A stretch of 51,134 nucleotides of DNA, taken from positions 1 through 51,134 of the forward strand of contig JAFYHN010000004.1 in NCBI GenBank assembly GCA_017539165.1, written 5' to 3'. This DNA comes from Eubacterium sp. Its GTDB lineage: Bacteria; Bacillota; Clostridia; Lachnospirales; Lachnospiraceae. Of this stretch, positions 1 to 51,134 are shown piece by piece (positions within the stretch are counted from its first letter, which is position 1; each line of letters starts with the position of its first letter). The translations under genes were made by a program, and so were the position numbers. The notes under the pieces were generated by a model, which saw nothing but the letters and a program-made list of their open reading frames with translations, did not search any database and was not told the origin of the DNA.

Positions 1-29
1 CTGTTCTGTTCTGTCAGTCTATCTTTCAT
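1..29 (-). CDS. Start of an unknown gene, cut by the window edge
   Basis: Only the first nine codons (MKDRLTEQN) are inside the window. The ATG overlaps the stop of the gene before it (GTATGA) and is preceded by AAAGGG, a usable ribosome site. It continues the chain of overlapping ORFs behind the methyltransferase and may be another piece of that locus. Product unknown. Confidence 0.4.
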
Positions 30-400
30 ACCAAGACCCTTTCATGTTCACACATTGTAGTAAGAGTAGGACAAAGACCATCAGAAAGATAAATCCTTTC
101 ATTCTTGTCAAATACCCCATCTCTTTCTTCAAACTCCATTATAGCCTTATCAAATCTGTCTGTCCTGATACCCAGCAGCTTTCTAAGATTCAGCCACAAT
201 TCCGGGTCAGGTATGGCAAAGAAACTGTCTGTTCTAAACCAGTGTTCAACTTTAGTTACAGGACAATCAAGTTTCCCGGCAATTTCCTTATTGGTAAAGT
301 TCTTGTGTTCTTTCAATAGCTGCTGAAGTTCAATTACATCAACTTCATATTTCCTTACATTTACTGTCTGTGGAACCACCAGATACTTTACTGTTTTCAT
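26..400 (-). CDS. Methyltransferase C-terminal/target-recognition fragment
   Basis: 124 residues. The last third (FDKNERIYLSDGLCPTLTT) is the typical C-terminal strand of phage cytosine-C5 methyltransferases, where a 'G-x-x-PTLT' turn closes the target-recognition domain. Residues 20-95 (TNKEIAGKL, VEHWFRTD, FAIPDPELW, FDKAIMEFEERDG) look like the helical insert such enzymes carry just before it. It lacks all catalytic motifs, so it can only act with the catalytic ORF upstream. ATG preceded by AAGGA; start overlaps the previous ORF by 56 bases in another frame. Either a separately translated subunit or a frameshifted tail of one ancestral gene. Confidence 0.6.
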   Translation of the reverse strand: MKTVKYLVVPQTVNVRKYEVDVIELQQLLKEHKNFTNKEIAGKLDCPVTKVEHWFRTDSFFAIPDPELWLNLRKLLGIRTDRFDKAIMEFEERDGVFDKNERIYLSDGLCPTLTTMCEHERVLV

Positions 401-554
401 AATTATCCTTCACAAGTATGTCAGCAATACCACCCTTACTTGCTGTTATGGTTTTACAGATTCCATAGATAGAAAACACAGACCCGTCATAACCATCATG
501 ATGTCCGTAAATATTGCCTATATATATGGCATCTGTGAAATTGATTTCTTCCAT
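345..554 (-). CDS. Methyltransferase target-recognition repeat fragment
   Basis: 69 residues. Contains IGNIYG...GSVFSIYGICKTITASKGG...ADILV, the same pattern as the neighbouring ORF (LGNIYD...GNVFLSDGLCPTI...GG...KILV), so it is one target-recognition-type repeat. The ATG has AAGGGA seven bases upstream. It overlaps the previous ORF by 37 bases in a different frame. Its last 20 residues (after ILV) look like read-through of the next frame rather than conserved protein. Confidence 0.55.
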   Translation of the reverse strand: MEEINFTDAIYIGNIYGHHDGYDGSVFSIYGICKTITASKGGIADILVKDNYENSKVSGGSTDSKCKEI

Positions 555-736
555 ACTTCCCTTACCAAGATTTTAGGTGCGTTGCTTGAACCTATCCCAC
601 CATTCTTTTCATTATCTGTTGTTCCTGAAATAATTGTAGGACACAGCCCGTCAGACAGAAACACATTTCCATTCTGACCTTTAGAATCATAAATATTCCC
701 AAGCAGCTTACATCTAATCAAGTTTTCCATCTTCAA
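518..736 (-). CDS. Methyltransferase target-recognition repeat fragment
   Basis: 72 residues. GNIYDSKGQNGNVFLSDGLCPTI and NAPKILV match the region that normally follows the QNRxR motif in phage C5 methyltransferases. It lies one frame off the catalytic ORF and overlaps its end by 23 bases. The longest form starts at a TTG (736); the first ATG is at 730. The ribosome site is weak, so a +1 frameshift from the catalytic ORF is a real alternative to independent initiation. Confidence 0.55.
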   Translation of the reverse strand: MKMENLIRCKLLGNIYDSKGQNGNVFLSDGLCPTIISGTTDNEKNGGIGSSNAPKILVREVWKKSISQMPYI

Positions 737-2543
737 TCAGTTCTTTAATAAGTTTGTCTGCTTTTTCAGAACGAATATAATATTTGTCTGCAACTTTCTC
801 TTCCAAGAAATCTTTCATAACATACTGTAAAGGAATCTTTTTAGGAAACTCAAACTCAATAAAATCTTTAGAAAGAAGTGATATGCAGAAACATCTATCC
901 CGGTTCTGTGGAATACCAAAGTCCTTGGCATTAAGGTCTTCCCAGTAATTGAAATATCCGCGGGATTTAAGATATTCAAGCCACTTATTAAAATCAGGCA
1001 TGTTCTGTTCTGAATGCACCTGTGGAACATTCTCCATTACAAGAACATCAGGCAGCTGGTCGTCAGGAAGTTCTTTAAGAATTCTTTCAACTTCCCACAA
1101 TAAACCAGACCTTGTTGATTCTCCACTCTCCCAGTCATCTTTACTCATACCACCCATTTTTCCGGCAACTGAAAGGTCAGTACAATTATGAGCAATTACA
1201 CCATTTGCTGTAAAACTATGGTCAATTTCTGTTTCCAAATCATATACGGGTTTTATTTGCTTGGTATTCTCTATACTCTGAATAGGAAACCAAATAAAAC
1301 CATCTTCATAGAAAGCCTTATCTTGCTTTTTCTTTTCTTTTTTGAACACAAGTTCATAACCATCTTTCTGATTACAAAGTCTACCTTCAATAACCACCTT
1401 TGGATTTCTTTTACATCTGTAAATTCTATATGGAGTTTTATAAACTTTTGCAACAATTTGAGCAAAACCATAAGTAAGTTTTTTACTAACAGACGATGAT
1501 TTATAAAGTCCATTTTTCACATACCCATCAGCACTAAAATATCCTTCTAACAAAGATTCAAGCAGATTACAAGGCATATCAAAAACAAATCCCGGAAGTG
1601 TCTTATTCTCGGCACCCTTTCCAAAAGGTTCTAAAAATTTTGATAACTCTTTTAATGGAATATGAATTTTATTTACTGTTCTTTCTTCTGAAATTGAATA
1701 ATTAAAATTACAATCCTCAAGATGAGAAATTATCTCTCCCATTTCATCTTTTGCACAACAAATAATAATTCCACCTTGAGTTCTAAACCAACCATCACCA
1801 AGGTATCGACCAACTATCCACCAGAAAGATTCATTATTCATCAATTCTGAAAGTTCATTCTTTTGTCTTGATTTTCTACCATCACTCCAATCAAAAGTTA
1901 TTCCATTCCATTCTGGAATAATCTCATTTTGATTTATTGCAACCCCTAAATAATGTTTTTTCGTAAGGTCTTTACACTCTACCCATTCAGGAGCCTCAAA
2001 TCTTCTACAGTTTCCCCTTCTGCCATCTGCATAAGTCGGAAAATATCTCGTAAGTTTTCTTGTATAAAATCTATGGTTTGCAGTACATTCAATCTCATCA
2101 ATCCCCATACCCTTGATTTTATAGATTTCTTTTTCCCCGGTCTTTTTACTTGCTAATACTTTCTGATACCTGTTTGCATGTGTCAAAACTTTATCATCTG
2201 CTTTTACATCAACAATTCTTTTCAATCCCTTATCTGTAAGAATCAAAGTATCAGCAGTAAAGCATGGAAACGAATAAAACATCAGATAATTATATTTGTC
2301 TTTATCTGTTATTTCCAAATCTTTCCCATGTACATCACGAATGTCAATTGTGGGAAAAGTGGTATTGTGAATGGCATTGTAAGAAGCTATGGCATACTTA
2401 TCAAACTCTACAGCCTTATAGATTTCAAAATCAACACCAATATCACGCATAGCCATTTCCTGTGAACCAACCCCGGAAAAAAGTGTTATCAGTCTGATTT
2501 TCTTAGTGAGTTCAGGCTGTGGCAAATCAAATAAAAATCCCAT
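714..2543 (-). CDS. DNA cytosine-C5 methyltransferase with in-frame intein
   Basis: 609 residues. Host part: motif I (LITLFSGVGSQEMAM, residues 18-32), motif IV (SFP...CTDLSVAG, split by the intein), motif VI (VMENVPQ, 502-508) and motif VIII (GIPQNRDR, 543-550). The intein occupies residues 94-453, and C454 is the methyltransferase nucleophile. After splicing the catalytic protein is about 249 residues and ends before the target-recognition domain, which lies in the short ORFs that follow. ATG preceded by TTGGAG. A terminator and a TTCTATTATTAAAATA motif lie directly upstream, so it probably begins its own transcript. Likely role: methylating phage DNA against host restriction. Confidence 0.9.
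   Translation of the reverse strand: MGFLFDLPQPELTKKIRLITLFSGVGSQEMAMRDIGVDFEIYKAVEFDKYAIASYNAIHNTTFPTIDIRDVHGKDLEITDKDKYNYLMFYSFPCFTADTLILTDKGLKRIVDVKADDKVLTHANRYQKVLASKKTGEKEIYKIKGMGIDEIECTANHRFYTRKLTRYFPTYADGRRGNCRRFEAPEWVECKDLTKKHYLGVAINQNEIIPEWNGITFDWSDGRKSRQKNELSELMNNESFWWIVGRYLGDGWFRTQGGIIICCAKDEMGEIISHLEDCNFNYSISEERTVNKIHIPLKELSKFLEPFGKGAENKTLPGFVFDMPCNLLESLLEGYFSADGYVKNGLYKSSSVSKKLTYGFAQIVAKVYKTPYRIYRCKRNPKVVIEGRLCNQKDGYELVFKKEKKKQDKAFYEDGFIWFPIQSIENTKQIKPVYDLETEIDHSFTANGVIAHNCTDLSVAGKMGGMSKDDWESGESTRSGLLWEVERILKELPDDQLPDVLVMENVPQVHSEQNMPDFNKWLEYLKSRGYFNYWEDLNAKDFGIPQNRDRCFCISLLSKDFIEFEFPKKIPLQYVMKDFLEEKVADKYYIRSEKADKLIKELIEDGKLD
1185..2264 (-). mobile_element. Intein with LAGLIDADG homing endonuclease
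   Basis: Residues 94-453 of the methyltransferase ORF (360 aa). It begins with Cys (CFTADTLILTDKGLKRIVDV, block A), has TANH (154-157, block B), LAGLIDADG-type helices at 241-253 (WWIVGRYLGDGWF) and 327-341 (LLESLLEGYFSADGY), block F (VYDLETEIDHSF) and ends VIAHN followed by Cys. All splice residues are present (C1, TxxH, penultimate H, N, C+1), and both endonuclease helices keep an acidic residue (GD, AD). It therefore looks competent for splicing and homing. Confidence 0.93.
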
Positions 2544-2569
2544 TATTTTTACTCCAATAAATATCTTTA

Positions 2570-2585
2570 TATTTTAATAATAGAA
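2570..2585 (-). promoter_or_regulatory. Junction/promoter motif TTCTATTATTAAAATA
   Basis: Copy of the recurring TTCTAnTATTATAATA motif between a terminator and the methyltransferase ribosome site. Its position behind a terminator suggests it restarts transcription. Confidence 0.5.
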
Positions 2586-2610
2586 AAACCCGCCTTTTCA
2601 GACGGGTTTT
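2584..2610 (-). terminator. Rho-independent terminator
   Basis: AAAACCCGcC pairs with GaCGGGTTTT around a six-base loop; on the minus strand the stem runs into TTTTTC. It ends the virion-protein operon just after the gene stopping at 2634. The stem is nearly symmetric and could also stop plus-strand transcription. Confidence 0.8.
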
Positions 2611-2633
2611 GAAAAATTATGAGTAGGTTTTAA

Positions 2634-3512
2634 TTATGGCAGCATACCATTGTTTTCATCCAAAATGGAATCCAGTTCATCATCTGTCCAAGGTGTTCCA
2701 TCAGTATGTCTGAACTTAAAGATTATGAACGAATATGGCAGCAGAACCTCATCAAAGCTCTTATTATCCAGTCCTCTTAAAAAGTTCAGGGCATTTCCAT
2801 CAGAATAGTCCATGCCTCCATCTATTGCATCAAGCATCTGTTTTACATCTTTATATGTTCCCTGTGCATAACTTGTAAGACTTGGTGTCATAAGACCTGA
2901 CTTAATAGGTTTAGAAGTAGGCTTTTTAGAATTCATCAAAGACTTCTTATGTGCCAATTGTTCCCAAACTTTAGGAGCAAGTTCAGCAATACTGTTATGC
3001 AAGAAATCAGCATATGACATTAATTCATCAAAACTCCAAGTTTCAATATTTACGACAGGTTTATCTATCCAGATTTCATCACCCTGCTGGTCTGTAACAA
3101 GATTCTCACCATTCCACTTCTTTTTGTTAAGCATATTTGCAAACAGTGTGAACATCAATCTCCAAGTATCATCTATGTCATCTGTTCCACCATCACTTGT
3201 TACAGAACCGAAAGCATTACAGAAATCACGTAAAGATAAAAGAAGTACTTCACTATCTTCATTCCAAGTCAAATCATATTCGATATATTCGGCTTCCATA
3301 CCATCAGGAAGATTTGCCATATGATACTCATCTAAAGCATCTTGGAAATTAATCAATTTAGTATAAACATTATCATCATGATGTATCTGTGCCCTTTCAG
3401 TTCCCGGTTTGGAATACCAGTCTTCCTGCTGTCTTTCAAAATCTTTATAAGCCTGTCTTTCTTTCATAGAAAGGTTTCCAGACTTTACCAGTTTTCCGTT
3501 TCTTACGTTCAT
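2634..3512 (-). CDS. Unknown virion-region protein with IKS motifs
   Basis: 292 residues starting at the ATG behind AAAGGAGAAACGAT; an upstream in-frame extension overlaps the previous gene and lacks a ribosome site. Family not recognised. It carries KLVKSG at residues 7-12 and KPIKSGLM near residue 203; IKSGLM also occurs in the prohead protease. The middle is acidic, and the segment after IKSG (about 90 residues) looks like a separate domain. Last gene of the virion operon. Possibly an internal or scaffold protein processed by the protease, by inference from the shared motif only. Confidence 0.75.
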   Translation of the reverse strand: MNVRNGKLVKSGNLSMKERQAYKDFERQQEDWYSKPGTERAQIHHDDNVYTKLINFQDALDEYHMANLPDGMEAEYIEYDLTWNEDSEVLLLSLRDFCNAFGSVTSDGGTDDIDDTWRLMFTLFANMLNKKKWNGENLVTDQQGDEIWIDKPVVNIETWSFDELMSYADFLHNSIAELAPKVWEQLAHKKSLMNSKKPTSKPIKSGLMTPSLTSYAQGTYKDVKQMLDAIDGGMDYSDGNALNFLRGLDNKSFDEVLLPYSFIIFKFRHTDGTPWTDDELDSILDENNGMLP

Positions 3513-3531
3513 ATCGTTTCTCCTTTGAATT

Positions 3532-4536
3532 TTATCCGTAATATCTTTCCTGCCATTCAAGATAGTCATCTTCAATAACCGCAATTTTATCTTCAGCATA
3601 AGCATGGTCTTCAAGAATCATATAAGATTCTCCATCAGAACCCCAGTGTGCTCCCACTTCTTCATAATAACCGAGTTTGTCATCAATTTCCTCATCGGTC
3701 ATTCCTTTCATATCAAAGAATGGGAATTCCTTTTCTTCACCATATGGACCATATTCAACTGAAACATTTGTTCCTGTATACCCTGATTTAATCTGTCGAG
3801 ATGATTTTATGTTATACTGTATAATGGTATCATTAAAGCCATCACAGAACTCATCTGAAGAACCAGATGGTGCCGCAATATCTTCTGCATTGATTCCACC
3901 TTCAACATACTTCTGATACATGTCTTCAGCATATGCAGAACCTTTATCATAATCTGATTTTGCTGACTTAATCTGTCTTGAGTTTTTCAGAGTATGCAGA
4001 CCATTTACATTATCGTACATAGGGTTAGCGTCAAACTCTTCCGGGAAATCAACACCAACTGTAACACTTCCGGCAAGTGCAGCACCCAGTTCATCCCACT
4101 TCTCTATGAATGAATCAAGTCCATCTGGTCCACCATAAACACCCTCATCATAGATAGCAACATTCATTCGGTCATTCTCAACCCATGTATCATCAGCCTT
4201 ATTCTGCAATTCCTGAAGAACCTTTATGTCATCAGGATTATTTTTATCACCCCAGAATGTACAGCAATACTGAGAAATACCATAATCATCACCATTATGG
4301 AATTCTTCAACAGCCATATGACCAAACATACCAGCAAAAACATTTTCAACAATATTGTCAAGTTCAGTACTTGCCCTGTTGAAATCATCTTGGTCTTTAT
4401 CCCAATCAAAAGGTTTACCGGCATACTGACTGTAAGCATCTTCAAACAGGTCAATGTGGGTATTGATGTCAACCCCAATCAGGATACGGTCAGGGTCATT
4501 ATAATAATCATAATCAGACTTAACCACTCTGCTCAT
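3532..4536 (-). CDS. Unknown acidic virion-region protein with two SRQIKS sites
   Basis: 334 residues from the ATG that follows GGGAGACAGTAAT. Very acidic. Starts MSRVVKSD and contains NSRQIKSA (about 186-192) and SSRQIKSG (about 245-252), cutting the chain into three acidic blocks. Function unknown. The repeated peptide and the nearby protease suggest proteolytic processing during assembly. Confidence 0.75.
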   Translation of the reverse strand: MSRVVKSDYDYYNDPDRILIGVDINTHIDLFEDAYSQYAGKPFDWDKDQDDFNRASTELDNIVENVFAGMFGHMAVEEFHNGDDYGISQYCCTFWGDKNNPDDIKVLQELQNKADDTWVENDRMNVAIYDEGVYGGPDGLDSFIEKWDELGAALAGSVTVGVDFPEEFDANPMYDNVNGLHTLKNSRQIKSAKSDYDKGSAYAEDMYQKYVEGGINAEDIAAPSGSSDEFCDGFNDTIIQYNIKSSRQIKSGYTGTNVSVEYGPYGEEKEFPFFDMKGMTDEEIDDKLGYYEEVGAHWGSDGESYMILEDHAYAEDKIAVIEDDYLEWQERYYG

Positions 4537-4537
4537 A

Positions 4538-4837
4538 TTACTGTCTCCCATGTACAGGTTTAAGATATTTTCCACCGAAAATCTCAGAAACATCTGTATC
4601 ATCTAAATCCCATGTATAAGATTCAGTATCAACAACTTCTGCTGCAAGGAATTCACCAGAACCCGTATCATACATAATCTGTACAAACACATTTCCAAGT
4701 TCAAGAACATTTTCAAACTCACTATCTTCATCATAATCAAGATGTTCCTTGAGCTTATCAAGTTCTTCCTGACTGTCGATTTTCCATTCCTGAATAAGAA
4801 CTTCAGGGTCTTCATCATACTGATTCATAAATTGCAT
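4538..4837 (-). CDS. Small acidic protein, unknown
   Basis: 99 residues. AAGGAG is eight bases before the second ATG (MQFMNQYDED), which I take as the start; an ATG two codons upstream is too close. Strongly acidic, with no cysteines, membrane segment or known motif. Same operon as the virion-region genes. Confidence 0.7.
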   Translation of the reverse strand: MQFMNQYDEDPEVLIQEWKIDSQEELDKLKEHLDYDEDSEFENVLELGNVFVQIMYDTGSGEFLAAEVVDTESYTWDLDDTDVSEIFGGKYLKPVHGRQ

Positions 4838-4852
4838 ATTCATTTCTCCTTG

Positions 4853-5689
4853 TTAAAATGGAACATCTTCATCACTATATTCAGGTCCGGCATTATTTAC
4901 TGAACCATTTCTTAATCCGAGTTCATCACCCTTAGCTTCTACTTCAGCCCAAGGAATACCATAAACATACATTCTGTCAGAAGTTGTATAGATACAATCT
5001 CCATGAATGGTGAAATAGCCATAGCAATCACCATAATCATATTCTTCATCAAACGGAACTGATTCTGACATCTGCCACTCAATATCACCATTTCCTAGGA
5101 AACAACATCCTGTTTCAAAGTAATCTTCAGTTCCATCTACAGGTGCATGATAACCCATTCCACCGGCTTCATACTGGTCAACATCCTGAACAAGTCCACT
5201 ATCAATACATTCATTAACAGCAGCAATTAAATCCTTGACGCTGTTGAATCCATGATTGTCATTACCATTCAGAAACAGTCTTTCTGCATTTTCCCTGACA
5301 TCTGCTGTGTAGAAATCAATACTTGTAGCACCAGCATCCAGACGGTACATATTATCAAGGTACTCATCTGAACTTGCAAAATCTTCTTCACCCTGAATCC
5401 AGTCATGAACATTCTCGTAAAGCTGTTCAATCTCAGGACAAGGATTATCATTCATATATTCCTTAAAATAATAACCGGCATCAAAATCCATATTAGGATA
5501 TTCTTCAACGTTCACACCTTCAGCAATAAGCCAGTTCTTGAAGTCCTCAAGAAAAGCATTGTAAAGGTCAATGTTGACTGTATCTTCATCACCATTACGG
5601 TAAAACCAGTCTTCATCCCAGATATTGTACATGTTGCGGTAAACATTAGAATAACCGGTGTCTGCCTGTCTAATTCCTAAACTACTCAT
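4853..5689 (-). CDS. Unknown acidic protein behind an early-type promoter
   Basis: 278 residues starting at ATG behind AAGGAGTTAATT. Rich in Asp, Glu, Tyr and Asn, with no recognised domain and no IKS motif. The window's TTTTACTATnTGTTATAAT promoter lies 35-60 bases upstream, so this gene and those downstream can be expressed separately from the protease operon. Confidence 0.75.
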   Translation of the reverse strand: MSSLGIRQADTGYSNVYRNMYNIWDEDWFYRNGDEDTVNIDLYNAFLEDFKNWLIAEGVNVEEYPNMDFDAGYYFKEYMNDNPCPEIEQLYENVHDWIQGEEDFASSDEYLDNMYRLDAGATSIDFYTADVRENAERLFLNGNDNHGFNSVKDLIAAVNECIDSGLVQDVDQYEAGGMGYHAPVDGTEDYFETGCCFLGNGDIEWQMSESVPFDEEYDYGDCYGYFTIHGDCIYTTSDRMYVYGIPWAEVEAKGDELGLRNGSVNNAGPEYSDEDVPF

Positions 5690-5722
5690 AATTAACTCCT
5701 TAGATTTAGTTTTACTATCTCC

Positions 5723-5750
5723 ATTATAACACATAGTAAAATAAAATCAA
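5723..5750 (-). promoter_or_regulatory. Sigma70-type phage promoter
   Basis: TTGATT, 16-base spacer ending in TTTTACTATGTG(T), then TATAAT. Drives the gene starting at 5689. Shares the pre-10 block with six other sites. Confidence 0.8.
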
Positions 5751-5753
5751 GTA

Positions 5754-6626
5754 TTATTTGAAAAATTTCTTCACAGATTTAACTGATGGATATTTCTTTA
5801 ATGAACTCTTGATTGCTTTAGCACTAGGATAACGGTTCTTCAAACTTACTGAAGAAGCGAGTGGGAAAGTCTTCGGCTGCTTTTCCTGTAAATTAAGATT
5901 CTGGAACATTGCGGCAATCCAGTCATTTGTCGGACACTTTTCATAAGCCTCTTCGATGGCACTTGTAATTTGTTCACGAAGACCTGTTTCCAAATCCATA
6001 AGTGCTGCTGTACCACTATCAACAATAGAACCTGAAGTTGAAACACACATTGCCGCAGGAACTGCCGGAAATCCCACGCAATCCCAGTCAACAGCAAGAT
6101 ATGTATCTTCATCAACTCTTGTAAGACCATTACCGATGTCAATCAGGTCTCCGAATCCTCTTGAACTTGTACCAATCATACCAGTCTTGGCAAGTGAATA
6201 GATAATATTTCCTTTCGGAGTATCCATCAAATCACAATCTGCAAGTACCAAATTGTTATCTGAAATACTGAAATCATTAATTCGGATTGCAACATTCTCA
6301 AGGAGAACTTCAGAATTATCTCTGTGCTGGTCCTCACCCCAGAAACATTTATTATCAAGAGCTGCTTTAATGAAAGGATTATCATGAATGGTTTCCCACA
6401 ATTTCTTACTGAAAACCATATTGTTCAATGTCGGAATATCATAATAAGCTACAGGCATGTTCTTCCAAGAATAAAGAATACCTGTGTCATTCTGTTCAGG
6501 TTTATAACCCTGCATGATACGGTCTTCAGTTTTCATAAGACCTGATTTAATAAGTGTGCTTTTTGTATCTGCAAAAGATTTGGCTGAAAACCAGCTGCCT
6601 TTAATCCATACACCTTTCTGATTCAT
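5754..6626 (-). CDS. Prohead maturation protease (S80/gp21-like)
   Basis: 290 residues. Expected serine-protease features of the T4 gp21/S80 group: GEDQHRD (about 98-104) with the likely catalytic His, TPKGNIIYSLAKTGMIG followed by TSSRGFG with the likely Ser, and AVDWDCVGFPA with the Asp. It would cleave scaffold and capsid-associated proteins inside the prohead. It carries STLIKSGLM near residue 26 and AKAIKSSL near 272, bracketing the catalytic domain as expected for autoprocessing. The basic tail (KYPSVKSVKKFFK) may be a removable targeting peptide. ATG with AAGGAG 14 bases upstream. Confidence 0.82.
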   Translation of the reverse strand: MNQKGVWIKGSWFSAKSFADTKSTLIKSGLMKTEDRIMQGYKPEQNDTGILYSWKNMPVAYYDIPTLNNMVFSKKLWETIHDNPFIKAALDNKCFWGEDQHRDNSEVLLENVAIRINDFSISDNNLVLADCDLMDTPKGNIIYSLAKTGMIGTSSRGFGDLIDIGNGLTRVDEDTYLAVDWDCVGFPAVPAAMCVSTSGSIVDSGTAALMDLETGLREQITSAIEEAYEKCPTNDWIAAMFQNLNLQEKQPKTFPLASSVSLKNRYPSAKAIKSSLKKYPSVKSVKKFFK

Positions 6627-6678
6627 ATATTTTAATATCTCCTTAATTATCTTGAGTATATTAAAATATATAATAGTT

Positions 6679-8034
6679 CTATCCTAAAAACTGTTTGATT
6701 TCTTCAAGGTCAGCCTTAAACTCATTTATTGATGTTGAGAACCATTCTTCACCAGATTCAAGTGTTGTATGAATACTCATATCATCCCATTGAATCTCAC
6801 CAATGGTAACATGCTGTCCATTGTCTTTCTTCTGCAAGTTTCCATACTTCTTATTTATCCCGGAAATACCAGTATCTAACCACAGACCTGAATCATAAAC
6901 AGCACGATTTATATCAGCCGTATTGAAACCATGTTCAACAATTTCACCATTCAATCTTCTGCTTTTGATAGATTTTCTTCTGAAAGAACTCTGTATATCA
7001 AACTGAGTAAAATCAGCCATAAACATATCACCATCTTTACCATTAGGTTCACCACGAATCTGAGGTTTCAAAGTTGTACCACTTTCAGCAATAATTCTCT
7101 CAACTTCATCATCAGGAATAACTCTGATAATTTTCATGGCATCTGCAATAAGCCAAGCCTCATCATCACTTGCATGAACATTAGTCTTGAATCTGTAATA
7201 ACCATTTTCAAAATCTGCTGTATCATAAAAACCAGCCTCATAAGGGTCTTTAGGATGTGCTGAATTCTTTCTGCGTTCCTGTGATTTTTCAGTATAATCA
7301 TATGTTCCTGCATACTCTACTTCAGCAAAAACTTCCTGTGAATGGAAATAGTCAAAATCTTTGTTTCCCTTATGTGGATAATCCTGTCTGCCACGATGAC
7401 GCATTAACGGTAATGAACCCATGTGAAGTCCGGGTCTGTAAGCAAGATTCTTTTCAATAGTCTTACAAGTAGGATTTCCTGAACTATCCAGAATAGGTTC
7501 ACCATTGTCATCAACTAAAATTCTGAAAGCTCCCTTACCAGCCTTATACCATTTACCAATCTGATAGCCACTTGCTGCATTGATATAAAGTGGAAACAGG
7601 ATTCCTTTATATTGATATGTATTAGGGTCTGCAGGATTATACTCAGTACGAAACATTTTATATGCTCTGAAAGTTGCACGTTCGGGAAGGTCAGCATTCA
7701 CATCATAATCAAGTTCTTGGTCAGGCATTCCTTCATGATACATCCAGTTATTACCCTCTTTATCAGTCCAAGTTTCACCTTCTACACGAGAGAATATCTG
7801 TCTGAGAGATTCGGCATTTCTTTCACAACCATTCATAACCTTATCTTCCTTGTACCAGAATTGTCCTACATTCCTAGAGAGTTTATAATCCTTTACCCAT
7901 TTATCTTTAATTGTATAATCATCTGTTTCATCAATAATTTTACCCGTAACAGTATCTTCAAGTAACCAGCCTTTAGGTAAAGTAACCAAATTTACAGAGC
8001 CATCTTTATTTGTTTTTGCAATAGTTCCTGTCAT
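6679..8034 (-). CDS. Large unknown virion-region protein
   Basis: 451 residues. The part around residues 195-245 (AYRPGLHMGSLPLMRHRG, then VFAEVEYAG) resembles a conserved segment I recall from uncharacterised phage proteins. RRKSIKSRR at 352-360 separates a 340-residue N-terminal part from a 90-residue C-terminal part containing IGEIQWDDMSIHT. The start is supported by its position three codons from the upstream stop. Function unknown; location and IKS site suggest a virion or morphogenesis protein. Confidence 0.75.
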   Translation of the reverse strand: MTGTIAKTNKDGSVNLVTLPKGWLLEDTVTGKIIDETDDYTIKDKWVKDYKLSRNVGQFWYKEDKVMNGCERNAESLRQIFSRVEGETWTDKEGNNWMYHEGMPDQELDYDVNADLPERATFRAYKMFRTEYNPADPNTYQYKGILFPLYINAASGYQIGKWYKAGKGAFRILVDDNGEPILDSSGNPTCKTIEKNLAYRPGLHMGSLPLMRHRGRQDYPHKGNKDFDYFHSQEVFAEVEYAGTYDYTEKSQERRKNSAHPKDPYEAGFYDTADFENGYYRFKTNVHASDDEAWLIADAMKIIRVIPDDEVERIIAESGTTLKPQIRGEPNGKDGDMFMADFTQFDIQSSFRRKSIKSRRLNGEIVEHGFNTADINRAVYDSGLWLDTGISGINKKYGNLQKKDNGQHVTIGEIQWDDMSIHTTLESGEEWFSTSINEFKADLEEIKQFLG

Positions 8035-8039
8035 AAATC

Positions 8040-9005
8040 TTACCTCAAAGCCTGTCTAAGTTTGTATATTTCCTTATCATAATACTCAAGCATAGAATCA
8101 ATCTTAGATGAAACCATACTGTCATATTCCTGTACATTTTCAAGTATGTCGTAAATCTTCTGCAGCCGGTCGAGAATCAAAGTCTGTACAACCTGACCAT
8201 CTGTACTTAGAGAACCATGTTCATCCACGAAGTTCCAGTCTCCCGGCAACACATACATCGGAGAAACATCACTGTCAAAACCGATTGCTGTTTCAACAAC
8301 ATCATCATAGTAATCTTCAGTCTGTTCATACAGTTCCTGAGCAAGTGCATGATATGTATAGAACTCACCACCGGTTGTAAGGAAATGAATGGTTCTCAGG
8401 TCAAAGAACAGGGCTGACAGATACTGTGCAACTTCAGAAAGTGTATAGAACCGTTCACCACCATTCTGATAGAAACGGGAATTAATATGTCTTGATGAAT
8501 TCAGATATGCTTTATCTTTCACAAAGTCTGTCTGTTCATGCAGATTAATGTGGTATAAAATCTTATGAGATTTTTCATCAAAAACCATAACATCCATTAT
8601 TCCCATACCAGCGAACAATGCAGAAATGGCATAACCTGAATTTCTTAATTTATCTACAACTTCCTTAATCTCTTCAATATCATATTCAACATCTTTCTGA
8701 TATTCCTTACCAAATACACTATAAGGAATATCTAAAGATTTATCAGAATCAGGAGTATTATTTGCTGTTCTAATTTCAACTGTATAACGACCGGAAGTCA
8801 AAAATTTATCAAGTAAAACTTCCTTTCGTGAAGCTTTTACCATATCCCCGGCATAGACATTGTTTTCTTCAGTCTTTCCGGTAGGTTCAAGGGTAACATT
8901 GTAGAAATCACCCCGGCGTTTCTTGACGGTTCCTTTGCGTTCTACACCTTTAACTATTACATTATCGCCTTTCTCAAAGGTCGTACGGTTAATTATTCTT
9001 CTCAT
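8040..9005 (-). CDS. KOW-like domain plus Dps/ferritin-like domain protein
   Basis: 321 residues. Residues 10-45 (KGDNVIVKGVERKGTVKKRRG) resemble a KOW/SH3 barrel. Residues 185-245 match a Dps/ferritin-like helix pair (LRTIHFLTTGGEFYTYHALA followed by ELYEQTEDYYDDVVETAI), with the H...H/E...D pattern typical of a ferroxidase-type site. SSRHINS (170-176) lies exactly between the halves and is a variant of the SSRxIKS peptide. If cut there, a free ferritin-like domain results. Dps proteins bind DNA and store iron; the role in the phage is inferred at best. Confidence 0.68.
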   Translation of the reverse strand: MRRIINRTTFEKGDNVIVKGVERKGTVKKRRGDFYNVTLEPTGKTEENNVYAGDMVKASRKEVLLDKFLTSGRYTVEIRTANNTPDSDKSLDIPYSVFGKEYQKDVEYDIEEIKEVVDKLRNSGYAISALFAGMGIMDVMVFDEKSHKILYHINLHEQTDFVKDKAYLNSSRHINSRFYQNGGERFYTLSEVAQYLSALFFDLRTIHFLTTGGEFYTYHALAQELYEQTEDYYDDVVETAIGFDSDVSPMYVLPGDWNFVDEHGSLSTDGQVVQTLILDRLQKIYDILENVQEYDSMVSSKIDSMLEYYDKEIYKLRQALR

Positions 9006-9020
9006 AATTAAATATATAAA

Positions 9021-9278
9021 TCAATGCTTATTATAGTGTCTTGGTGCGTTCCTATCGTTGATTACTTTTTCAGCCAGAGAATAATGACCTAAAAGATTAT
9101 CACACCATTCGCTTTGCAGGAACACTTCAGCATCCCTAGCCCATCTGGCATCTTCCTTAAAGCATTTATATTTCTTTCCTGACATTTTGTTCTTCAGGTC
9201 TTTCTCAATATCTTTATGTGCTTGGTCTATGATTGCACCACAAAGGGAAGCATAGGCAAAATAAACACCCTCGGTCAT
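9021..9278 (-). CDS. Small unknown protein
   Basis: 85 residues starting at an ATG that overlaps the previous stop (TTTATGA) behind GGGAGAG. Helical and charged, with three cysteines but no metal-site spacing. No family recognised. Confidence 0.65.
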   Translation of the reverse strand: MTEGVYFAYASLCGAIIDQAHKDIEKDLKNKMSGKKYKCFKEDARWARDAEVFLQSEWCDNLLGHYSLAEKVINDRNAPRHYNKH

Positions 9279-9595
9279 AAAGTACTCTCCCATTCCTTTA
9301 TGAGTGCATACATCTTCATGTTGAGGGTTCTGTGTTCATCATCATCAAGACTGACATTGATGGTGCTGTCATTTCCATCAAGGACCAGTTCCAGTTCAGC
9401 ATCCGGGATTTTAAGTTTGATATATTCACAGACTTTGTAACAGACATATTCATACCAGCAGCTGAATGTATAACCGTCAATTTCTACAGGTTCTTTTCTG
9501 TCAAGTTTTCTTGCTTCAAGACACCCTCTGGAATTCTTTTTATAGGCAGGATAAGCCAGTTCAATCAGCCTTGTTATCATGTCTTCGGTTGTCAA
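9275..9595 (-). CDS. Small unknown protein, probable TTG start
   Basis: 106 residues if started at the TTG eight bases after TTGGAG (LTTEDMITRL); an ATG five codons in is the alternative. Overlaps the previous gene by 35 bases. The C-terminal half (ELELVLDGNDSTINVSLDD) looks like beta strands. No known family. Confidence 0.6.
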   Translation of the reverse strand: MTTEDMITRLIELAYPAYKKNSRGCLEARKLDRKEPVEIDGYTFSCWYEYVCYKVCEYIKLKIPDAELELVLDGNDSTINVSLDDDEHRTLNMKMYALIKEWESTL

Positions 9596-9749
9596 TTTCT
9601 TTCTCCAAGGAATCAAGATACTTTATGGCTTTCCTGCAATTATCATGCCATTCTTCTTTGTCTAAAGCATAATCATCTGCAAAACCGGTACGCATAAAGT
9701 TGAGCTGCTTTTTAATCCACCCTACTGTTTCCCGTTCTTCAAGTGTCAT
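9561..9749 (-). CDS. Small helical protein, unknown
   Basis: 62 residues from the ATG behind AGGAGTTGATT. Charged, helical (LEERETVGWIKKQLNF; AIKYLDSLEKEID). A TTCTATTATTAAAATA motif abuts its ribosome site, so it may begin a transcript facing away from the small plus-strand gene at 9824. Confidence 0.65.
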   Translation of the reverse strand: MTLEERETVGWIKKQLNFMRTGFADDYALDKEEWHDNCRKAIKYLDSLEKEIDNRRHDNKAD

Positions 9750-9759
9750 AATCAACTCC

Positions 9760-9775
9760 TATTTTAATAATAGAA
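9760..9775 (-). promoter_or_regulatory. Junction/promoter motif TTCTATTATTAAAATA
   Basis: Recurring motif directly followed by the AGGAG of the gene starting at 9749, in a short divergent intergenic region. Confidence 0.5.
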
Positions 9776-9823
9776 AGTGGAACAAACTGTCATAAAAAGT
9801 ATATAATTAAACAGAGGTGTCTT

Positions 9824-9934
9824 ATGGAAGATGATTACAATTATGATAATGTCTGGATTGACATTGAAGAATCAATTGAGAATGTAATGAAAAACGGACA
9901 AGACCTGAGTACTCTTACTGAAGGTCAAGAATAA
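9824..9934 (+). CDS. Tiny acidic ORF (36 aa)
   Basis: MEDDYNYDNVWIDIEESIEN... to TAA; CAGAGG lies seven bases before the ATG, with TATATAAT about 15 bases further upstream. Very acidic. Its 3' end overlaps the end of the o-spanin gene on the other strand by 20 bases. Real but unproven. Confidence 0.4.
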   Translation: MEDDYNYDNVWIDIEESIENVMKNGQDLSTLTEGQE

Positions 9935-10181
9935 ATTCAGTTGTTTCTGCCCACCATTCCCATTCATCAATATCTGATTCATACAGGGAAAGGACATAGG
10001 CATACTTCTGATAAAGTTCCAGTTCAGTTTCTTCACCGCTTAGTTTTGGAAGTTCGTGTCTTACCGGTTTTGGTGGAAGTTTTACTGTCTTTTCCTGTTT
10101 CTTTGGACTTATGCAGCTTGTCATTATTGCGGTCAGCAATACCATTAGCAATAGCAATGAGTTCTTCTTTGGTTTTCGCAT
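9915..10181 (-). CDS. o-spanin-like outer-membrane lipoprotein
   Basis: 88 residues. Basic N-terminus, hydrophobic run LLLLMVLLTAIM, then TSC lipobox with Cys near residue 23, followed by a proline-rich linker (KLPPKPVRHELP). This is the usual layout of Rz1-type spanin lipoproteins, anchored in the outer membrane and spanning the periplasm to meet the i-spanin. It starts inside the 3' end of the i-spanin gene (about 150-base overlap, other frame), the classic nested arrangement. Start behind AGAGGAG. Confidence 0.78.
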   Translation of the reverse strand: MRKPKKNSLLLLMVLLTAIMTSCISPKKQEKTVKLPPKPVRHELPKLSGEETELELYQKYAYVLSLYESDIDEWEWWAETTEFILDLQ

Positions 10182-10401
10182 TATTTATCTCCTCTACGGT
10201 TTTTGTTCTTTCTTCCTTGATTTCATTCACCTTTTCTTCATGCTTTACAAGAGTTTCTGCATTCTCAACAGCTTTGTCTGCTTTTTCTTCAAACTCCTTG
10301 ATTTCTTTTTTAGCCTTTATATTTTCCTTGGCGATAATGACAACAACCAAAACCAAGATAGCTATTATGCAGATTCCGATTACCGTTCCAGTCATGTTCA
10401 T
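10033..10401 (-). CDS. i-spanin-like inner-membrane protein
   Basis: 122 residues from ATG behind GGGAGAATA. N-terminal membrane segment (VIGICIIAILVLVVVIIA, residues 6-23), then a long charged coiled coil (KKEIKEFEEKADKAVENAE...) and a basic Ser/Thr/Lys tail. Together with the nested lipoprotein it forms the Rz/Rz1-type complex that fuses inner and outer membranes at lysis. Implies a diderm host. Confidence 0.78.
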   Translation of the reverse strand: MNMTGTVIGICIIAILVLVVVIIAKENIKAKKEIKEFEEKADKAVENAETLVKHEEKVNEIKEERTKTVEEINNAKTKEELIAIANGIADRNNDKLHKSKETGKDSKTSTKTGKTRTSKTKR

Positions 10402-10402
10402 A

Positions 10403-10669
10403 TTATTCTCCCTCTTTTGCAGCAATCTTCTCAAACAGTTTCTTGAAAGCCTTAAAGATAGTGTCATAGAATACTACAGCACCTGATACTCCAACAATGC
10501 ACTGAAGAATTATCTCAGGACAAAATACACTGATTGCACTCATTCCGGCACCAACAAGAATGGTGACCAAGCTCCAGACTTTCTTACCACCCTTACCAAC
10601 AAAATTCTTGATAAGTTCCGTAACACCTACAGTAGCAAGTGAAACTTCTGCCATTTTTCCAAAATCCAT
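10403..10669 (-). CDS. Holin-like membrane protein
   Basis: 88 residues behind AAGGAGAATTAAAACT. Two hydrophobic segments (VWSLVTILVGAGMSAISVFC; IILQCIVGVSGAVVFYDTIF) and a charged C-terminus (FKKLFEKIAAKEGE), as in small class II holins. It lies between endolysin and spanins. Would make the inner-membrane lesion that releases or triggers lysis. Confidence 0.72.
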   Translation of the reverse strand: MDFGKMAEVSLATVGVTELIKNFVGKGGKKVWSLVTILVGAGMSAISVFCPEIILQCIVGVSGAVVFYDTIFKAFKKLFEKIAAKEGE

Positions 10670-10673
10670 AGTT

Positions 10674-10868
10674 TTAATTCTCCTTGGTTTCTACACCGAT
10701 TTCTATTTTATTACCCAGCTTCAGATGTACATTCTTGAATGTTTTCCTGATAATATAAGCGACAAATGCGATAAGTACACAGGCACCTATAACAACAGCA
10801 CCCATAAAAACAATATCACCAGCTGTAAAATCTTCATATTCCGTTTCTACTTCTTCATACTCTTCCAT
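10674..10868 (-). CDS. Small single-pass membrane protein of the lysis cassette
   Basis: 64 residues. Acidic N-terminus (MEEYEEVETEYEDF), one membrane segment (IVFMGAVVIGACVLIAFVAYII), then a basic cytoplasmic tail. Located between endolysin and holin with a one-base overlap to the endolysin stop. Could be an antiholin or second holin; the sequence does not decide. Confidence 0.65.
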   Translation of the reverse strand: MEEYEEVETEYEDFTAGDIVFMGAVVIGACVLIAFVAYIIRKTFKNVHLKLGNKIEIGVETKEN

Positions 10869-11290
10869 TATTTTTTCCTCAGAACTCCAAGCAGATTCTT
10901 CTTGCTTCTTACATTGACTTTGGCACCATCTTTTTTGATACCATCCTGTTCAAATACAACAATGGAATCTTTGCCGAGAAGTCCGATACATATGGCAACA
11001 TGACCATACTGATTCTTGTCGGTCTTATCCCATATTACGGTATCGCCGGCTTTAGGTGATTTGGTTTTGATTCTGGTAAAATATTTCTTTTCAACAGGCA
11101 TCTTGTCATAGTCAAGAAACAAGTCTTTAGCACCACCGGATGTTGCACAAGGACCGGTATGTTCTTTAATGCCATACAAATCAACACAAGCCTGTCTGAA
11201 AATATCTACGCATTGAGGACCGAACGCCTTGTCATAATCTACCGGTGTGCCATTGTATTTATTTACGAATTCTTCCAGTGTCATTGCCAT
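10868..11290 (-). CDS. CHAP-domain endolysin
   Basis: 140 residues; start ATG behind GGGAGCTTGATT. CHAP (NlpC/P60-like cysteine peptidase/amidase) features: GPQCVDIFRQACVDLYG with the catalytic Cys near residue 26, GDTVIWD, and YGHVAICIG with the catalytic His near residue 96. No cell-wall-binding domain and no signal peptide, so export would depend on the holin. Cuts peptidoglycan cross-links or the amide bond. Confidence 0.82.
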   Translation of the reverse strand: MAMTLEEFVNKYNGTPVDYDKAFGPQCVDIFRQACVDLYGIKEHTGPCATSGGAKDLFLDYDKMPVEKKYFTRIKTKSPKAGDTVIWDKTDKNQYGHVAICIGLLGKDSIVVFEQDGIKKDGAKVNVRSKKNLLGVLRKK

Positions 11291-11292
11291 AA

Positions 11293-11814
11293 TCAAGCTC
11301 CCGTAACACTAATATCAGAATAAAGTTTCTTTGTATTTACAAGCTGTTCGATAAGTTCATAAGTCCACTTGCAGACCCTTTCCTTAAATTCAGGTGTCTT
11401 GAAATCATCATTGATAGGCATTGAATAAATCAGATTCAATATACAGTTCTGCTTGTCTTCAATGTAAAGCTGATTTACGGTAATGTGATTGAACATAATC
11501 CATTTGATTACTTCATCATAAATCTTTTCAAGGATATATTTTACCAGATATTCCTTATAGTTCTTGTCAGCAGGAATCTTTCCCTCAATACTCATGACGA
11601 AAGAATGAGCCTTTTCTATCTGACGCCTGATAAGTTCCCGTTCAGTAACATTATTCTTACCGATGTTTATGTGTTTGGTCTGGATTGTGAGAAGTCCGGC
11701 TTTGCCTAATTTAATTGCCATAAAGATAATAACCAGAACAAGAAGTCCGATTATTATGGCGAGCCATACTCCGTTCGCTGATGTGAAAATCGATTTTGTA
11801 GTTTCTGCCCACAT
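11293..11814 (-). CDS. Membrane-anchored protein of the lysis region
   Basis: 173 residues. One N-terminal membrane segment (GVWLAIIIGLLVLVIIFMAI) followed by a helical, charged soluble domain. Its stop overlaps the endolysin start region. No known family; position suggests a role in lysis timing or envelope interaction. Confidence 0.65.
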   Translation of the reverse strand: MWAETTKSIFTSANGVWLAIIIGLLVLVIIFMAIKLGKAGLLTIQTKHINIGKNNVTERELIRRQIEKAHSFVMSIEGKIPADKNYKEYLVKYILEKIYDEVIKWIMFNHITVNQLYIEDKQNCILNLIYSMPINDDFKTPEFKERVCKWTYELIEQLVNTKKLYSDISVTGA

Positions 11815-11846
11815 TTTATTTACCCCTATAGAACATATATAATGTT

Positions 11847-12380
11847 CTAAAAGGGTTTGTCTATAAGTTCAAGTTCCTTTTCAGTAAGTTCATCATAGTC
11901 AAGATGATAGAATACTCCAAATCCATTTACACTCCTAAACTCAGCTGCAGCACTCTTACTTATTATGAAAATACCATCCCTTTCAAGAGAAGCTTTCCTC
12001 AGTCTGTTCCTGAATAATTCTTCATTCCCATGTGAATACTCACACCATCTGTCAATATGTTCCTGTCTTACAACACCAAAATCTTTCATATGGTCTCTGA
12101 CAAGCATATAAACCCCGGAATGTTCAAATGGTTCTCCCCATTCTTCTTTCTCAGGAACAACTCCGATGATTTTCTTAGATTTCAGTTCCCTTTCAAAAGC
12201 ATAGACATCAGCATATTCTTCAGGGTCTATGTTGAGTATCAGGTCTTTACCCTTGTTGTAATCCACGACCAGAATACCGGTATCTTCATCCAAGCCGAAA
12301 CATCTAATCATGAATCTGGCACCATGCTTACCATTGGTCTTTTCATAAACATCATTCTTGAAACATTGCCATTGCGTCAT
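11847..12380 (-). CDS. Unknown protein
   Basis: 177 residues; TAGGAG upstream of the ATG. Mixed alpha/beta look, with a C-terminal helical part resembling a DNA-binding or small repeat domain (HIDRWCEYSHGNEELFRNRLRKA). Not recognised. Confidence 0.65.
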   Translation of the reverse strand: MTQWQCFKNDVYEKTNGKHGARFMIRCFGLDEDTGILVVDYNKGKDLILNIDPEEYADVYAFERELKSKKIIGVVPEKEEWGEPFEHSGVYMLVRDHMKDFGVVRQEHIDRWCEYSHGNEELFRNRLRKASLERDGIFIISKSAAAEFRSVNGFGVFYHLDYDELTEKELELIDKPF

Positions 12381-12391
12381 ATCTGTTTCTC

Positions 12392-12547
12392 CTAAAATAA
12401 CGGAAGGTTCTTCGGTTTATCTTCAGGTTTCTTCTCAGCCGGTTTCTCCTGAACAACTTCATCATCAGGAATCTCATGGTCTCCTTCAGACAGAGTGTCA
12501 GGAGTAGGCTGAAAGATTTCAAATCCATACTTGTCTACCCACATCAT
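12392..12547 (-). CDS. Small proline/acid-rich protein
   Basis: 51 residues (MMWVDKYGFEIFQPTPDTL...). GTGGAGG precedes two consecutive ATGs, and the start overlaps the previous stop by four bases. The second half is low complexity (EKPAEKKPEDKPKNLPLF). Unknown. Confidence 0.6.
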   Translation of the reverse strand: MMWVDKYGFEIFQPTPDTLSEGDHEIPDDEVVQEKPAEKKPEDKPKNLPLF

Positions 12548-12696
12548 GCATCCTCCACGCTGAGTATCTCATATTCACAGTCTACACCAAGACCATAAAT
12601 TTTAATACATTCTTCAACTGAAGAAACCACGCACCATTGGGTTCTCCATTCACCTTTAGTGAATTTATCCTTGTACCTGAAAGTAATCTTTTTCAT
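12544..12696 (-). CDS. Small basic protein
   Basis: 50 residues (MKKITFRYKDKFTKGEW...). GGGAGAG upstream and ATGA overlap with the preceding gene support the start. Looks like a small beta-rich domain; no family recognised. Confidence 0.6.
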   Translation of the reverse strand: MKKITFRYKDKFTKGEWRTQWCVVSSVEECIKIYGLGVDCEYEILSVEDA

Positions 12697-13064
12697 AAAC
12701 TTTCTCTCCCATAAACCATAAGTTCTATATTCTGTCTGCTTGAATTGTTATCAACAATATCCGTAAACCATCTGCCACCAAGACCGAATCTTGCGACGGA
12801 TGTTTCTGCTATATTCTTTAATGAACTGAGCCGGATTACAAGGAAGTTCAGGTCATCTGCATAACGGTTGCTGCCAGTCAGACAGTAATAATCATTCATC
12901 AGTTTTCCTGTGAAAGTATAGTAATCCCGGTTTTTAAGCCCGCCATGTTCATCAAGGAAATCCAGATATAAAGGAATCTCATCCTTGATAACTCCCGTAA
13001 AGGTCAAAGACCAGTCTTCATAAAACTCATCAAGGGTATGCATTTCAGTAACTACCGTTTCCAT
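12693..13064 (-). CDS. Unknown protein
   Basis: 123 residues behind AGGAGGCATAGT. C-terminal half (SSLKNIAETSVARFGLGGRW) is more conserved-looking than the acidic N-terminus. Unknown. Confidence 0.65.
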   Translation of the reverse strand: METVVTEMHTLDEFYEDWSLTFTGVIKDEIPLYLDFLDEHGGLKNRDYYTFTGKLMNDYYCLTGSNRYADDLNFLVIRLSSLKNIAETSVARFGLGGRWFTDIVDNNSSRQNIELMVYGRESL

Positions 13065-13065
13065 A

Positions 13066-13329
13066 CTATGCCTCCTGAAAATACCTGTGATATTTCTTAG
13101 GTATCATGCTGACATTCAGTTCAGGAGAAGTTCCCTGAAAGAAAACCTTTATCATGGTTGATGTGTATGGACAGTTCTCAGTATTAAAATACTTGAGAGC
13201 CATGTCTTCAGCAACGGCTGTACAGCTCGCATTTTTAATCTGAATGTACTCACCCGTTCCGAGATTAAGGGCTATATTGTAATAGTCCTTGCCATTCTCA
13301 GCCTTGTAGCTGCCTGTAAGTATTTCCAT
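13066..13329 (-). CDS. Unknown small protein, first gene after a strong promoter
   Basis: 87 residues behind AAGGAGCAATT. Small mixed fold (YYNIALNLGTGEYIQIKNAS). It is the first gene downstream of a TTGACA/TATAAT promoter at 13357-13384 and so probably leads an early operon. Confidence 0.7.
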   Translation of the reverse strand: MEILTGSYKAENGKDYYNIALNLGTGEYIQIKNASCTAVAEDMALKYFNTENCPYTSTMIKVFFQGTSPELNVSMIPKKYHRYFQEA

Positions 13330-13356
13330 AATTGCTCCTTGGTTTTTGATAAGACT

Positions 13357-13384
13357 ATTATAACAGATAGTAAAAGAATGTCAA
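13357..13384 (-). promoter_or_regulatory. Sigma70-type phage promoter
   Basis: TTGACA, 16-base spacer containing TTTTACTATCTGT, TATAAT. Precedes the gene at 13329. Confidence 0.85.
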
Positions 13385-13401
13385 CAGAAATTTTTCAGGA
13401 T

Positions 13402-13614
13402 TTACCTTGAATTTTTTCTGATTCTGTCATCCCTGAGTTTCTTGATTTCTTCATAGCTTACACCCTGTTCTTCCAGAAGGTCGGAGAAAGAAACCTTGCC
13501 GGGTTTATCAATCTCAATAACATTGTCATATTCAAGCGGCTTAGGGTCAGGGTATCTGTTTCCGAACTTACCCATGCCACTTGTTTTCTTTACGGTTAAA
13601 TCATCATATATCAT
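13402..13614 (-). CDS. Small unknown protein
   Basis: 70 residues behind AGAGG. Basic N-terminus, acidic middle, helical C-terminus (EEIKKLRDDRIRKNSR). It is the last gene before a divergent region and is separated from the downstream promoter by 17 bases. Confidence 0.65.
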   Translation of the reverse strand: MIYDDLTVKKTSGMGKFGNRYPDPKPLEYDNVIEIDKPGKVSFSDLLEEQGVSYEEIKKLRDDRIRKNSR

Positions 13615-13740
13615 ATTATACCTCTTAATAGATATGTAATTCTTATTTAATGTTAGATTTAACTGAATTCCGGTACTATAAGACCTATATAATTCATATT
13701 AGGGGTTTACACTTCAGACAGTTTTTTATGCAGGACAACT

Positions 13741-13756
13741 TTCTAATATTAAAACA
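13741..13756 (+). promoter_or_regulatory. Junction/promoter motif in plus orientation
   Basis: TTCTAATATTAAAACA followed by TAGGAG. A plus-strand copy in front of the only plus-strand operon, showing that the motif follows transcription direction. The rest of the 13615-13773 gap shows only A+T-rich sequence. Confidence 0.55.
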
Positions 13757-13773
13757 TAGGAGAAAAAACTATA

Positions 13774-13950
13774 GTGGAACTCGGAACTATCACGATTATT
13801 GAAGAACCTGAAACGGGAATGAGATACATGATTCATCTCAACAAACCTGACATAAAGGTTCTTAAACAGGTAAAAGCACATGACAGTTATAAATCATTGC
13901 CACCGGGAAAGTATGTCATAAAGGAGGATTTTACATATGAACGGAAATAA
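13774..13950 (+). CDS. Small protein with GTG start, first of the plus-strand cluster
   Basis: 58 residues starting GTG-GAA-CTC behind TAGGAGAAAAAACTATA, ending ...YERK. Small beta-type sequence (GTITIIEEPETGMRYMIHL). Overlaps the next gene's start by 14 bases. Unknown. Confidence 0.55.
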   Translation: MELGTITIIEEPETGMRYMIHLNKPDIKVLKQVKAHDSYKSLPPGKYVIKEDFTYERK

Positions 13951-14209
13951 AGAACCTGAAAAAGAAGAACCTAAAAACTTCGTATGTATCTGGACTGAAA
14001 AGGAAAATGGTAAGGGAGATGTGTATATCCCGGCTTGTCTGGGTAAGTCCAGTAATGGAGTAAATGTATTCAAATACTGTAAGAAACACAAGATAACCCT
14101 GATTAGCATTTTCAGAAGCTGTCCGTTCTGTGGTCATAATGTAGTGGTAAATGCACTCAAATTAAAGGGAGATGAAGATGGAAGAACTGATGGAAAAACT
14201 GAGAAGTGA
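13937..14209 (+). CDS. Small zinc-ribbon-like protein
   Basis: 90 residues behind AAGGAGGATTTTACAT. Cysteines CPFCGH near residue 68 and further ones upstream (VCIW, ACLG, YCKKH) could form a zinc ribbon. Basic; may bind nucleic acid. Family not recognised. Confidence 0.65.
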   Translation: MNGNKEPEKEEPKNFVCIWTEKENGKGDVYIPACLGKSSNGVNVFKYCKKHKITLISIFRSCPFCGHNVVVNALKLKGDEDGRTDGKTEK

Positions 14210-14426
14210 TTTCAAAGGCATGGCTCAGATAAGGCAGGTCGGTGACAGCCGGATTGAGCTTGATGTCAGCACTTCAGTACCAAGGGAAGAATGGTATGAA
14301 AAAATGAAGGATTATACTCCAACTGACCATATCATATCCAACTCTTGGACTTACAATGGAATCAGAATCGTGCTGTTCGGCGGCATGGTAAAAAATGAAA
14401 AGAAGAAATTCAACTTCACATATTAG
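14178..14426 (+). CDS. Small unknown protein
   Basis: 82 residues from the third codon of the open frame, six bases behind GGGAG. Mixed alpha/beta, with no known motif. Overlaps the previous gene by 32 bases. Confidence 0.6.
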   Translation: MEELMEKLRSDFKGMAQIRQVGDSRIELDVSTSVPREEWYEKMKDYTPTDHIISNSWTYNGIRIVLFGGMVKNEKKKFNFTY

Positions 14427-14429
14427 TCT

Positions 14430-14528
14430 ATGAAAATGTTTCTGCTGGGTATGGTCGTGGGATTCGTGATAGCGGTTCCCATTACCATAATCGCATTAAA
14501 AATAATGTTCAGGAATCTCGACGAATGA
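14430..14528 (+). CDS. Tiny membrane protein (32 aa)
   Basis: MKMFLLGMVVGFVIAV... is almost entirely one membrane helix with a short polar tail (FRNLDE). No clear ribosome site; likely translated by coupling from the gene stopping three bases upstream. Confidence 0.5.
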   Translation: MKMFLLGMVVGFVIAVPITIIALKIMFRNLDE

Positions 14529-14617
14529 TAGCTGTAGGAATAATAACATTTGCTGCCGGTACTATAATCGGCATTAATATCGGTGTTTACATGCAGAAGA
14601 AAATGAGGGGCATGTAA
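14525..14617 (+). CDS. Tiny membrane protein (30 aa)
   Basis: MIAVGIITFAAGTIIGIN... then VYMQKKMRGM: one membrane helix with a basic tail. Its ATG overlaps the previous stop (ATGA) and its stop overlaps the next start (TAATG), a tightly coupled pair of mini membrane proteins. Confidence 0.5.
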   Translation: MIAVGIITFAAGTIIGINIGVYMQKKMRGM

Positions 14618-14853
14618 TGAAAAGAACTCTTATGTATGCACATATGGTAAGGGATAACCTTATATTCTCAGGCTGTTCCCTAATCAGCCAGAATATATTC
14701 GGTAAGGACTTAATCCTTAAATTCAATAAAGGTACAATGCTCAACAAAGACATTGAAGACTTCATGTCAAAGATAAACTGTAATTACAGGCTTGAGATTG
14801 GAAAAGATACCTTTACAGTACTCTTAATATCCCCTGATTCGCACGAGGATTGA
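14617..14853 (+). CDS. Small unknown protein, last of the plus-strand cluster
   Basis: 78 residues behind GAGGGG. Beta-rich with one short helix; no family recognised. Followed after about 55 bases by a strong terminator. Confidence 0.6.
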   Translation: MKRTLMYAHMVRDNLIFSGCSLISQNIFGKDLILKFNKGTMLNKDIEDFMSKINCNYRLEIGKDTFTVLLISPDSHED

Positions 14854-14908
14854 TTCTGACGCACTTTTAACAGTCAGGTTGATAAATTACTCCAAAATCA
14901 TCATAAAG

Positions 14909-14950
14909 CCCCTCAGAATGAAGATATTGAAGTCTGAGGGGTTATTTTTT
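14909..14950 (+). terminator. Rho-independent terminator
   Basis: CCCCTCAGA pairs with TCTGAGGGG (9 bp), followed by TTATTTTTT. Ends the plus-strand cluster and abuts the end of the opposing minus-strand gene. Confidence 0.85.
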
Positions 14951-15163
14951 ATCTCCGGTATCATAGTTTACATAGAGCTTGTGTCCATACTGACATCTGT
15001 AGATACAATAGTCAGGGTCTGGTCTGCCGGAATACTCATCTGCAAAACTTCTGTTGGCAATGGCATGAACCCCGGCTTTCCTGCACTTATAACATTTAAT
15101 GCTGTATGGGGTTGATGATGAGAGGATTAACATTCCGAGCAATATCAGGATTATCTTTTTCAT
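14942..15163 (-). CDS. Small exported protein with paired cysteines
   Basis: 73 residues behind AAGGAGATTTACTT. Signal peptide (MKKIILILLGMLILSSSTP), then CYKC, CIYRC: a small four-cysteine domain, either disulphide-bonded in the periplasm or a zinc ribbon. Unknown function. Confidence 0.65.
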   Translation of the reverse strand: MKKIILILLGMLILSSSTPYSIKCYKCRKAGVHAIANRSFADEYSGRPDPDYCIYRCQYGHKLYVNYDTGDKK

Positions 15164-15196
15164 AAGTAAATCTCCTTATGAAATTATATAAAAAGA

Positions 15197-15271
15197 AAGG
15201 GCACCATCAGAAAGTGGAGGTCTGCGGGTGGGAGGGAAAGCAGACCACCGGGGGATTCCGATAGTACCCTT
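15197..15271 (-). ncRNA. Structured RNA element in the leader of the exported-protein gene
   Basis: On the minus strand AAGGGTACTATC pairs with GATGGTGCCCTT (12 bp with two G-U pairs), enclosing a 7-bp hairpin GGTCTGC/GCAGACC with a C-rich loop. A T-rich stretch (TTTCTTTTTATATAA) follows. It lies between a stop at 15279 and the start at 15163. It could be a terminator/attenuator or a leader control element. The 11-mer GGTACTATCGG is shared with the RNA at 27771-28005. Confidence 0.5.
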
Positions 15272-15278
15272 GGTTAAA

Positions 15279-15416
15279 CTAGTTCAATTCAGCCAGATAA
15301 ACCTTGGCTTTCTCATAGTTAAGCCTTATCCTTTCATCTGACCAGCAGCAGACTTCTTCTACATCATAGTTATAAAAGTCTGCCACAAATTGTATCATTT
15401 CAATCGTTATGTCCAT
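15279..15416 (-). CDS. Small protein without a ribosome site (45 aa)
   Basis: MDITIEMIQFVADFYNYDVE... to TAG. The ATG is the base after TTCTAATATTATAAT, so there is no Shine-Dalgarno; either coupling from the gene ending ten bases upstream or a leaderless start is needed. Helical, unknown. Confidence 0.5.
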   Translation of the reverse strand: MDITIEMIQFVADFYNYDVEEVCCWSDERIRLNYEKAKVYLAELN

Positions 15417-15431
15417 ATTATAATATTAGAA
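15417..15431 (-). promoter_or_regulatory. Junction motif containing a stop codon
   Basis: TTCTAATATTATAAT: TTC-TAA is the last sense codon and stop of the gene at 15426-15788, and the next ATG follows immediately. Confidence 0.5.
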
Positions 15432-15788
15432 AAGTGCTTTTTGCCGGTCATCTATAGTTATACACAGACTTTCTTCATAGTCAGCCTTGAACTTCCTGTA
15501 ATCTGCAATCTTCATGAAGTAAGGCTTTATTCCGATGTTAGCATAGGAAACCACTTCTTCTATTGGAATGGTCTTACTGAAAGGAAATATGCCTGAACCG
15601 TTTTCAATCATCTGCTGAATGTCTTTCATTTCAAAATCAGATGTGGTCAGGCAGATTCTGTCATCTTCAAAAAGCTCTAAAGTAAAAACCGGGTCTACAT
15701 CTCCCATCTTCAGGAGAGCGAGCAGGTCAGATTCATAGGTATGTCCTGACTTATCGGTGAACCCGTTTATGGAATACAGTCTATACAA
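15426..15788 (-). CDS. Unknown protein, TTG start
   Basis: 120 residues starting TTG (MYRLYSING) behind GAGGTGG. Mixed fold with no recognised motif. Its stop codon is part of the TTCTAATATTATAAT motif. Confidence 0.6.
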   Translation of the reverse strand: MYRLYSINGFTDKSGHTYESDLLALLKMGDVDPVFTLELFEDDRICLTTSDFEMKDIQQMIENGSGIFPFSKTIPIEEVVSYANIGIKPYFMKIADYRKFKADYEESLCITIDDRQKALF

Positions 15789-15802
15789 TTTCCACCTCTG
15801 TT

Positions 15803-16168
15803 TTAATTATAGGAAACTATCTTCACTTCACCATTGTCTAAAGAGAGTATGTATTCTTCAATCTTGTGCCAGTCCACATCATCAACCATGAATACGTTCT
15901 TGTCATCAATGTAGACATCAGCAACAATCTTCCTTGACTGCAGCTGATAAGGACTGAAGTTATAGCCGCTTAGATTGATGTCATGTTCATGCAACCAGCA
16001 GACAGCTTTCTCTAAATAAATACCTTCCCGGCAGGTCCAGAGAATACACTTATGACCGGCAGCCTGAAGATGTTTGATTGCCTCAACAACATAAGGTCTT
16101 GGTTCTGAAATATTTGGAAAACAATTCTCAGTAGTTATACAGCCGTCAAAGTCAATCGCAATTACCAT
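15803..16168 (-). CDS. HAD-superfamily phosphatase-like protein
   Basis: 121 residues behind AAGGAGAATAATT. HAD motif I is IAIDFDGCI (residues 3-11, nucleophile D6 and acid D8), motif II ILWTCREG (42-49), then RKIVADVYIDDKN (motifs III/IV). No cap domain. Small phage-type HAD proteins like this probably hydrolyse a phosphoester; substrate unknown. Confidence 0.78.
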   Translation of the reverse strand: MVIAIDFDGCITTENCFPNISEPRPYVVEAIKHLQAAGHKCILWTCREGIYLEKAVCWLHEHDINLSGYNFSPYQLQSRKIVADVYIDDKNVFMVDDVDWHKIEEYILSLDNGEVKIVSYN

Positions 16169-16170
16169 AA

Positions 16171-16332
16171 TTATTCTCCTTTACTTGGCGGTGCTACAAA
16201 CTTTTCAAGAAACTCGGCAAGTGCCTTGGTTTCTCTTTCTGCCAATTTAATTCCATCATTTGCATTTTGAAAGAACTCTATTACTCCAACAATTCCTCTA
16301 TCTCTGATTATAATATCAAGGTATTCTCGCAT
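16171..16332 (-). CDS. Small helical protein (53 aa)
   Basis: MREYLDIIIRDRGIVGVIEF... to TAA; GGAGAAATAATT precedes the ATG. Amphipathic helices, no known family. Tightly packed between neighbours (2-base gaps). Confidence 0.6.
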   Translation of the reverse strand: MREYLDIIIRDRGIVGVIEFFQNANDGIKLAERETKALAEFLEKFVAPPSKGE

Positions 16333-16334
16333 AA

Positions 16335-16838
16335 TTATTTCTCCTCTAAAAATTCATAATTGATTTCATAAAAGTTTGCAGAAAAATCTATGATATGAAT
16401 ATTTCGGATTCTTGTATGTAAACTCAGATTTCCGATAACATCAGCCAAACAATTCTTATGAACTTTAATTTCAACTGTTCTTGATTCAAGTGCAACATCA
16501 GGTATACAATCTTCATCACAAGGCTTTGCATCAACTTCATCAGATAAAAGTTTTTCGGCTTTCTTATAAAATTCATCTTTTAGTTGTACATAAATACTGA
16601 AAGTACCATCTTCATGAATTTTCAATCCACAACAGAAATCATTATCAATCTGTTTCATATAATTGTTTATAATTTTCTGTGTAGGAAGTTTCTTACCTTT
16701 AGCATTAAAATGAATATCCCTTATGGGATTTCCAATCATTGTACAACCAGAACCTATTACTTTTCCATCTGTATAACCGTCTGTAATCAATTTCTTTTTA
16801 AGTTGTTCTGATACACTTAATACATTATTACCATTCAT
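16335..16838 (-). CDS. Unknown protein
   Basis: 167 residues. Alternating helix and strand segments (LHTRIRNIHIIDFSANFYEI at the end). ATG directly follows the TAA of the gene upstream. Unknown. Confidence 0.6.
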   Translation of the reverse strand: MNGNNVLSVSEQLKKKLITDGYTDGKVIGSGCTMIGNPIRDIHFNAKGKKLPTQKIINNYMKQIDNDFCCGLKIHEDGTFSIYVQLKDEFYKKAEKLLSDEVDAKPCDEDCIPDVALESRTVEIKVHKNCLADVIGNLSLHTRIRNIHIIDFSANFYEINYEFLEEK

Positions 16839-17381
16839 TTATTTTACTCCTATCCACATATAAAATACATCATCTGCAACATCAACATCCCATTTAATTA
16901 AATAAGCGTTTTTGAATCTGCCATATTCTTCATCAGTAAGTTTTAGGAATATAAGTGAAGAATCTAAAAGATAACATTTCCAATTACCATTACCATTCTT
17001 TCCACCATGAATGAAAATAATCTGACGCTTATCCTGATATTCATTTGGAAGTTTATGCCCGAGTTCATCAGTAACTACATCTGCAACATATCCACAACTG
17101 AAACGATTGTCTTCTGTACCTGAAAGGCAGCTCTTTATTCTGTCAATGTATTCATCTGTAACATCAACCCATTCTTCGTTATACATTTCTTTTCCGTCTT
17201 TAGCCACTTCTTCCTTTCGCCAAATCTTTTCTTGTTCATCATAAAACTTTTTAACAAGTTCATCTCCTAAACCTTTTTCACCAACATAATCTATAATCTG
17301 TTTTTCCGTTTCAAAAGATTTACCAAAATACTTCTTAGCCAATTCAAAATCAAAATTCTTAGTACATTCACTTACTTTCAT
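16839..17381 (-). CDS. Unknown protein starting MKVSE
   Basis: 180 residues behind AAGGAGAAACTAA. The first five residues match the gene at 17767-18444 (MKVSEW), so the two may share a leader or origin. C-terminal part is beta-rich (WKCYLLDSSLIFLKL). Unknown. Confidence 0.6.
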   Translation of the reverse strand: MKVSECTKNFDFELAKKYFGKSFETEKQIIDYVGEKGLGDELVKKFYDEQEKIWRKEEVAKDGKEMYNEEWVDVTDEYIDRIKSCLSGTEDNRFSCGYVADVVTDELGHKLPNEYQDKRQIIFIHGGKNGNGNWKCYLLDSSLIFLKLTDEEYGRFKNAYLIKWDVDVADDVFYMWIGVK

Positions 17382-17393
17382 TTAGTTTCTCCT

Positions 17394-17597
17394 TTAATCA
17401 TCATCTCTTACACGAACCCAACGGTCGTCAGCATCCCAATAACCTTTCTGACCACTTCCATTATAGGTACAATGGTGTCCTTTACCGTCAGGGTCATATG
17501 AACCACCCGATAAATGTCTAGCCTCATCTGCTGAGATTTCTCCCTGTGAATACAGATTACGAGCCTCATCTGAACTTAAATTATTTGGTATTCCCAT
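17394..17597 (-). CDS. Small protein with a short internal repeat
   Basis: 67 residues. LSSDEARNLYSQGE is followed by ISADEARHLSGG, two copies of an EAR-L helix-turn unit resembling oligomerisation motifs of the SHOCT kind. The rest is Gly/Asp/Trp-rich with one His-His-Cys cluster. Start overlaps the previous stop (TAATG). Confidence 0.55.
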   Translation of the reverse strand: MGIPNNLSSDEARNLYSQGEISADEARHLSGGSYDPDGKGHHCTYNGSGQKGYWDADDRWVRVRDDD

Positions 17598-17764
17598 TAT
17601 TCTTTTCCTCCCTCAATAATTTTCATAGCCTTTTTAGTGCCAATCAATTCACCGATAAAGACATACAAATCATCTTTCATTTCTTCAGTCAGTTCATTGT
17701 CTTTTCTGACAGCCTCTACAATTCTTTGTGTTCTCATTTCATCAATATCAGGTATCATAGACAT
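17597..17764 (-). CDS. Small helical protein (55 aa)
   Basis: MSMIPDIDEMRTQRIVEAVR... to TAA, behind GGAGAAATAACT. Two predicted helices; unknown. Confidence 0.6.
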   Translation of the reverse strand: MSMIPDIDEMRTQRIVEAVRKDNELTEEMKDDLYVFIGELIGTKKAMKIIEGGKE

Positions 17765-17766
17765 AG

Positions 17767-18444
17767 TTATTTCTCCTCCTTTCTATGTTTAAGTCTTTCT
17801 AAATATTCTCCCTTACTGATTTCTTTCATTCTGAAAGTATCTTTATCATCTGCATAGTATCTGTTGATTTCTACTTTCTCACCCTCAGGTGTAAGACAAT
17901 AAAGTACAGCCCTTGTATTGAAATCAGTTTGGTCGCCTGTATAACCCTCAGCAATAAATTCTTCCGTATAGATTTTATATTTATTTGCAGGTGGATTATA
18001 AGGCATTATAATCGGGAACATTTCATCAATAAGGTTAGTAGGAGAACCCTGATATGTAAGACCTGTCTTTACATCAATACAGTAAGACCGGCTAATATCG
18101 TGGTATGTAACCTTACCATCATTATAGACATTCTTGAACAATGAAGACATTCGTTTACACTGATAACTATTGTAATCATCTTGGCTGCAAAGAACGCTTT
18201 TATCCCATATATCTTCCGTATCTTCAATTGGGGTAAGTGGCAACTCATTCAAAAGCCTTATAAGAATGTTTCTGGTAATACCATAAGAAAAGCCACTATG
18301 ACCTGCCTCACAGATTACCTTGTAAGCGTCTAAGGCATTTTGATAACAGGAACAGCCATAGTCAAATGATTTTCCATCCCAATCAGGATTTTCTCTTTTA
18401 CAGGCTAATTTAACTTCATTCTCAGCCCATTCACTTACTTTCAT
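17767..18444 (-). CDS. Conserved phage protein of unknown function
   Basis: 225 residues. MKVSEW...LACK, YGCSCYQNALDAYKVICEAG, HSGFSYGITRNILIRLLNE and PLTPIEDTEDIW are segments I recall from uncharacterised proteins in other phages, so this is a real conserved family without known role. Starts four bases inside the end of the gene upstream. Confidence 0.7.
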   Translation of the reverse strand: MKVSEWAENEVKLACKRENPDWDGKSFDYGCSCYQNALDAYKVICEAGHSGFSYGITRNILIRLLNELPLTPIEDTEDIWDKSVLCSQDDYNSYQCKRMSSLFKNVYNDGKVTYHDISRSYCIDVKTGLTYQGSPTNLIDEMFPIIMPYNPPANKYKIYTEEFIAEGYTGDQTDFNTRAVLYCLTPEGEKVEINRYYADDKDTFRMKEISKGEYLERLKHRKEEK

Positions 18445-18746
18445 TTAGTTTCTCCTTTCTTTGTTATTTTCTTTACAGGTTTCTTTAATTTATCTTCTAC
18501 CTCTTTAAGACGAACATTTAATTCTGATGAAAAATTACATAAATAATTAACCTGCCTAGTGAATAAATCGAGTTTTTCAGCAGTTTCTTTGTTCAACTTA
18601 CACATTTCATCATCTCTATGTTGTACTCTTTCCTGATTCTTTCTATAATAAATTCTATCACTCCAACATCTGATAGAATCTAAGATATGAAGAACTAATC
18701 CAAAAGCCTCCATAACCACAAACACAATAAAAATCTTTTCAATCAT
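18441..18746 (-). CDS. Membrane-anchored coiled-coil protein
   Basis: 101 residues. N-terminal membrane helix (KIFIVFVVMEAFGLVLHIL) followed by a charged coiled coil and a lysine-rich tail (KLKKPVKKITKKGETK). Function unknown. Confidence 0.65.
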   Translation of the reverse strand: MIEKIFIVFVVMEAFGLVLHILDSIRCWSDRIYYRKNQERVQHRDDEMCKLNKETAEKLDLFTRQVNYLCNFSSELNVRLKEVEDKLKKPVKKITKKGETK

Positions 18747-18759
18747 TATTTCCTCCTTT

Positions 18760-18984
18760 CTATTCTACATTTATTATCAATTTATCTTTTTCAAATTCTT
18801 CACTGTAATAACTCATAAAATTGCTGACTTTTAATTTTCCACAATCTTCAGGTGTAATATCATAATCTTCAGGTTTGGAAGTTGAGAAAATATAATCACC
18901 CTTTTTTATGCTCCAAACTTTTACTTCACTTTTAGGGTTATTCCTATGCAACCAAACACTGATTAAATCATCTACAGTTATCAT
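18760..18984 (-). CDS. Small unknown protein
   Basis: 74 residues behind AAAGGAGAAACAAA. Mixed alpha/beta, acidic. Unknown. Confidence 0.6.
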   Translation of the reverse strand: MITVDDLISVWLHRNNPKSEVKVWSIKKGDYIFSTSKPEDYDITPEDCGKLKVSNFMSYYSEEFEKDKLIINVE

Positions 18985-18996
18985 TTTGTTTCTCCT

Positions 18997-19179
18997 TTAC
19001 AGTACCTTTATTTCTTTTTCTTTTAGTACCAATTCTTTTATCTGTGTTATATCAGTAACCGGTATCCAAGTACAGAATCTTAATCTGCCTTCTACTCTAT
19101 CAAACCACATTACCTGTTTACCCTGACGGAAGGCTCTTTCAAAAGTTTCAATCTTCTGTTTCGTTCTTTGTTTCATCAT
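18997..19179 (-). CDS. Small unknown protein
   Basis: 60 residues; start chosen six bases after GAGG (MMKQRTKQ), since the longer frame lies inside the upstream gene. Basic N-terminus; FRQGKQVMWFDRVEGRLRFC suggests a small beta domain. Confidence 0.55.
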   Translation of the reverse strand: MMKQRTKQKIETFERAFRQGKQVMWFDRVEGRLRFCTWIPVTDITQIKELVLKEKEIKVL

Positions 19180-19363
19180 TCCATTCCTCATAGGCTGCAA
19201 CATAACCCTGACAGACACTCAGGTGTTCACAGTCAAATTGTTTTGTTGCTCTTTGAGTAGTAACCATAAGTGTTTCGTTCATATATTCAAAATCAAAAGA
19301 ACCACCACCAAATACAGCGAAAGGTTTCTTATCACCCTGTTTCTTATAAACAGCAAGAATCAT
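19148..19363 (-). CDS. Small unknown protein
   Basis: 71 residues; AAGGAGATGAAGA upstream. MILAVYKKQGDKKPFAVFGG then an acidic helical tail. Overlaps neighbours at both ends. Confidence 0.55.
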   Translation of the reverse strand: MILAVYKKQGDKKPFAVFGGGSFDFEYMNETLMVTTQRATKQFDCEHLSVCQGYVAAYEEWNDETKNETED

Positions 19364-19590
19364 TCTTCATCTCCTTTAGGGTCTACCACAGTAACTTTCA
19401 TTTCCTTATCTTTGTCCACCAGTACGGAAACAATATACTTCTCAATGCTGTTCTCACGAGGAAATGGTCTGAATACTGTCCTGACAGCTACCGAATAACC
19501 TTCTACGATAAGTGGTCTGATGAATCCTAAAAGATTGTCAGTATACTCAAATTCAACTTCAGCTACTGTTGGTTTTAATGTCATTGCCAT
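19360..19590 (-). CDS. Small unknown protein
   Basis: 76 residues from ATG behind GAGGATTAAGATT (MAMTLKPTVAEVEFEY); the long in-frame extension overlaps another gene and has no ribosome site. Looks like one beta-sheet domain. Confidence 0.6.
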   Translation of the reverse strand: MAMTLKPTVAEVEFEYTDNLLGFIRPLIVEGYSVAVRTVFRPFPRENSIEKYIVSVLVDKDKEMKVTVVDPKGDEE

Positions 19591-19594
19591 AATC

Positions 19595-19783
19595 TTAATC
19601 CTCATTTGGAGCCGGAGCTTCTGTTCTGTTATTTTCCTGTTTAATGGTATAAGCAACATTATCAGGTAGACTGTATCTTTCAAACAATGCCTGTATGAAA
19701 AGAAGTGCATCATGTAAACACATATCTCTGGCAAGAACCCTATCTTCATTCTGGTCTATAACACAATAATGAATATCATTCAT
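19595..19783 (-). CDS. Small unknown protein
   Basis: 62 residues behind AAGGAGATTGAATT. MNDIHYCVIDQNEDRVLARD then a helix (DALLFIQALFERYSL). Unknown. Confidence 0.6.
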   Translation of the reverse strand: MNDIHYCVIDQNEDRVLARDMCLHDALLFIQALFERYSLPDNVAYTIKQENNRTEAPAPNED

Positions 19784-19795
19784 AATTCAATCTCC

Positions 19796-20011
19796 TTACC
19801 AAATACACAGTTTAATAATAGACAATGCTAGACAGATAACCTGAATAAACATTGCAGGCTTTGAACCTTTACTCTCACTCCAGTTCATAGAGTCACCTAA
19901 TATCAAAAGAATTAGAAATGCTGCTGATACAACAAGGGATGCAATTACAAGACCTTTGATATGAAACAGCCAACCAAAGATTAAAAACAATATTTCGATA
20001 ATATTAAACAT
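19796..20011 (-). CDS. Small two-helix membrane protein
   Basis: 71 residues behind AAGGAGTAAGTATC. Hydrophobic segments IIEILFLIFGWLFHIKGLVI and VVSAAFLILLILG, with a third weak one at the end. Unknown. Confidence 0.6.
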   Translation of the reverse strand: MFNIIEILFLIFGWLFHIKGLVIASLVVSAAFLILLILGDSMNWSESKGSKPAMFIQVICLALSIIKLCIW

Positions 20012-20024
20012 GATACTTACTCCT

Positions 20025-20040
20025 TATTATAATACTAGAA
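20025..20040 (-). promoter_or_regulatory. Junction motif containing a stop codon
   Basis: TTCTAGTATTATAATA: TTC-TAG ends the 29-residue gene, and AAGGAG of the next gene follows directly. Confidence 0.5.
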
Positions 20041-20124
20041 TGTTCGGTCCTCAAACTTGATTTCATCATTGCCGGGGAATTCTTCGTGCCAATCCATTTC
20101 AACTAGGAAACATTCATATCTCAT
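20035..20124 (-). CDS. Tiny protein (29 aa)
   Basis: MRYECFLVEMDWHEEF... ending TTC-TAG. Four-base overlap with the previous gene (ATGA) supports translation by coupling. Acidic, unknown. Confidence 0.45.
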   Translation of the reverse strand: MRYECFLVEMDWHEEFPGNDEIKFEDRTF

Positions 20125-20414
20125 TTACTTTCTCCCTTATCAAATAATTTTAGAATGATAGATTTATCATCATATTTAATCTTTCTCAGTTTATTCATAT
20201 GTTCCCTAGCAGCATTTGTTGCAATATCAAGGTATTCATTATCATCACATCTCAGGCACTTCATACTCGACAGTCTGCTGTTGGTAGAGAAAAGATATTC
20301 GTCAGAAAACTGTACACCTTTATCAGTTATATCTTTTACCTTTACAAGTATCTCCCAACCATCACTGTCATAGTTCCTAGCCTTACTTGATACATAAACC
20401 TGTAGGTTTTTCAT
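20121..20414 (-). CDS. Small unknown protein
   Basis: 97 residues behind AAAGGAGAAATAGAAA. Beta-type N-terminus (LQVYVSSKARNYDSDGWEIL), basic helical C-terminus. Unknown. Confidence 0.6.
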   Translation of the reverse strand: MKNLQVYVSSKARNYDSDGWEILVKVKDITDKGVQFSDEYLFSTNSRLSSMKCLRCDDNEYLDIATNAAREHMNKLRKIKYDDKSIILKLFDKGESK

Positions 20415-20417
20415 TTT

Positions 20418-20564
20418 CTATTTCTCCTTTACAGTAACTTTCTTAATATCTCCGTGGGTAATCTCGGAAAACTTAATTACAGCCTGTTCAATGTCTTCAA
20501 GAAACTTTTCCTTTGAAAATTCTTCATTTTCAAGTTCTAATTCAAAACTTATTTTCAGTTTCAT
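20418..20564 (-). CDS. Small charged protein (48 aa)
   Basis: MKLKISFELELENEEFSKEK... to TAG; AAAGGAG seven bases before the ATG. Looks like one strand-helix-strand unit. Unknown. Confidence 0.6.
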   Translation of the reverse strand: MKLKISFELELENEEFSKEKFLEDIEQAVIKFSEITHGDIKKVTVKEK

Positions 20565-20728
20565 GGTACAAACTCCTTTACATAATCTTTATAATTACTT
20601 ACTGCAATAACAGAAAGTATGCCGAAGAAACACATATTGTGGGTATCCTTAGCATGATAGAAAATCACAAACCCGGTTATAAGTACCACACAAATAAGAG
20701 CCTCAGCAATTAAACCAAACCATTTCAT
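20561..20728 (-). CDS. Small membrane protein
   Basis: 55 residues from ATG behind GGGAGGAAAAAGA. Two short hydrophobic segments (LIAEALICVVLITGFVIF; CFFGILSVIAVS). Unknown. Confidence 0.55.
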   Translation of the reverse strand: MKWFGLIAEALICVVLITGFVIFYHAKDTHNMCFFGILSVIAVSNYKDYVKEFVP

Positions 20729-20991
20729 TCTTTTTCCTCCCAATGTTCACCATCATAACTTATCCATTCCGTTCCATCTTCGGCATAACTTGTATATTTA
20801 TGTTCAAAAATATCATATGACGTTTTTGGCGGCTTGAATAAAAAGAACTTCTTAGCCATATTAATTACTTTCTTACAGTCTTCACAGATAACCGGATAAC
20901 GGCTTTCTACAAAGCTGCCACAAGCCAAACAACTTGTTCCTATCTTTACAGAACTGGTTGTGTTTATCGAAGTTACAGACATTTCAGACAT
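20725..20991 (-). CDS. Small zinc-ribbon protein
   Basis: 88 residues behind GGGGAGATGT. CLAC at about 20-23 and CEDC at about 36-39 form a four-cysteine zinc ribbon, followed by a basic stretch. Probably binds nucleic acid or protein; role unknown. Confidence 0.62.
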   Translation of the reverse strand: MSEMSVTSINTTSSVKIGTSCLACGSFVESRYPVICEDCKKVINMAKKFFLFKPPKTSYDIFEHKYTSYAEDGTEWISYDGEHWEEKE

Positions 20992-21214
20992 ACATCTCCC
21001 CTACAATACGAATGGATTCAAACCCGTCACCATATTCCTTATATTTATCAAGTTCATCTTCACGAACAATCAAATCTCCTTTTGGAATTGTAAGATATTC
21101 AGTATCAGGAATATCTTTACCCTCAACCTTTGTGTGTTTTGCTACGGTATCCCTCATGCAATTTGTGTACTGATTGAATGTTACCCGGTACAGTTTTACC
21201 AAAGTATTTCCCAT
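20984..21214 (-). CDS. Small unknown protein
   Basis: 76 residues behind AAGGAGGAATAAATT. VTFNQYTNCMRDTVAK then acidic C-terminus. Unknown. Confidence 0.6.
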   Translation of the reverse strand: MGNTLVKLYRVTFNQYTNCMRDTVAKHTKVEGKDIPDTEYLTIPKGDLIVREDELDKYKEYGDGFESIRIVGEMYV

Positions 21215-21217
21215 AAT

Positions 21218-21739
21218 TTATTCCTCCTTTATAAATTGTTCTGCTTCTGATAAAAAGTCATCAACATCTGTTAATTCTGTGTTTGGATTGTTCAATGTCC
21301 TAACAGCATTGCATAGTTTTTCAATAATCTTCTTTGACTGTTCTATCTGCTTATCTTGTATATCAGAAATACATTCACTAAGATGTACAACAGTCTTTTT
21401 ATTATGTTCAATTTCTTTTACCTTCTTTTCCAAGTCTGCTATCTTTATAGCTTGATTGTTTATTACATCAAGAAGGTGGTTGTTTTCAGTTTCATACTTC
21501 TGCCAATTAGCAAGTCTTAATTCTGCACACTTTACCCAATTATTTAACTTGTCTTTCAGTTCCTTAATCTCAACATCTTTTCCTTCCAGAGCAAAATCAC
21601 AGTCTGCTTTGACTTCTTCTACACCTGTGAGATAACCATTTTTGAAAATGCGTAAATTATCTAAATCCACTAAATCAGTAGGCTTTCCAAAAAACTTTTC
21701 AGCACTTTTTTCTGCTTTCTGTTTAAGTTCTTCTGTCAT
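21218..21739 (-). CDS. Coiled-coil protein
   Basis: 173 residues, helical throughout, with heptad-like stretches (FALEGKDVEIKELKDKLNNW; NNQAIKIADLEKKVKEIEHN). An N-terminal FLAGged-type repeat KQKAEKSAEKFFGKPTDL precedes a GYLTGVEE segment seen in phage small proteins. Unknown. Confidence 0.6.
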   Translation of the reverse strand: MTEELKQKAEKSAEKFFGKPTDLVDLDNLRIFKNGYLTGVEEVKADCDFALEGKDVEIKELKDKLNNWVKCAELRLANWQKYETENNHLLDVINNQAIKIADLEKKVKEIEHNKKTVVHLSECISDIQDKQIEQSKKIIEKLCNAVRTLNNPNTELTDVDDFLSEAEQFIKEE

Positions 21740-21741
21740 AC

Positions 21742-22137
21742 TTACTCCTTATCAAAAGTGGGGATTTCACACCAAGCGATAATGGGTAGGTTCACTTGTC
21801 TACATCTGACTACCCAATAATTTTTATGATAGTCATAATACCCAACTTCTCGACCCCAATCCTTTATATGAAGCCATACATCTTGACTTATTTTTCTTTC
21901 ATCTTCAATCATTTTAGGTAAATCATTTGGGTCTGTGTGCCATTGTGGTCTGCCTGCTTTAAGTCCTGCAAGGTAACCGTAATGTCTACCCATACAATAA
22001 CCACTTCTAAACCTTACCATTTCATTTAATGGAACTTCATCAGGTGTGGAATTGAACATCTTACAATACTCAACTTCTGCTTTCTTTTCTTCATCTTCAA
22101 GTTTATACCATAGTTTATTTAATTTTTCTTCTGTCAT
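21742..22137 (-). CDS. DUF551-like protein
   Basis: 131 residues. The C-terminal half (DVWLHIKDWGREVGYYDYHK, then WVVRCRQVNLPIIAWCEIP) has the 'W..Y...W......W..iP' layout of the small DUF551 family common in phages. N-terminal helices include a GYCMGRHYGYLAGLKAG turn. Two further copies of this fold lie at 25506 and 25750. Function unknown. Confidence 0.6.
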   Translation of the reverse strand: MTEEKLNKLWYKLEDEEKKAEVEYCKMFNSTPDEVPLNEMVRFRSGYCMGRHYGYLAGLKAGRPQWHTDPNDLPKMIEDERKISQDVWLHIKDWGREVGYYDYHKNYWVVRCRQVNLPIIAWCEIPTFDKE

Positions 22138-22691
22138 ATCTCAGCCTCTCCAAATCCTTTCTTCAGTTCTTCCGGTATATATGACGATTTAATTTCATTA
22201 TAAACATTATCAAAACATTTATACAAAACCATTTTACCAAAATGTGCATACTCAATATTCTTAGGGCTTATCTGTTTAGTGTCAGGGATTTCAATACAAT
22301 ACTCATGACCCTCGTAATCAAACAGTATGGAATAACAATAACCCTCATAGCCGCAGGTTCTTATATCCTTAACCTTAATCTTCCTATCTAACAGTTTACA
22401 AAGGTTATCTTGGAAGAAATCAAAACAGTCCTTTTCTTTATATCTTCTCCGTCTGTCTATCTTCTCACCATTATTGAGTTTAGCCAACCAATCCCTAGCA
22501 CCCTTTATACATGTAAGGTATTCCCAATAATTGATATTAGCCTTGATTACGGAAACATAATCATTAAAGGTGAGTTGTTCTAGTTTCTGATACTTCTCAA
22601 CATTACTTTTCATTTCTTCATGAAGTTGTTTCGCTGTTTCAATGTCTATGAATTTCTGATAATCTTTATACTGTTCAGGAAGTTGTATCAT
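22134..22691 (-). CDS. Unknown protein
   Basis: 185 residues, helical N-terminal two-thirds and a beta C-terminal part (CYSILFDYEGHEYCIEIPD). Starts behind AGGATAAATT; four-base overlap with the next gene. Unknown. Confidence 0.6.
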   Translation of the reverse strand: MIQLPEQYKDYQKFIDIETAKQLHEEMKSNVEKYQKLEQLTFNDYVSVIKANINYWEYLTCIKGARDWLAKLNNGEKIDRRRRYKEKDCFDFFQDNLCKLLDRKIKVKDIRTCGYEGYCYSILFDYEGHEYCIEIPDTKQISPKNIEYAHFGKMVLYKCFDNVYNEIKSSYIPEELKKGFGEAEI

Positions 22692-22694
22692 AAT

Positions 22695-22880
22695 TTATCC
22701 TCTGCGGCTTTCTATTCTTTCACCAAGTTGAAGAACAATAGTTGTATCACCCTCACTTGAATGAATCAAATCATAACCTGTGATTTCATAATGTCCTTTA
22801 CCTTTCTGAACCAAAATGAAATCTGTCTTGTTTTCTTTCAGTAATTTTTCAAAGTCTTTTCTGTCTGTGTAATCTTTCAT
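22695..22880 (-). CDS. Small unknown protein
   Basis: 61 residues behind TGGAGTAAAATCATT. Looks like a single beta domain (DFILVQKGKGHYEITGYDLI). Preceded by the TTCTATTATTATAATA motif. Confidence 0.6.
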   Translation of the reverse strand: MKDYTDRKDFEKLLKENKTDFILVQKGKGHYEITGYDLIHSSEGDTTIVLQLGERIESRRG

Positions 22881-22895
22881 AATGATTTTACTCCA

Positions 22896-22911
22896 TATTA
22901 TAATAATAGAA
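22896..22911 (-). promoter_or_regulatory. Junction/promoter motif TTCTATTATTATAATA
   Basis: Begins at the base after the TAA of the gene ending at 22912 and is followed at once by TGGAG of the next gene. Confidence 0.5.
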
Positions 22912-23133
22912 TTACTCTGAATAACCCAAATCTCGTCTGAGCCTGTCTAACTCATACATCAGATAACCATAACGCTGTGAATCATTTGGAACATCAAGTA
23001 CCTTAGCCCTTATTTCGTTTATACGGTTAATGACATTCTTTATGACATCAGTGTTGTCTATATAAGAAACAGGGTCTACATACTTATTTGCTACAATGTC
23101 AGGTCCACCTACTGTTACTTCAAGTTCATTCAT
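22912..23133 (-). CDS. Small unknown protein
   Basis: 73 residues; start chosen seven bases after AAGGAG (MNELEVTVGG), a nearer ATG two codons upstream being too close. Helical C-terminus (YGYLMYELDRLRRDLG). Unknown. Confidence 0.55.
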   Translation of the reverse strand: MNELEVTVGGPDIVANKYVDPVSYIDNTDVIKNVINRINEIRAKVLDVPNDSQRYGYLMYELDRLRRDLGYSE

Positions 23134-23153
23134 CTTCATTCTCCTTCCAACCA

Positions 23154-23951
23154 TTAGCATAAACCACAAGGTCTGCCGTCAAGGAATTTAAATTGTTCAA
23201 ACAGTTCTTCCATATCAAACCACCAATCAGCACTGATATAAACACATTTACCTTCTTCATATCCATTGATAAGATATACATTACCTGTATCCTTACCTTT
23301 TATCCAAATAAGCGGCATGGTGTGTTCAGGTCTGTTTCCATTACCATAATGCTTTTCCCAATATGCTATGAGTTCATCGGTATCTTTGAATGGTCTGTAT
23401 AAATCAGGATTGCTTAAAGACTTCTGAACTTTCTTTTCTTCAGGTTTTATTCTGTAACTATGGTTAGCACTGAATCCGGGTACATCACAATCGACCCAAT
23501 CGCCTTCAAGATTCATATGCTGTATTGTCTTACCCTGTTTGTAAGCCTCTCGGAGTTCTGCAAAATCATCATCAATCTTAAACTCATAGTCAGGGTCATC
23601 AATTACATACAAAAAATTAGTGTTGTCTGATACCTTTTCCCAATCGCAGTTCTTATCTTTCAGTTTGTAATAAATCTCATAACCCATTTCCCAATAAGCA
23701 TACTTTACATCATAGTTAGGGTCGTAATAGGCAAAAGTATATAATATGTCACGAGAAACATCTCCTTCCGGGTCACAATAAAAAGGTGAAGTAGAATACT
23801 CATCAGCTTTAGAAACTTTCCCATACTCACTAGTATTATTTTCATTTACAGATTTAATCAGGTCTCCAATGTAATCAGCAACAAAACAATATTTTCCATT
23901 AAGTTTATCACTCCATTCAAAGTGAACGAATTTAGGGTCATACAATTTCAT
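23154..23951 (-). CDS. Phage protein with a YRIKPE-type module
   Basis: 265 residues. Residues 125-175 (LREAYKQGKTIQHMNLEGDW ... HSYRIKPEE) match a small module often found in phage proteins of unknown function. It is followed by a C-terminal part (ADWWFDMEELFEQFKFLDG) of another small domain. N-terminal 120 residues not recognised. Confidence 0.6.
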   Translation of the reverse strand: MKLYDPKFVHFEWSDKLNGKYCFVADYIGDLIKSVNENNTSEYGKVSKADEYSTSPFYCDPEGDVSRDILYTFAYYDPNYDVKYAYWEMGYEIYYKLKDKNCDWEKVSDNTNFLYVIDDPDYEFKIDDDFAELREAYKQGKTIQHMNLEGDWVDCDVPGFSANHSYRIKPEEKKVQKSLSNPDLYRPFKDTDELIAYWEKHYGNGNRPEHTMPLIWIKGKDTGNVYLINGYEEGKCVYISADWWFDMEELFEQFKFLDGRPCGLC

Positions 23952-23954
23952 AGT

Positions 23955-24416
23955 TTATTCCTCCCTTGTTACATGATGTAACACACCTTCATTTAATGAT
24001 TCGTCAAATAATTCAAAACACGATTTCCATTCACCCTTTCCAATATATTCATGTTTCCTTAAATGTTCTCTAATATTACCGAGATTACAAACAAGATTGT
24101 CAATGTCGTTAATTGCCGATTTGAATATCACTTCCCATTCAAGATATTCTTTGAGCCATTTCTCAGCCGATTCCTTACTTTCAAAATCTGATTTTAACGG
24201 TGGTCTATTTCTACTGTAAGAATCTTTCTGTGGTTCAACCTGATAACAAGGTCCATACTTTTCATATAAAGCAATATCGAAACAAGAATACTTCGGCATA
24301 ATCCACCATTTCTGTACCTTCTTTTCTTCTTCAATCTGATTAATTAAATCTTCTACACGCTGTCTTTCTTCATCAGTAAAAGATTCAAGATTATAAAGTT
24401 TACATTTCTCAGGCAT
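23955..24416 (-). CDS. Unknown protein
   Basis: 153 residues behind AGGAGTAAAATT. Helical, basic middle (YSRNRPPLKSDFESKESAEK). Unknown. Confidence 0.6.
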   Translation of the reverse strand: MPEKCKLYNLESFTDEERQRVEDLINQIEEEKKVQKWWIMPKYSCFDIALYEKYGPCYQVEPQKDSYSRNRPPLKSDFESKESAEKWLKEYLEWEVIFKSAINDIDNLVCNLGNIREHLRKHEYIGKGEWKSCFELFDESLNEGVLHHVTREE

Positions 24417-24420
24417 AATT

Positions 24421-24612
24421 TTACTCCTTCTGTTTCTTTACTCTTGTTGTTTTATCTTTGCACAATTCACAGTCTGCACATACGATTCCTTCATCAGTAT
24501 CTTTGACCTCATGCCCTAATGCACAGTCATGAACAGCCGGTACACAATAATATCCTTTTTCATACTTGTATTGCCTGATATATAATGCCCGGCAATTCTT
24601 ACATTTGGTCAT
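24421..24612 (-). CDS. Small cysteine-rich zinc-binding protein
   Basis: 63 residues. CKNC at 4-7, then C24, C31, and CADCELC at 46-52: enough cysteines for one or two zinc sites. Basic C-terminus. Overlaps the gene upstream by 14 bases. Unknown partner. Confidence 0.6.
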   Translation of the reverse strand: MTKCKNCRALYIRQYKYEKGYYCVPAVHDCALGHEVKDTDEGIVCADCELCKDKTTRVKKQKE

Positions 24613-25135
24613 TTTCTTTATCTCCTAGATTATAGTCCTTTAGGAACTGTTCTGCCTTTTCATATAACTTCCATAGTTCATCATTACTTCTTGGATAATC
24701 CACATACTCTCTGATTATCCCGGCAGCCTGTTCTACAATTTTCCAATCTTTACTTCTTGTACATTTGCCTTGTGGAGTATCAACTTCTTCCAAGAACCAA
24801 CTACATCTGTCATTGAGTGAGGTGATTTCATCTCTAAGTTTTAAGATTTCCTTATCTCTACCTATTATCATCTCTTTTGACATATCAAGTTGTCTTTTAA
24901 GTTCTTTTATATCATCATGAAGTCTTTTAATCTCGTCAATTGATGTACTGTTACCTTTGAGCCACCATTTTAATTCCTTGAAACATTCAGGACAGATTTC
25001 TTCATAAGCATAATTAAGTTTATCAAGATAACTCTCATACTTAACGACATTTACTTTCGCTGTTCCAAATAACTTGGTAGAATTCCTAAACTCTTTACCA
25101 CAGCGGCAACAGGTATAAACATATTCGATTTTCAT
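24599..25135 (-). CDS. Zinc-ribbon plus coiled-coil protein
   Basis: 178 residues. CCRCG at 9-13 and CPEC at 48-51 form a zinc ribbon; residues 68-112 are a coiled coil (DDIKELKRQLDMSKEMIIGR); the rest is helical. Resembles small phage regulators or host-takeover proteins in layout only. Confidence 0.6.
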   Translation of the reverse strand: MKIEYVYTCCRCGKEFRNSTKLFGTAKVNVVKYESYLDKLNYAYEEICPECFKELKWWLKGNSTSIDEIKRLHDDIKELKRQLDMSKEMIIGRDKEILKLRDEITSLNDRCSWFLEEVDTPQGKCTRSKDWKIVEQAAGIIREYVDYPRSNDELWKLYEKAEQFLKDYNLGDKENDQM

Positions 25136-25149
25136 TTCTTATTCTCCTC

Positions 25150-25509
25150 TTAATATTTTGTAACAGATACGGTATCTATATATGGAAATACCAAATCCAG
25201 ATTATCAATGATTTTTATATGCCTATGAAAATACTCACGATTCTTGAAATAATAATCCATACCTATAAATTGAATGGTGGAACCGTTTATGCACCTTATT
25301 ATACCTTTACCATAATCAATCTGAGATATGATTGATTTGTAGTTATCTTCGAGAATTCTTGAGAAATCACCAAAACAGGCATGACTGGTTACAAAAGTTT
25401 TACCAGCAATAAAAAGTATATGATTACATTTCTTTTTAGCAAGTTTAATTATTCTTTTATAGCAGCCTCTGGTCTTACCTTTACCAACACCTTTACAGAT
25501 AACTTTCAT
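25150..25509 (-). CDS. Small protein with P-loop-like start
   Basis: 119 residues. Begins MKVICKGVGKGKTRGCYKR: GVGKGKT resembles a Walker A loop, and NHILFIAGKTFV and HIKIIDNLD resemble strands of a P-loop core. It is too short for a complete NTPase. Might be a remnant of a P-loop (RecA/helicase-type) protein. Confidence 0.5.
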   Translation of the reverse strand: MKVICKGVGKGKTRGCYKRIIKLAKKKCNHILFIAGKTFVTSHACFGDFSRILEDNYKSIISQIDYGKGIIRCINGSTIQFIGMDYYFKNREYFHRHIKIIDNLDLVFPYIDTVSVTKY

Positions 25510-25736
25510 TTTACTTCCTCCATATTTACTTCAGGATATTCACACCAGCCAACAACTTCATCTCCATCTTCTTCCCGGAAAATATCCATAATCCAATTAC
25601 CATTGAATTTTCTTGTACCTAAGTCAGTAGCATATTCAACGGTTTCTTCACCGGATTGTGATTTATATTTCACGAGAACCACTACTTCCTTTTCGGGTGG
25701 TAAATCATCAGGGTTTTCATTCAGATAGTGCCACAT
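25506..25736 (-). CDS. DUF551-like protein
   Basis: 76 residues: MWHYLNENPDDLPPEKEVVV ... VVGWCEYPEV. This is the compact DUF551 layout (W, LPP, VVLV, W, WCEYP). Four-base overlap with the next gene. Function unknown. Confidence 0.65.
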   Translation of the reverse strand: MWHYLNENPDDLPPEKEVVVLVKYKSQSGEETVEYATDLGTRKFNGNWIMDIFREEDGDEVVGWCEYPEVNMEEVK

Positions 25737-25749
25737 AGTTTTACTTCCT

Positions 25750-26046
25750 CTACAATTTACAGGCTGTTGGTGTCTTCAGAATCATCTCAATCAATTCTTC
25801 TTTAGACATCTTTTCAAGTTCACATCTTTCTATATCAAACTTTGGAATCTCATACCAAAGTTTAGGTGGTTGAGCCTCAACATCTTTCTCATAAAAAGAA
25901 GAATACTTTGTCCAATTATTATTTCCGCGATAAGTTACTTTATCCCCATTCTCATTAAAAACTTCTTCACCAAGAGTAGGAAAATCATCTTTTCCTTGAT
26001 GAATTGTTAAAGAAATTTCAAATAAGGGTGCATCTGGTATTCTCAT
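25750..26046 (-). CDS. DUF551-related protein
   Basis: 98 residues. VTYRGNNNWTKYSSFY and KLWYEIPKFD repeat the W...W.eiP pattern of the neighbouring DUF551-like proteins. C-terminal helix (LEKMSKEELIEMILKT). Overlaps the next start by four bases. Confidence 0.55.
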   Translation of the reverse strand: MRIPDAPLFEISLTIHQGKDDFPTLGEEVFNENGDKVTYRGNNNWTKYSSFYEKDVEAQPPKLWYEIPKFDIERCELEKMSKEELIEMILKTPTACKL

Positions 26047-26246
26047 AATTTTATCTCCTTACAAATTCTTACTACTTCATTAAATCCATAGACGGTAGCA
26101 AAAACACCTATGGAAACAATGATTCCGGCATAATCAGTATCACTGCATTTAACAGCCGCCATGATACAAGATATACCTGTGATAATAACAAGTACATTAA
26201 ACATTAACCTGATGGTAATAATTATTTCCCTCCAAAGTTCATTCAT
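26043..26246 (-). CDS. Small two-helix membrane protein
   Basis: 67 residues. Hydrophobic segments LMFNVLVIITGISCIMAAV and YAGIIVSIGVFATVYGF with charged ends. Behind AAGGAGATAAATCT. Unknown. Confidence 0.6.
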   Translation of the reverse strand: MNELWREIIITIRLMFNVLVIITGISCIMAAVKCSDTDYAGIIVSIGVFATVYGFNEVVRICKEIKL

Positions 26247-26260
26247 AGATTTATCTCCTT

Positions 26261-26275
26261 GTTACAATATTAGAA
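26261..26275 (-). promoter_or_regulatory. Junction motif containing a stop codon
   Basis: TTCTAATATTGTAAC: TTC-TAA ends the ATPase gene, and AAGGAG of the next gene follows directly. Confidence 0.45.
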
Positions 26276-27082
26276 TTGTTCAATTTTACGCAGATAACCC
26301 TCTGACATCTCAATCCAATTTATATCACAGCCACATTTCATAAGTTTCTTAATTAAAGCCACATTATGAAGGCTACAGATAACCTGACTGTTCTTATGTT
26401 CATCTTTTGCCATAAAGTACAGATAGTCGTAAATCTTATCAAGGTTATCTACATCAAGCCCACAGTCAGGTTCATCAAGAAGTGTGGTATAGTACTGGCT
26501 TTCTTCCTGATGTTTAAGGTAGTAATTGCCAATATCATTAAGCCTGTCATATCTGCTTACATTCTGACCAACCAAGTCCAGTACACTGATACTCTGACTT
26601 TCATAAGCCGTGTGCATAAGCTGATTGAAGTCACCCATTTGATTCTGTCCTTTACTTTCTTTCATTCCACTCATAAAGGCTGTAACGGATTCTTTATTAA
26701 ACAAGACATCGGGAGAATTTGCAGCCTTTCTGTCTTCAGCCATTCTGTAAAGATTAAACACAGGTTTTCTGTAATCACCTGTAACATCAAAACATTCTAT
26801 AAGGTCTAACAGGTCATCTGTCTTACCGAGTGTATCAGATAAAAGACTTGGCATAAACTTAGGACAGAACCAGTCATTACACATATTGAAAGTTCTGATG
26901 ATGTTCATAACAGTAGATTTACCTGAGCCGTTCTTACCGGTAAGAACATTAAGACCGGGTTTGAAAGTTATGCCATTGGAGAGTTTGGCATAAAGGTTTT
27001 CTATGTCCTTATCTTCTGAAAGTTCTCTAAGGTAATTGAACTTGTGCTGTGGCTCTGCTGTAATCTTTACTGAGTTTATCAT
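26270..27082 (-). CDS. ABC/OLD-type AAA ATPase
   Basis: 270 residues. Walker A GKNGSGKS (about 49-56) after GLNVLT, Walker B TTLLDEPDCGLDVDN (about 208-222) and switch-type His in CSLHN. Fits the AAA_21/AAA_23 group of stand-alone ABC-like ATPases used in DNA repair and defence (OLD, RecF relatives). The ABC signature helix is short and no nuclease domain is fused. Phage role unknown; could act on DNA ends or host functions. Confidence 0.78.
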   Translation of the reverse strand: MINSVKITAEPQHKFNYLRELSEDKDIENLYAKLSNGITFKPGLNVLTGKNGSGKSTVMNIIRTFNMCNDWFCPKFMPSLLSDTLGKTDDLLDLIECFDVTGDYRKPVFNLYRMAEDRKAANSPDVLFNKESVTAFMSGMKESKGQNQMGDFNQLMHTAYESQSISVLDLVGQNVSRYDRLNDIGNYYLKHQEESQYYTTLLDEPDCGLDVDNLDKIYDYLYFMAKDEHKNSQVICSLHNVALIKKLMKCGCDINWIEMSEGYLRKIEQF

Positions 27083-27091
27083 ATTCTATCC

Positions 27092-27211
27092 CTAACTGAA
27101 TAATTCTTTAACTATCTTATAACATTTATTCCAACCAACAGTATGACCAAGAATAAATCCAAGTCCGTAAAAACAAGCACACAATAACAATATAACTATC
27201 TGTTCTTTCAT
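27092..27211 (-). CDS. Tiny membrane protein (39 aa)
   Basis: MKEQIVILLLCACFYGLGFI... then a basic tail, ending TAG. Behind AAGGAGAAAGTAAA. One membrane helix with GLGFILGHTVG-type small residues, holin-like in size but with no lysis neighbours. Confidence 0.55.
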   Translation of the reverse strand: MKEQIVILLLCACFYGLGFILGHTVGWNKCYKIVKELFS

Positions 27212-27223
27212 TTTACTTTCTCC

Positions 27224-27403
27224 TTATACCTTTAATTCATCATCAACAAAATCTTCACTCAGTAAAATATCTCTGCCTTCCAAATCGGTCCAATACAATT
27301 TTACCGAAGTCCGCTGATATGCTTTTTCATTACAGAAGCCATTAACAACATTCTGTTTTTCAATTCGTATCTTTAATCTTTGAAGAATTTCTAATACAGG
27401 CAT
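27224..27403 (-). CDS. Small unknown protein (59 aa)
   Basis: MPVLEILQRLKIRIEKQNVV ... to TAA, behind GAGGACTAAGTT, four bases after the previous stop. Mixed fold. Unknown. Confidence 0.55.
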   Translation of the reverse strand: MPVLEILQRLKIRIEKQNVVNGFCNEKAYQRTSVKLYWTDLEGRDILLSEDFVDDELKV

Positions 27404-27406
27404 AAC

Positions 27407-27727
27407 TTAGTCCTCATCAGGTTCATAACCATCATATGGGTCTTCAGAGTATTCCCAGTCGACATCATCAAGATAATCACAGATGGCATCATCAAGCTCA
27501 GTCATCTGTTCTTCAGTCAGACTTACTTCATTGCCATTTTCATCTGTAATACTGTTAATAGTCCATTCATAATCTTCAATACCATCATAGCCGGGATAAC
27601 CTGAACCATCTTTATAATACATTACCATGTCTTCATGTATTGATGTGGCTGTTGCATTGAAACCAATGATGTAACCATTCCATTCAAAATGGTCATTAGA
27701 ATAAGATACTTTACAAGTGCTGTTCAT
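27407..27727 (-). CDS. Small acidic protein
   Basis: 106 residues behind AAGGAGTAAATT. N-terminal beta part (FEWNGYIIGFNATATSIHED), C-terminal acidic repeat-like run (DDVDWEYSEDPYDGYEPDED). First gene after the non-coding region and its TTCTATAATTATAATA motif. Confidence 0.65.
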   Translation of the reverse strand: MNSTCKVSYSNDHFEWNGYIIGFNATATSIHEDMVMYYKDGSGYPGYDGIEDYEWTINSITDENGNEVSLTEEQMTELDDAICDYLDDVDWEYSEDPYDGYEPDED

Positions 27728-27738
27728 AATTTACTCCT

Positions 27739-27754
27739 TATTATAATTATAGAA
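27739..27754 (-). promoter_or_regulatory. Junction/promoter motif TTCTATAATTATAATA
   Basis: Follows the terminator of the candidate RNA gene and abuts AAGGAG of the gene at 27727; probable promoter of the small-gene operon to the left. Confidence 0.6.
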
Positions 27755-27770
27755 TCAGCAGCTGTCTGGG

Positions 27771-27803
27771 AAAATAAAAATCCCCAGCCTGACTGACCGG
27801 GGA
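27771..27803 (-). terminator. Rho-independent terminator of the candidate RNA
   Basis: On the minus strand TCCCC...GGGGA hairpin followed by TTTTTATTTT. Ends the non-coding unit that begins near 28005. Confidence 0.7.
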
Positions 27804-28005
27804 AATAGAAGGTAATAATGATTTAAGTTCCCAACTCCACAGCTTATGACTACTCATGGAACTTCAGATAAATGCCGCAAAGCACCCTCTTATAAGACTT
27901 TCATCGCCTGAGCCATCCAACGGTTCCCGGATGCAGAAACCACTCAGGTTCTGTTTCGTTTAAGAGTGTCAGGGAGTTGAACCCCGATAGTACCTTTACA
28001 CTCTT
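27771..28005 (-). ncRNA. Candidate non-coding RNA with a tRNA-like mini-domain
   Basis: About 235 bases with no convincing ORF on either strand, flanked by a TTCTATAATTATAATA motif (28006-28021) and a terminator. On the minus strand the 5' end AAGAGTGT pairs with ACACTCTT (27962-28005). It encloses CGGGG-TTCAACT-CCCTG, a textbook T-arm with TTCAA loop, but only 11 bases where D and anticodon arms would be. Further helices: CCTGAG/CTCAGG (27907-27948) enclosing a possible pseudoknot, and AAGTTCC/GGAACTT (27825-27864). Not a normal tRNA; could mimic one. Function unknown. Confidence 0.6.
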
Positions 28006-28021
28006 TATTATAATTATAGAA
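28006..28021 (-). promoter_or_regulatory. Motif TTCTATAATTATAATA in front of the candidate RNA
   Basis: Lies between the terminase terminator and the 5' end of the structured RNA. The strongest case for the motif being a promoter, because nothing else could start this transcript. Confidence 0.6.
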
Positions 28022-28038
28022 AACCTGTAATTCTCAGA

Positions 28039-28087
28039 ATAAAAAGTCTGCCGGTAATATTGCAGATTAAGATTTATACCGGCAGAC
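28039..28087 (-). terminator. Rho-independent terminator after the terminase gene
   Basis: GTCTGCCGGTA pairs with TACCGGCAGAC (11 bp) around a 20-base loop, followed by TTTTTATT on the minus strand. A TTCTATAATTATAATA copy (28105-28120) sits between the terminase stop and this hairpin. Confidence 0.9.
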
Positions 28088-28104
28088 CGTCTCTTATTCC
28101 ATTG

Positions 28105-28120
28105 TATTATAATTATAGAA
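28105..28120 (-). promoter_or_regulatory. Junction motif directly behind the terminase stop
   Basis: TTCTATAATTATAATA five bases after the terminase TAA, with no ORF before the terminator. This copy cannot serve a gene and suggests that the motif also occurs as a 3'-end element or is a vestige. Confidence 0.45.
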
Positions 28121-28125
28121 ATTCC

Positions 28126-29982
28126 TTATCCCTCAAACGGTGCATAGCTTTCATCAAGTCCATACAGGTCATTCTGGAACATTGCTATTTCATCTTCTAT
28201 CTCTTCATCAGAGCTGCCATAATCTATGGAACTGTAGAACCCGTCATCAGGTATGTCCATTCTTTCAGTTTCCTTTTCTATCAGCATTGTTTCATAATGT
28301 ACGTGCTCATATAAGTATATCTGTTCAGTAGCACCTGCAAAGGCATCTGAACAGTCCTTGAAGTATATGGGGTGATTGGAATCAGAATTGTGCGGGTGGT
28401 CTACCTTACCTATAGCACGGTCATAAAGCAGATTAGACAGTTCATAGTCAAGCTGCTTATAGTAAGGTATGCTGTATCTTTTGAGTTTCATGAAATTCAG
28501 TACGGTAAGATATGCAGCCGGATTTACATCAACTGAATAATAGTCTGAGTAATCATTGCCGAATATCTTCTTGCATTGTGGTATTAAGAAGTCTTTAGCA
28601 TAATGGTCACCCGTAATCTTTCTGAACTGTACTCCGTTATCCCTCATGTAAAGAATCAGCTGCAATATCTTCTCTTGGTCTATCTGGTTGTCATTTATTT
28701 CAGTATTCAGGAAAAATGAAGCTGTGAGTAATGAACGGATTTTGTTGTCTTCCCGGTCATAAAATAAAGCTGAGAAACCCGTATGGTCATGCTTTTGTGA
28801 TGCGTCGACATGCAGATATACATTCTCACCATGATAGTGTTCCATAGCCCTGTCAGGATTCCATATCAGGAAAGGACTGTTCTGGTCGTAGATACCGATT
28901 TCAGGAAGTTCATTCAGCAACGGAGATTTCTCATCATTCCATAAGGCTTTTATGATTGACATATTGTTTATGAACTTGTTCGTACCGGTCTGTACTTTGC
29001 CTGACATATTAGCAAGTGAGAATGACAGGTCTTCTTCATAGAACTTACGGATTGATACCGGAACGTTTTCTATAAGGTCAGGATTGTCATCTATGAACAT
29101 ATCAAGTGTCTGACCATAAGTATCTGCTATCTGGGTCTTTATGCCGCTGTCTGCTTGGTCTATGATGAATGGTGCTATAGTTCCGTTTCCTATGAATACC
29201 GGGAATGTTTCTTTACTGTACTGTTCAGGGTTTGCCTCATATACTGATGCTTCCATTATTACGGTATCTGCGTCTTTCTTGGCTTTCTCAAGTTCAATGG
29301 CAACAAATGATGATGAAGTTGTAGATGATGATATGATACCGCTGAATCCACCCCATATACCGTTCTTGGAGAATGTCATTACGGAACGCTGTCTCATTTC
29401 CTGAAACATCTTCTGAGTTTCTTCTACTTCAGTTCCCTGTGCAACCTTTCGTACGTTTGCTTCATCAAGTACGCAGCCGAGCATATCTTCACCAACGATA
29501 TGTTCAACCTGAGAACCGGGAAGTATCTCACAGAATGGAAATATCAGTTCCGTTTCCACATCTTTTCTTTTCAAACCGGGTAACTGCCAATAAGGTACTT
29601 TATCGATTTCTTTTATAAGCTGCTTGAGACCGGTAGACTGTGATTTCTTTAATGTATAGGAAAGCCAGAAGATTTTAGGTGTTGTGTTGGGGTCAAGTCC
29701 GAACAGACAGGGAAAGTTCTTCCAGCAGGACATTTCATAAAGGATTCTCTGAATTAACTTTCTTGCTCCATATGACTTTCCGGTTCGTGATGCCCCCGTT
29801 GCTATGAACTTTCTTTTAGGTACGGTAAGACCCATTTCATTTACATATGTGGCATTGTTGAATTCCTCTATGAACTCCCTTACATATGGTCTGATATAGT
29901 CTGCTGAAGGTCCTACATAAAAAGGGTCTGTTACCCACTTTTCTACAGGTACAATATCACGAATCAGTTCCGCTTTTTCCAT
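28126..29982 (-). CDS. terL: Terminase large subunit
   Basis: 618 residues. ATPase: Walker A ATGASRTGKS (61-70), Walker B MLGCVLDEAN (167-176). Nuclease: LHVDASQKHDHTGF with D393 as first metal ligand, RKITGDHY near 457, and a C-terminal NHPIYFKDCSDAFAGA segment with the final Asp. Packages DNA into the prohead through the portal and cuts the concatemer. Starts inside the end of the HNH gene (26-base overlap) and is followed by a strong terminator. No intein in this copy. Confidence 0.88.
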   Translation of the reverse strand: MEKAELIRDIVPVEKWVTDPFYVGPSADYIRPYVREFIEEFNNATYVNEMGLTVPKRKFIATGASRTGKSYGARKLIQRILYEMSCWKNFPCLFGLDPNTTPKIFWLSYTLKKSQSTGLKQLIKEIDKVPYWQLPGLKRKDVETELIFPFCEILPGSQVEHIVGEDMLGCVLDEANVRKVAQGTEVEETQKMFQEMRQRSVMTFSKNGIWGGFSGIISSSTTSSSFVAIELEKAKKDADTVIMEASVYEANPEQYSKETFPVFIGNGTIAPFIIDQADSGIKTQIADTYGQTLDMFIDDNPDLIENVPVSIRKFYEEDLSFSLANMSGKVQTGTNKFINNMSIIKALWNDEKSPLLNELPEIGIYDQNSPFLIWNPDRAMEHYHGENVYLHVDASQKHDHTGFSALFYDREDNKIRSLLTASFFLNTEINDNQIDQEKILQLILYMRDNGVQFRKITGDHYAKDFLIPQCKKIFGNDYSDYYSVDVNPAAYLTVLNFMKLKRYSIPYYKQLDYELSNLLYDRAIGKVDHPHNSDSNHPIYFKDCSDAFAGATEQIYLYEHVHYETMLIEKETERMDIPDDGFYSSIDYGSSDEEIEDEIAMFQNDLYGLDESYAPFEG

Positions 29983-30394
29983 TCTTCACTTCCTTAATAT
30001 AATCTTTTATATCTTTACCATCATTAAGGGCTATATGATATTTTACTTCTTCCGTAAGTTTTTTCATGAAGTCAGGGTTCTTGATGGTTTCAGATACGCA
30101 CAGATGAACCAAATCATGTATCTGATTATTATAGCACCTGAAGTACCTTTCATCCAAATCCGTATACTCTCTTGGGTCAAAACGCATATGATGACAGTTC
30201 CAAGTTTTGGTAAGTTTTCGACCGGTAAGAAAATCGACTTTCCTCTCAGCCTTCAGCCTCTTCCTGAAATCAGTCCATATTGAAGTTCTGCGGAACAGTT
30301 CCTTTATCTTTCCATCAATTACCATACCTTTAATGGAATCTATAAAAGCCTTTTCTTTCTTCAGTTTTTCTTCTTTCCGTTCTTGTCTGGTCAA
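29957..30394 (-). CDS. HNH endonuclease next to terminase
   Basis: 145 residues with a TTG start ten bases after TGGAG. WTDFRKRLKAERKVDFLTGR, then CHHMRFDPREY, FRCYNNQIHDLVH form an HNH-type core with His-His, Asn and His. An HNH gene directly upstream of terL is a known partner in packaging-related cleavage; a free-standing homing nuclease is the alternative. Highly basic N-terminus. Confidence 0.68.
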   Translation of the reverse strand: MTRQERKEEKLKKEKAFIDSIKGMVIDGKIKELFRRTSIWTDFRKRLKAERKVDFLTGRKLTKTWNCHHMRFDPREYTDLDERYFRCYNNQIHDLVHLCVSETIKNPDFMKKLTEEVKYHIALNDGKDIKDYIKEVKNGKSGTDS

Positions 30395-30446
30395 TGTTTT
30401 ACTCCATACTAAATATGTAAATGTTAGAAAAATATTAAGAATTTAC

Positions 30447-30474
30447 TTGACTTTATTTTACTATCTGTTATAAT
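30447..30474 (+). promoter_or_regulatory. Sigma70-type phage promoter, plus strand
   Basis: TTGACT, 16-base spacer with TTTACTATCTGT, TATAAT. Drives the gene at 30521. Confidence 0.85.
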
Positions 30475-30520
30475 CATATACAGAAAACAGGGAACTTTAA
30501 GGTATCCCAAGGAGCAGATT

Positions 30521-30985
30521 ATGGCAAATTATGTTGATGTTGTATCGGGTGAAAAACTTCCGAATGGTGATGTGTCTCAGTTCATGACTATGATGAACAA
30601 GGAACTTTCTGCTGTAAAAGAGAAAGGTTTATCTGAGGGTCTTACAATCAAAGACAAAGCTCATTTCTTGGCAGTGGCAAAAAGTCTTACAGGTGCAATT
30701 GAGTACTACACAAAGTTGTGGGGTGCTGAACTTGTAAAGAACATGGACTTGGATGCACAGTTTGATTTCACAGACCTTGGAGTTGCTGTTGCAATCAAGA
30801 ACGGCGGCAGCAATTCAGAAATCAGTTCTGCAATCTTTGATGAACTTAGTCTTGATGAAATCAAGGCTGTTGCAAAAGTAACTGAAAAGGGTCTTAAAGA
30901 AATCGGTAAGGAAGACCTTATTGCAAAGCACAAGGTTATCACAGGTGCTAGGGCTAATTCAGTAATGTATAAGTCTTTAGTTTAA
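30521..30985 (+). CDS. Unknown plus-strand protein with its own promoter and terminator
   Basis: 154 residues behind AAGGAGCAGATT. Helical, slightly acidic (DVSQFMTMMNKELSAVKEKG; LGVAVAIKNGGSNSEISSAI). A monocistronic unit: consensus promoter 47 bases upstream, strong terminator 22 bases downstream. The layout is that of a highly expressed early phage gene; function unknown. Confidence 0.78.
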   Translation: MANYVDVVSGEKLPNGDVSQFMTMMNKELSAVKEKGLSEGLTIKDKAHFLAVAKSLTGAIEYYTKLWGAELVKNMDLDAQFDFTDLGVAVAIKNGGSNSEISSAIFDELSLDEIKAVAKVTEKGLKEIGKEDLIAKHKVITGARANSVMYKSLV

Positions 30986-31006
30986 TATGAATTAGCAGAC
31001 AAAAAG

Positions 31007-31043
31007 AAACCCCGGTTCATGACAGCCGGGGTTTCCATTTTTG
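31007..31043 (+). terminator. Rho-independent terminator
   Basis: AAACCCCGG pairs with CCGGGGTTT, then CCATTTTT. Ends the gene at 30521-30985; the symmetric stem can also stop minus-strand transcription of the gene ending at 31071. Confidence 0.9.
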
Positions 31044-31070
31044 GCAAAAAGTAGATTTCTATATACAAGG

Positions 31071-32078
31071 CTATTCACCTGTGTATTTACCTTCTTCAAA
31101 GTCTTTTTCAGTAAGACCATAATCTTCAGGTTCTGCATCAGAATCCAGAATATAATTATAACCTGTATCAAAGAACAGCCGGTCATTGTCGATGACTATG
31201 AAGACTTCATCATCGTTTTCCCTCTGAATTACTTCTTTCATTGAGATGCCTTCATCACCGTCAATCTCCCACCATTTCTTTTCAATATCTTCAAACTCGT
31301 AATCTTCAGGCAATTTTACATTATACTTATCAAAATCTTCTTCTGAGTTTATCTGTACGAATGATGTTTCTGCCTGAACGGGCTGGTCATCAGATTCATC
31401 ATCTATGGTATTGTCTTCATCTGGTTTTTCAATACTGACGGTTACATTGTCTTCATCTTCTTCAACGCTGAGGTCTACAGCATTGGTAATCTCAGGTGCT
31501 TCATCTACGGTTACTGAGTATGTACCTATCTTAACCCGTACATCATCGTCATCTTCAACAAGAGATTCAATGTCAACAACATCTTTATGTGTAATAATAT
31601 CATCACATTCAATGACATTATCTTCACCGGCTTCAGTTCCAAAATAATCTGCAATCTCATCTGCAACTGAATCAACAGATGATTTAATTCTTCTTGATGA
31701 TTTCACGATTCCATTCTCCTTCCATTTTTCAAGTATTTTCTTGGCTTCACGTTTTCCCTTACCTGCACCGGCAAGCTGCCTTAATGCCTCAGGTTCCTTT
31801 ATCTTTCCAAGGCAGAAGTCATCTCTAATGTTTCCGATTGTAGAAGATTTTACTTCCCTGTTTGCAGCTGATTCAATCTCAGAACTCTTCATGTCCTGAG
31901 TAAACTTCTTGAATCCCTCATCAAATTCATCTTCTGACATTTCTGCAAAATCATCATACACATGAAAATAATCTTCAAGTGCAGCTCTAAGGTCAGACTT
32001 ATCTTTGAATGTGTCTTTGAGTTCTTCAATGGCTTCAGCCTGTTCTTCTGATATTGAAAAGGCTTCACTAGCTTTCAT
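31071..32078 (-). CDS. Large acidic protein with SSRRIKSS site
   Basis: 335 residues behind AGGAGAACTGTAT. Helical first 125 residues, then VKSSRRIKSSVDS (126-138), then a very acidic beta-rich part (DIESLVEDDDDVRVKIGTYS, VEEDEDNVTVSIEKP). The SSRxIKS peptide at the boundary links it to the virion proteins at 2.6-9.0 kb although it lies 22 kb away. Possibly a scaffold or internal head protein; inferred only. Confidence 0.7.
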   Translation of the reverse strand: MKASEAFSISEEQAEAIEELKDTFKDKSDLRAALEDYFHVYDDFAEMSEDEFDEGFKKFTQDMKSSEIESAANREVKSSTIGNIRDDFCLGKIKEPEALRQLAGAGKGKREAKKILEKWKENGIVKSSRRIKSSVDSVADEIADYFGTEAGEDNVIECDDIITHKDVVDIESLVEDDDDVRVKIGTYSVTVDEAPEITNAVDLSVEEDEDNVTVSIEKPDEDNTIDDESDDQPVQAETSFVQINSEEDFDKYNVKLPEDYEFEDIEKKWWEIDGDEGISMKEVIQRENDDEVFIVIDNDRLFFDTGYNYILDSDAEPEDYGLTEKDFEEGKYTGE

Positions 32079-32111
32079 ATACAGTTCTCCTATATATGAA
32101 AATATATAAAA

Positions 32112-32993
32112 TTACTGTCCTATTTGGGTTATCCATTCATTGACTTTATCCTGAACCGGCTGTTCATGATTAGGAAGTTCATTTCTAAGTGAAGATATGT
32201 AATCAAGGGTTATTGATTCTTTCTTGATTCCGGTAGCAAATTTCTCAATGCTGCTGTCGATTTCTTTCTTAGCCTGATTCTGATGATTGAACTTATATTC
32301 CACATTGACAGGACACCATTCAATATAGTCATCATCAGTATCAATAAAATATACTCCGTTCTGATAGTCTTCAAAATCAACAGCCTGTTTAAGCAGACAG
32401 CCGGAGTTTATTACGAATCTGTTGTCAAGGGTTGCATGAACGAAGTTCTTGTGGAAATCCCCGGTAAATATATATTTAGCTTCAGGGTATTTCTCAAGCA
32501 ATGTTTCAGGAGTTTCACAGTCAATAAAATCTGCTTTTTCTTCTGACGGAATGGTAAGGACATGCTTGAATATATATTCTGCATTTCCATAATCATCTTT
32601 ATCGAAATTACAGCCCCTTATCTCGGAACTGTCATCATTCATGTTCATAATGTATTCTGAATTAAGCAGAACACCGATTGCTGATTTGGGAATGTTTTCA
32701 GAACTGTGTTTCGGAAGGTCGTGATTTCCTGCAAGAATATAAATCTTGATTCCATGATGAGCCATTCTCTCAGCAAAGTCCTGTAAAAGGTAGATACATT
32801 CAAATGATGTAGAGTTCTCTGAATGAAACAGGTCTCCACCAATGTAGATAGCCTCAACCTTTTTCTCAACAGCAATCTGTTCAACCTGAGCAAGTGCCTC
32901 TTTCTGGGTGTTCATCCATTCAGTTTCAGTCATGTCCATACAAGATGGAACGGTATAGCGTATATGCCAGTCGGCTGTAGTTATTGATTTCAT
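32112..32993 (-). CDS. Mre11/SbcD/gp47-like recombination nuclease
   Basis: 293 residues. Metallophosphoesterase motifs: ADWH (D8, H10), GGDLFHS (D54, H57), AGNHD (N90-D92) and TGDFHKNFVH (about 178-187). Partner of the Rad50/gp46-like ATPase at 50277, together resecting DNA ends for recombination-dependent replication. The ATG abuts the TTCTATAATTATAAT motif and has no Shine-Dalgarno. Confidence 0.85.
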   Translation of the reverse strand: MKSITTADWHIRYTVPSCMDMTETEWMNTQKEALAQVEQIAVEKKVEAIYIGGDLFHSENSTSFECIYLLQDFAERMAHHGIKIYILAGNHDLPKHSSENIPKSAIGVLLNSEYIMNMNDDSSEIRGCNFDKDDYGNAEYIFKHVLTIPSEEKADFIDCETPETLLEKYPEAKYIFTGDFHKNFVHATLDNRFVINSGCLLKQAVDFEDYQNGVYFIDTDDDYIEWCPVNVEYKFNHQNQAKKEIDSSIEKFATGIKKESITLDYISSLRNELPNHEQPVQDKVNEWITQIGQ

Positions 32994-33008
32994 ATTATAA
33001 TTATAGAA
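32994..33008 (-). promoter_or_regulatory. Motif TTCTATAATTATAAT abutting an ATG
   Basis: Ends one base before the ATG of the nuclease gene in a divergent intergenic region, with no other upstream minus-strand gene within 300 bases; suggests a leaderless start. Confidence 0.5.
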
Positions 33009-33023
33009 AATTTATTATTTTTG

Positions 33024-33052
33024 TTGACAATGGTTTTACTATCTATTATAAT
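33024..33052 (+). promoter_or_regulatory. Consensus sigma70 promoter, plus strand
   Basis: Perfect TTGACA, 17-base spacer with TTTTACTATCTA, perfect TATAAT. Drives the gene at 33093. Confidence 0.9.
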
Positions 33053-33092
33053 AGTTAGTAGAAAGGCTTGAAGAAAGTCTTGAGGAGTAATT

Positions 33093-33332
33093 ATGAATGA
33101 ATACATTTATATTCCAGAGTGCAGCAGCAACTATGAATGGTCAAAGAAAGTTGTTATTGAAGATTATGACAGAGACCAAGAGATTGAAATGGGAAGATTG
33201 CGTCTTTCTTCAGATACTGTAATTGCAATGCTTAATGCACTTCCTGATGGAGTAAAATGGAATCCTTATACTGAACAGTTTGAGGGTCCTCATGGCATTA
33301 ATCCTTGGGAACAGATTTACGGACATTATTGA
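33093..33332 (+). CDS. Small early plus-strand protein
   Basis: 79 residues behind GAGGAGTAATT. Acidic and aromatic-rich (YIYIPECSSNYEWSKKVV; WNPYTEQFEG). Expressed from a perfect promoter, so probably made immediately after infection. Overlaps the end of the opposing gene by seven bases. Unknown. Confidence 0.75.
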   Translation: MNEYIYIPECSSNYEWSKKVVIEDYDRDQEIEMGRLRLSSDTVIAMLNALPDGVKWNPYTEQFEGPHGINPWEQIYGHY

Positions 33333-34636
33333 TTTTCCCACCAGTCTTTGAAACTGTTTTTTACATATTTCTCAGCCTGTTCTACAATCAGATTCAAATC
33401 ATTTATCTCAGGATTGTTTTCCAAGAACTGTTCTTCAGTATAAATATTATCTTCAGAATCAGTATATTCAGTATGTACATACACATCTGATACGACATCA
33501 TATGAATAAGAACTGTAACCTATATTACCTGTGTTAGGATTAAAGCTTGATGGAGCATCATCATATTCAGTATCAACATCAAAATCATCTACATAAACTC
33601 TGATTATCATTTCATTATTCTTCCAGAAGTCTACATAACCACCATCTGAATGAAATTCAACATTATAATCAAAATCATAACCATTCAGTGTAATCTCACT
33701 GTCAAAACTCTGTCTAATGAATGACGCAAGTGCCACACTTCCATCAGCTTCAACACAGCCTGATACATTGCAGCCATTATACTTAGATTTCTTTTTCTCT
33801 TTCTTCTGTATTTCAGATGATTCAGTATCAACAGACTGGCTGATTTTATAGGCAACACCATCATCTGTATATTGCCAACCATCTTCACCAAGTTCAAGAG
33901 TATTCTTTTCTTCAGTCTGATTTACTTCTTCAGCTTCATTATTTGTCTGTTCAGATTCTTCCTGATTGGAATCTTTTACATCTGCTTTAGTAAGTTTATT
34001 ATAAGCTGCAAGGGCTTCCTGTGAATTAGGAAAAAAGTCTGTCTTGAGAGTTCTGTACTCATTTCCATTACGGTAAAGTTTCCATACGGAAAACTGTTTG
34101 TCAGCCGGATTACCCGCAAGAACGGCATAATAACCACCGGTAAGTCCACCGATTCTGTCTACTTTACCTACTTTGGCTCTTTCAAAACCTTTCTGCTTTC
34201 TAATCCAGTTCTGTGCATCTTCAGGAGATATGATGTCAGCAACCCACTTGCCGGCTTCCTTTACTTTATTTACACCTTTCTTAACTCCCCTTGCAACAGC
34301 TTTTCCAGTATCTACTATTCCATACTTGATTTTACCAAGCGGGTTAAATGACAGAATAAGAGATGAATTTATGACTGTGGTAAACATTTTCTTCAGCACA
34401 TCGTTACTTACAACATCACCTTTTTCATATTCAGGCAGCAAATTCAGATTGTCATCTATTTCGATAATTTCATAACTTCCATTACCCATGCCTACCCCAT
34501 ACAGTTCAGTATAAGTTCCATTGTCTGTCAATATTACATCAATATCATTTCCTTTGATTTCAATTCCATTAAGAGATTCGTCTTCTGTCTTTAAGAAATT
34601 TGCAATCGCTGATGGTATTGTTCCCGTAATAGTCAT
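33326..34636 (-). CDS. Large unknown protein
   Basis: 436 residues behind AGAGGTGATTT. N-terminal 100 residues mixed, then a basic Gly/Lys helix (GKAVARGVKKGVNKVKEAGK), YYAVLAGNPADKQFSVWKLY (a small fold), an acidic Gln/Glu/Asn linker, and a C-terminal beta-rich acidic domain. The linker suggests a multi-domain, possibly virion-associated protein. Not recognised. Confidence 0.7.
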   Translation of the reverse strand: MTITGTIPSAIANFLKTEDESLNGIEIKGNDIDVILTDNGTYTELYGVGMGNGSYEIIEIDDNLNLLPEYEKGDVVSNDVLKKMFTTVINSSLILSFNPLGKIKYGIVDTGKAVARGVKKGVNKVKEAGKWVADIISPEDAQNWIRKQKGFERAKVGKVDRIGGLTGGYYAVLAGNPADKQFSVWKLYRNGNEYRTLKTDFFPNSQEALAAYNKLTKADVKDSNQEESEQTNNEAEEVNQTEEKNTLELGEDGWQYTDDGVAYKISQSVDTESSEIQKKEKKKSKYNGCNVSGCVEADGSVALASFIRQSFDSEITLNGYDFDYNVEFHSDGGYVDFWKNNEMIIRVYVDDFDVDTEYDDAPSSFNPNTGNIGYSSYSYDVVSDVYVHTEYTDSEDNIYTEEQFLENNPEINDLNLIVEQAEKYVKNSFKDWWENQ

Positions 34637-34643
34637 AAATCAC

Positions 34644-34660
34644 CTCTATTATTAAATATA
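34644..34660 (+). promoter_or_regulatory. Motif copy in a 41-base divergent gap
   Basis: CTCTATTATTAAATATA precedes AAAGGAG of the lipase gene. The A+T-rich palindromic gap must hold signals for both strands. Confidence 0.4.
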
Positions 34661-34677
34661 TAATTAAAGGAGTTAGT

Positions 34678-35463
34678 ATGAAAACAGGTATACTTGTAAA
34701 AGACAGACTAAACCGGGAAGTTTTTGTATATGACAAAACAACTTACTGGTATGATAATCTTTATAATCTTATAAAGACAATGGACTACCATAAAACAGGA
34801 AAAGACTGTGATTGGGCTATAATAAAGGTTTATGATAGCCTGACTGAAAAAGAATGTTATTGTCTTATGTTTGAAGAAACCACAACAGGAGAAGACTGGA
34901 AACATGATTTTGATTTCTTCCCAAAGCCGGTAAAGGCTTATAAAGGCTGGAAACATCGTCTTGTATATCACAAAGGATTTTATGATGAATGGCAATCAGC
35001 CAGAGATGTAATCCTTGGTGAACTGTCAGGTCTGCTTGAAAAACTTGCCAAGAAACAGAAATGTGAGGTATCAGAACTGAAACTATTCATTACAGGCTGG
35101 TCGTTAGGTGCTTCAATTGCTCCGATTGCTGCTGAAGACTGTTATGAACATTTTGGGATAGAACCGGTACTTATCTGTTATGAAGGTGCAAACCCTTGTG
35201 AAAGTCTGCACACGAGAGATTACATTATGCACCACATAGACATTGATGAATCAATAGCTTTTGTATACAGCAATGATTTTGTTCCAAGATGTGCTCCAAT
35301 ATTCGGAAAGAAACTCAAGGACATTATCTATTACCTGAATGACCATAAATGCAAGTTCCCGTTCTATTTCATCAAAAAGATAATTTCCTACATCAGAGAT
35401 ACTGAATATTATCATTGTAATGCTGATGTAGGAATATTGAAGTATATGCCTCAGTGTGAATAA
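34678..35463 (+). CDS. Class-3 lipase-like alpha/beta hydrolase
   Basis: 261 residues behind AAAGGAGTTAGT. Nucleophile elbow ITGWSLGASIAPIA (G-W-S-L-G, near residue 140) and a Cys/Asn-Asp segment FVYSNDFVPRCAP near 200, where class-3 lipases place the catalytic Asp; a plausible His follows near 250 (EYYHCNAD). No signal peptide. Lipases are unusual in phages; it might modify host membrane lipid. Plus-strand, converging with the transglycosylase gene (13-base overlap). Confidence 0.72.
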   Translation: MKTGILVKDRLNREVFVYDKTTYWYDNLYNLIKTMDYHKTGKDCDWAIIKVYDSLTEKECYCLMFEETTTGEDWKHDFDFFPKPVKAYKGWKHRLVYHKGFYDEWQSARDVILGELSGLLEKLAKKQKCEVSELKLFITGWSLGASIAPIAAEDCYEHFGIEPVLICYEGANPCESLHTRDYIMHHIDIDESIAFVYSNDFVPRCAPIFGKKLKDIIYYLNDHKCKFPFYFIKKIISYIRDTEYYHCNADVGILKYMPQCE

Positions 35464-36080
35464 TTCTGAAGTAATTTCATATTGTTCTTTACTTTAGCGT
35501 GATACACTCTAGTTGATGCAGGAACATTGTCATTCATCACAGCACCAATGCCACAATTGTAAGCCATAATCACTTCATCAGTTATCTTGAGTTTATCATA
35601 GAGATACTTGATGTGGTGAATGGCTAGATATGAATTATGTTTCCAGTTGAAAGGGTCAAGTTCAACCCCATCAATCCAGTAACTGTCCTTGAATGTAGTC
35701 CAGATATACCTGTCATTAAGCTGAAACAATCCACAGTCTATGGTTCCATTCTCATTCCTATGAATAGCTTCCGGGTCAAACTCAGGATTCTCTACCATAA
35801 GTACAGCGAACATCAGGTCAGGTTCAATCTCAAGTTCCAGACACAATGATTCAATGTAAGCTGCAATCTTACCATCAATGAAATCATACTTACCATAAGT
35901 GCTGTTCTCAGATGATACATCTTCAAGAGAAAGCATGGCAACTTCTTTCCGTTCAAGCATTTCAGCATAGTTGGTACAGGTCTTGGAAAGTTTGAAAGTT
36001 GTTCTTGTAAAGATTACGATTACTGCAACAAGAACTAAAATGCAGCAGATAAAGATGAAGTCTGTTTTCTTCATTTTCAT
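35451..36080 (-). CDS. Membrane-anchored lytic transglycosylase
   Basis: 209 residues. N-terminal membrane segment (FIFICCILVLVAVIVIF), then an SLT-type domain: FAVLMVENPEFDPEAI with the catalytic Glu, GLFQLNDRYIW, and VIMAYNCGIGAV. Cleaves the glycan strands of peptidoglycan from the periplasmic face of the inner membrane. It has its own sigma70-type promoter and lies far from the lysis cassette, so it may serve entry, assembly or early envelope remodelling rather than final lysis. Confidence 0.82.
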   Translation of the reverse strand: MKMKKTDFIFICCILVLVAVIVIFTRTTFKLSKTCTNYAEMLERKEVAMLSLEDVSSENSTYGKYDFIDGKIAAYIESLCLELEIEPDLMFAVLMVENPEFDPEAIHRNENGTIDCGLFQLNDRYIWTTFKDSYWIDGVELDPFNWKHNSYLAIHHIKYLYDKLKITDEVIMAYNCGIGAVMNDNVPASTRVYHAKVKNNMKLLQNYSH

Positions 36081-36116
36081 AATTACTCCTTGATGGATTT
36101 ACCCACCCTATTATTG

Positions 36117-36145
36117 ATTATAACAGATAGTAAAACATTTGTAAA
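36117..36145 (-). promoter_or_regulatory. Sigma70-type phage promoter
   Basis: TTTACA, 17-base spacer with TTTTACTATCTGT, TATAAT; 37 bases before the transglycosylase start and touching the stop of the gene upstream. Confidence 0.85.
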
Positions 36146-36146
36146 G

Positions 36147-37079
36147 TCATTCTTCAAATAATCTGTTATACAGACTGTTCTCAATATAACTACCATTGGT
36201 TCTTCCATCTGCCTTATATTTATCGGCATATCTGAACCGATTCTTGAATAAAGCTGATTCATAACAGTTCAATGGATTTATACAGTTTATATCAGGATTG
36301 ATTCCGGGGAGTGTCCAGTCTATAACTTCTTCTTTCTTTATGATTATGTTTCCATTAGTGTACTCAGGAAGTTCCACATTCTTTTTAAGTGCATACACAA
36401 TCTGTTCATCAGTAATCTTAGATTTGGCATAGTCATCTTTAATGTGCCTGAGAAGTGCTATTTCATTGGTTACCAGAGTATCATTGACAGCAGATATACA
36501 ATCTATACCAAGCAATCTCAAAACAATCCTGTCAGATTCAGTTAATGTTCTTTTCAGATGATATTTAAGATTGCTGTAGAAAAACTGTTTCCTGAGCATA
36601 CCTTCAAGATAATATTCAAGATTCCTTTCAGTCAGGTCTTCACCACTCAGTTCTTCAAGTTTATGTCGCTTGATATTCAGATTTATGCCATTCTCAGTAA
36701 GGGTTATGTTGCCCGTTTCTCCGAACAGCCTTATGAATTTGGTATACCAGTAAGTTATCGTATCATATCCGGCAAAAGGAATATGAGTAATGCTTAGGTT
36801 GAAGTCTTCCTTGAAATAACCCCGGATAGCAAGCTCATCTTTGAATTCAGATGTCGGCTTTATGACAGGATAATGATTTACTGAAACTTCCTTATTGTGG
36901 CTGACAATACCTTTTTCAAAGATTGTAGTGGGAAGAACATCAAAGAAACATTTAATACATTTATTCAGAACCGGCTTTGGACTTATTTTCCATTCACCCA
37001 TAGAATATACTTCCATGCCTTCCTGTATCTCTTCTATGGGAATCTGTCCTTGTCTGGTAGTTATAAGTTTATATTGCAT
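36147..37079 (-). CDS. Orphan intein-like (Hint/LAGLIDADG-like) protein
   Basis: 310 residues. Residues 5-30 (LITTRQGQIPIEEIQEGMEV...GEW) match intein block A but without the starting Cys. VSVNHYPVI (66-73) resembles block B. FIRLFGETGNITLTENG (115-131) and YYLEGMLRK (156-164) resemble degenerate LAGLIDADG helices. EVIDWTLPGINPDINCINPL then N271-C272 aligns with blocks F/G, with LN instead of HN before Cys. About 38 residues follow. No Shine-Dalgarno: the ATG lies ten bases after a terminator T-run, and an in-frame TAA lies upstream. Relic, split intein half or free nuclease. Confidence 0.55.
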   Translation of the reverse strand: MQYKLITTRQGQIPIEEIQEGMEVYSMGEWKISPKPVLNKCIKCFFDVLPTTIFEKGIVSHNKEVSVNHYPVIKPTSEFKDELAIRGYFKEDFNLSITHIPFAGYDTITYWYTKFIRLFGETGNITLTENGINLNIKRHKLEELSGEDLTERNLEYYLEGMLRKQFFYSNLKYHLKRTLTESDRIVLRLLGIDCISAVNDTLVTNEIALLRHIKDDYAKSKITDEQIVYALKKNVELPEYTNGNIIIKKEEVIDWTLPGINPDINCINPLNCYESALFKNRFRYADKYKADGRTNGSYIENSLYNRLFEE

Positions 37080-37086
37080 ACTGAAT

Positions 37087-37141
37087 AAAAAAAAGAGAAG
37101 CAGAAATTATGGCAGATGTAAAACAACCTTTCCGCTTCTCT
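37087..37141 (-). terminator. Rho-independent terminator
   Basis: AGAGAAGCgGAAA pairs with TTTCTGCTTCTCT around a long loop, followed by eight T. It ends just before the orphan intein-like ORF, so that ORF has no obvious transcript start of its own. Confidence 0.8.
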
Positions 37142-37193
37142 GGAGCAATTATGCCATACACTTGAAGTGCATGATATAAAACTAAATACAAAC

Positions 37194-37209
37194 TATTATA
37201 ATTATAGAA
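37194..37209 (-). promoter_or_regulatory. Junction motif TTCTATAATTATAATA
   Basis: Six bases after the TAA of the gene ending at 37215. Between it and the terminator only a seven-codon frame (ATG-CAC...) is open; it may start a short RNA. Confidence 0.45.
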
Positions 37210-37214
37210 ATTAT

Positions 37215-37646
37215 TTATTTCTCAAGATTATTTATGTCCTGAAAAATAGAAGCACTATTACTGTTTGTCTTTTCATCTATACCCTGTCTATGTAAATATT
37301 CAAGCAGAGCATCATTTTTATCACCATTATCATTCTTTTTAGGTTCAAGAGCTTTTATCATTACCTCACCACGAAGTAAAGTTTCAATAAGTCTGCGTTT
37401 ACTTTCAGTAATATCAGCCTTAGACTTGGTAAGTACTTTAACAGCCGCAACAAGCTGTTCCGGGTCAAGTGCAAGGGAACCGTCATCAATGATTCCTTCA
37501 AGAGAAGCCAGAGCCTTGTTGGTTACTTTCGTAAGTTTATCTTCATAATCCTTTACTGATTTGGAATTAATGAAATCATACTGTTCCCTGAGCATAGGAA
37601 GTATTTCAGAAAGTTTTTCATTATTAGTTATCTGCTGTTCCGCCAT
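37215..37646 (-). CDS. Unknown helical protein
   Basis: 143 residues behind GGAGAAG. Almost fully helical and charged (EKLSEILPMLREQYDFINSK; LVAAVKVLTKSKADITESKR), ending in a polar tail. The size and helical content would suit a terminase small subunit or scaffold, but I see no defining motif. Confidence 0.6.
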   Translation of the reverse strand: MAEQQITNNEKLSEILPMLREQYDFINSKSVKDYEDKLTKVTNKALASLEGIIDDGSLALDPEQLVAAVKVLTKSKADITESKRRLIETLLRGEVMIKALEPKKNDNGDKNDALLEYLHRQGIDEKTNSNSASIFQDINNLEK

Positions 37647-37989
37647 CATCTTCTCCTGTAGATTCTATTACCGGGAGATACCAGTGGTTCAGAATCTTCT
37701 TTTCTTCCTGAACTACATTGTACCATTTACCTTTATACTCAAGGCTATCATACTTTTCATAGTCAGCAAATACTCTTTTATCATCTTCAATAAAATGAAT
37801 GTTGTGTGCATTTGCAGCATTTAATCTTCTCTTAGATGGGATATGCAGGTCCTGACCTTCAAAAATATGAAGTAACATGAACAACTGGTCTCCACACACA
37901 AGATATGCTGATAAAACCCGGTCCATGTCAAGATTATTTTTGAGAGCCAGATTGAGAAGCATTTCGTCGTTGCTTTTTGAAAATATCAT
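37624..37989 (-). CDS. Unknown protein
   Basis: 121 residues; start at ATG seven bases after GGTGG. Helical first half (DEMLLNLALKNNLDMDRVLS), then WYLPVIES near the end. Overlaps both neighbours. Unknown. Confidence 0.55.
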   Translation of the reverse strand: MIFSKSNDEMLLNLALKNNLDMDRVLSAYLVCGDQLFMLLHIFEGQDLHIPSKRRLNAANAHNIHFIEDDKRVFADYEKYDSLEYKGKWYNVVQEEKKILNHWYLPVIESTGEDDGGTADN

Positions 37990-38485
37990 TTCTACCACCC
38001 ACGTCTTTATTCATTGCTCTCCAAGCTGCAAAGGCTATCATTGGTGCAGAATCTTTCTCCTCAGTATAGTCCTTGTACAGTTCTTTAAGATTGACATTTA
38101 CCCCTAGTGAATTTGCATATCTTTCAAAATCACTGAATATTTCATACATTTCAGTTTCAGATTTTGCTATCAGGTCAGACTGAATAACTGGGTCATCTGA
38201 ATCTATTTCCTGCTTGGCTGTCTTGTTTTTCATATAGAACCGCCAAGCTTCATTATTAATCCTAGAAATACAAAAGGTCTGTATGGTTGCTATTGCCGGG
38301 TCAAACTCATTTATTTTAGATAAAAGGGCTTCCCAGCAGATTGAATAGAAATTATCAAAGTCCGTGAACAAAGTCCATCTTTTATAAATCTTCCAGCACC
38401 AGTATTTATAATCATGTATAAACTCAGGAGTAAACTCATGCTTTTCAAGATAACTGGTAAATCCACTATACTTTGGTTCTTTCAT
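37934..38485 (-). CDS. Possible sigma-factor-like protein
   Basis: 183 residues behind GGAGATGTAATC. Residues 40-90 (DFDNFYSICWEALLSKINEF, DPAIATIQTFCISRINNEAW, RFYMKNKTAK) resemble sigma-70 region 2, where a core-binding helix is followed by 'FDP...F.TF....I..E..RF.+'. The C-terminal part is helical and basic, with no clear region 4. It could be a T4 gp55-type late sigma factor. Confidence 0.5.
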   Translation of the reverse strand: MKEPKYSGFTSYLEKHEFTPEFIHDYKYWCWKIYKRWTLFTDFDNFYSICWEALLSKINEFDPAIATIQTFCISRINNEAWRFYMKNKTAKQEIDSDDPVIQSDLIAKSETEMYEIFSDFERYANSLGVNVNLKELYKDYTEEKDSAPMIAFAAWRAMNKDVGGRNDIFKKQRRNASQSGSQK

Positions 38486-38487
38486 GA

Positions 38488-38718
38488 TTACATCTCCATT
38501 GTACCTGCAACACCATACCGGATTGTAATGTTTCTCTTGTACCAGCGTTCAACTTCATGAACCATTCTGGCATATGATACATTCTTTACAGGAAACCAGT
38601 ACATATATGTTCCCTTTTTGAGATTAGTCTGACCATGAAACATTCTTTTATATTTAGATGGCACGGTACAGTTTCTTTTCACCTGAATCTGAACTCCAAC
38701 CACAAGCACTTCATTCAT
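38488..38718 (-). CDS. Small basic protein
   Basis: 76 residues behind GAGGAAAGTT. MNEVLVVGVQIQVKRN start, basic throughout (KYKRMFHGQTNLKKG; RWYKRNITIRYG). May bind nucleic acid; unknown. Confidence 0.55.
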   Translation of the reverse strand: MNEVLVVGVQIQVKRNCTVPSKYKRMFHGQTNLKKGTYMYWFPVKNVSYARMVHEVERWYKRNITIRYGVAGTMEM

Positions 38719-38893
38719 AACTTTCCTCAGCATCCATAGTAAAAGACTGAATACGATAGTCTATGGAATCATCATTTTCCATCTCATTCAGCCGGTCTAC
38801 GCATTTCTTCGCAACATCTTTCTTAGAATAAACAGAGATTATTTCAGATGTAAAATCAGTCAGATTCTCTCTGGTTATGATATATGCTTTCAT
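38711..38893 (-). CDS. Small unknown protein
   Basis: 60 residues; ATG behind GAGGTGAAGTGCTT. One alpha/beta unit (MKAYIITRENLTDFTSEIIS). Overlaps both neighbours by a few bases. Confidence 0.55.
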   Translation of the reverse strand: MKAYIITRENLTDFTSEIISVYSKKDVAKKCVDRLNEMENDDSIDYRIQSFTMDAEESYE

Positions 38894-39084
38894 AAGCACT
38901 TCACCTCTGATTTAACTACTGTTATCTCAGAATCATGTGCTTTACAAAGATTCTTACGCTGGTCCTCAGTTATTTCAACAGCAGATGTAAGGACAACTTT
39001 ACCATCAGGTTTCTTTGCTGTCCACATAGTCTGTGTTTTTGACTGATTAAGATTTACGATTCCGTCTTTTCCAAAAGCAGGCAT
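38890..39084 (-). CDS. Small unknown protein
   Basis: 64 residues behind GAGGAGGACTAGCTT, starting three bases after the GroES stop. Basic, beta-rich. Unknown. Confidence 0.6.
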   Translation of the reverse strand: MPAFGKDGIVNLNQSKTQTMWTAKKPDGKVVLTSAVEITEDQRKNLCKAHDSEITVVKSEVKCL

Positions 39085-39087
39085 AAG

Positions 39088-39366
39088 CTAGTCCTCCTCA
39101 CCAACACCGGTAAGGTCATAGACACTTACGATGTCATGTTCTACATCATCAATCTTAAATGGTGTGTTCAGACCTTTAGCATAAATGACATAATCTCCCG
39201 GCTTTATACCACAGGCAGCAATGTCAGGATTTGTTCCAACTTCAACTACTGTTCCTTCATACAGACGTTCATTGTTGTTTTCAGGAAGAACAATACCAGA
39301 AGCTGTAACTTTTTCCTTTACAGCAACCTTTACCAAAATTTTGTCATTCAATGGATGTATTTTCAT
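39088..39366 (-). CDS. GroES-like cochaperonin
   Basis: 92 residues behind AAGGAGGTTCT (the longer frame lacks a ribosome site). Matches GroES along its length: MKIHPLNDKILVKVAVKEK, TASGIVLPE (mobile loop), EGTVVEVG, GIKPGDYVIYAKG, DIVSVYD. No GroEL gene in the window, so it would pair with the host chaperonin, as T4 gp31 does, to fold the capsid protein. Confidence 0.85.
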   Translation of the reverse strand: MKIHPLNDKILVKVAVKEKVTASGIVLPENNNERLYEGTVVEVGTNPDIAACGIKPGDYVIYAKGLNTPFKIDDVEHDIVSVYDLTGVGEED

Positions 39367-39638
39367 AGAACCTCCTTTATGTTCTGTTTCATCAGAATAT
39401 CCATACATTCTTCATCACTTAAAGGTATCAGGGATTTCTCCTTATTTCTGCTTACCTTATCTATCAATGCTTTATCTACAAAAGGAATATTAAACTTTTC
39501 ATCATTCATAGATTTAATCGTATAATACTTTTGCAGAATTGTAAACAAAGAAAAATAATCACGTTCAGACAGTTCTTCACCATCTGCATACTGTAAAGGT
39601 GAGATATGATAACGTTTAAGCATTTCCTTAAAGCACAT
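39363..39638 (-). CDS. Small unknown protein
   Basis: 91 residues behind GAGGGG. Basic N-terminus (MCFKEMLKRYHISPLQYADG), helical. Unknown. Confidence 0.6.
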   Translation of the reverse strand: MCFKEMLKRYHISPLQYADGEELSERDYFSLFTILQKYYTIKSMNDEKFNIPFVDKALIDKVSRNKEKSLIPLSDEECMDILMKQNIKEVL

Positions 39639-39661
39639 TTTTATTTTCCCCTCATTTAATA

Positions 39662-39940
39662 TTAGAAATCCATAAGGGTTTTATAGCGGCAATAATACTC
39701 CATAACATTATCGGAATATGAACCAAGACCAGCAAAAGACTGAACTACCGGTTTTGGAACAGGATTGCCTGTTTTTTCAATTTCCATCAGCATGTGAGTA
39801 TCATCGTTAATGTCTGAGATAAGTTCAGTAACACATTCCTTGAATCTCTCTTTAGTAGTTACATCTTTGAGATTCAGTTTGTGAAAAGTATAGGTTTTAA
39901 TTCTGTTCTTACAGTAATTCATCATTTCTTCATTACTCAT
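39662..39940 (-). CDS. Small unknown protein
   Basis: 92 residues behind AAGGAGTAATCT. Helical, charged (EEMMNYCKNRIKTYTFHKLN). Its TTC-TAA end is the start of a TTCTAATATTA motif copy. Unknown. Confidence 0.6.
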   Translation of the reverse strand: MSNEEMMNYCKNRIKTYTFHKLNLKDVTTKERFKECVTELISDINDDTHMLMEIEKTGNPVPKPVVQSFAGLGSYSDNVMEYYCRYKTLMDF

Positions 39941-39989
39941 AGATTACTCCTTATGAGTAATGATAGAAATAATTTAAGGTTATATCAAG

Positions 39990-40172
39990 TTATTTTTCAA
40001 TATGATTCCGGCATTTGCCTGTGTCGAAATCATCAACATAGGCATAAACCTTGTATTTCTGAATACATTCAATTGATTCCAATTTAAGAGTGTCTTCACA
40101 ATCAATGGAATCATCAGAAAGAACCTTAAACTCAATACCATTTTTTTCAAGTTCTAAAATTAAATCTTCCAT
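39990..40172 (-). CDS. Small acidic protein
   Basis: 60 residues behind AAGGAGCAAATT. Helix then strands (MEDLILELEKNGIEFKVLSD; IECIQKYKVYAYVDDFDTG). Unknown. Confidence 0.6.
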   Translation of the reverse strand: MEDLILELEKNGIEFKVLSDDSIDCEDTLKLESIECIQKYKVYAYVDDFDTGKCRNHIEK

Positions 40173-40198
40173 AATTTGCTCCTTATAAATCACATTAA

Positions 40199-40801
40199 TT
40201 AGAATCTGTAAAATTCTTTTTTAAGAACTTCTTTGTCTTCATCCTTGCGGAGTTTACATGCTATGTCGAACAGGTGGTCATATTGTCTTTTCAATCTTGG
40301 TTCAACCATATCTTCATTAACATAATTCTCAGGAGAAACAACATCTACATTGTCAGCATATGTCCAGTAAACATTACCTACATCATCTTTAAGACCGATT
40401 TTTGTCTTCCATCCCCAAGCTCTCTGATATGGGTCGTAATTTACTTCCTTCAACCAGAATACTTCACCGGTAACTCCATGTGGAACTTTTCTGCCACGAT
40501 TTACCACAACGAGTTTTCCTTTTGTAATTTCTTCAGCTTCTCTGAAAAGACTTTTCTTAACTGATTCAGAAAGTATAGGTTTTGCCTTTTCCCAGAACTT
40601 GTTGAGATGTTCAAAGTCAAGGTCAACAGTAGCATATCCACCACCACCAAAACGGGTAGTGTCATACTCTTCATATTCAAAAGTGCCTTTCTCTACATCG
40701 ATATACTGTGCATAGAAATCACTGTCATTGTAATGATTGTGTTCTCCCAATAAGTAAACACATCCTACAGCCTTTGGTTCTTTGTTTTCGTATTTAATCA
40801 T
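40199..40801 (-). CDS. Unknown protein with SH3-like segment
   Basis: 200 residues behind GGAGGCAATT. GKLVVVNRGRKVPHGVTGEV (about 100-120) looks like a KOW/SH3-type barrel strand pair; the rest is mixed. First gene after a terminator-promoter pair, so it leads an operon. Ends TTC-TAA, a partial copy of the junction motif. Confidence 0.65.
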   Translation of the reverse strand: MIKYENKEPKAVGCVYLLGEHNHYNDSDFYAQYIDVEKGTFEYEEYDTTRFGGGGYATVDLDFEHLNKFWEKAKPILSESVKKSLFREAEEITKGKLVVVNRGRKVPHGVTGEVFWLKEVNYDPYQRAWGWKTKIGLKDDVGNVYWTYADNVDVVSPENYVNEDMVEPRLKRQYDHLFDIACKLRKDEDKEVLKKEFYRF

Positions 40802-40839
40802 AATTGCCTCCAAGAAAGGTTCTGACCTTTCTGTATATG

Positions 40840-40868
40840 ATTATAACAGATAGTAAAATACTTGTCAA
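40840..40868 (-). promoter_or_regulatory. Sigma70-type phage promoter
   Basis: TTGACA, 17-base spacer with TTTTACTATCTGT, TATAAT; directly behind a terminator and 39 bases before the ATG at 40801. Confidence 0.9.
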
Positions 40869-40910
40869 CAAAAAAAATAAAAAAAGAACACCTGAAAAGA
40901 TTTCAGGTGT
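40866..40910 (-). terminator. Rho-independent terminator
   Basis: ACACCTGAAA pairs with TTTCAGGTGT (10 bp, 3-base loop), then TTCTTTTTTTATTTTTTTT on the minus strand. Ends the RecA-like operon. Confidence 0.9.
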
Positions 40911-40945
40911 CCCAGAGTAAAATGAACGCTTACATTGTATGTCTA

Positions 40946-42208
40946 CTAGATTATGACATCCTTATCTGTTGATTCAGGCTGAGTGCCATAAAACTTAGCA
41001 TACTTACCAGACTTATTCGGAACAGCCTGAGATACACTATCTTCAAACTTTTCCCATTTTTCTTCAACACGCTTATTTAGTTCTTCTTCAAGATTATTAT
41101 CATAGATGTACTGAATCAGCATGTCCCGGTCCATAACAAGGGCAAATGTGTCATCAAACAACTTCTTCTTGGTCTTGTCAGCAGCAATGTATTTAAGGGC
41201 ACTTTCAAGAGAATATCTGCCATTACTTGGATAATATTCAGATTCTTTGTACTCATCAAACCATTTGTTATCAATGAGCCATTGTCGTACTTCAGGACCC
41301 TCCATAGGTTTCTTATCAGGATTGTTTTCCCAAGCACATGACTTTGCTGCCGGAATGGAAATATCTCCTGTCTTTGTACGAATGTCAAACAGGTAATCAA
41401 CCCCGGTTACAACATTGTCGATACCATATTGATAATAATAGGTGTAGAATCCTTCTCTGAATGGTCTAGGTACTTTTCCCTTGGTAACCTTAATCTTGTT
41501 TGTGCCACCGATAGGAACATCTTTCTCTCCATCTTTTATGGTAATCTTCTTGGCTGTTGCGAGCCAAGCAACCATAAAACAATAGAAATCCAGAGCCTTA
41601 CCACCAGCACGACTGTATTTTTCAAAGCTGCCGAATTCAACATTGTCACGAATCTGTGAAACAATAATCAGGAGAATGTTTTTATCTTCAAGGGTCTTGC
41701 AGAGCTGTGGGAAAAATTCCTGTGAAAGATACTTTGCTTTGCCCATACCATAAGTACCTTTCATTTCCTTATCAGCTTCAATCGCCTTGATTCGTTCTTC
41801 AGCACGTTCATCCTGTTCCTGACTTGTTAAAGCATCAAGAGAATCAAGTACATAAATGCCGAACTCATCTTTCTTCAAACTTTCAGCAAACTTGGTAATA
41901 TAATAATATGCTTCTTCAACAGTTTCAGGTGCATCTGAATTTTCATCATGAATGTCGAACCCATACATCTTCTGAGTATCGAATGAATAACCACGTTCAC
42001 AGTCTGCATACATCCACTTAAATTTATCACCAAGCAGATAATGAGACCAAGCAATGATTTCATTACACAGATAAGATTTACCTGCTGATTTATCACCACA
42101 TAGATTGAAGATACGACCACCGGGAACACCATAAACACCTTTATCTCCACCTGTAATCAAATCTATAAGCATACAACCAAATCTAAAATATGTTGCATTT
42201 GGTATCAT
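40946..42208 (-). CDS. RecA/UvsX-like recombinase
   Basis: 420 residues from the ATG behind AAAAGGAGAAAAGACAAT; a longer frame overlaps the upstream gene. Walker A GDKSAGKS (38-45), YADCERGYS, Walker B-type IYVLDSLDAL, and VSQIRDNV, the L1-adjacent segment of RecA-fold proteins. Works with the ssDNA-binding and UvsY-like proteins encoded upstream in strand exchange and recombination-primed replication. Confidence 0.85.
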   Translation of the reverse strand: MIPNATYFRFGCMLIDLITGGDKGVYGVPGGRIFNLCGDKSAGKSYLCNEIIAWSHYLLGDKFKWMYADCERGYSFDTQKMYGFDIHDENSDAPETVEEAYYYITKFAESLKKDEFGIYVLDSLDALTSQEQDERAEERIKAIEADKEMKGTYGMGKAKYLSQEFFPQLCKTLEDKNILLIIVSQIRDNVEFGSFEKYSRAGGKALDFYCFMVAWLATAKKITIKDGEKDVPIGGTNKIKVTKGKVPRPFREGFYTYYYQYGIDNVVTGVDYLFDIRTKTGDISIPAAKSCAWENNPDKKPMEGPEVRQWLIDNKWFDEYKESEYYPSNGRYSLESALKYIAADKTKKKLFDDTFALVMDRDMLIQYIYDNNLEEELNKRVEEKWEKFEDSVSQAVPNKSGKYAKFYGTQPESTDKDVII

Positions 42209-42224
42209 ATTGTCTTTTCTCCTT

Positions 42225-42587
42225 TTAAGAACGTTTATTATACTGTCCGATAACTCTTTCAATGTCTGTTCGTTTTGCATAATAAAGTCCATTCTGTTCA
42301 TGACCAAGTTTCTTAATTTCACAATCATTCTTTTTCAGAATATATTTGATTGCAGCAAAAGAGATTTTATATTTCTTACAGGCATCCTTTATAGGCATAT
42401 AAGAATCATCTACTGTCCATTCATCAAGCCACTTGTGAAACTTCTGTTCATCAACTTTATAACGGTCACGACCTTTCTCTTTATACTGAATGAGAAACCC
42501 ATACTTCTTACCATATCTATAAATCAATGGAACCGAAAAGTCATATCCTTTATCAAGACAGGCTTTTACCATTTCTTTTTGATTCAT
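42225..42587 (-). CDS. Small helix-turn-helix-like DNA-binding protein
   Basis: 120 residues from ATG behind TTGGAGGTTTCAT. Basic and helical; PIKDACKKYKISFAAIKYIL (about 60-80) looks like a helix-turn-helix, with a second possible one at DKGYDFSVPLIYRYGKKYG. Sits between ssb and recombinase genes. Likely a regulator or DNA-binding accessory factor. Confidence 0.6.
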   Translation of the reverse strand: MNQKEMVKACLDKGYDFSVPLIYRYGKKYGFLIQYKEKGRDRYKVDEQKFHKWLDEWTVDDSYMPIKDACKKYKISFAAIKYILKKNDCEIKKLGHEQNGLYYAKRTDIERVIGQYNKRS

Positions 42588-42603
42588 ATGAAACCTCCAA
42601 AAC

Positions 42604-42633
42604 AAAAATATCAGGGCAGATTGTTCTGCCCTG
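42604..42633 (-). terminator. Rho-independent terminator
   Basis: CAGGGCAGA pairs with TCTGCCCTG (9 bp, 4-base loop), then ATATTTTTG. Placed after the ssDNA-binding gene; may be a partial stop lowering expression of the recombinase relative to ssb. Confidence 0.75.
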
Positions 42634-42641
42634 ACTATCAA

Positions 42642-43709
42642 CTAAACTTCAGATGCTGCAAAACAAGATTCCCAAAGTTTAGTACATTTCACACATTCTT
42701 CATGTTTATCTGCTTCACCCCAAACATGACCAAAAGGACACTGATATTCAGACTGTGGTGCTGGTGCTGACTGTGGTGCTGAAACAGGCTGTTCTACCGG
42801 TTTCATCTGTTCAAAAGATGTGTTCTGAACAGCAGACTGATAAGCTTCTTCTGCTTTCTTCTCAGTAGGCTGTTCATCATAATCAGCAATGTTTGCTTTT
42901 GCTATTCCTTCATCATTGCTTACAGCCGGTGCTGACTGTGGTGCTGGTGCTGACTGTGGTTCAGTTGAGTAAGCCTTACCTGAGATGAGTTTTTCCATTT
43001 CTTCAGGACTTGTCATTTTAATAACTGTGGCAAGGTCAATAGACTTGGCAAGAACTTCATCAGAAAGCGGTGGTCTTTTTATGAACTCAAACAGGTCAGG
43101 TTCTACATATTCACGCTTGTTGAAAGTTTTCTTTTCACCATAGAACTTCAACGACCAGCCATTTTCCCAGTCAAAAGCATTGATTGGTGCATGAGTGTCA
43201 GGGTCCATAGTCACCCTTGCTTTCTTTGTAATCTTTTCTTCAACAGATTTCCATCCGGTATCCCAATAACCGAACTTTCCAGTTTTAAGGTCATGTACTA
43301 CATAAACTACACGACGCTTGGATTTCATAGCAATAGCTTTATCTTCATTGTCCTTTCCTGAAAGAACTTTAAGTCTGTCATATTCCCGGCAGAGAGGACA
43401 ATCCTTTCCATACTGTTTAAGACAGGTGATATTGGCATGATTTGGTCCGATGTCTTTGTGTACAAAGTAATCAAGAGAATACATCGGGTCTCCTTCTTCT
43501 GCCTTACCTGCTATTACAAGCGGATTGCCAGCTGTAGCATTGAATGGAATAAGGTCAATGATGTTTTCACCTTCCTGTGGTTTCCACTTTTCAAGACCAA
43601 CTGATTTTACATCAAGGTTGTCTACAAAACCATTTCCACCAAAACGGTTTCCCCACTTGTCTCCCCCATTTTCATAGGTCTTCATGTTCATCGTCTTCTT
43701 TACAAACAT
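42642..43709 (-). CDS. gp32-like ssDNA-binding protein
   Basis: 355 residues behind GGAGAAAAGAATT. N-terminal and core like T4 gp32: WKPQEGENIIDLIPF, HKDIGPNHANITCLKQYG, DCPLC (zinc site), RRVVYVVHDLKTGKFGYW, KKARVTMDPDTHAP. A Gln/Ala/Pro-rich linker (APAPQSAPA repeats) leads to an extra C-terminal zinc ribbon (CPFGHVWG ... CVKC ... C) instead of the usual purely acidic tail. Coats ssDNA at forks and recruits partners. Confidence 0.82.
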   Translation of the reverse strand: MFVKKTMNMKTYENGGDKWGNRFGGNGFVDNLDVKSVGLEKWKPQEGENIIDLIPFNATAGNPLVIAGKAEEGDPMYSLDYFVHKDIGPNHANITCLKQYGKDCPLCREYDRLKVLSGKDNEDKAIAMKSKRRVVYVVHDLKTGKFGYWDTGWKSVEEKITKKARVTMDPDTHAPINAFDWENGWSLKFYGEKKTFNKREYVEPDLFEFIKRPPLSDEVLAKSIDLATVIKMTSPEEMEKLISGKAYSTEPQSAPAPQSAPAVSNDEGIAKANIADYDEQPTEKKAEEAYQSAVQNTSFEQMKPVEQPVSAPQSAPAPQSEYQCPFGHVWGEADKHEECVKCTKLWESCFAASEV

Positions 43710-43762
43710 AATTCTTTTCTCCTTGGCTAATGCCCTTAAATTTGTTTATTTGTATATACACC

Positions 43763-43785
43763 TAGAGAGTGATGAGTTCTCTAGG
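43763..43785 (-). terminator. Hairpin after the UvsY-like gene
   Basis: CCTAGAGA/TCTCTAGG stem (8 bp) four bases after the stop at 43790. The minus-strand tail is not T-rich, so it may be an mRNA-stabilising or weak terminator hairpin; plus-strand reading has ATTTTT behind it. Confidence 0.45.
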
Positions 43786-43789
43786 ATTT

Positions 43790-44263
43790 TTACCTGTTTG
43801 GTACTGATGACATAGATTTTCTTAAATACTCACCAGATGTTTCTGAGTTCAAATCTCTGGTTGGTCTAGCCGGACTATCTACATACATCGAATTGCATTT
43901 AAGTTTTACAAGGTTATCAAGTTCAGACTTCTTTATTTCCATTGATTTTACCATTACAGCAATCTTATCAAAAGTTGCTTCAGCTTCACGAAGTTCTCGG
44001 TTAGCCTCAGCAACCTGAGAATCAGAATCAACTAAAGCTGCAACCATATCAACTGTAAGTTTCTTATCTTTATTTTCTTCACGAATGGCTATGGAACGTA
44101 CAGCACGAACAACCTTTACATTGTCTGCTTTTTTAGATACCAATGATTTAGCCTGTCGGTTCATTTCTGCATATTTATAATAGGTACTTGCCATTGTGAT
44201 ACATTCAGCTTCAAGATTATAACTGTCAATTTCAATATCACGATTGATGTCGTATTCGTTCAT
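43790..44263 (-). CDS. UvsY-like recombination mediator (tentative)
   Basis: 157 residues behind AGAGGTAATAA. Helical: YYKYAEMNRQAKSLVSKK, VRAVRSIAIREENKDKKLTV, MVKSMEIKKSELDNLVKL. Pattern and position next to gp32-like and RecA-like genes fit the phage UvsY-type group (helical mediator that loads the recombinase). Similarity is to an arrangement of features, not a motif that proves it. Confidence 0.5.
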   Translation of the reverse strand: MNEYDINRDIEIDSYNLEAECITMASTYYKYAEMNRQAKSLVSKKADNVKVVRAVRSIAIREENKDKKLTVDMVAALVDSDSQVAEANRELREAEATFDKIAVMVKSMEIKKSELDNLVKLKCNSMYVDSPARPTRDLNSETSGEYLRKSMSSVPNR

Positions 44264-44276
44264 TTATTACCTCTGT

Positions 44277-44292
44277 GTATTTAATAATAGAA
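44277..44292 (-). promoter_or_regulatory. Junction motif TTCTATTATTAAATAC
   Basis: Variant copy 14 bases before the ATG of the UvsY-like gene, in the divergent gap with the HNH gene. Confidence 0.45.
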
Positions 44293-44324
44293 ATTATTTA
44301 TTTTTCAGAATTTAGATATTTTAT

Positions 44325-44618
44325 ATGACTGAATCAGAACTTACTGTCATTCTTGAAAACAGATATAAAATCACATTCCCCAAAGGTTATATTCATTTTG
44401 CCCTGACATTCAATGAACTTGATAAAAATCTCAAGGACCTTCAGGTTCATCACGTATGTCCAAGGTGCTGTGGTGGTGGCGATGAAGATGAGAACCTTGT
44501 CAGAATCACATTCCACCATCACAGAAAATTACATCAGTTGGTTCTCAGTACACCCGGCTTATCAGATGAACAAAGAACCAAACTGAAGTTTGCTTATAAG
44601 AAAATGCAGAAAGGTTAG
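44325..44618 (+). CDS. HNH endonuclease, plus-strand insertion
   Basis: 97 residues. LQVHHVCPRCCGGGDEDENL ... RITFHHHRKLH is an HNH core (His-His, Asn, His). No Shine-Dalgarno. Oriented against all replication genes and wedged between clamp loader and UvsY-like genes with a four-base overlap, typical of a free-standing homing endonuclease. Confidence 0.78.
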   Translation: MTESELTVILENRYKITFPKGYIHFALTFNELDKNLKDLQVHHVCPRCCGGGDEDENLVRITFHHHRKLHQLVLSTPGLSDEQRTKLKFAYKKMQKG

Positions 44619-45565
44619 CCATTTAACTGAGCAAGGTAATCTTGGAAATCCAAAAGACCTACCCAGATTGCTGAAACCCCATTCCTGTAAGTATCAGCAT
44701 TACTGAAAGCCTGCAACATTGCTACAGCAACAGGATTCATTCCTTTTTTAAGAACTGATGTTGCATAGCTCATTACAAGTCTTCTTACACCTTCTGGATT
44801 TGAAGAAACATCATCTTTGATTTTCTCCATACATTCTGCATATCTATCCCACCCTTCACACTTGATTAAGGCACGGCACAGTTCTATAGAATCTTCACTT
44901 GCATCAGAGATACCATAGTTCTTGATATATTCCCTACGGGCATCATCATTCTCAAGATAAAGAACCTTTGCCATTGCCTTGATGGCAAATCTTGAAGAAC
45001 CATCTGATTCAGAAGCAATCTGCTGTAAGATTTCCGGGTCAATCTGAACTCCTTCCTTATGGGCAATTCTTCTGAGCATACTGAACATTGTATTGTTGTC
45101 CAACCCTTTAAGTTTTATAGGTGGACATCTTGTAAGCAATGGCTGAACAATCTTCTGCGGGTCCGTTGTACACAGGAAGAAGTAAACATGTTCAGGACAT
45201 TCTTCAAGGATTTTAAGCAAGGCGTTCTGTGCAGCTGATGTCTGCTGATGCATTTCATCAAGAATGTAAACAGTTTTCGTCTTGTCATCACCCAATGGTG
45301 CGAATCTTGTTTCTTCCATGATTTCACGAACAGTATCAATTCCTCGGTTTTCAGAAGAATTGTACTCATGAATGGAAAGTTCGTCTGCACCAAGGAAATC
45401 CTTTGCAAATGCTCTAGCTGTAGTTGTCTTTCCACAACCACCAATTCCGGTCAGGAGAAATACATGTTCACCATGTTCAATAGAGGTCTTAATGGAACTG
45501 ATAGCCAAATCATTTCCAAGAATCTCTGAAAGTTTCTGTGGTCTATACTTATTGTATAATTCCAT
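44615..45565 (-). CDS. Clamp loader ATPase (DnaX/gp44-like)
   Basis: 316 residues behind AAGGAGATTTGA. NKYRPQKLSEILGN start, Walker A GIGGCGKTT (40-48), Walker B VYILDEMHQ (99-107), sensor-1 CTTDPQ (132-137) and TRC arginine finger (145-147), then the lid and collar. No N-terminal zinc module of bacterial DnaX. Only one loader gene visible, so it may form a homo-oligomer or use another subunit outside the window. Confidence 0.88.
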   Translation of the reverse strand: MELYNKYRPQKLSEILGNDLAISSIKTSIEHGEHVFLLTGIGGCGKTTTARAFAKDFLGADELSIHEYNSSENRGIDTVREIMEETRFAPLGDDKTKTVYILDEMHQQTSAAQNALLKILEECPEHVYFFLCTTDPQKIVQPLLTRCPPIKLKGLDNNTMFSMLRRIAHKEGVQIDPEILQQIASESDGSSRFAIKAMAKVLYLENDDARREYIKNYGISDASEDSIELCRALIKCEGWDRYAECMEKIKDDVSSNPEGVRRLVMSYATSVLKKGMNPVAVAMLQAFSNADTYRNGVSAIWVGLLDFQDYLAQLNG

Positions 45566-45575
45566 TCAAATCTCC

Positions 45576-46634
45576 TTAGTTCATTGATGAGAACAATTTC
45601 ACAGCTGTTTCACTTTCCAAAACACAATGAATAGGCTTAGATGTATCAAAATCAACTGTATCAGAAACAACACGGAATGTATCAAAAAACTTTTCTGATG
45701 AAATGAAATCATTGAAATCAAAGTTCATTTCCTTTGGTTCCGGAATATCAACGGTCATATCGTTTACAATTTCTTCATAATTACCTGAAGTACGGCTGCC
45801 CTTGATTTTAATTTCCTTACCGAATTCAACAACAACAGCTTCATGGTCATCAATAGTATGACTGAATTCTGAAGCACGATTGATAGCATCATAGAACTGT
45901 GGTTTGAGTTCAAGAGTAAAAGCCTTTTCAGCAGCAACTTCCTGTTCAAGCAATGGAAGAATCTTGGAAATAGGGAAATCAGTAATATTCAGACTTCTTA
46001 CTGAGAAGATTACATCATCTGTAGACTGAAACTGAACCCAAGATTTATTGAACTGAACCTTACAGAAGTTATTCCACTTTACAAGCTGAGAAACAGCACT
46101 ATCTCCAATCCAGAATTCAGGATATTCATTCTTGAGAATAGCCTTATTGATAATCCATTTGTTTGTAGAAAGAGCTTTAGCACCTGTGAAATAGATTCCA
46201 CCAAATGCTGAGTTGTTGTTTCTGATTGTACAGACTTTCAAAGCCTTGTTGAAATCTTCACCATTAATATCTACCCACTTGTCAGTAGGGGCAAGACTTG
46301 CAAATCGTTCCATAAGATTTTCTTCAGGAAGAAGTTTAATGGAAATCTTGATGTTACCATCTGTAATTTCCCAAGATGATTTTGTGACTTCAAATTCAAT
46401 CTCTTCTCCCGGCAACTTTGACAGACAATTGTAAAAATCCTGACCCTTTACTACACCCTTGATGTCCATTCCATCAGGAAGTTTTACATCTACTGAAATT
46501 GCTGAGTTGTAAGAATAAATGTGCCCTTTACTGAACACAATCGTATCAGCACCTTCAATCATGACATTACCAACACCAATACCCGGAAGTACTTTGTTGA
46601 TAGCACATAACAGATTTTTTCTGTTTACTTTCAT
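45576..46634 (-). CDS. DNA polymerase sliding clamp (beta-clamp-like)
   Basis: 352 residues behind AAGGAGAACGCT. Three similar domains as in DnaN: MKVNRKNLLCAINKVLPGIG, KVCTIRNNNSAFGGIYFTG, LELKPQFYDAINRASEFSHT, ending CVLESETAVKLFSSMN. Encircles DNA and tethers the polymerase; loaded by the neighbouring ATPase. A beta-type clamp with a family-B polymerase is a mixed pairing. Confidence 0.82.
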   Translation of the reverse strand: MKVNRKNLLCAINKVLPGIGVGNVMIEGADTIVFSKGHIYSYNSAISVDVKLPDGMDIKGVVKGQDFYNCLSKLPGEEIEFEVTKSSWEITDGNIKISIKLLPEENLMERFASLAPTDKWVDINGEDFNKALKVCTIRNNNSAFGGIYFTGAKALSTNKWIINKAILKNEYPEFWIGDSAVSQLVKWNNFCKVQFNKSWVQFQSTDDVIFSVRSLNITDFPISKILPLLEQEVAAEKAFTLELKPQFYDAINRASEFSHTIDDHEAVVVEFGKEIKIKGSRTSGNYEEIVNDMTVDIPEPKEMNFDFNDFISSEKFFDTFRVVSDTVDFDTSKPIHCVLESETAVKLFSSMN

Positions 46635-46663
46635 AGCGTTCTCCTTAAATATTTTATCTCTAT

Positions 46664-46679
46664 ATTGTTAATATTAGAA
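46664..46679 (-). promoter_or_regulatory. Junction motif TTCTAATATTAACAAT
   Basis: Between the polymerase stop and the sliding clamp; ribosome site 20 bases further on. Confidence 0.45.
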
Positions 46680-46695
46680 TAACCAAGATTTTCAA

Positions 46696-48618
46696 TCAAA
46701 ACAGACTTGAACCAATCTGAACATCATAACCATATTGTTCAAGGCGTTTCTTAGCCATATTGATATACCACTTCCTGTCAAGTTTGATACTCATAGGAAT
46801 ATCTTTTACAGACTTATTGTAAATGAAACAATGTTCAGGTGTATCCTGAAATCTCTCCGGTTTACCACCATTCTCCTTGCACTTGCCAAGGTAAGTATCA
46901 TTCTTGTCGGTACTTGCAAAAATACGGTATGTCTTGTCCGTAAAATACTGTCCGTTATGCCAAGCTGCAGAATACACACCTGATAAACGGTACACATTCT
47001 GGAACATTATCATATCATTACAATTGTTGATTGTATCTTCAACAGGAATACCTTCAGTAATATATTTTACCAAAGCATCATTAAGAATCGGAAGATTGTT
47101 ATCAAGAGGGTCATTCTCCTTTACATACTTTCCCTTACGTTCAAGAACCCCACTTTCAAAACGGAATACATAATTGTTTACATCTTTGGCATAATACTCA
47201 GTTATCCAGTCTACACCCATTCCCATTCCGGTTCTTGCACACCATTCTGCATGAATGTGATTGAATACTTTTTCAGTACGTTCATCTTCAGCAAGTTTGA
47301 TAATCAGACCATCAGTATTACTCTGAATCAATTCAAATCTATCACCCAAGGCACTCTCAAGATGTTCTATAAGGTCTAGGAGTAAGAGCTGACCATTGAT
47401 ACAGATGTTGTTAGCCTGTACCGGGTCGAATGCTTCAGAATTACGGTCCTTGGTTATACCATACTGGCTGTTCAGTACGATTTTATAAACATTGGATTCT
47501 TTCTTCTTCCCGGCTTTCTTCAAGGCAACACGGGTTTCAAAAACTTCCTTGAACTTCTCAGGATGCTTAGCATTGCGGGTAAGAAGATTATACTTCAACA
47601 TCAATGACGGGTAGTAGCTTGTTACATCGGCATGTGCGATTTTACCTTTAGTATGATAAGGTTTATCAGAAGCACCATGTACACCACCCCAACCAAACTT
47701 ATGTGGAATCCCGGCAACAGTTGTTTCAAAACTTGCCGAGTAATCCCTGTCTTTACAAGCCTGAATGAACCAGTCCATAACATATTTATATTTTTCAAGT
47801 TGGATTGTAGGAACCAATGTAATGTTGAACTCATCATTATGTTCCTGTTTTTCACAGTCAGTTACACATGCTGTAATCTGACCTTTAGTTTTGTTTACAT
47901 ATTCAAAAGGGAAGTCAAAGGTTTCAATCAGGGCAATCTGAGCATTAAAATCTTCAATACGATAACGGAATACTTCGGTGGTCTGTTCAACATCATGACC
48001 ACAATACTTAATACTCTTAAATATTTCTTCTTTGGTCAAAGGTCTGTCAAGATTGAAGTCTACTTCAGTTTCTTCAATGTCATTACCCATGAAAGCTTCA
48101 AGAAGTTTCAATGATTCAGGTGGAACTTTCTTGACCATTACATCATATACATAAAACTGTTTGATACTCTTGAAATTATATTCATGATACAGTTCAAAAG
48201 GCTTCTTTCCCTCAACAATCAGTTTGTCGGAAATCTCTTTAGGGTCATAGCCGCACATAATTCCCTTAAAGATTGGGGTATCATAATGTTTATTATTATA
48301 ACCAACCCATATACAGCCTTTATGCTGTTCATAATATTCTTTAAGGGCAGCACGATTATTTACAATGATTGTTTTTGTCTTGGCTATAGGGTCAATCAGG
48401 ACAACAAGCCAGTCATACATAAATACTTCAAAGTCATGGAAAACAAGACCATAAGGGTACTTCTCAGCTGTGAAATCATTGTAGCCGGGAATATCTGTGA
48501 TTGTTTTGTTCATGTGGAAAAGTTCTTCATAACTTACTTTTCTTTTCTTTATAGGTAATGTGGCTGTTTCAGTTACAGCCGGTTTATTAGGTTCAATATC
48601 AAATTCAAACAATGCCAT
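46696..48618 (-). CDS. Family-B-type DNA polymerase with 3'-5' exonuclease
   Basis: 640 residues. Exonuclease: HDFEVF (61-66, D62 and E64), GYNNKHYDTPIF (106-117), YCGHDVEQT (205-213). Polymerase: motif A ADVTSYYPSLM (330-340), motif B YKIVLNSQYGI (378-388), motif C QSNTDG (432-437, replacing YGDTD). Compact for the family. The ATG directly follows TTCTAATATTATAAT and has no Shine-Dalgarno; a terminator precedes it, so the transcript probably starts here. Confidence 0.88.
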   Translation of the reverse strand: MALFEFDIEPNKPAVTETATLPIKKRKVSYEELFHMNKTITDIPGYNDFTAEKYPYGLVFHDFEVFMYDWLVVLIDPIAKTKTIIVNNRAALKEYYEQHKGCIWVGYNNKHYDTPIFKGIMCGYDPKEISDKLIVEGKKPFELYHEYNFKSIKQFYVYDVMVKKVPPESLKLLEAFMGNDIEETEVDFNLDRPLTKEEIFKSIKYCGHDVEQTTEVFRYRIEDFNAQIALIETFDFPFEYVNKTKGQITACVTDCEKQEHNDEFNITLVPTIQLEKYKYVMDWFIQACKDRDYSASFETTVAGIPHKFGWGGVHGASDKPYHTKGKIAHADVTSYYPSLMLKYNLLTRNAKHPEKFKEVFETRVALKKAGKKKESNVYKIVLNSQYGITKDRNSEAFDPVQANNICINGQLLLLDLIEHLESALGDRFELIQSNTDGLIIKLAEDERTEKVFNHIHAEWCARTGMGMGVDWITEYYAKDVNNYVFRFESGVLERKGKYVKENDPLDNNLPILNDALVKYITEGIPVEDTINNCNDMIMFQNVYRLSGVYSAAWHNGQYFTDKTYRIFASTDKNDTYLGKCKENGGKPERFQDTPEHCFIYNKSVKDIPMSIKLDRKWYINMAKKRLEQYGYDVQIGSSLF

Positions 48619-48633
48619 ATTATAATATTAGAA
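48619..48633 (-). promoter_or_regulatory. Motif TTCTAATATTATAAT abutting the polymerase ATG
   Basis: Between a terminator and the polymerase start codon; promoter position with a leaderless or near-leaderless start. Confidence 0.55.
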
Positions 48634-48639
48634 TAAATG

Positions 48640-48664
48640 AAAAACCCACCATTCTCAGGTGGGT
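48640..48664 (-). terminator. Rho-independent terminator
   Basis: ACCCACC pairs with GGTGGGT (7-base loop), then TTTTC on the minus strand, after the gene ending at 48691. Confidence 0.8.
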
Positions 48665-48690
48665 CTTTTATTTGGGTCGAATAATTAGAT

Positions 48691-49020
48691 TTAGTATTGT
48701 AAATCGAATCCTGTAAGATTTGCAAATTCTTCAGCCTTAGCCTCAAAATCTTCAATCTCGTCAGGGTCTCCAACAAATGCTACATCTGAAGCCATGTAAT
48801 TGAATTGTGGTTCAACAAGTTCATAATCTCCGAAAACATCATTTGCAGCGTCTTCGATGGCTATCTGCCAAATTGCACCCATATCCGTTGTTCCGAACTC
48901 ATCTTTACAACGGCTAATGGCATTAACAAGAATATCATCATCCATTTTTCCAAAGCACGATTCAATATCCATCTGTCCACAACCCATAAGTTCACATACT
49001 ATAAATTCTGCTGTAGTCAT
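48691..49020 (-). CDS. Small acidic protein
   Basis: 109 residues behind AGGAGAAATAAAAC. Helical, acidic; contains MGAIWQIAIEDAANDVFG. No family recognised. Between the sigma factor and the polymerase. Confidence 0.62.
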   Translation of the reverse strand: MTTAEFIVCELMGCGQMDIESCFGKMDDDILVNAISRCKDEFGTTDMGAIWQIAIEDAANDVFGDYELVEPQFNYMASDVAFVGDPDEIEDFEAKAEEFANLTGFDLQY

Positions 49021-49045
49021 GTTTTATTTCTCCTATACAATATAT

Positions 49046-49621
49046 TTAAGCAACAGCATATCCGATTCTATTCCAGAATACTTTAATCTCACCCATAATC
49101 GAATCAACGATTTCTGGTGCATATCCGAACTTTTTACAGATTGAGAGTGTGGCAGGCTTTACCTTAGCATGTGCATTTTCCCATTCGCGGCTAATGATGT
49201 ACTTGAATACCTGAAAGCCTTCATAAGATAATTCTTCTTTGGCTGTACTCAGAAGTTCATTATCATCAATGTCATAATTGGTAGATTCAATGCTGGCTTC
49301 ATAAGACACTTCCTTATCACCACTCATCTGTCCATCAAGACGAAGGTCCTCATAATGAGAGATTTCCTTGAGTGTGCATTTGTAAAAATCAACAAGTCTT
49401 CCCTTGAGATTCTGATACAGATAGGTTGTAAACTTACAGCCTTTTGAACCTGTATAAGTTTTAAGACAGGTTGCATAAATCAATTGACCCTCAGCATAAA
49501 CATCATCGAACTGAATGTCTGGTCTAAGGCTCTTCATGATTTTCCACTGATTCAATGCAAGTTTATAAATCATATTCTTGCATGATTCAAAGTCAGGTAG
49601 AGTTTCGTTTAGTTTTTGCAT
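49046..49621 (-). CDS. Phage sigma-70-family factor
   Basis: 191 residues from ATG behind AAGGAGCAATTACT. Region 2: DIQFDDVYAEGQLIYATCLK, KFTTYLYQNLKGRLVDFYK, matching '(E)D..QEG...A...F....KF.TY....I.GRI.DF'. The C-terminal 80 residues (ELSYEGFQVFKYIISREWEN; LSICKKFGYAPEIVDSIMG) resemble region 4 with a helix-turn-helix. It would direct host RNA polymerase to a phage promoter class, a candidate reader of the TTCTAnTATTATAATA motif. Own early promoter upstream. Confidence 0.75.
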   Translation of the reverse strand: MQKLNETLPDFESCKNMIYKLALNQWKIMKSLRPDIQFDDVYAEGQLIYATCLKTYTGSKGCKFTTYLYQNLKGRLVDFYKCTLKEISHYEDLRLDGQMSGDKEVSYEASIESTNYDIDDNELLSTAKEELSYEGFQVFKYIISREWENAHAKVKPATLSICKKFGYAPEIVDSIMGEIKVFWNRIGYAVA

Positions 49622-49654
49622 AGTAATTGCTCCTTGGTTTTTTAAGATAACTAA

Positions 49655-49683
49655 ACTATAACACATACTAAAAAGATAGTCAA
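49655..49683 (-). promoter_or_regulatory. Sigma70-type phage promoter
   Basis: TTGACT, 17-base spacer with TTTTTAGTATGTGT, TATAGT; drives the sigma factor gene and lies directly behind a terminator. Confidence 0.82.
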
Positions 49684-49684
49684 G

Positions 49685-49728
49685 AAAAAAATAAAAAAAC
49701 CTTTCCAGATATGACATACCCGGAAAGG
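49685..49728 (-). terminator. Rho-independent terminator
   Basis: CCTTTCC pairs with GGAAAGG, then TTTTTTTATTTTTTT on the minus strand; ends the operon of the recombination ATPase. Confidence 0.88.
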
Positions 49729-49775
49729 CAGGAGGTGCAAATGCACTTATTTAATCATTTCATTAAATATATAAA

Positions 49776-50018
49776 TTAGACTGAATCCCAATCATAAGAT
49801 GTCTCAAGCTGATTCATAAGTTTATTGCGTTTTTCAGTTTTATCGGCAATATCTTTGTTCAGTTCATCTCTCTTTTTCTTGGCATCTTCAAGACTGGTGA
49901 AACCATATTTCTTTTTCCAGCCTGATTCAATTGATTCAATCTTTCCCTTGGAACTTGCGGCATCAAGTTCAAGTTTATTCATTTTGGTTTTAATTGATTC
50001 AAATTCAGTTGGTGTCAT
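49776..50018 (-). CDS. Small coiled-coil protein
   Basis: 80 residues behind GGGAGTGAATTAA. Helical heptads throughout (SIKTKMNKLELDAASSKGKI; KKRDELNKDIADKTEKRNKL). Overlaps the previous gene by 14 bases. Unknown; possibly helps the neighbouring ATPase. Confidence 0.62.
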   Translation of the reverse strand: MTPTEFESIKTKMNKLELDAASSKGKIESIESGWKKKYGFTSLEDAKKKRDELNKDIADKTEKRNKLMNQLETSYDWDSV

Positions 50019-50286
50019 TTAATTCACTCCCTTTAAGCAATTCATCAAGTTCATTCACCTTGGTATAAATCTGATGAAAATATTTTAATGTCCGGTATCT
50101 CATTATAATATCCCGGTTTTCAGGACTTACATCTTTGAAATTAACCTTGTCCAAATCATAAAGTCTGCTGTATGTACTTTCAATGATAGCAATGTTTTCT
50201 TCAATCTGTTCAGGCGTAAGGTCAAAGAACTTTGTCATAGTATCTTCAACGGTATGCTTGAATTTATCAAAATCTTTCAGGAACAT
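50005..50286 (-). CDS. Small helical protein
   Basis: 93 residues behind GGAGAAACATT (longer frame lies in the ATPase gene). MFLKDFDKFKHTVEDTMTKF and LTPEQIEENIAIIESTYSRL are amphipathic helices. Unknown. Confidence 0.6.
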   Translation of the reverse strand: MFLKDFDKFKHTVEDTMTKFFDLTPEQIEENIAIIESTYSRLYDLDKVNFKDVSPENRDIIMRYRTLKYFHQIYTKVNELDELLKGSELNDTN

Positions 50287-51134
50287 AATGTTTCTCCATT
50301 CTCCAAAGGTTTGCCGCAATATGGACAGACTGCTGGAAGTTGTTTTTTAAGTTCCTCCCGTTCCCTATTTAATTTTAGAATCTTTTCATTTTCCAGTTCA
50401 TAAGACTTTATTTCTTCATTAAGTTCTGATATGTCAGGAATATTTATCGATTCTATCTTACTGATTAAATCTTTCTGAACTGATAAATCAATTGTCTTTT
50501 CTTTAAGTTGCTCATAAGACTTTATTTCTTCATCAAGTTCTGATACATCAGGAATATCAATAGATTCAATTTCAGTAATAAGTTTCTTGGGTTCGATAAG
50601 GTCTATGATTTTCAGATTTTCTCTCTGAATTATTTCATCATCAAGTTCAGCCATTTCTGATGATTTCTTATCAATGACTTCATCATACTTTTCTATCCTG
50701 TGATAAATCTGTTCAGCTTCTTCAACCCATTCAGTATTTTTTATTTCTCTTTCCAAATCAGAAATGTCTTTATCAACAACTTTCTGTTCAGAAGAGATTG
50801 TTCTCTTGTTTCCTTCAGCCACACTCATCATGGAATCAATGCTGTCCAGATGAATGATGTTATTCAGATACTTACTGGCTTCTCCACTACTCATTGAAAT
50901 AAGATATGGAGAATCAAACTGATACTGAAAATTAATGTCATTTACTTTGAGGAAATCCTTCACTTCCTGTGGAACATCAGTACCTACAGCAGACAGTTCA
51001 ACAGGAGGGAAGATGTTCAGCATGAAGTCGGACGACCCGATTTGGAAGGCTCTGATGTTGTAGACGTTCTTCATCATCAGGTTCCAGATGGGCATCTTGG
51101 TGTTCACCGTGGTGCCTTTCAGCAACTTGGCCAC
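50277..51134 (-). CDS. Rad50/SbcC/gp46-like ATPase, 5' end outside window
   Basis: 285 residues visible. NDINFQYQFDSPYLISMSSG then EASKYLNNIIHLDSID is the region after the N-terminal ATPase lobe in phage SbcC/gp46-like proteins. Residues 110-270 are coiled coil with the twice-repeated unit IESI(D/N)IPD(V/I)SEL. The chain ends right after CPYCGKPLENGETLC, a zinc-hook-like ribbon, so no C-terminal ATPase lobe follows, as in some short phage forms. Partner of the nuclease at 32112. Walker A lies beyond the window. The outermost 130 bases differ in base composition. Confidence 0.75.
   Translation of the reverse strand: MAKLLKGTTVNTKMPIWNLMMKNVYNIRAFQIGSSDFMLNIFPPVELSAVGTDVPQEVKDFLKVNDINFQYQFDSPYLISMSSGEASKYLNNIIHLDSIDSMMSVAEGNKRTISSEQKVVDKDISDLEREIKNTEWVEEAEQIYHRIEKYDEVIDKKSSEMAELDDEIIQRENLKIIDLIEPKKLITEIESIDIPDVSELDEEIKSYEQLKEKTIDLSVQKDLISKIESINIPDISELNEEIKSYELENEKILKLNREREELKKQLPAVCPYCGKPLENGETLCS

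Follow-up and report, generated by a model that had tools for sequence, protein, structure and literature searches.

Putative class 1 homing intein at the catalytic cysteine of a phage-type C5-cytosine methyltransferase probably encoded as a core and separate module ORFs

An insert at motif IV of a phage C5-cytosine methyltransferase (MTase) is read here, with a probability of about 0.88 and on sequence evidence, as a class 1 homing intein. Splicing would join the MTase core, which would then assemble with specificity modules encoded by separate ORFs. The window analysed is an entire contig (C27 of assembly G000, 51,134 bases; assembly size 3.2 Mb). It bears phage genes: 3 of 10 scanned ORFs matched PHROGs, among them those for a DNA polymerase at 46696-48618 and for a UvsX-like recombinase at 40946-42328.

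Precursor ORF and anatomy of the intein

The precursor ORF is located at 714..2543 on the minus strand, starts with ATG, is preceded by GGAG 8 bases 5' of the start, and encodes 609 aa (70.9 kDa). A C5-MTase core (motifs I-VIII by Pfam) is split by the intein. Pfam matches are DNA_methylase (PF00145, E=5.8e-40) and Intein_splicing (PF14890, E=3.1e-11); Hint_2 and LAGLIDADG_3 match below their cut-offs. The N-extein (aa 1-93; 2265..2543, minus strand; Pfam, junction reading) extends from motif I (FSGVGS) through YSFP. The intein (aa 94-453; 1185..2264, minus strand; Pfam, junctions, alignment) consists of a class 1 Hint domain and a LAGLIDADG endonuclease, begins with Cys, ends with H452-N453, and measures 360 aa and 41.7 kDa. 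The C-extein (aa 454-609; 717..1184, minus strand; Pfam, M.MpeI alignment) carries motifs IV, VI (ENV) and VIII (QNRDR) and stops short of the target-recognition domain (TRD). Together the exteins comprise 93 + 156 = 249 aa, about 29 kDa. The junctions (marked by slashes) read YSFP/CFTADT...ANGVIAHN/CTDLSVAGK. The initial annotation, which let a 360-aa intein start after SFP and finish with VIAHN, is thus borne out by Pfam and by the junctions.

The codon of C454 (1182..1184, minus strand) specifies both the +1 splicing residue and the catalytic Cys of motif IV, as had been proposed. In phmmer alignment C454 pairs with residue 135 of the MTase in PDB entries 4dkj and 8c56, where the sequence reads SFPCQDLSVQG; this enzyme we take to be M.MpeI, with C135 as its nucleophile. 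All 14 aligned precursors share residues C94, T154, H157, D250, D339, H452, N453 and C454.

The insert has the features of a class 1 intein: Cys at position 1, block B TxxH (T154/H157), C-terminal His-Asn and Cys at +1. It is in frame and is cleanly missing from some homologues (the sister locus L053; P1-type empty alleles). Two LAGLIDADG motifs, as in homing inteins, were recognised by sequence reading and alignment, motif 1 (WWIVGRYLGDGW) at 1788..1823 with acid D250 and motif 2 (LLEGYFSADGYV) at 1521..1556 with acid D339, both on the minus strand; the earlier observation that both acids are kept agrees with their invariance in the 14 precursors. The exteins show the motifs of C5-cytosine MTases: I, IV (PC), VI (ENV) and VIII (QxRxR). 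A chance arrangement is excluded by the IMG/VR locus L052, whose intein in this position is 73% identical, together with the intein-free sister L053.

Cys94 would attack the preceding Pro-Cys bond (N-S shift), Cys454 would take over the N-extein by transesterification, and Asn453 would cyclise and release the intein. The new peptide bond would restore SFPC with C454 as the MTase nucleophile. The earlier statement that the MTase would be inactive until the intein leaves is supported by the known chemistry of both families. The LAGLIDADG domain would cut intein-free MTase genes at the conserved site and copy the element into them. The ligated core would combine with target-recognition modules from separate overlapping ORFs, the last of which, with motifs IX-X, would lie on contig C74 of the same assembly.

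Recurrence of the insertion site, empty alleles and relatives

The recurrence of the site and its empty forms were observed directly. In tblastn searches of phage records the whole ORF matched 571 and the intein alone 108; the intein-only search also matched NrdD, ThyA and an N4/N6-type methylase. No relative was found in viral contigs by the whole-ORF query, but C-extein and alignment queries did find relatives there. Comparison of insertion sites, as recommended in the initial annotation, showed that inteins fill the P/C junction in contigs of phages, plasmids and bacteria from several phyla, and likewise in Dmt of phage P1. ORFs were read with an intein before the motif IV Cys in Lactobacillus phage Nyseid, Propionibacterium phage B22, Erwinia phage pEa_SNUABM_30, EBPR siphovirus 2, human faecal phage contigs MT835477 and MT835926, phage P1 Dmt, a P1-like plasmid, plasmids of Rhizobium leguminosarum and Euzebya pacifica, and Pseudomonas phage Lana, where residue -1 is Asp. 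Broken relatives occur: MT835926 has stops within the intein, and Mannheimia phage 587AP2 loses its frame right after the junction.

In scans with an alignment of 12 such inteins, relatives were encoded in 43 of 58 matched genome-contig stretches and in 132 of 135 viral-contig stretches. As the junction motif was part of these scans, they document breadth, not exclusivity of the site. The genome-contig relatives presumably belong, judging by record titles, to Bacillota, Spirochaetota, Actinomycetota, Chloroflexota, a cyanobacterium, Pseudomonadota, Verrucomicrobiota and archaea. Intein-bearing loci were parsed in 128 cases of 220 examined, among them repeated contigs (e.g. L052/L099, L003/L083, L005/L081), hence 94 distinct inteins. 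Viral contigs contributed 80 retained loci out of 132 relatives and 80 out of at least 531 in a second scan. Cys1, terminal [HK]N and +1 Cys are present by construction, being demanded by the parser. Among the 94 distinct inteins, block B His is found in 94, block B Thr in 93, and the two endonuclease acids (D) in 85 and 87. Such retention of the acids is as expected for a homing parasite, and motif IV would suit a parasite because it tolerates no imprecise loss. Two Methanomethylophilaceae MAGs (L091, L098) have 141-aa mini-inteins in this position of the C5-MTase, a length that leaves no room for an endonuclease. No description of an intein site at the C5-MTase catalytic Cys was found among the matches listed for the searched part of the PMC full-text literature, subscription papers being outside its scope.

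The P1 dmt gene (L041:1770-4811, OP279344) encodes an intein at the C5 motif IV Cys. Among the matches listed, no annotation naming an intein in P1 Dmt was present, nor was one described in the portion of the full-text literature searched, the P1 genome paper (subscription) lying outside that scope. Of 5426 complete E. coli genomes, 492 were matched by a P1 dmt query that includes the intein, and 151 of these hold at least 80% of the query; an empty-site query of 200 bases likewise matched 492 of 5426, of which 339 hold at least 80%. Sampled matches were 708 bases long in 26 of 40 cases, exactly the 1731-base intein-bearing query minus 1023. The empty allele of NZ_CP158355 reads GGAACACCT/TGTCAG and the occupied allele GGAACACCA/TGT...AAC/TGTCAG. 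The empty P1-type allele is thus 1023 bases shorter, with no other gain or loss at the junction. This polymorphism of occupied and empty dmt alleles fits a homing element, as far as can be judged from sequence.

Histories of intein and extein were compared by identity. L052 is 74% identical to the window in the C-extein and 73% in the intein; L053 is 72% identical in the C-extein, without an intein. L056 and L072 share 84% of the C-extein and 37% of the intein, so different inteins took one site. Nine pairs combine extein identity of at least 60% with intein identity of at most 45%, and 48 pairs intein identity of at least 50% with extein identity of at most 45% (many share a member). Over 86 loci the two identities correlate with r=0.83 (permutation maximum 0.10), which indicates that much of the history was vertical or within lineages.

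Known inteins of phage enzymes resemble the window intein in part. Among phage records, its top relative is the NrdD intein of Lactococcus phages P1048, AM5, AM4 and 949 (32-33% identity over all 360 aa), which likewise has class 1 ends and stands before a Cys (phage 949 read), but whose extein is the anaerobic ribonucleotide reductase (junction RV/C...KN/CGYLS). The thymidylate synthase intein of Aeromonas phage PS1 (L044) also precedes a Cys (LTP/C...THN/CHFS), presumably the ThyA nucleophile; it differs in extein family and shares 23.6% identity with the window intein. Thymidylate synthase, with its P/CH site in PS1, is also a pyrimidine C5-methylating enzyme. Mycobacteriophage DNMT-1/2 inteins, found as tblastn relatives, are LAGLIDADG inteins in phage DNA methylases like that of the window, according to the available parts of PMC5050341 and PMC9957025, but their hosts are N6/N4-type methylases in the same part of PMC5050341, whereas the window enzyme is of the C5 type. 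The methylase junction of DocMcStuffins and Pacc40 reads HV/C...KN/CPLQFDIV, unlike C5 motif IV; in these two actinophage methylases the intein does not occupy the same site. PHROG 26446, which matches the window intein, bears the name 'anaerobic ribonucleoside reductase large subunit', as do mycobacteriophage methylases (NC_011287, NC_028946, NC_051685 and others); the name was probably carried over to the methylases via the shared intein.

Probable split methyltransferase, module ORFs and repeat tracts

The methyltransferase named in the initial annotation is confirmed as to C5-MTase motifs I-VIII and proved incomplete as to the remainder: the precursor ORF ends before the TRD and motifs IX-X, which are probably encoded elsewhere. 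The ligated product of about 29 kDa would consequently be a core and not a complete enzyme, most likely a core or first subunit. Downstream of the core, three TRD-like modules are encoded on the minus strand by separate overlapping ORFs lying in other frames. The module at 518..736 has a 46% match over 65 aa in L220 and matched no Pfam or PHROGs family; the module at 345..554 is 81% identical over 48 aa to a separate L053 ORF; segments of four phage DNA methylases match the module at 26..400 with 42-49% identity. The contig then ends within a 5-base repeat (ACAGA x 2.8; 1..14, minus strand), and C74 ends in the same repeat. In Dulem virus 39, an intein-free named relative, the same gene continues through TRD repeats to motifs IX-X in one 542-codon frame.

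Three copies of the 13-base word ACAGAACAGAACA exist in the assembly: one within C22, one at C27:2-14 and one terminating C74. The exact sequence shared by the C27 and C74 ends is only 9-13 bases of repeat. Inward from its repeat end, C74 has some ten ORFs (51-114 codons) distributed over all three frames; most contain TRD-like motifs, and one resembles an HNH endonuclease by eye. A 316-codon ORF at C74:33123-34070 carries RKLTERECWRLMGF...GNSI (motifs IX-X). Coverage of PF00145 is 18-211 by the window ORF and 181-322 of 324 by the C74 ORF. L053 has a module with 87% identity over 46 aa to the first one of C74, and it also holds the 81% match of the window module. One search of the window's own assembly gave, beyond the window, only short weak matches; another gave one weak match on C74 (E=0.049), which is the likely continuation. 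From the shared repeat end, the complementary PF00145 coverage and the L053 module matches, one module array probably spans C27 and C74, with C74:33123-36007 (L301) as the probable second half of the gene.

Separate encoding recurs: of 116 loci with a recognised motif IX/X, 56 encode it in an ORF apart from the core (near-duplicates included). The core-to-motif-X layout was parsed for 177 of 209 loci, with some core starts set at an upstream Cys and motif VIII distances unaffected. Sequencing error as the source of the broken frames is less likely, as the layout recurs in other contigs. Intein-free C5-MTases of the GFPCQDLSV group (L230-L258) also often have motifs IX-X in another frame than the core, with no repeat tracts there. 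The split C5-MTase M.AquI has motifs I-VIII in one ORF and the TRD and motifs IX-X in an overlapping second ORF. By comparison with its description, the window MTase would likewise be split and differs by its many module ORFs and by the intein in the first.

Among 110 ORF junctions taken from 30 selected loci, the offset of the start from the preceding stop is -5 in 14, -1 in 13 and -11 in 9, the nearest start having been chosen at each junction, which favours small offsets; 21 of the 110 have no start near. At L131:5482-6658 a run of five ORFs repeats one offset, each start lying 11 bases ahead of the preceding stop (five of the nine -11 cases), a sequence pattern that suggests translational coupling of modules. 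Such coupling is plausible in some arrays and unproven for the window, whose three junctions are looser (-5 TTG, -34 ATG, +31 TTG). Elsewhere in the window (2634-8034, minus strand) several predicted proteins have short motifs in common, SRQIKSG, KPIKSG and AKAIKSS among them, which may be processing sites or linkers.

Of 42 loci parsed among relatives (43 chosen), 12 have non-triplet repeats of at least 18 bases in the region from motif VIII to motif X. This region holds 19 tracts, 0.21 per kb, vs 12 tracts, 0.046 per kb, elsewhere, some of the latter maybe in later parts of arrays. Tracts at the border of core and first module were seen in L052, L056, L072, L101, L180, L183, L185, L187, L191 and L260-L288. 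A scan for module A yielded 41 loci; in 24 the module is preceded, at a distance of up to about 130 bases, by a tract of at least 15 bases (units of 2, 4, 5 or 7). In the 24 tract loci frame A is open in 24, +1 in 24 and +2 in 0; in the 17 tract-free loci frame A is open in 14 and +1 in 4. Openness of +1 is associated with the tract (Fisher 1.4e-7 with near-duplicates counted separately; 16/16 vs 4/14, Fisher 3e-5, after grouping by eye). Among the tract loci, 9 have module B in frame +1, 1 (L286) has it in frame A alone, past a stop, and in 14 it was not recognised. Relative to the core, module A is in frame in 4, at +1 in 12 and at +2 in 6 (2 without assignment). The same module A follows (GA)16 in five contigs and (GA)18 in one, in different frames.

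These patterns suggest, at the level of sequence, a three-way frame switch between specificity modules in relatives, i.e. phase-variable specificity in phage C5-MTases. One frame would fuse module A to the core, the next would be open past A to module B, and the third would truncate. In phase-variable MTases such as Mod a non-triplet repeat tract can change the reading frame; the tract of the phage relatives would differ in selecting among specificity modules, not only between on and off. Frame-switched modules in a phage MTase were not described among the matches listed for the part of the PMC full-text literature searched, subscription papers lying outside it. The window itself has no repeat tract of at least 18 bases from motif VIII to its end, and the ACAGA repeat at the C27 and C74 ends sits inside the module array, later than the core border. 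A family with two layers of control, a core kept dead by the intein (-1 Pro) and a choice of modules by repeat slippage, in which ACAGA at the C27/C74 break would be the window's tract, is accordingly entertained as a tentative possibility of well below even odds.

Splicing as a switch, other explanations and significance

The initial annotation proposed that splicing serves as a regulated on-switch. Under this explanation splicing would be conditional (redox, temperature) or slow, and the intein would be kept since methylation is delayed. The enzyme cannot work before splicing, yet an unspliced enzyme without its nucleophile in place signifies necessity, not regulation. Residue -1 is Pro in 127 of 128 parsed loci (the parser let through only P, D or V); eight apparent -1 Asp or Val cases were parsing errors with the intein start set a few residues early, and Lana alone has Asp. 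Pro at -1 attenuates N-terminal cleavage about 1000-fold in other inteins, according to the accessible part of PMC8891592, and slow splicing is possible because of this unfavourable residue. The Pro is, however, forced by motif IV, which has Pro there, and the inteins are either adapted to it or slow to splice. Cys at -2 in EBPR siphovirus 2 and L088 could form a disulfide; the window N-extein has zero Cys. Phage inteins are described as sitting in active centres, and their role as regulators has been proposed and discussed, in the available part of PMC5050341. Against the proposal stand 339 of 492 P1-type dmt genes and the sister L053, which are without the intein, the endonuclease acids, which are kept, and the window sequence, in which no signal-responsive feature or other sign of conditional splicing was seen. 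The on-switch is therefore not supported and is considered improbable.

Less probable again is a dead gene, in which the intein no longer splices or the MTase is a decaying pseudogene with its C-terminal part broken into frames. The stop at 714 before the TRD, the three further frames after it and the loose coupling of the window module starts to the previous stops would be so explained. The core and intein motifs are nevertheless intact, as are motifs IX-X on C74, the broken layout recurs in other contigs, and a window module remains 81% identical to its separate L053 counterpart. Module A of relatives is conserved in its own frame (pN/pS 0.42 vs 1.24 and 0.98 in the other frames; 15 modules, uncorrected, 105 non-independent pairs). 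An ordinary LAGLIDADG endonuclease or intron-type insertion in place of a splicing intein, of which phage methylases do bear examples of other endonuclease insertions (accessible part of PMC9957025), is very improbable in view of the full Hint signatures at both ends and the clean empty alleles of the P1 relative.

The homing intein remains the preferred reading. Judged by its sequence, the intein at the catalytic Cys is real, its role as an on-switch is unproven, and the insert resembles a genetic parasite that has fared well more than a demonstrated switch. An MTase probably divided between a core and many module ORFs, the array containing a repeat, goes beyond an intein at one more site. 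The natural occupied and empty P1-type dmt alleles of E. coli offer a tractable system for homing, for splicing after -1 Pro and for methylation delay. The catalytic Cys of C5-MTases is a recurrent intein site across phages, plasmids and bacterial contigs of many hosts.
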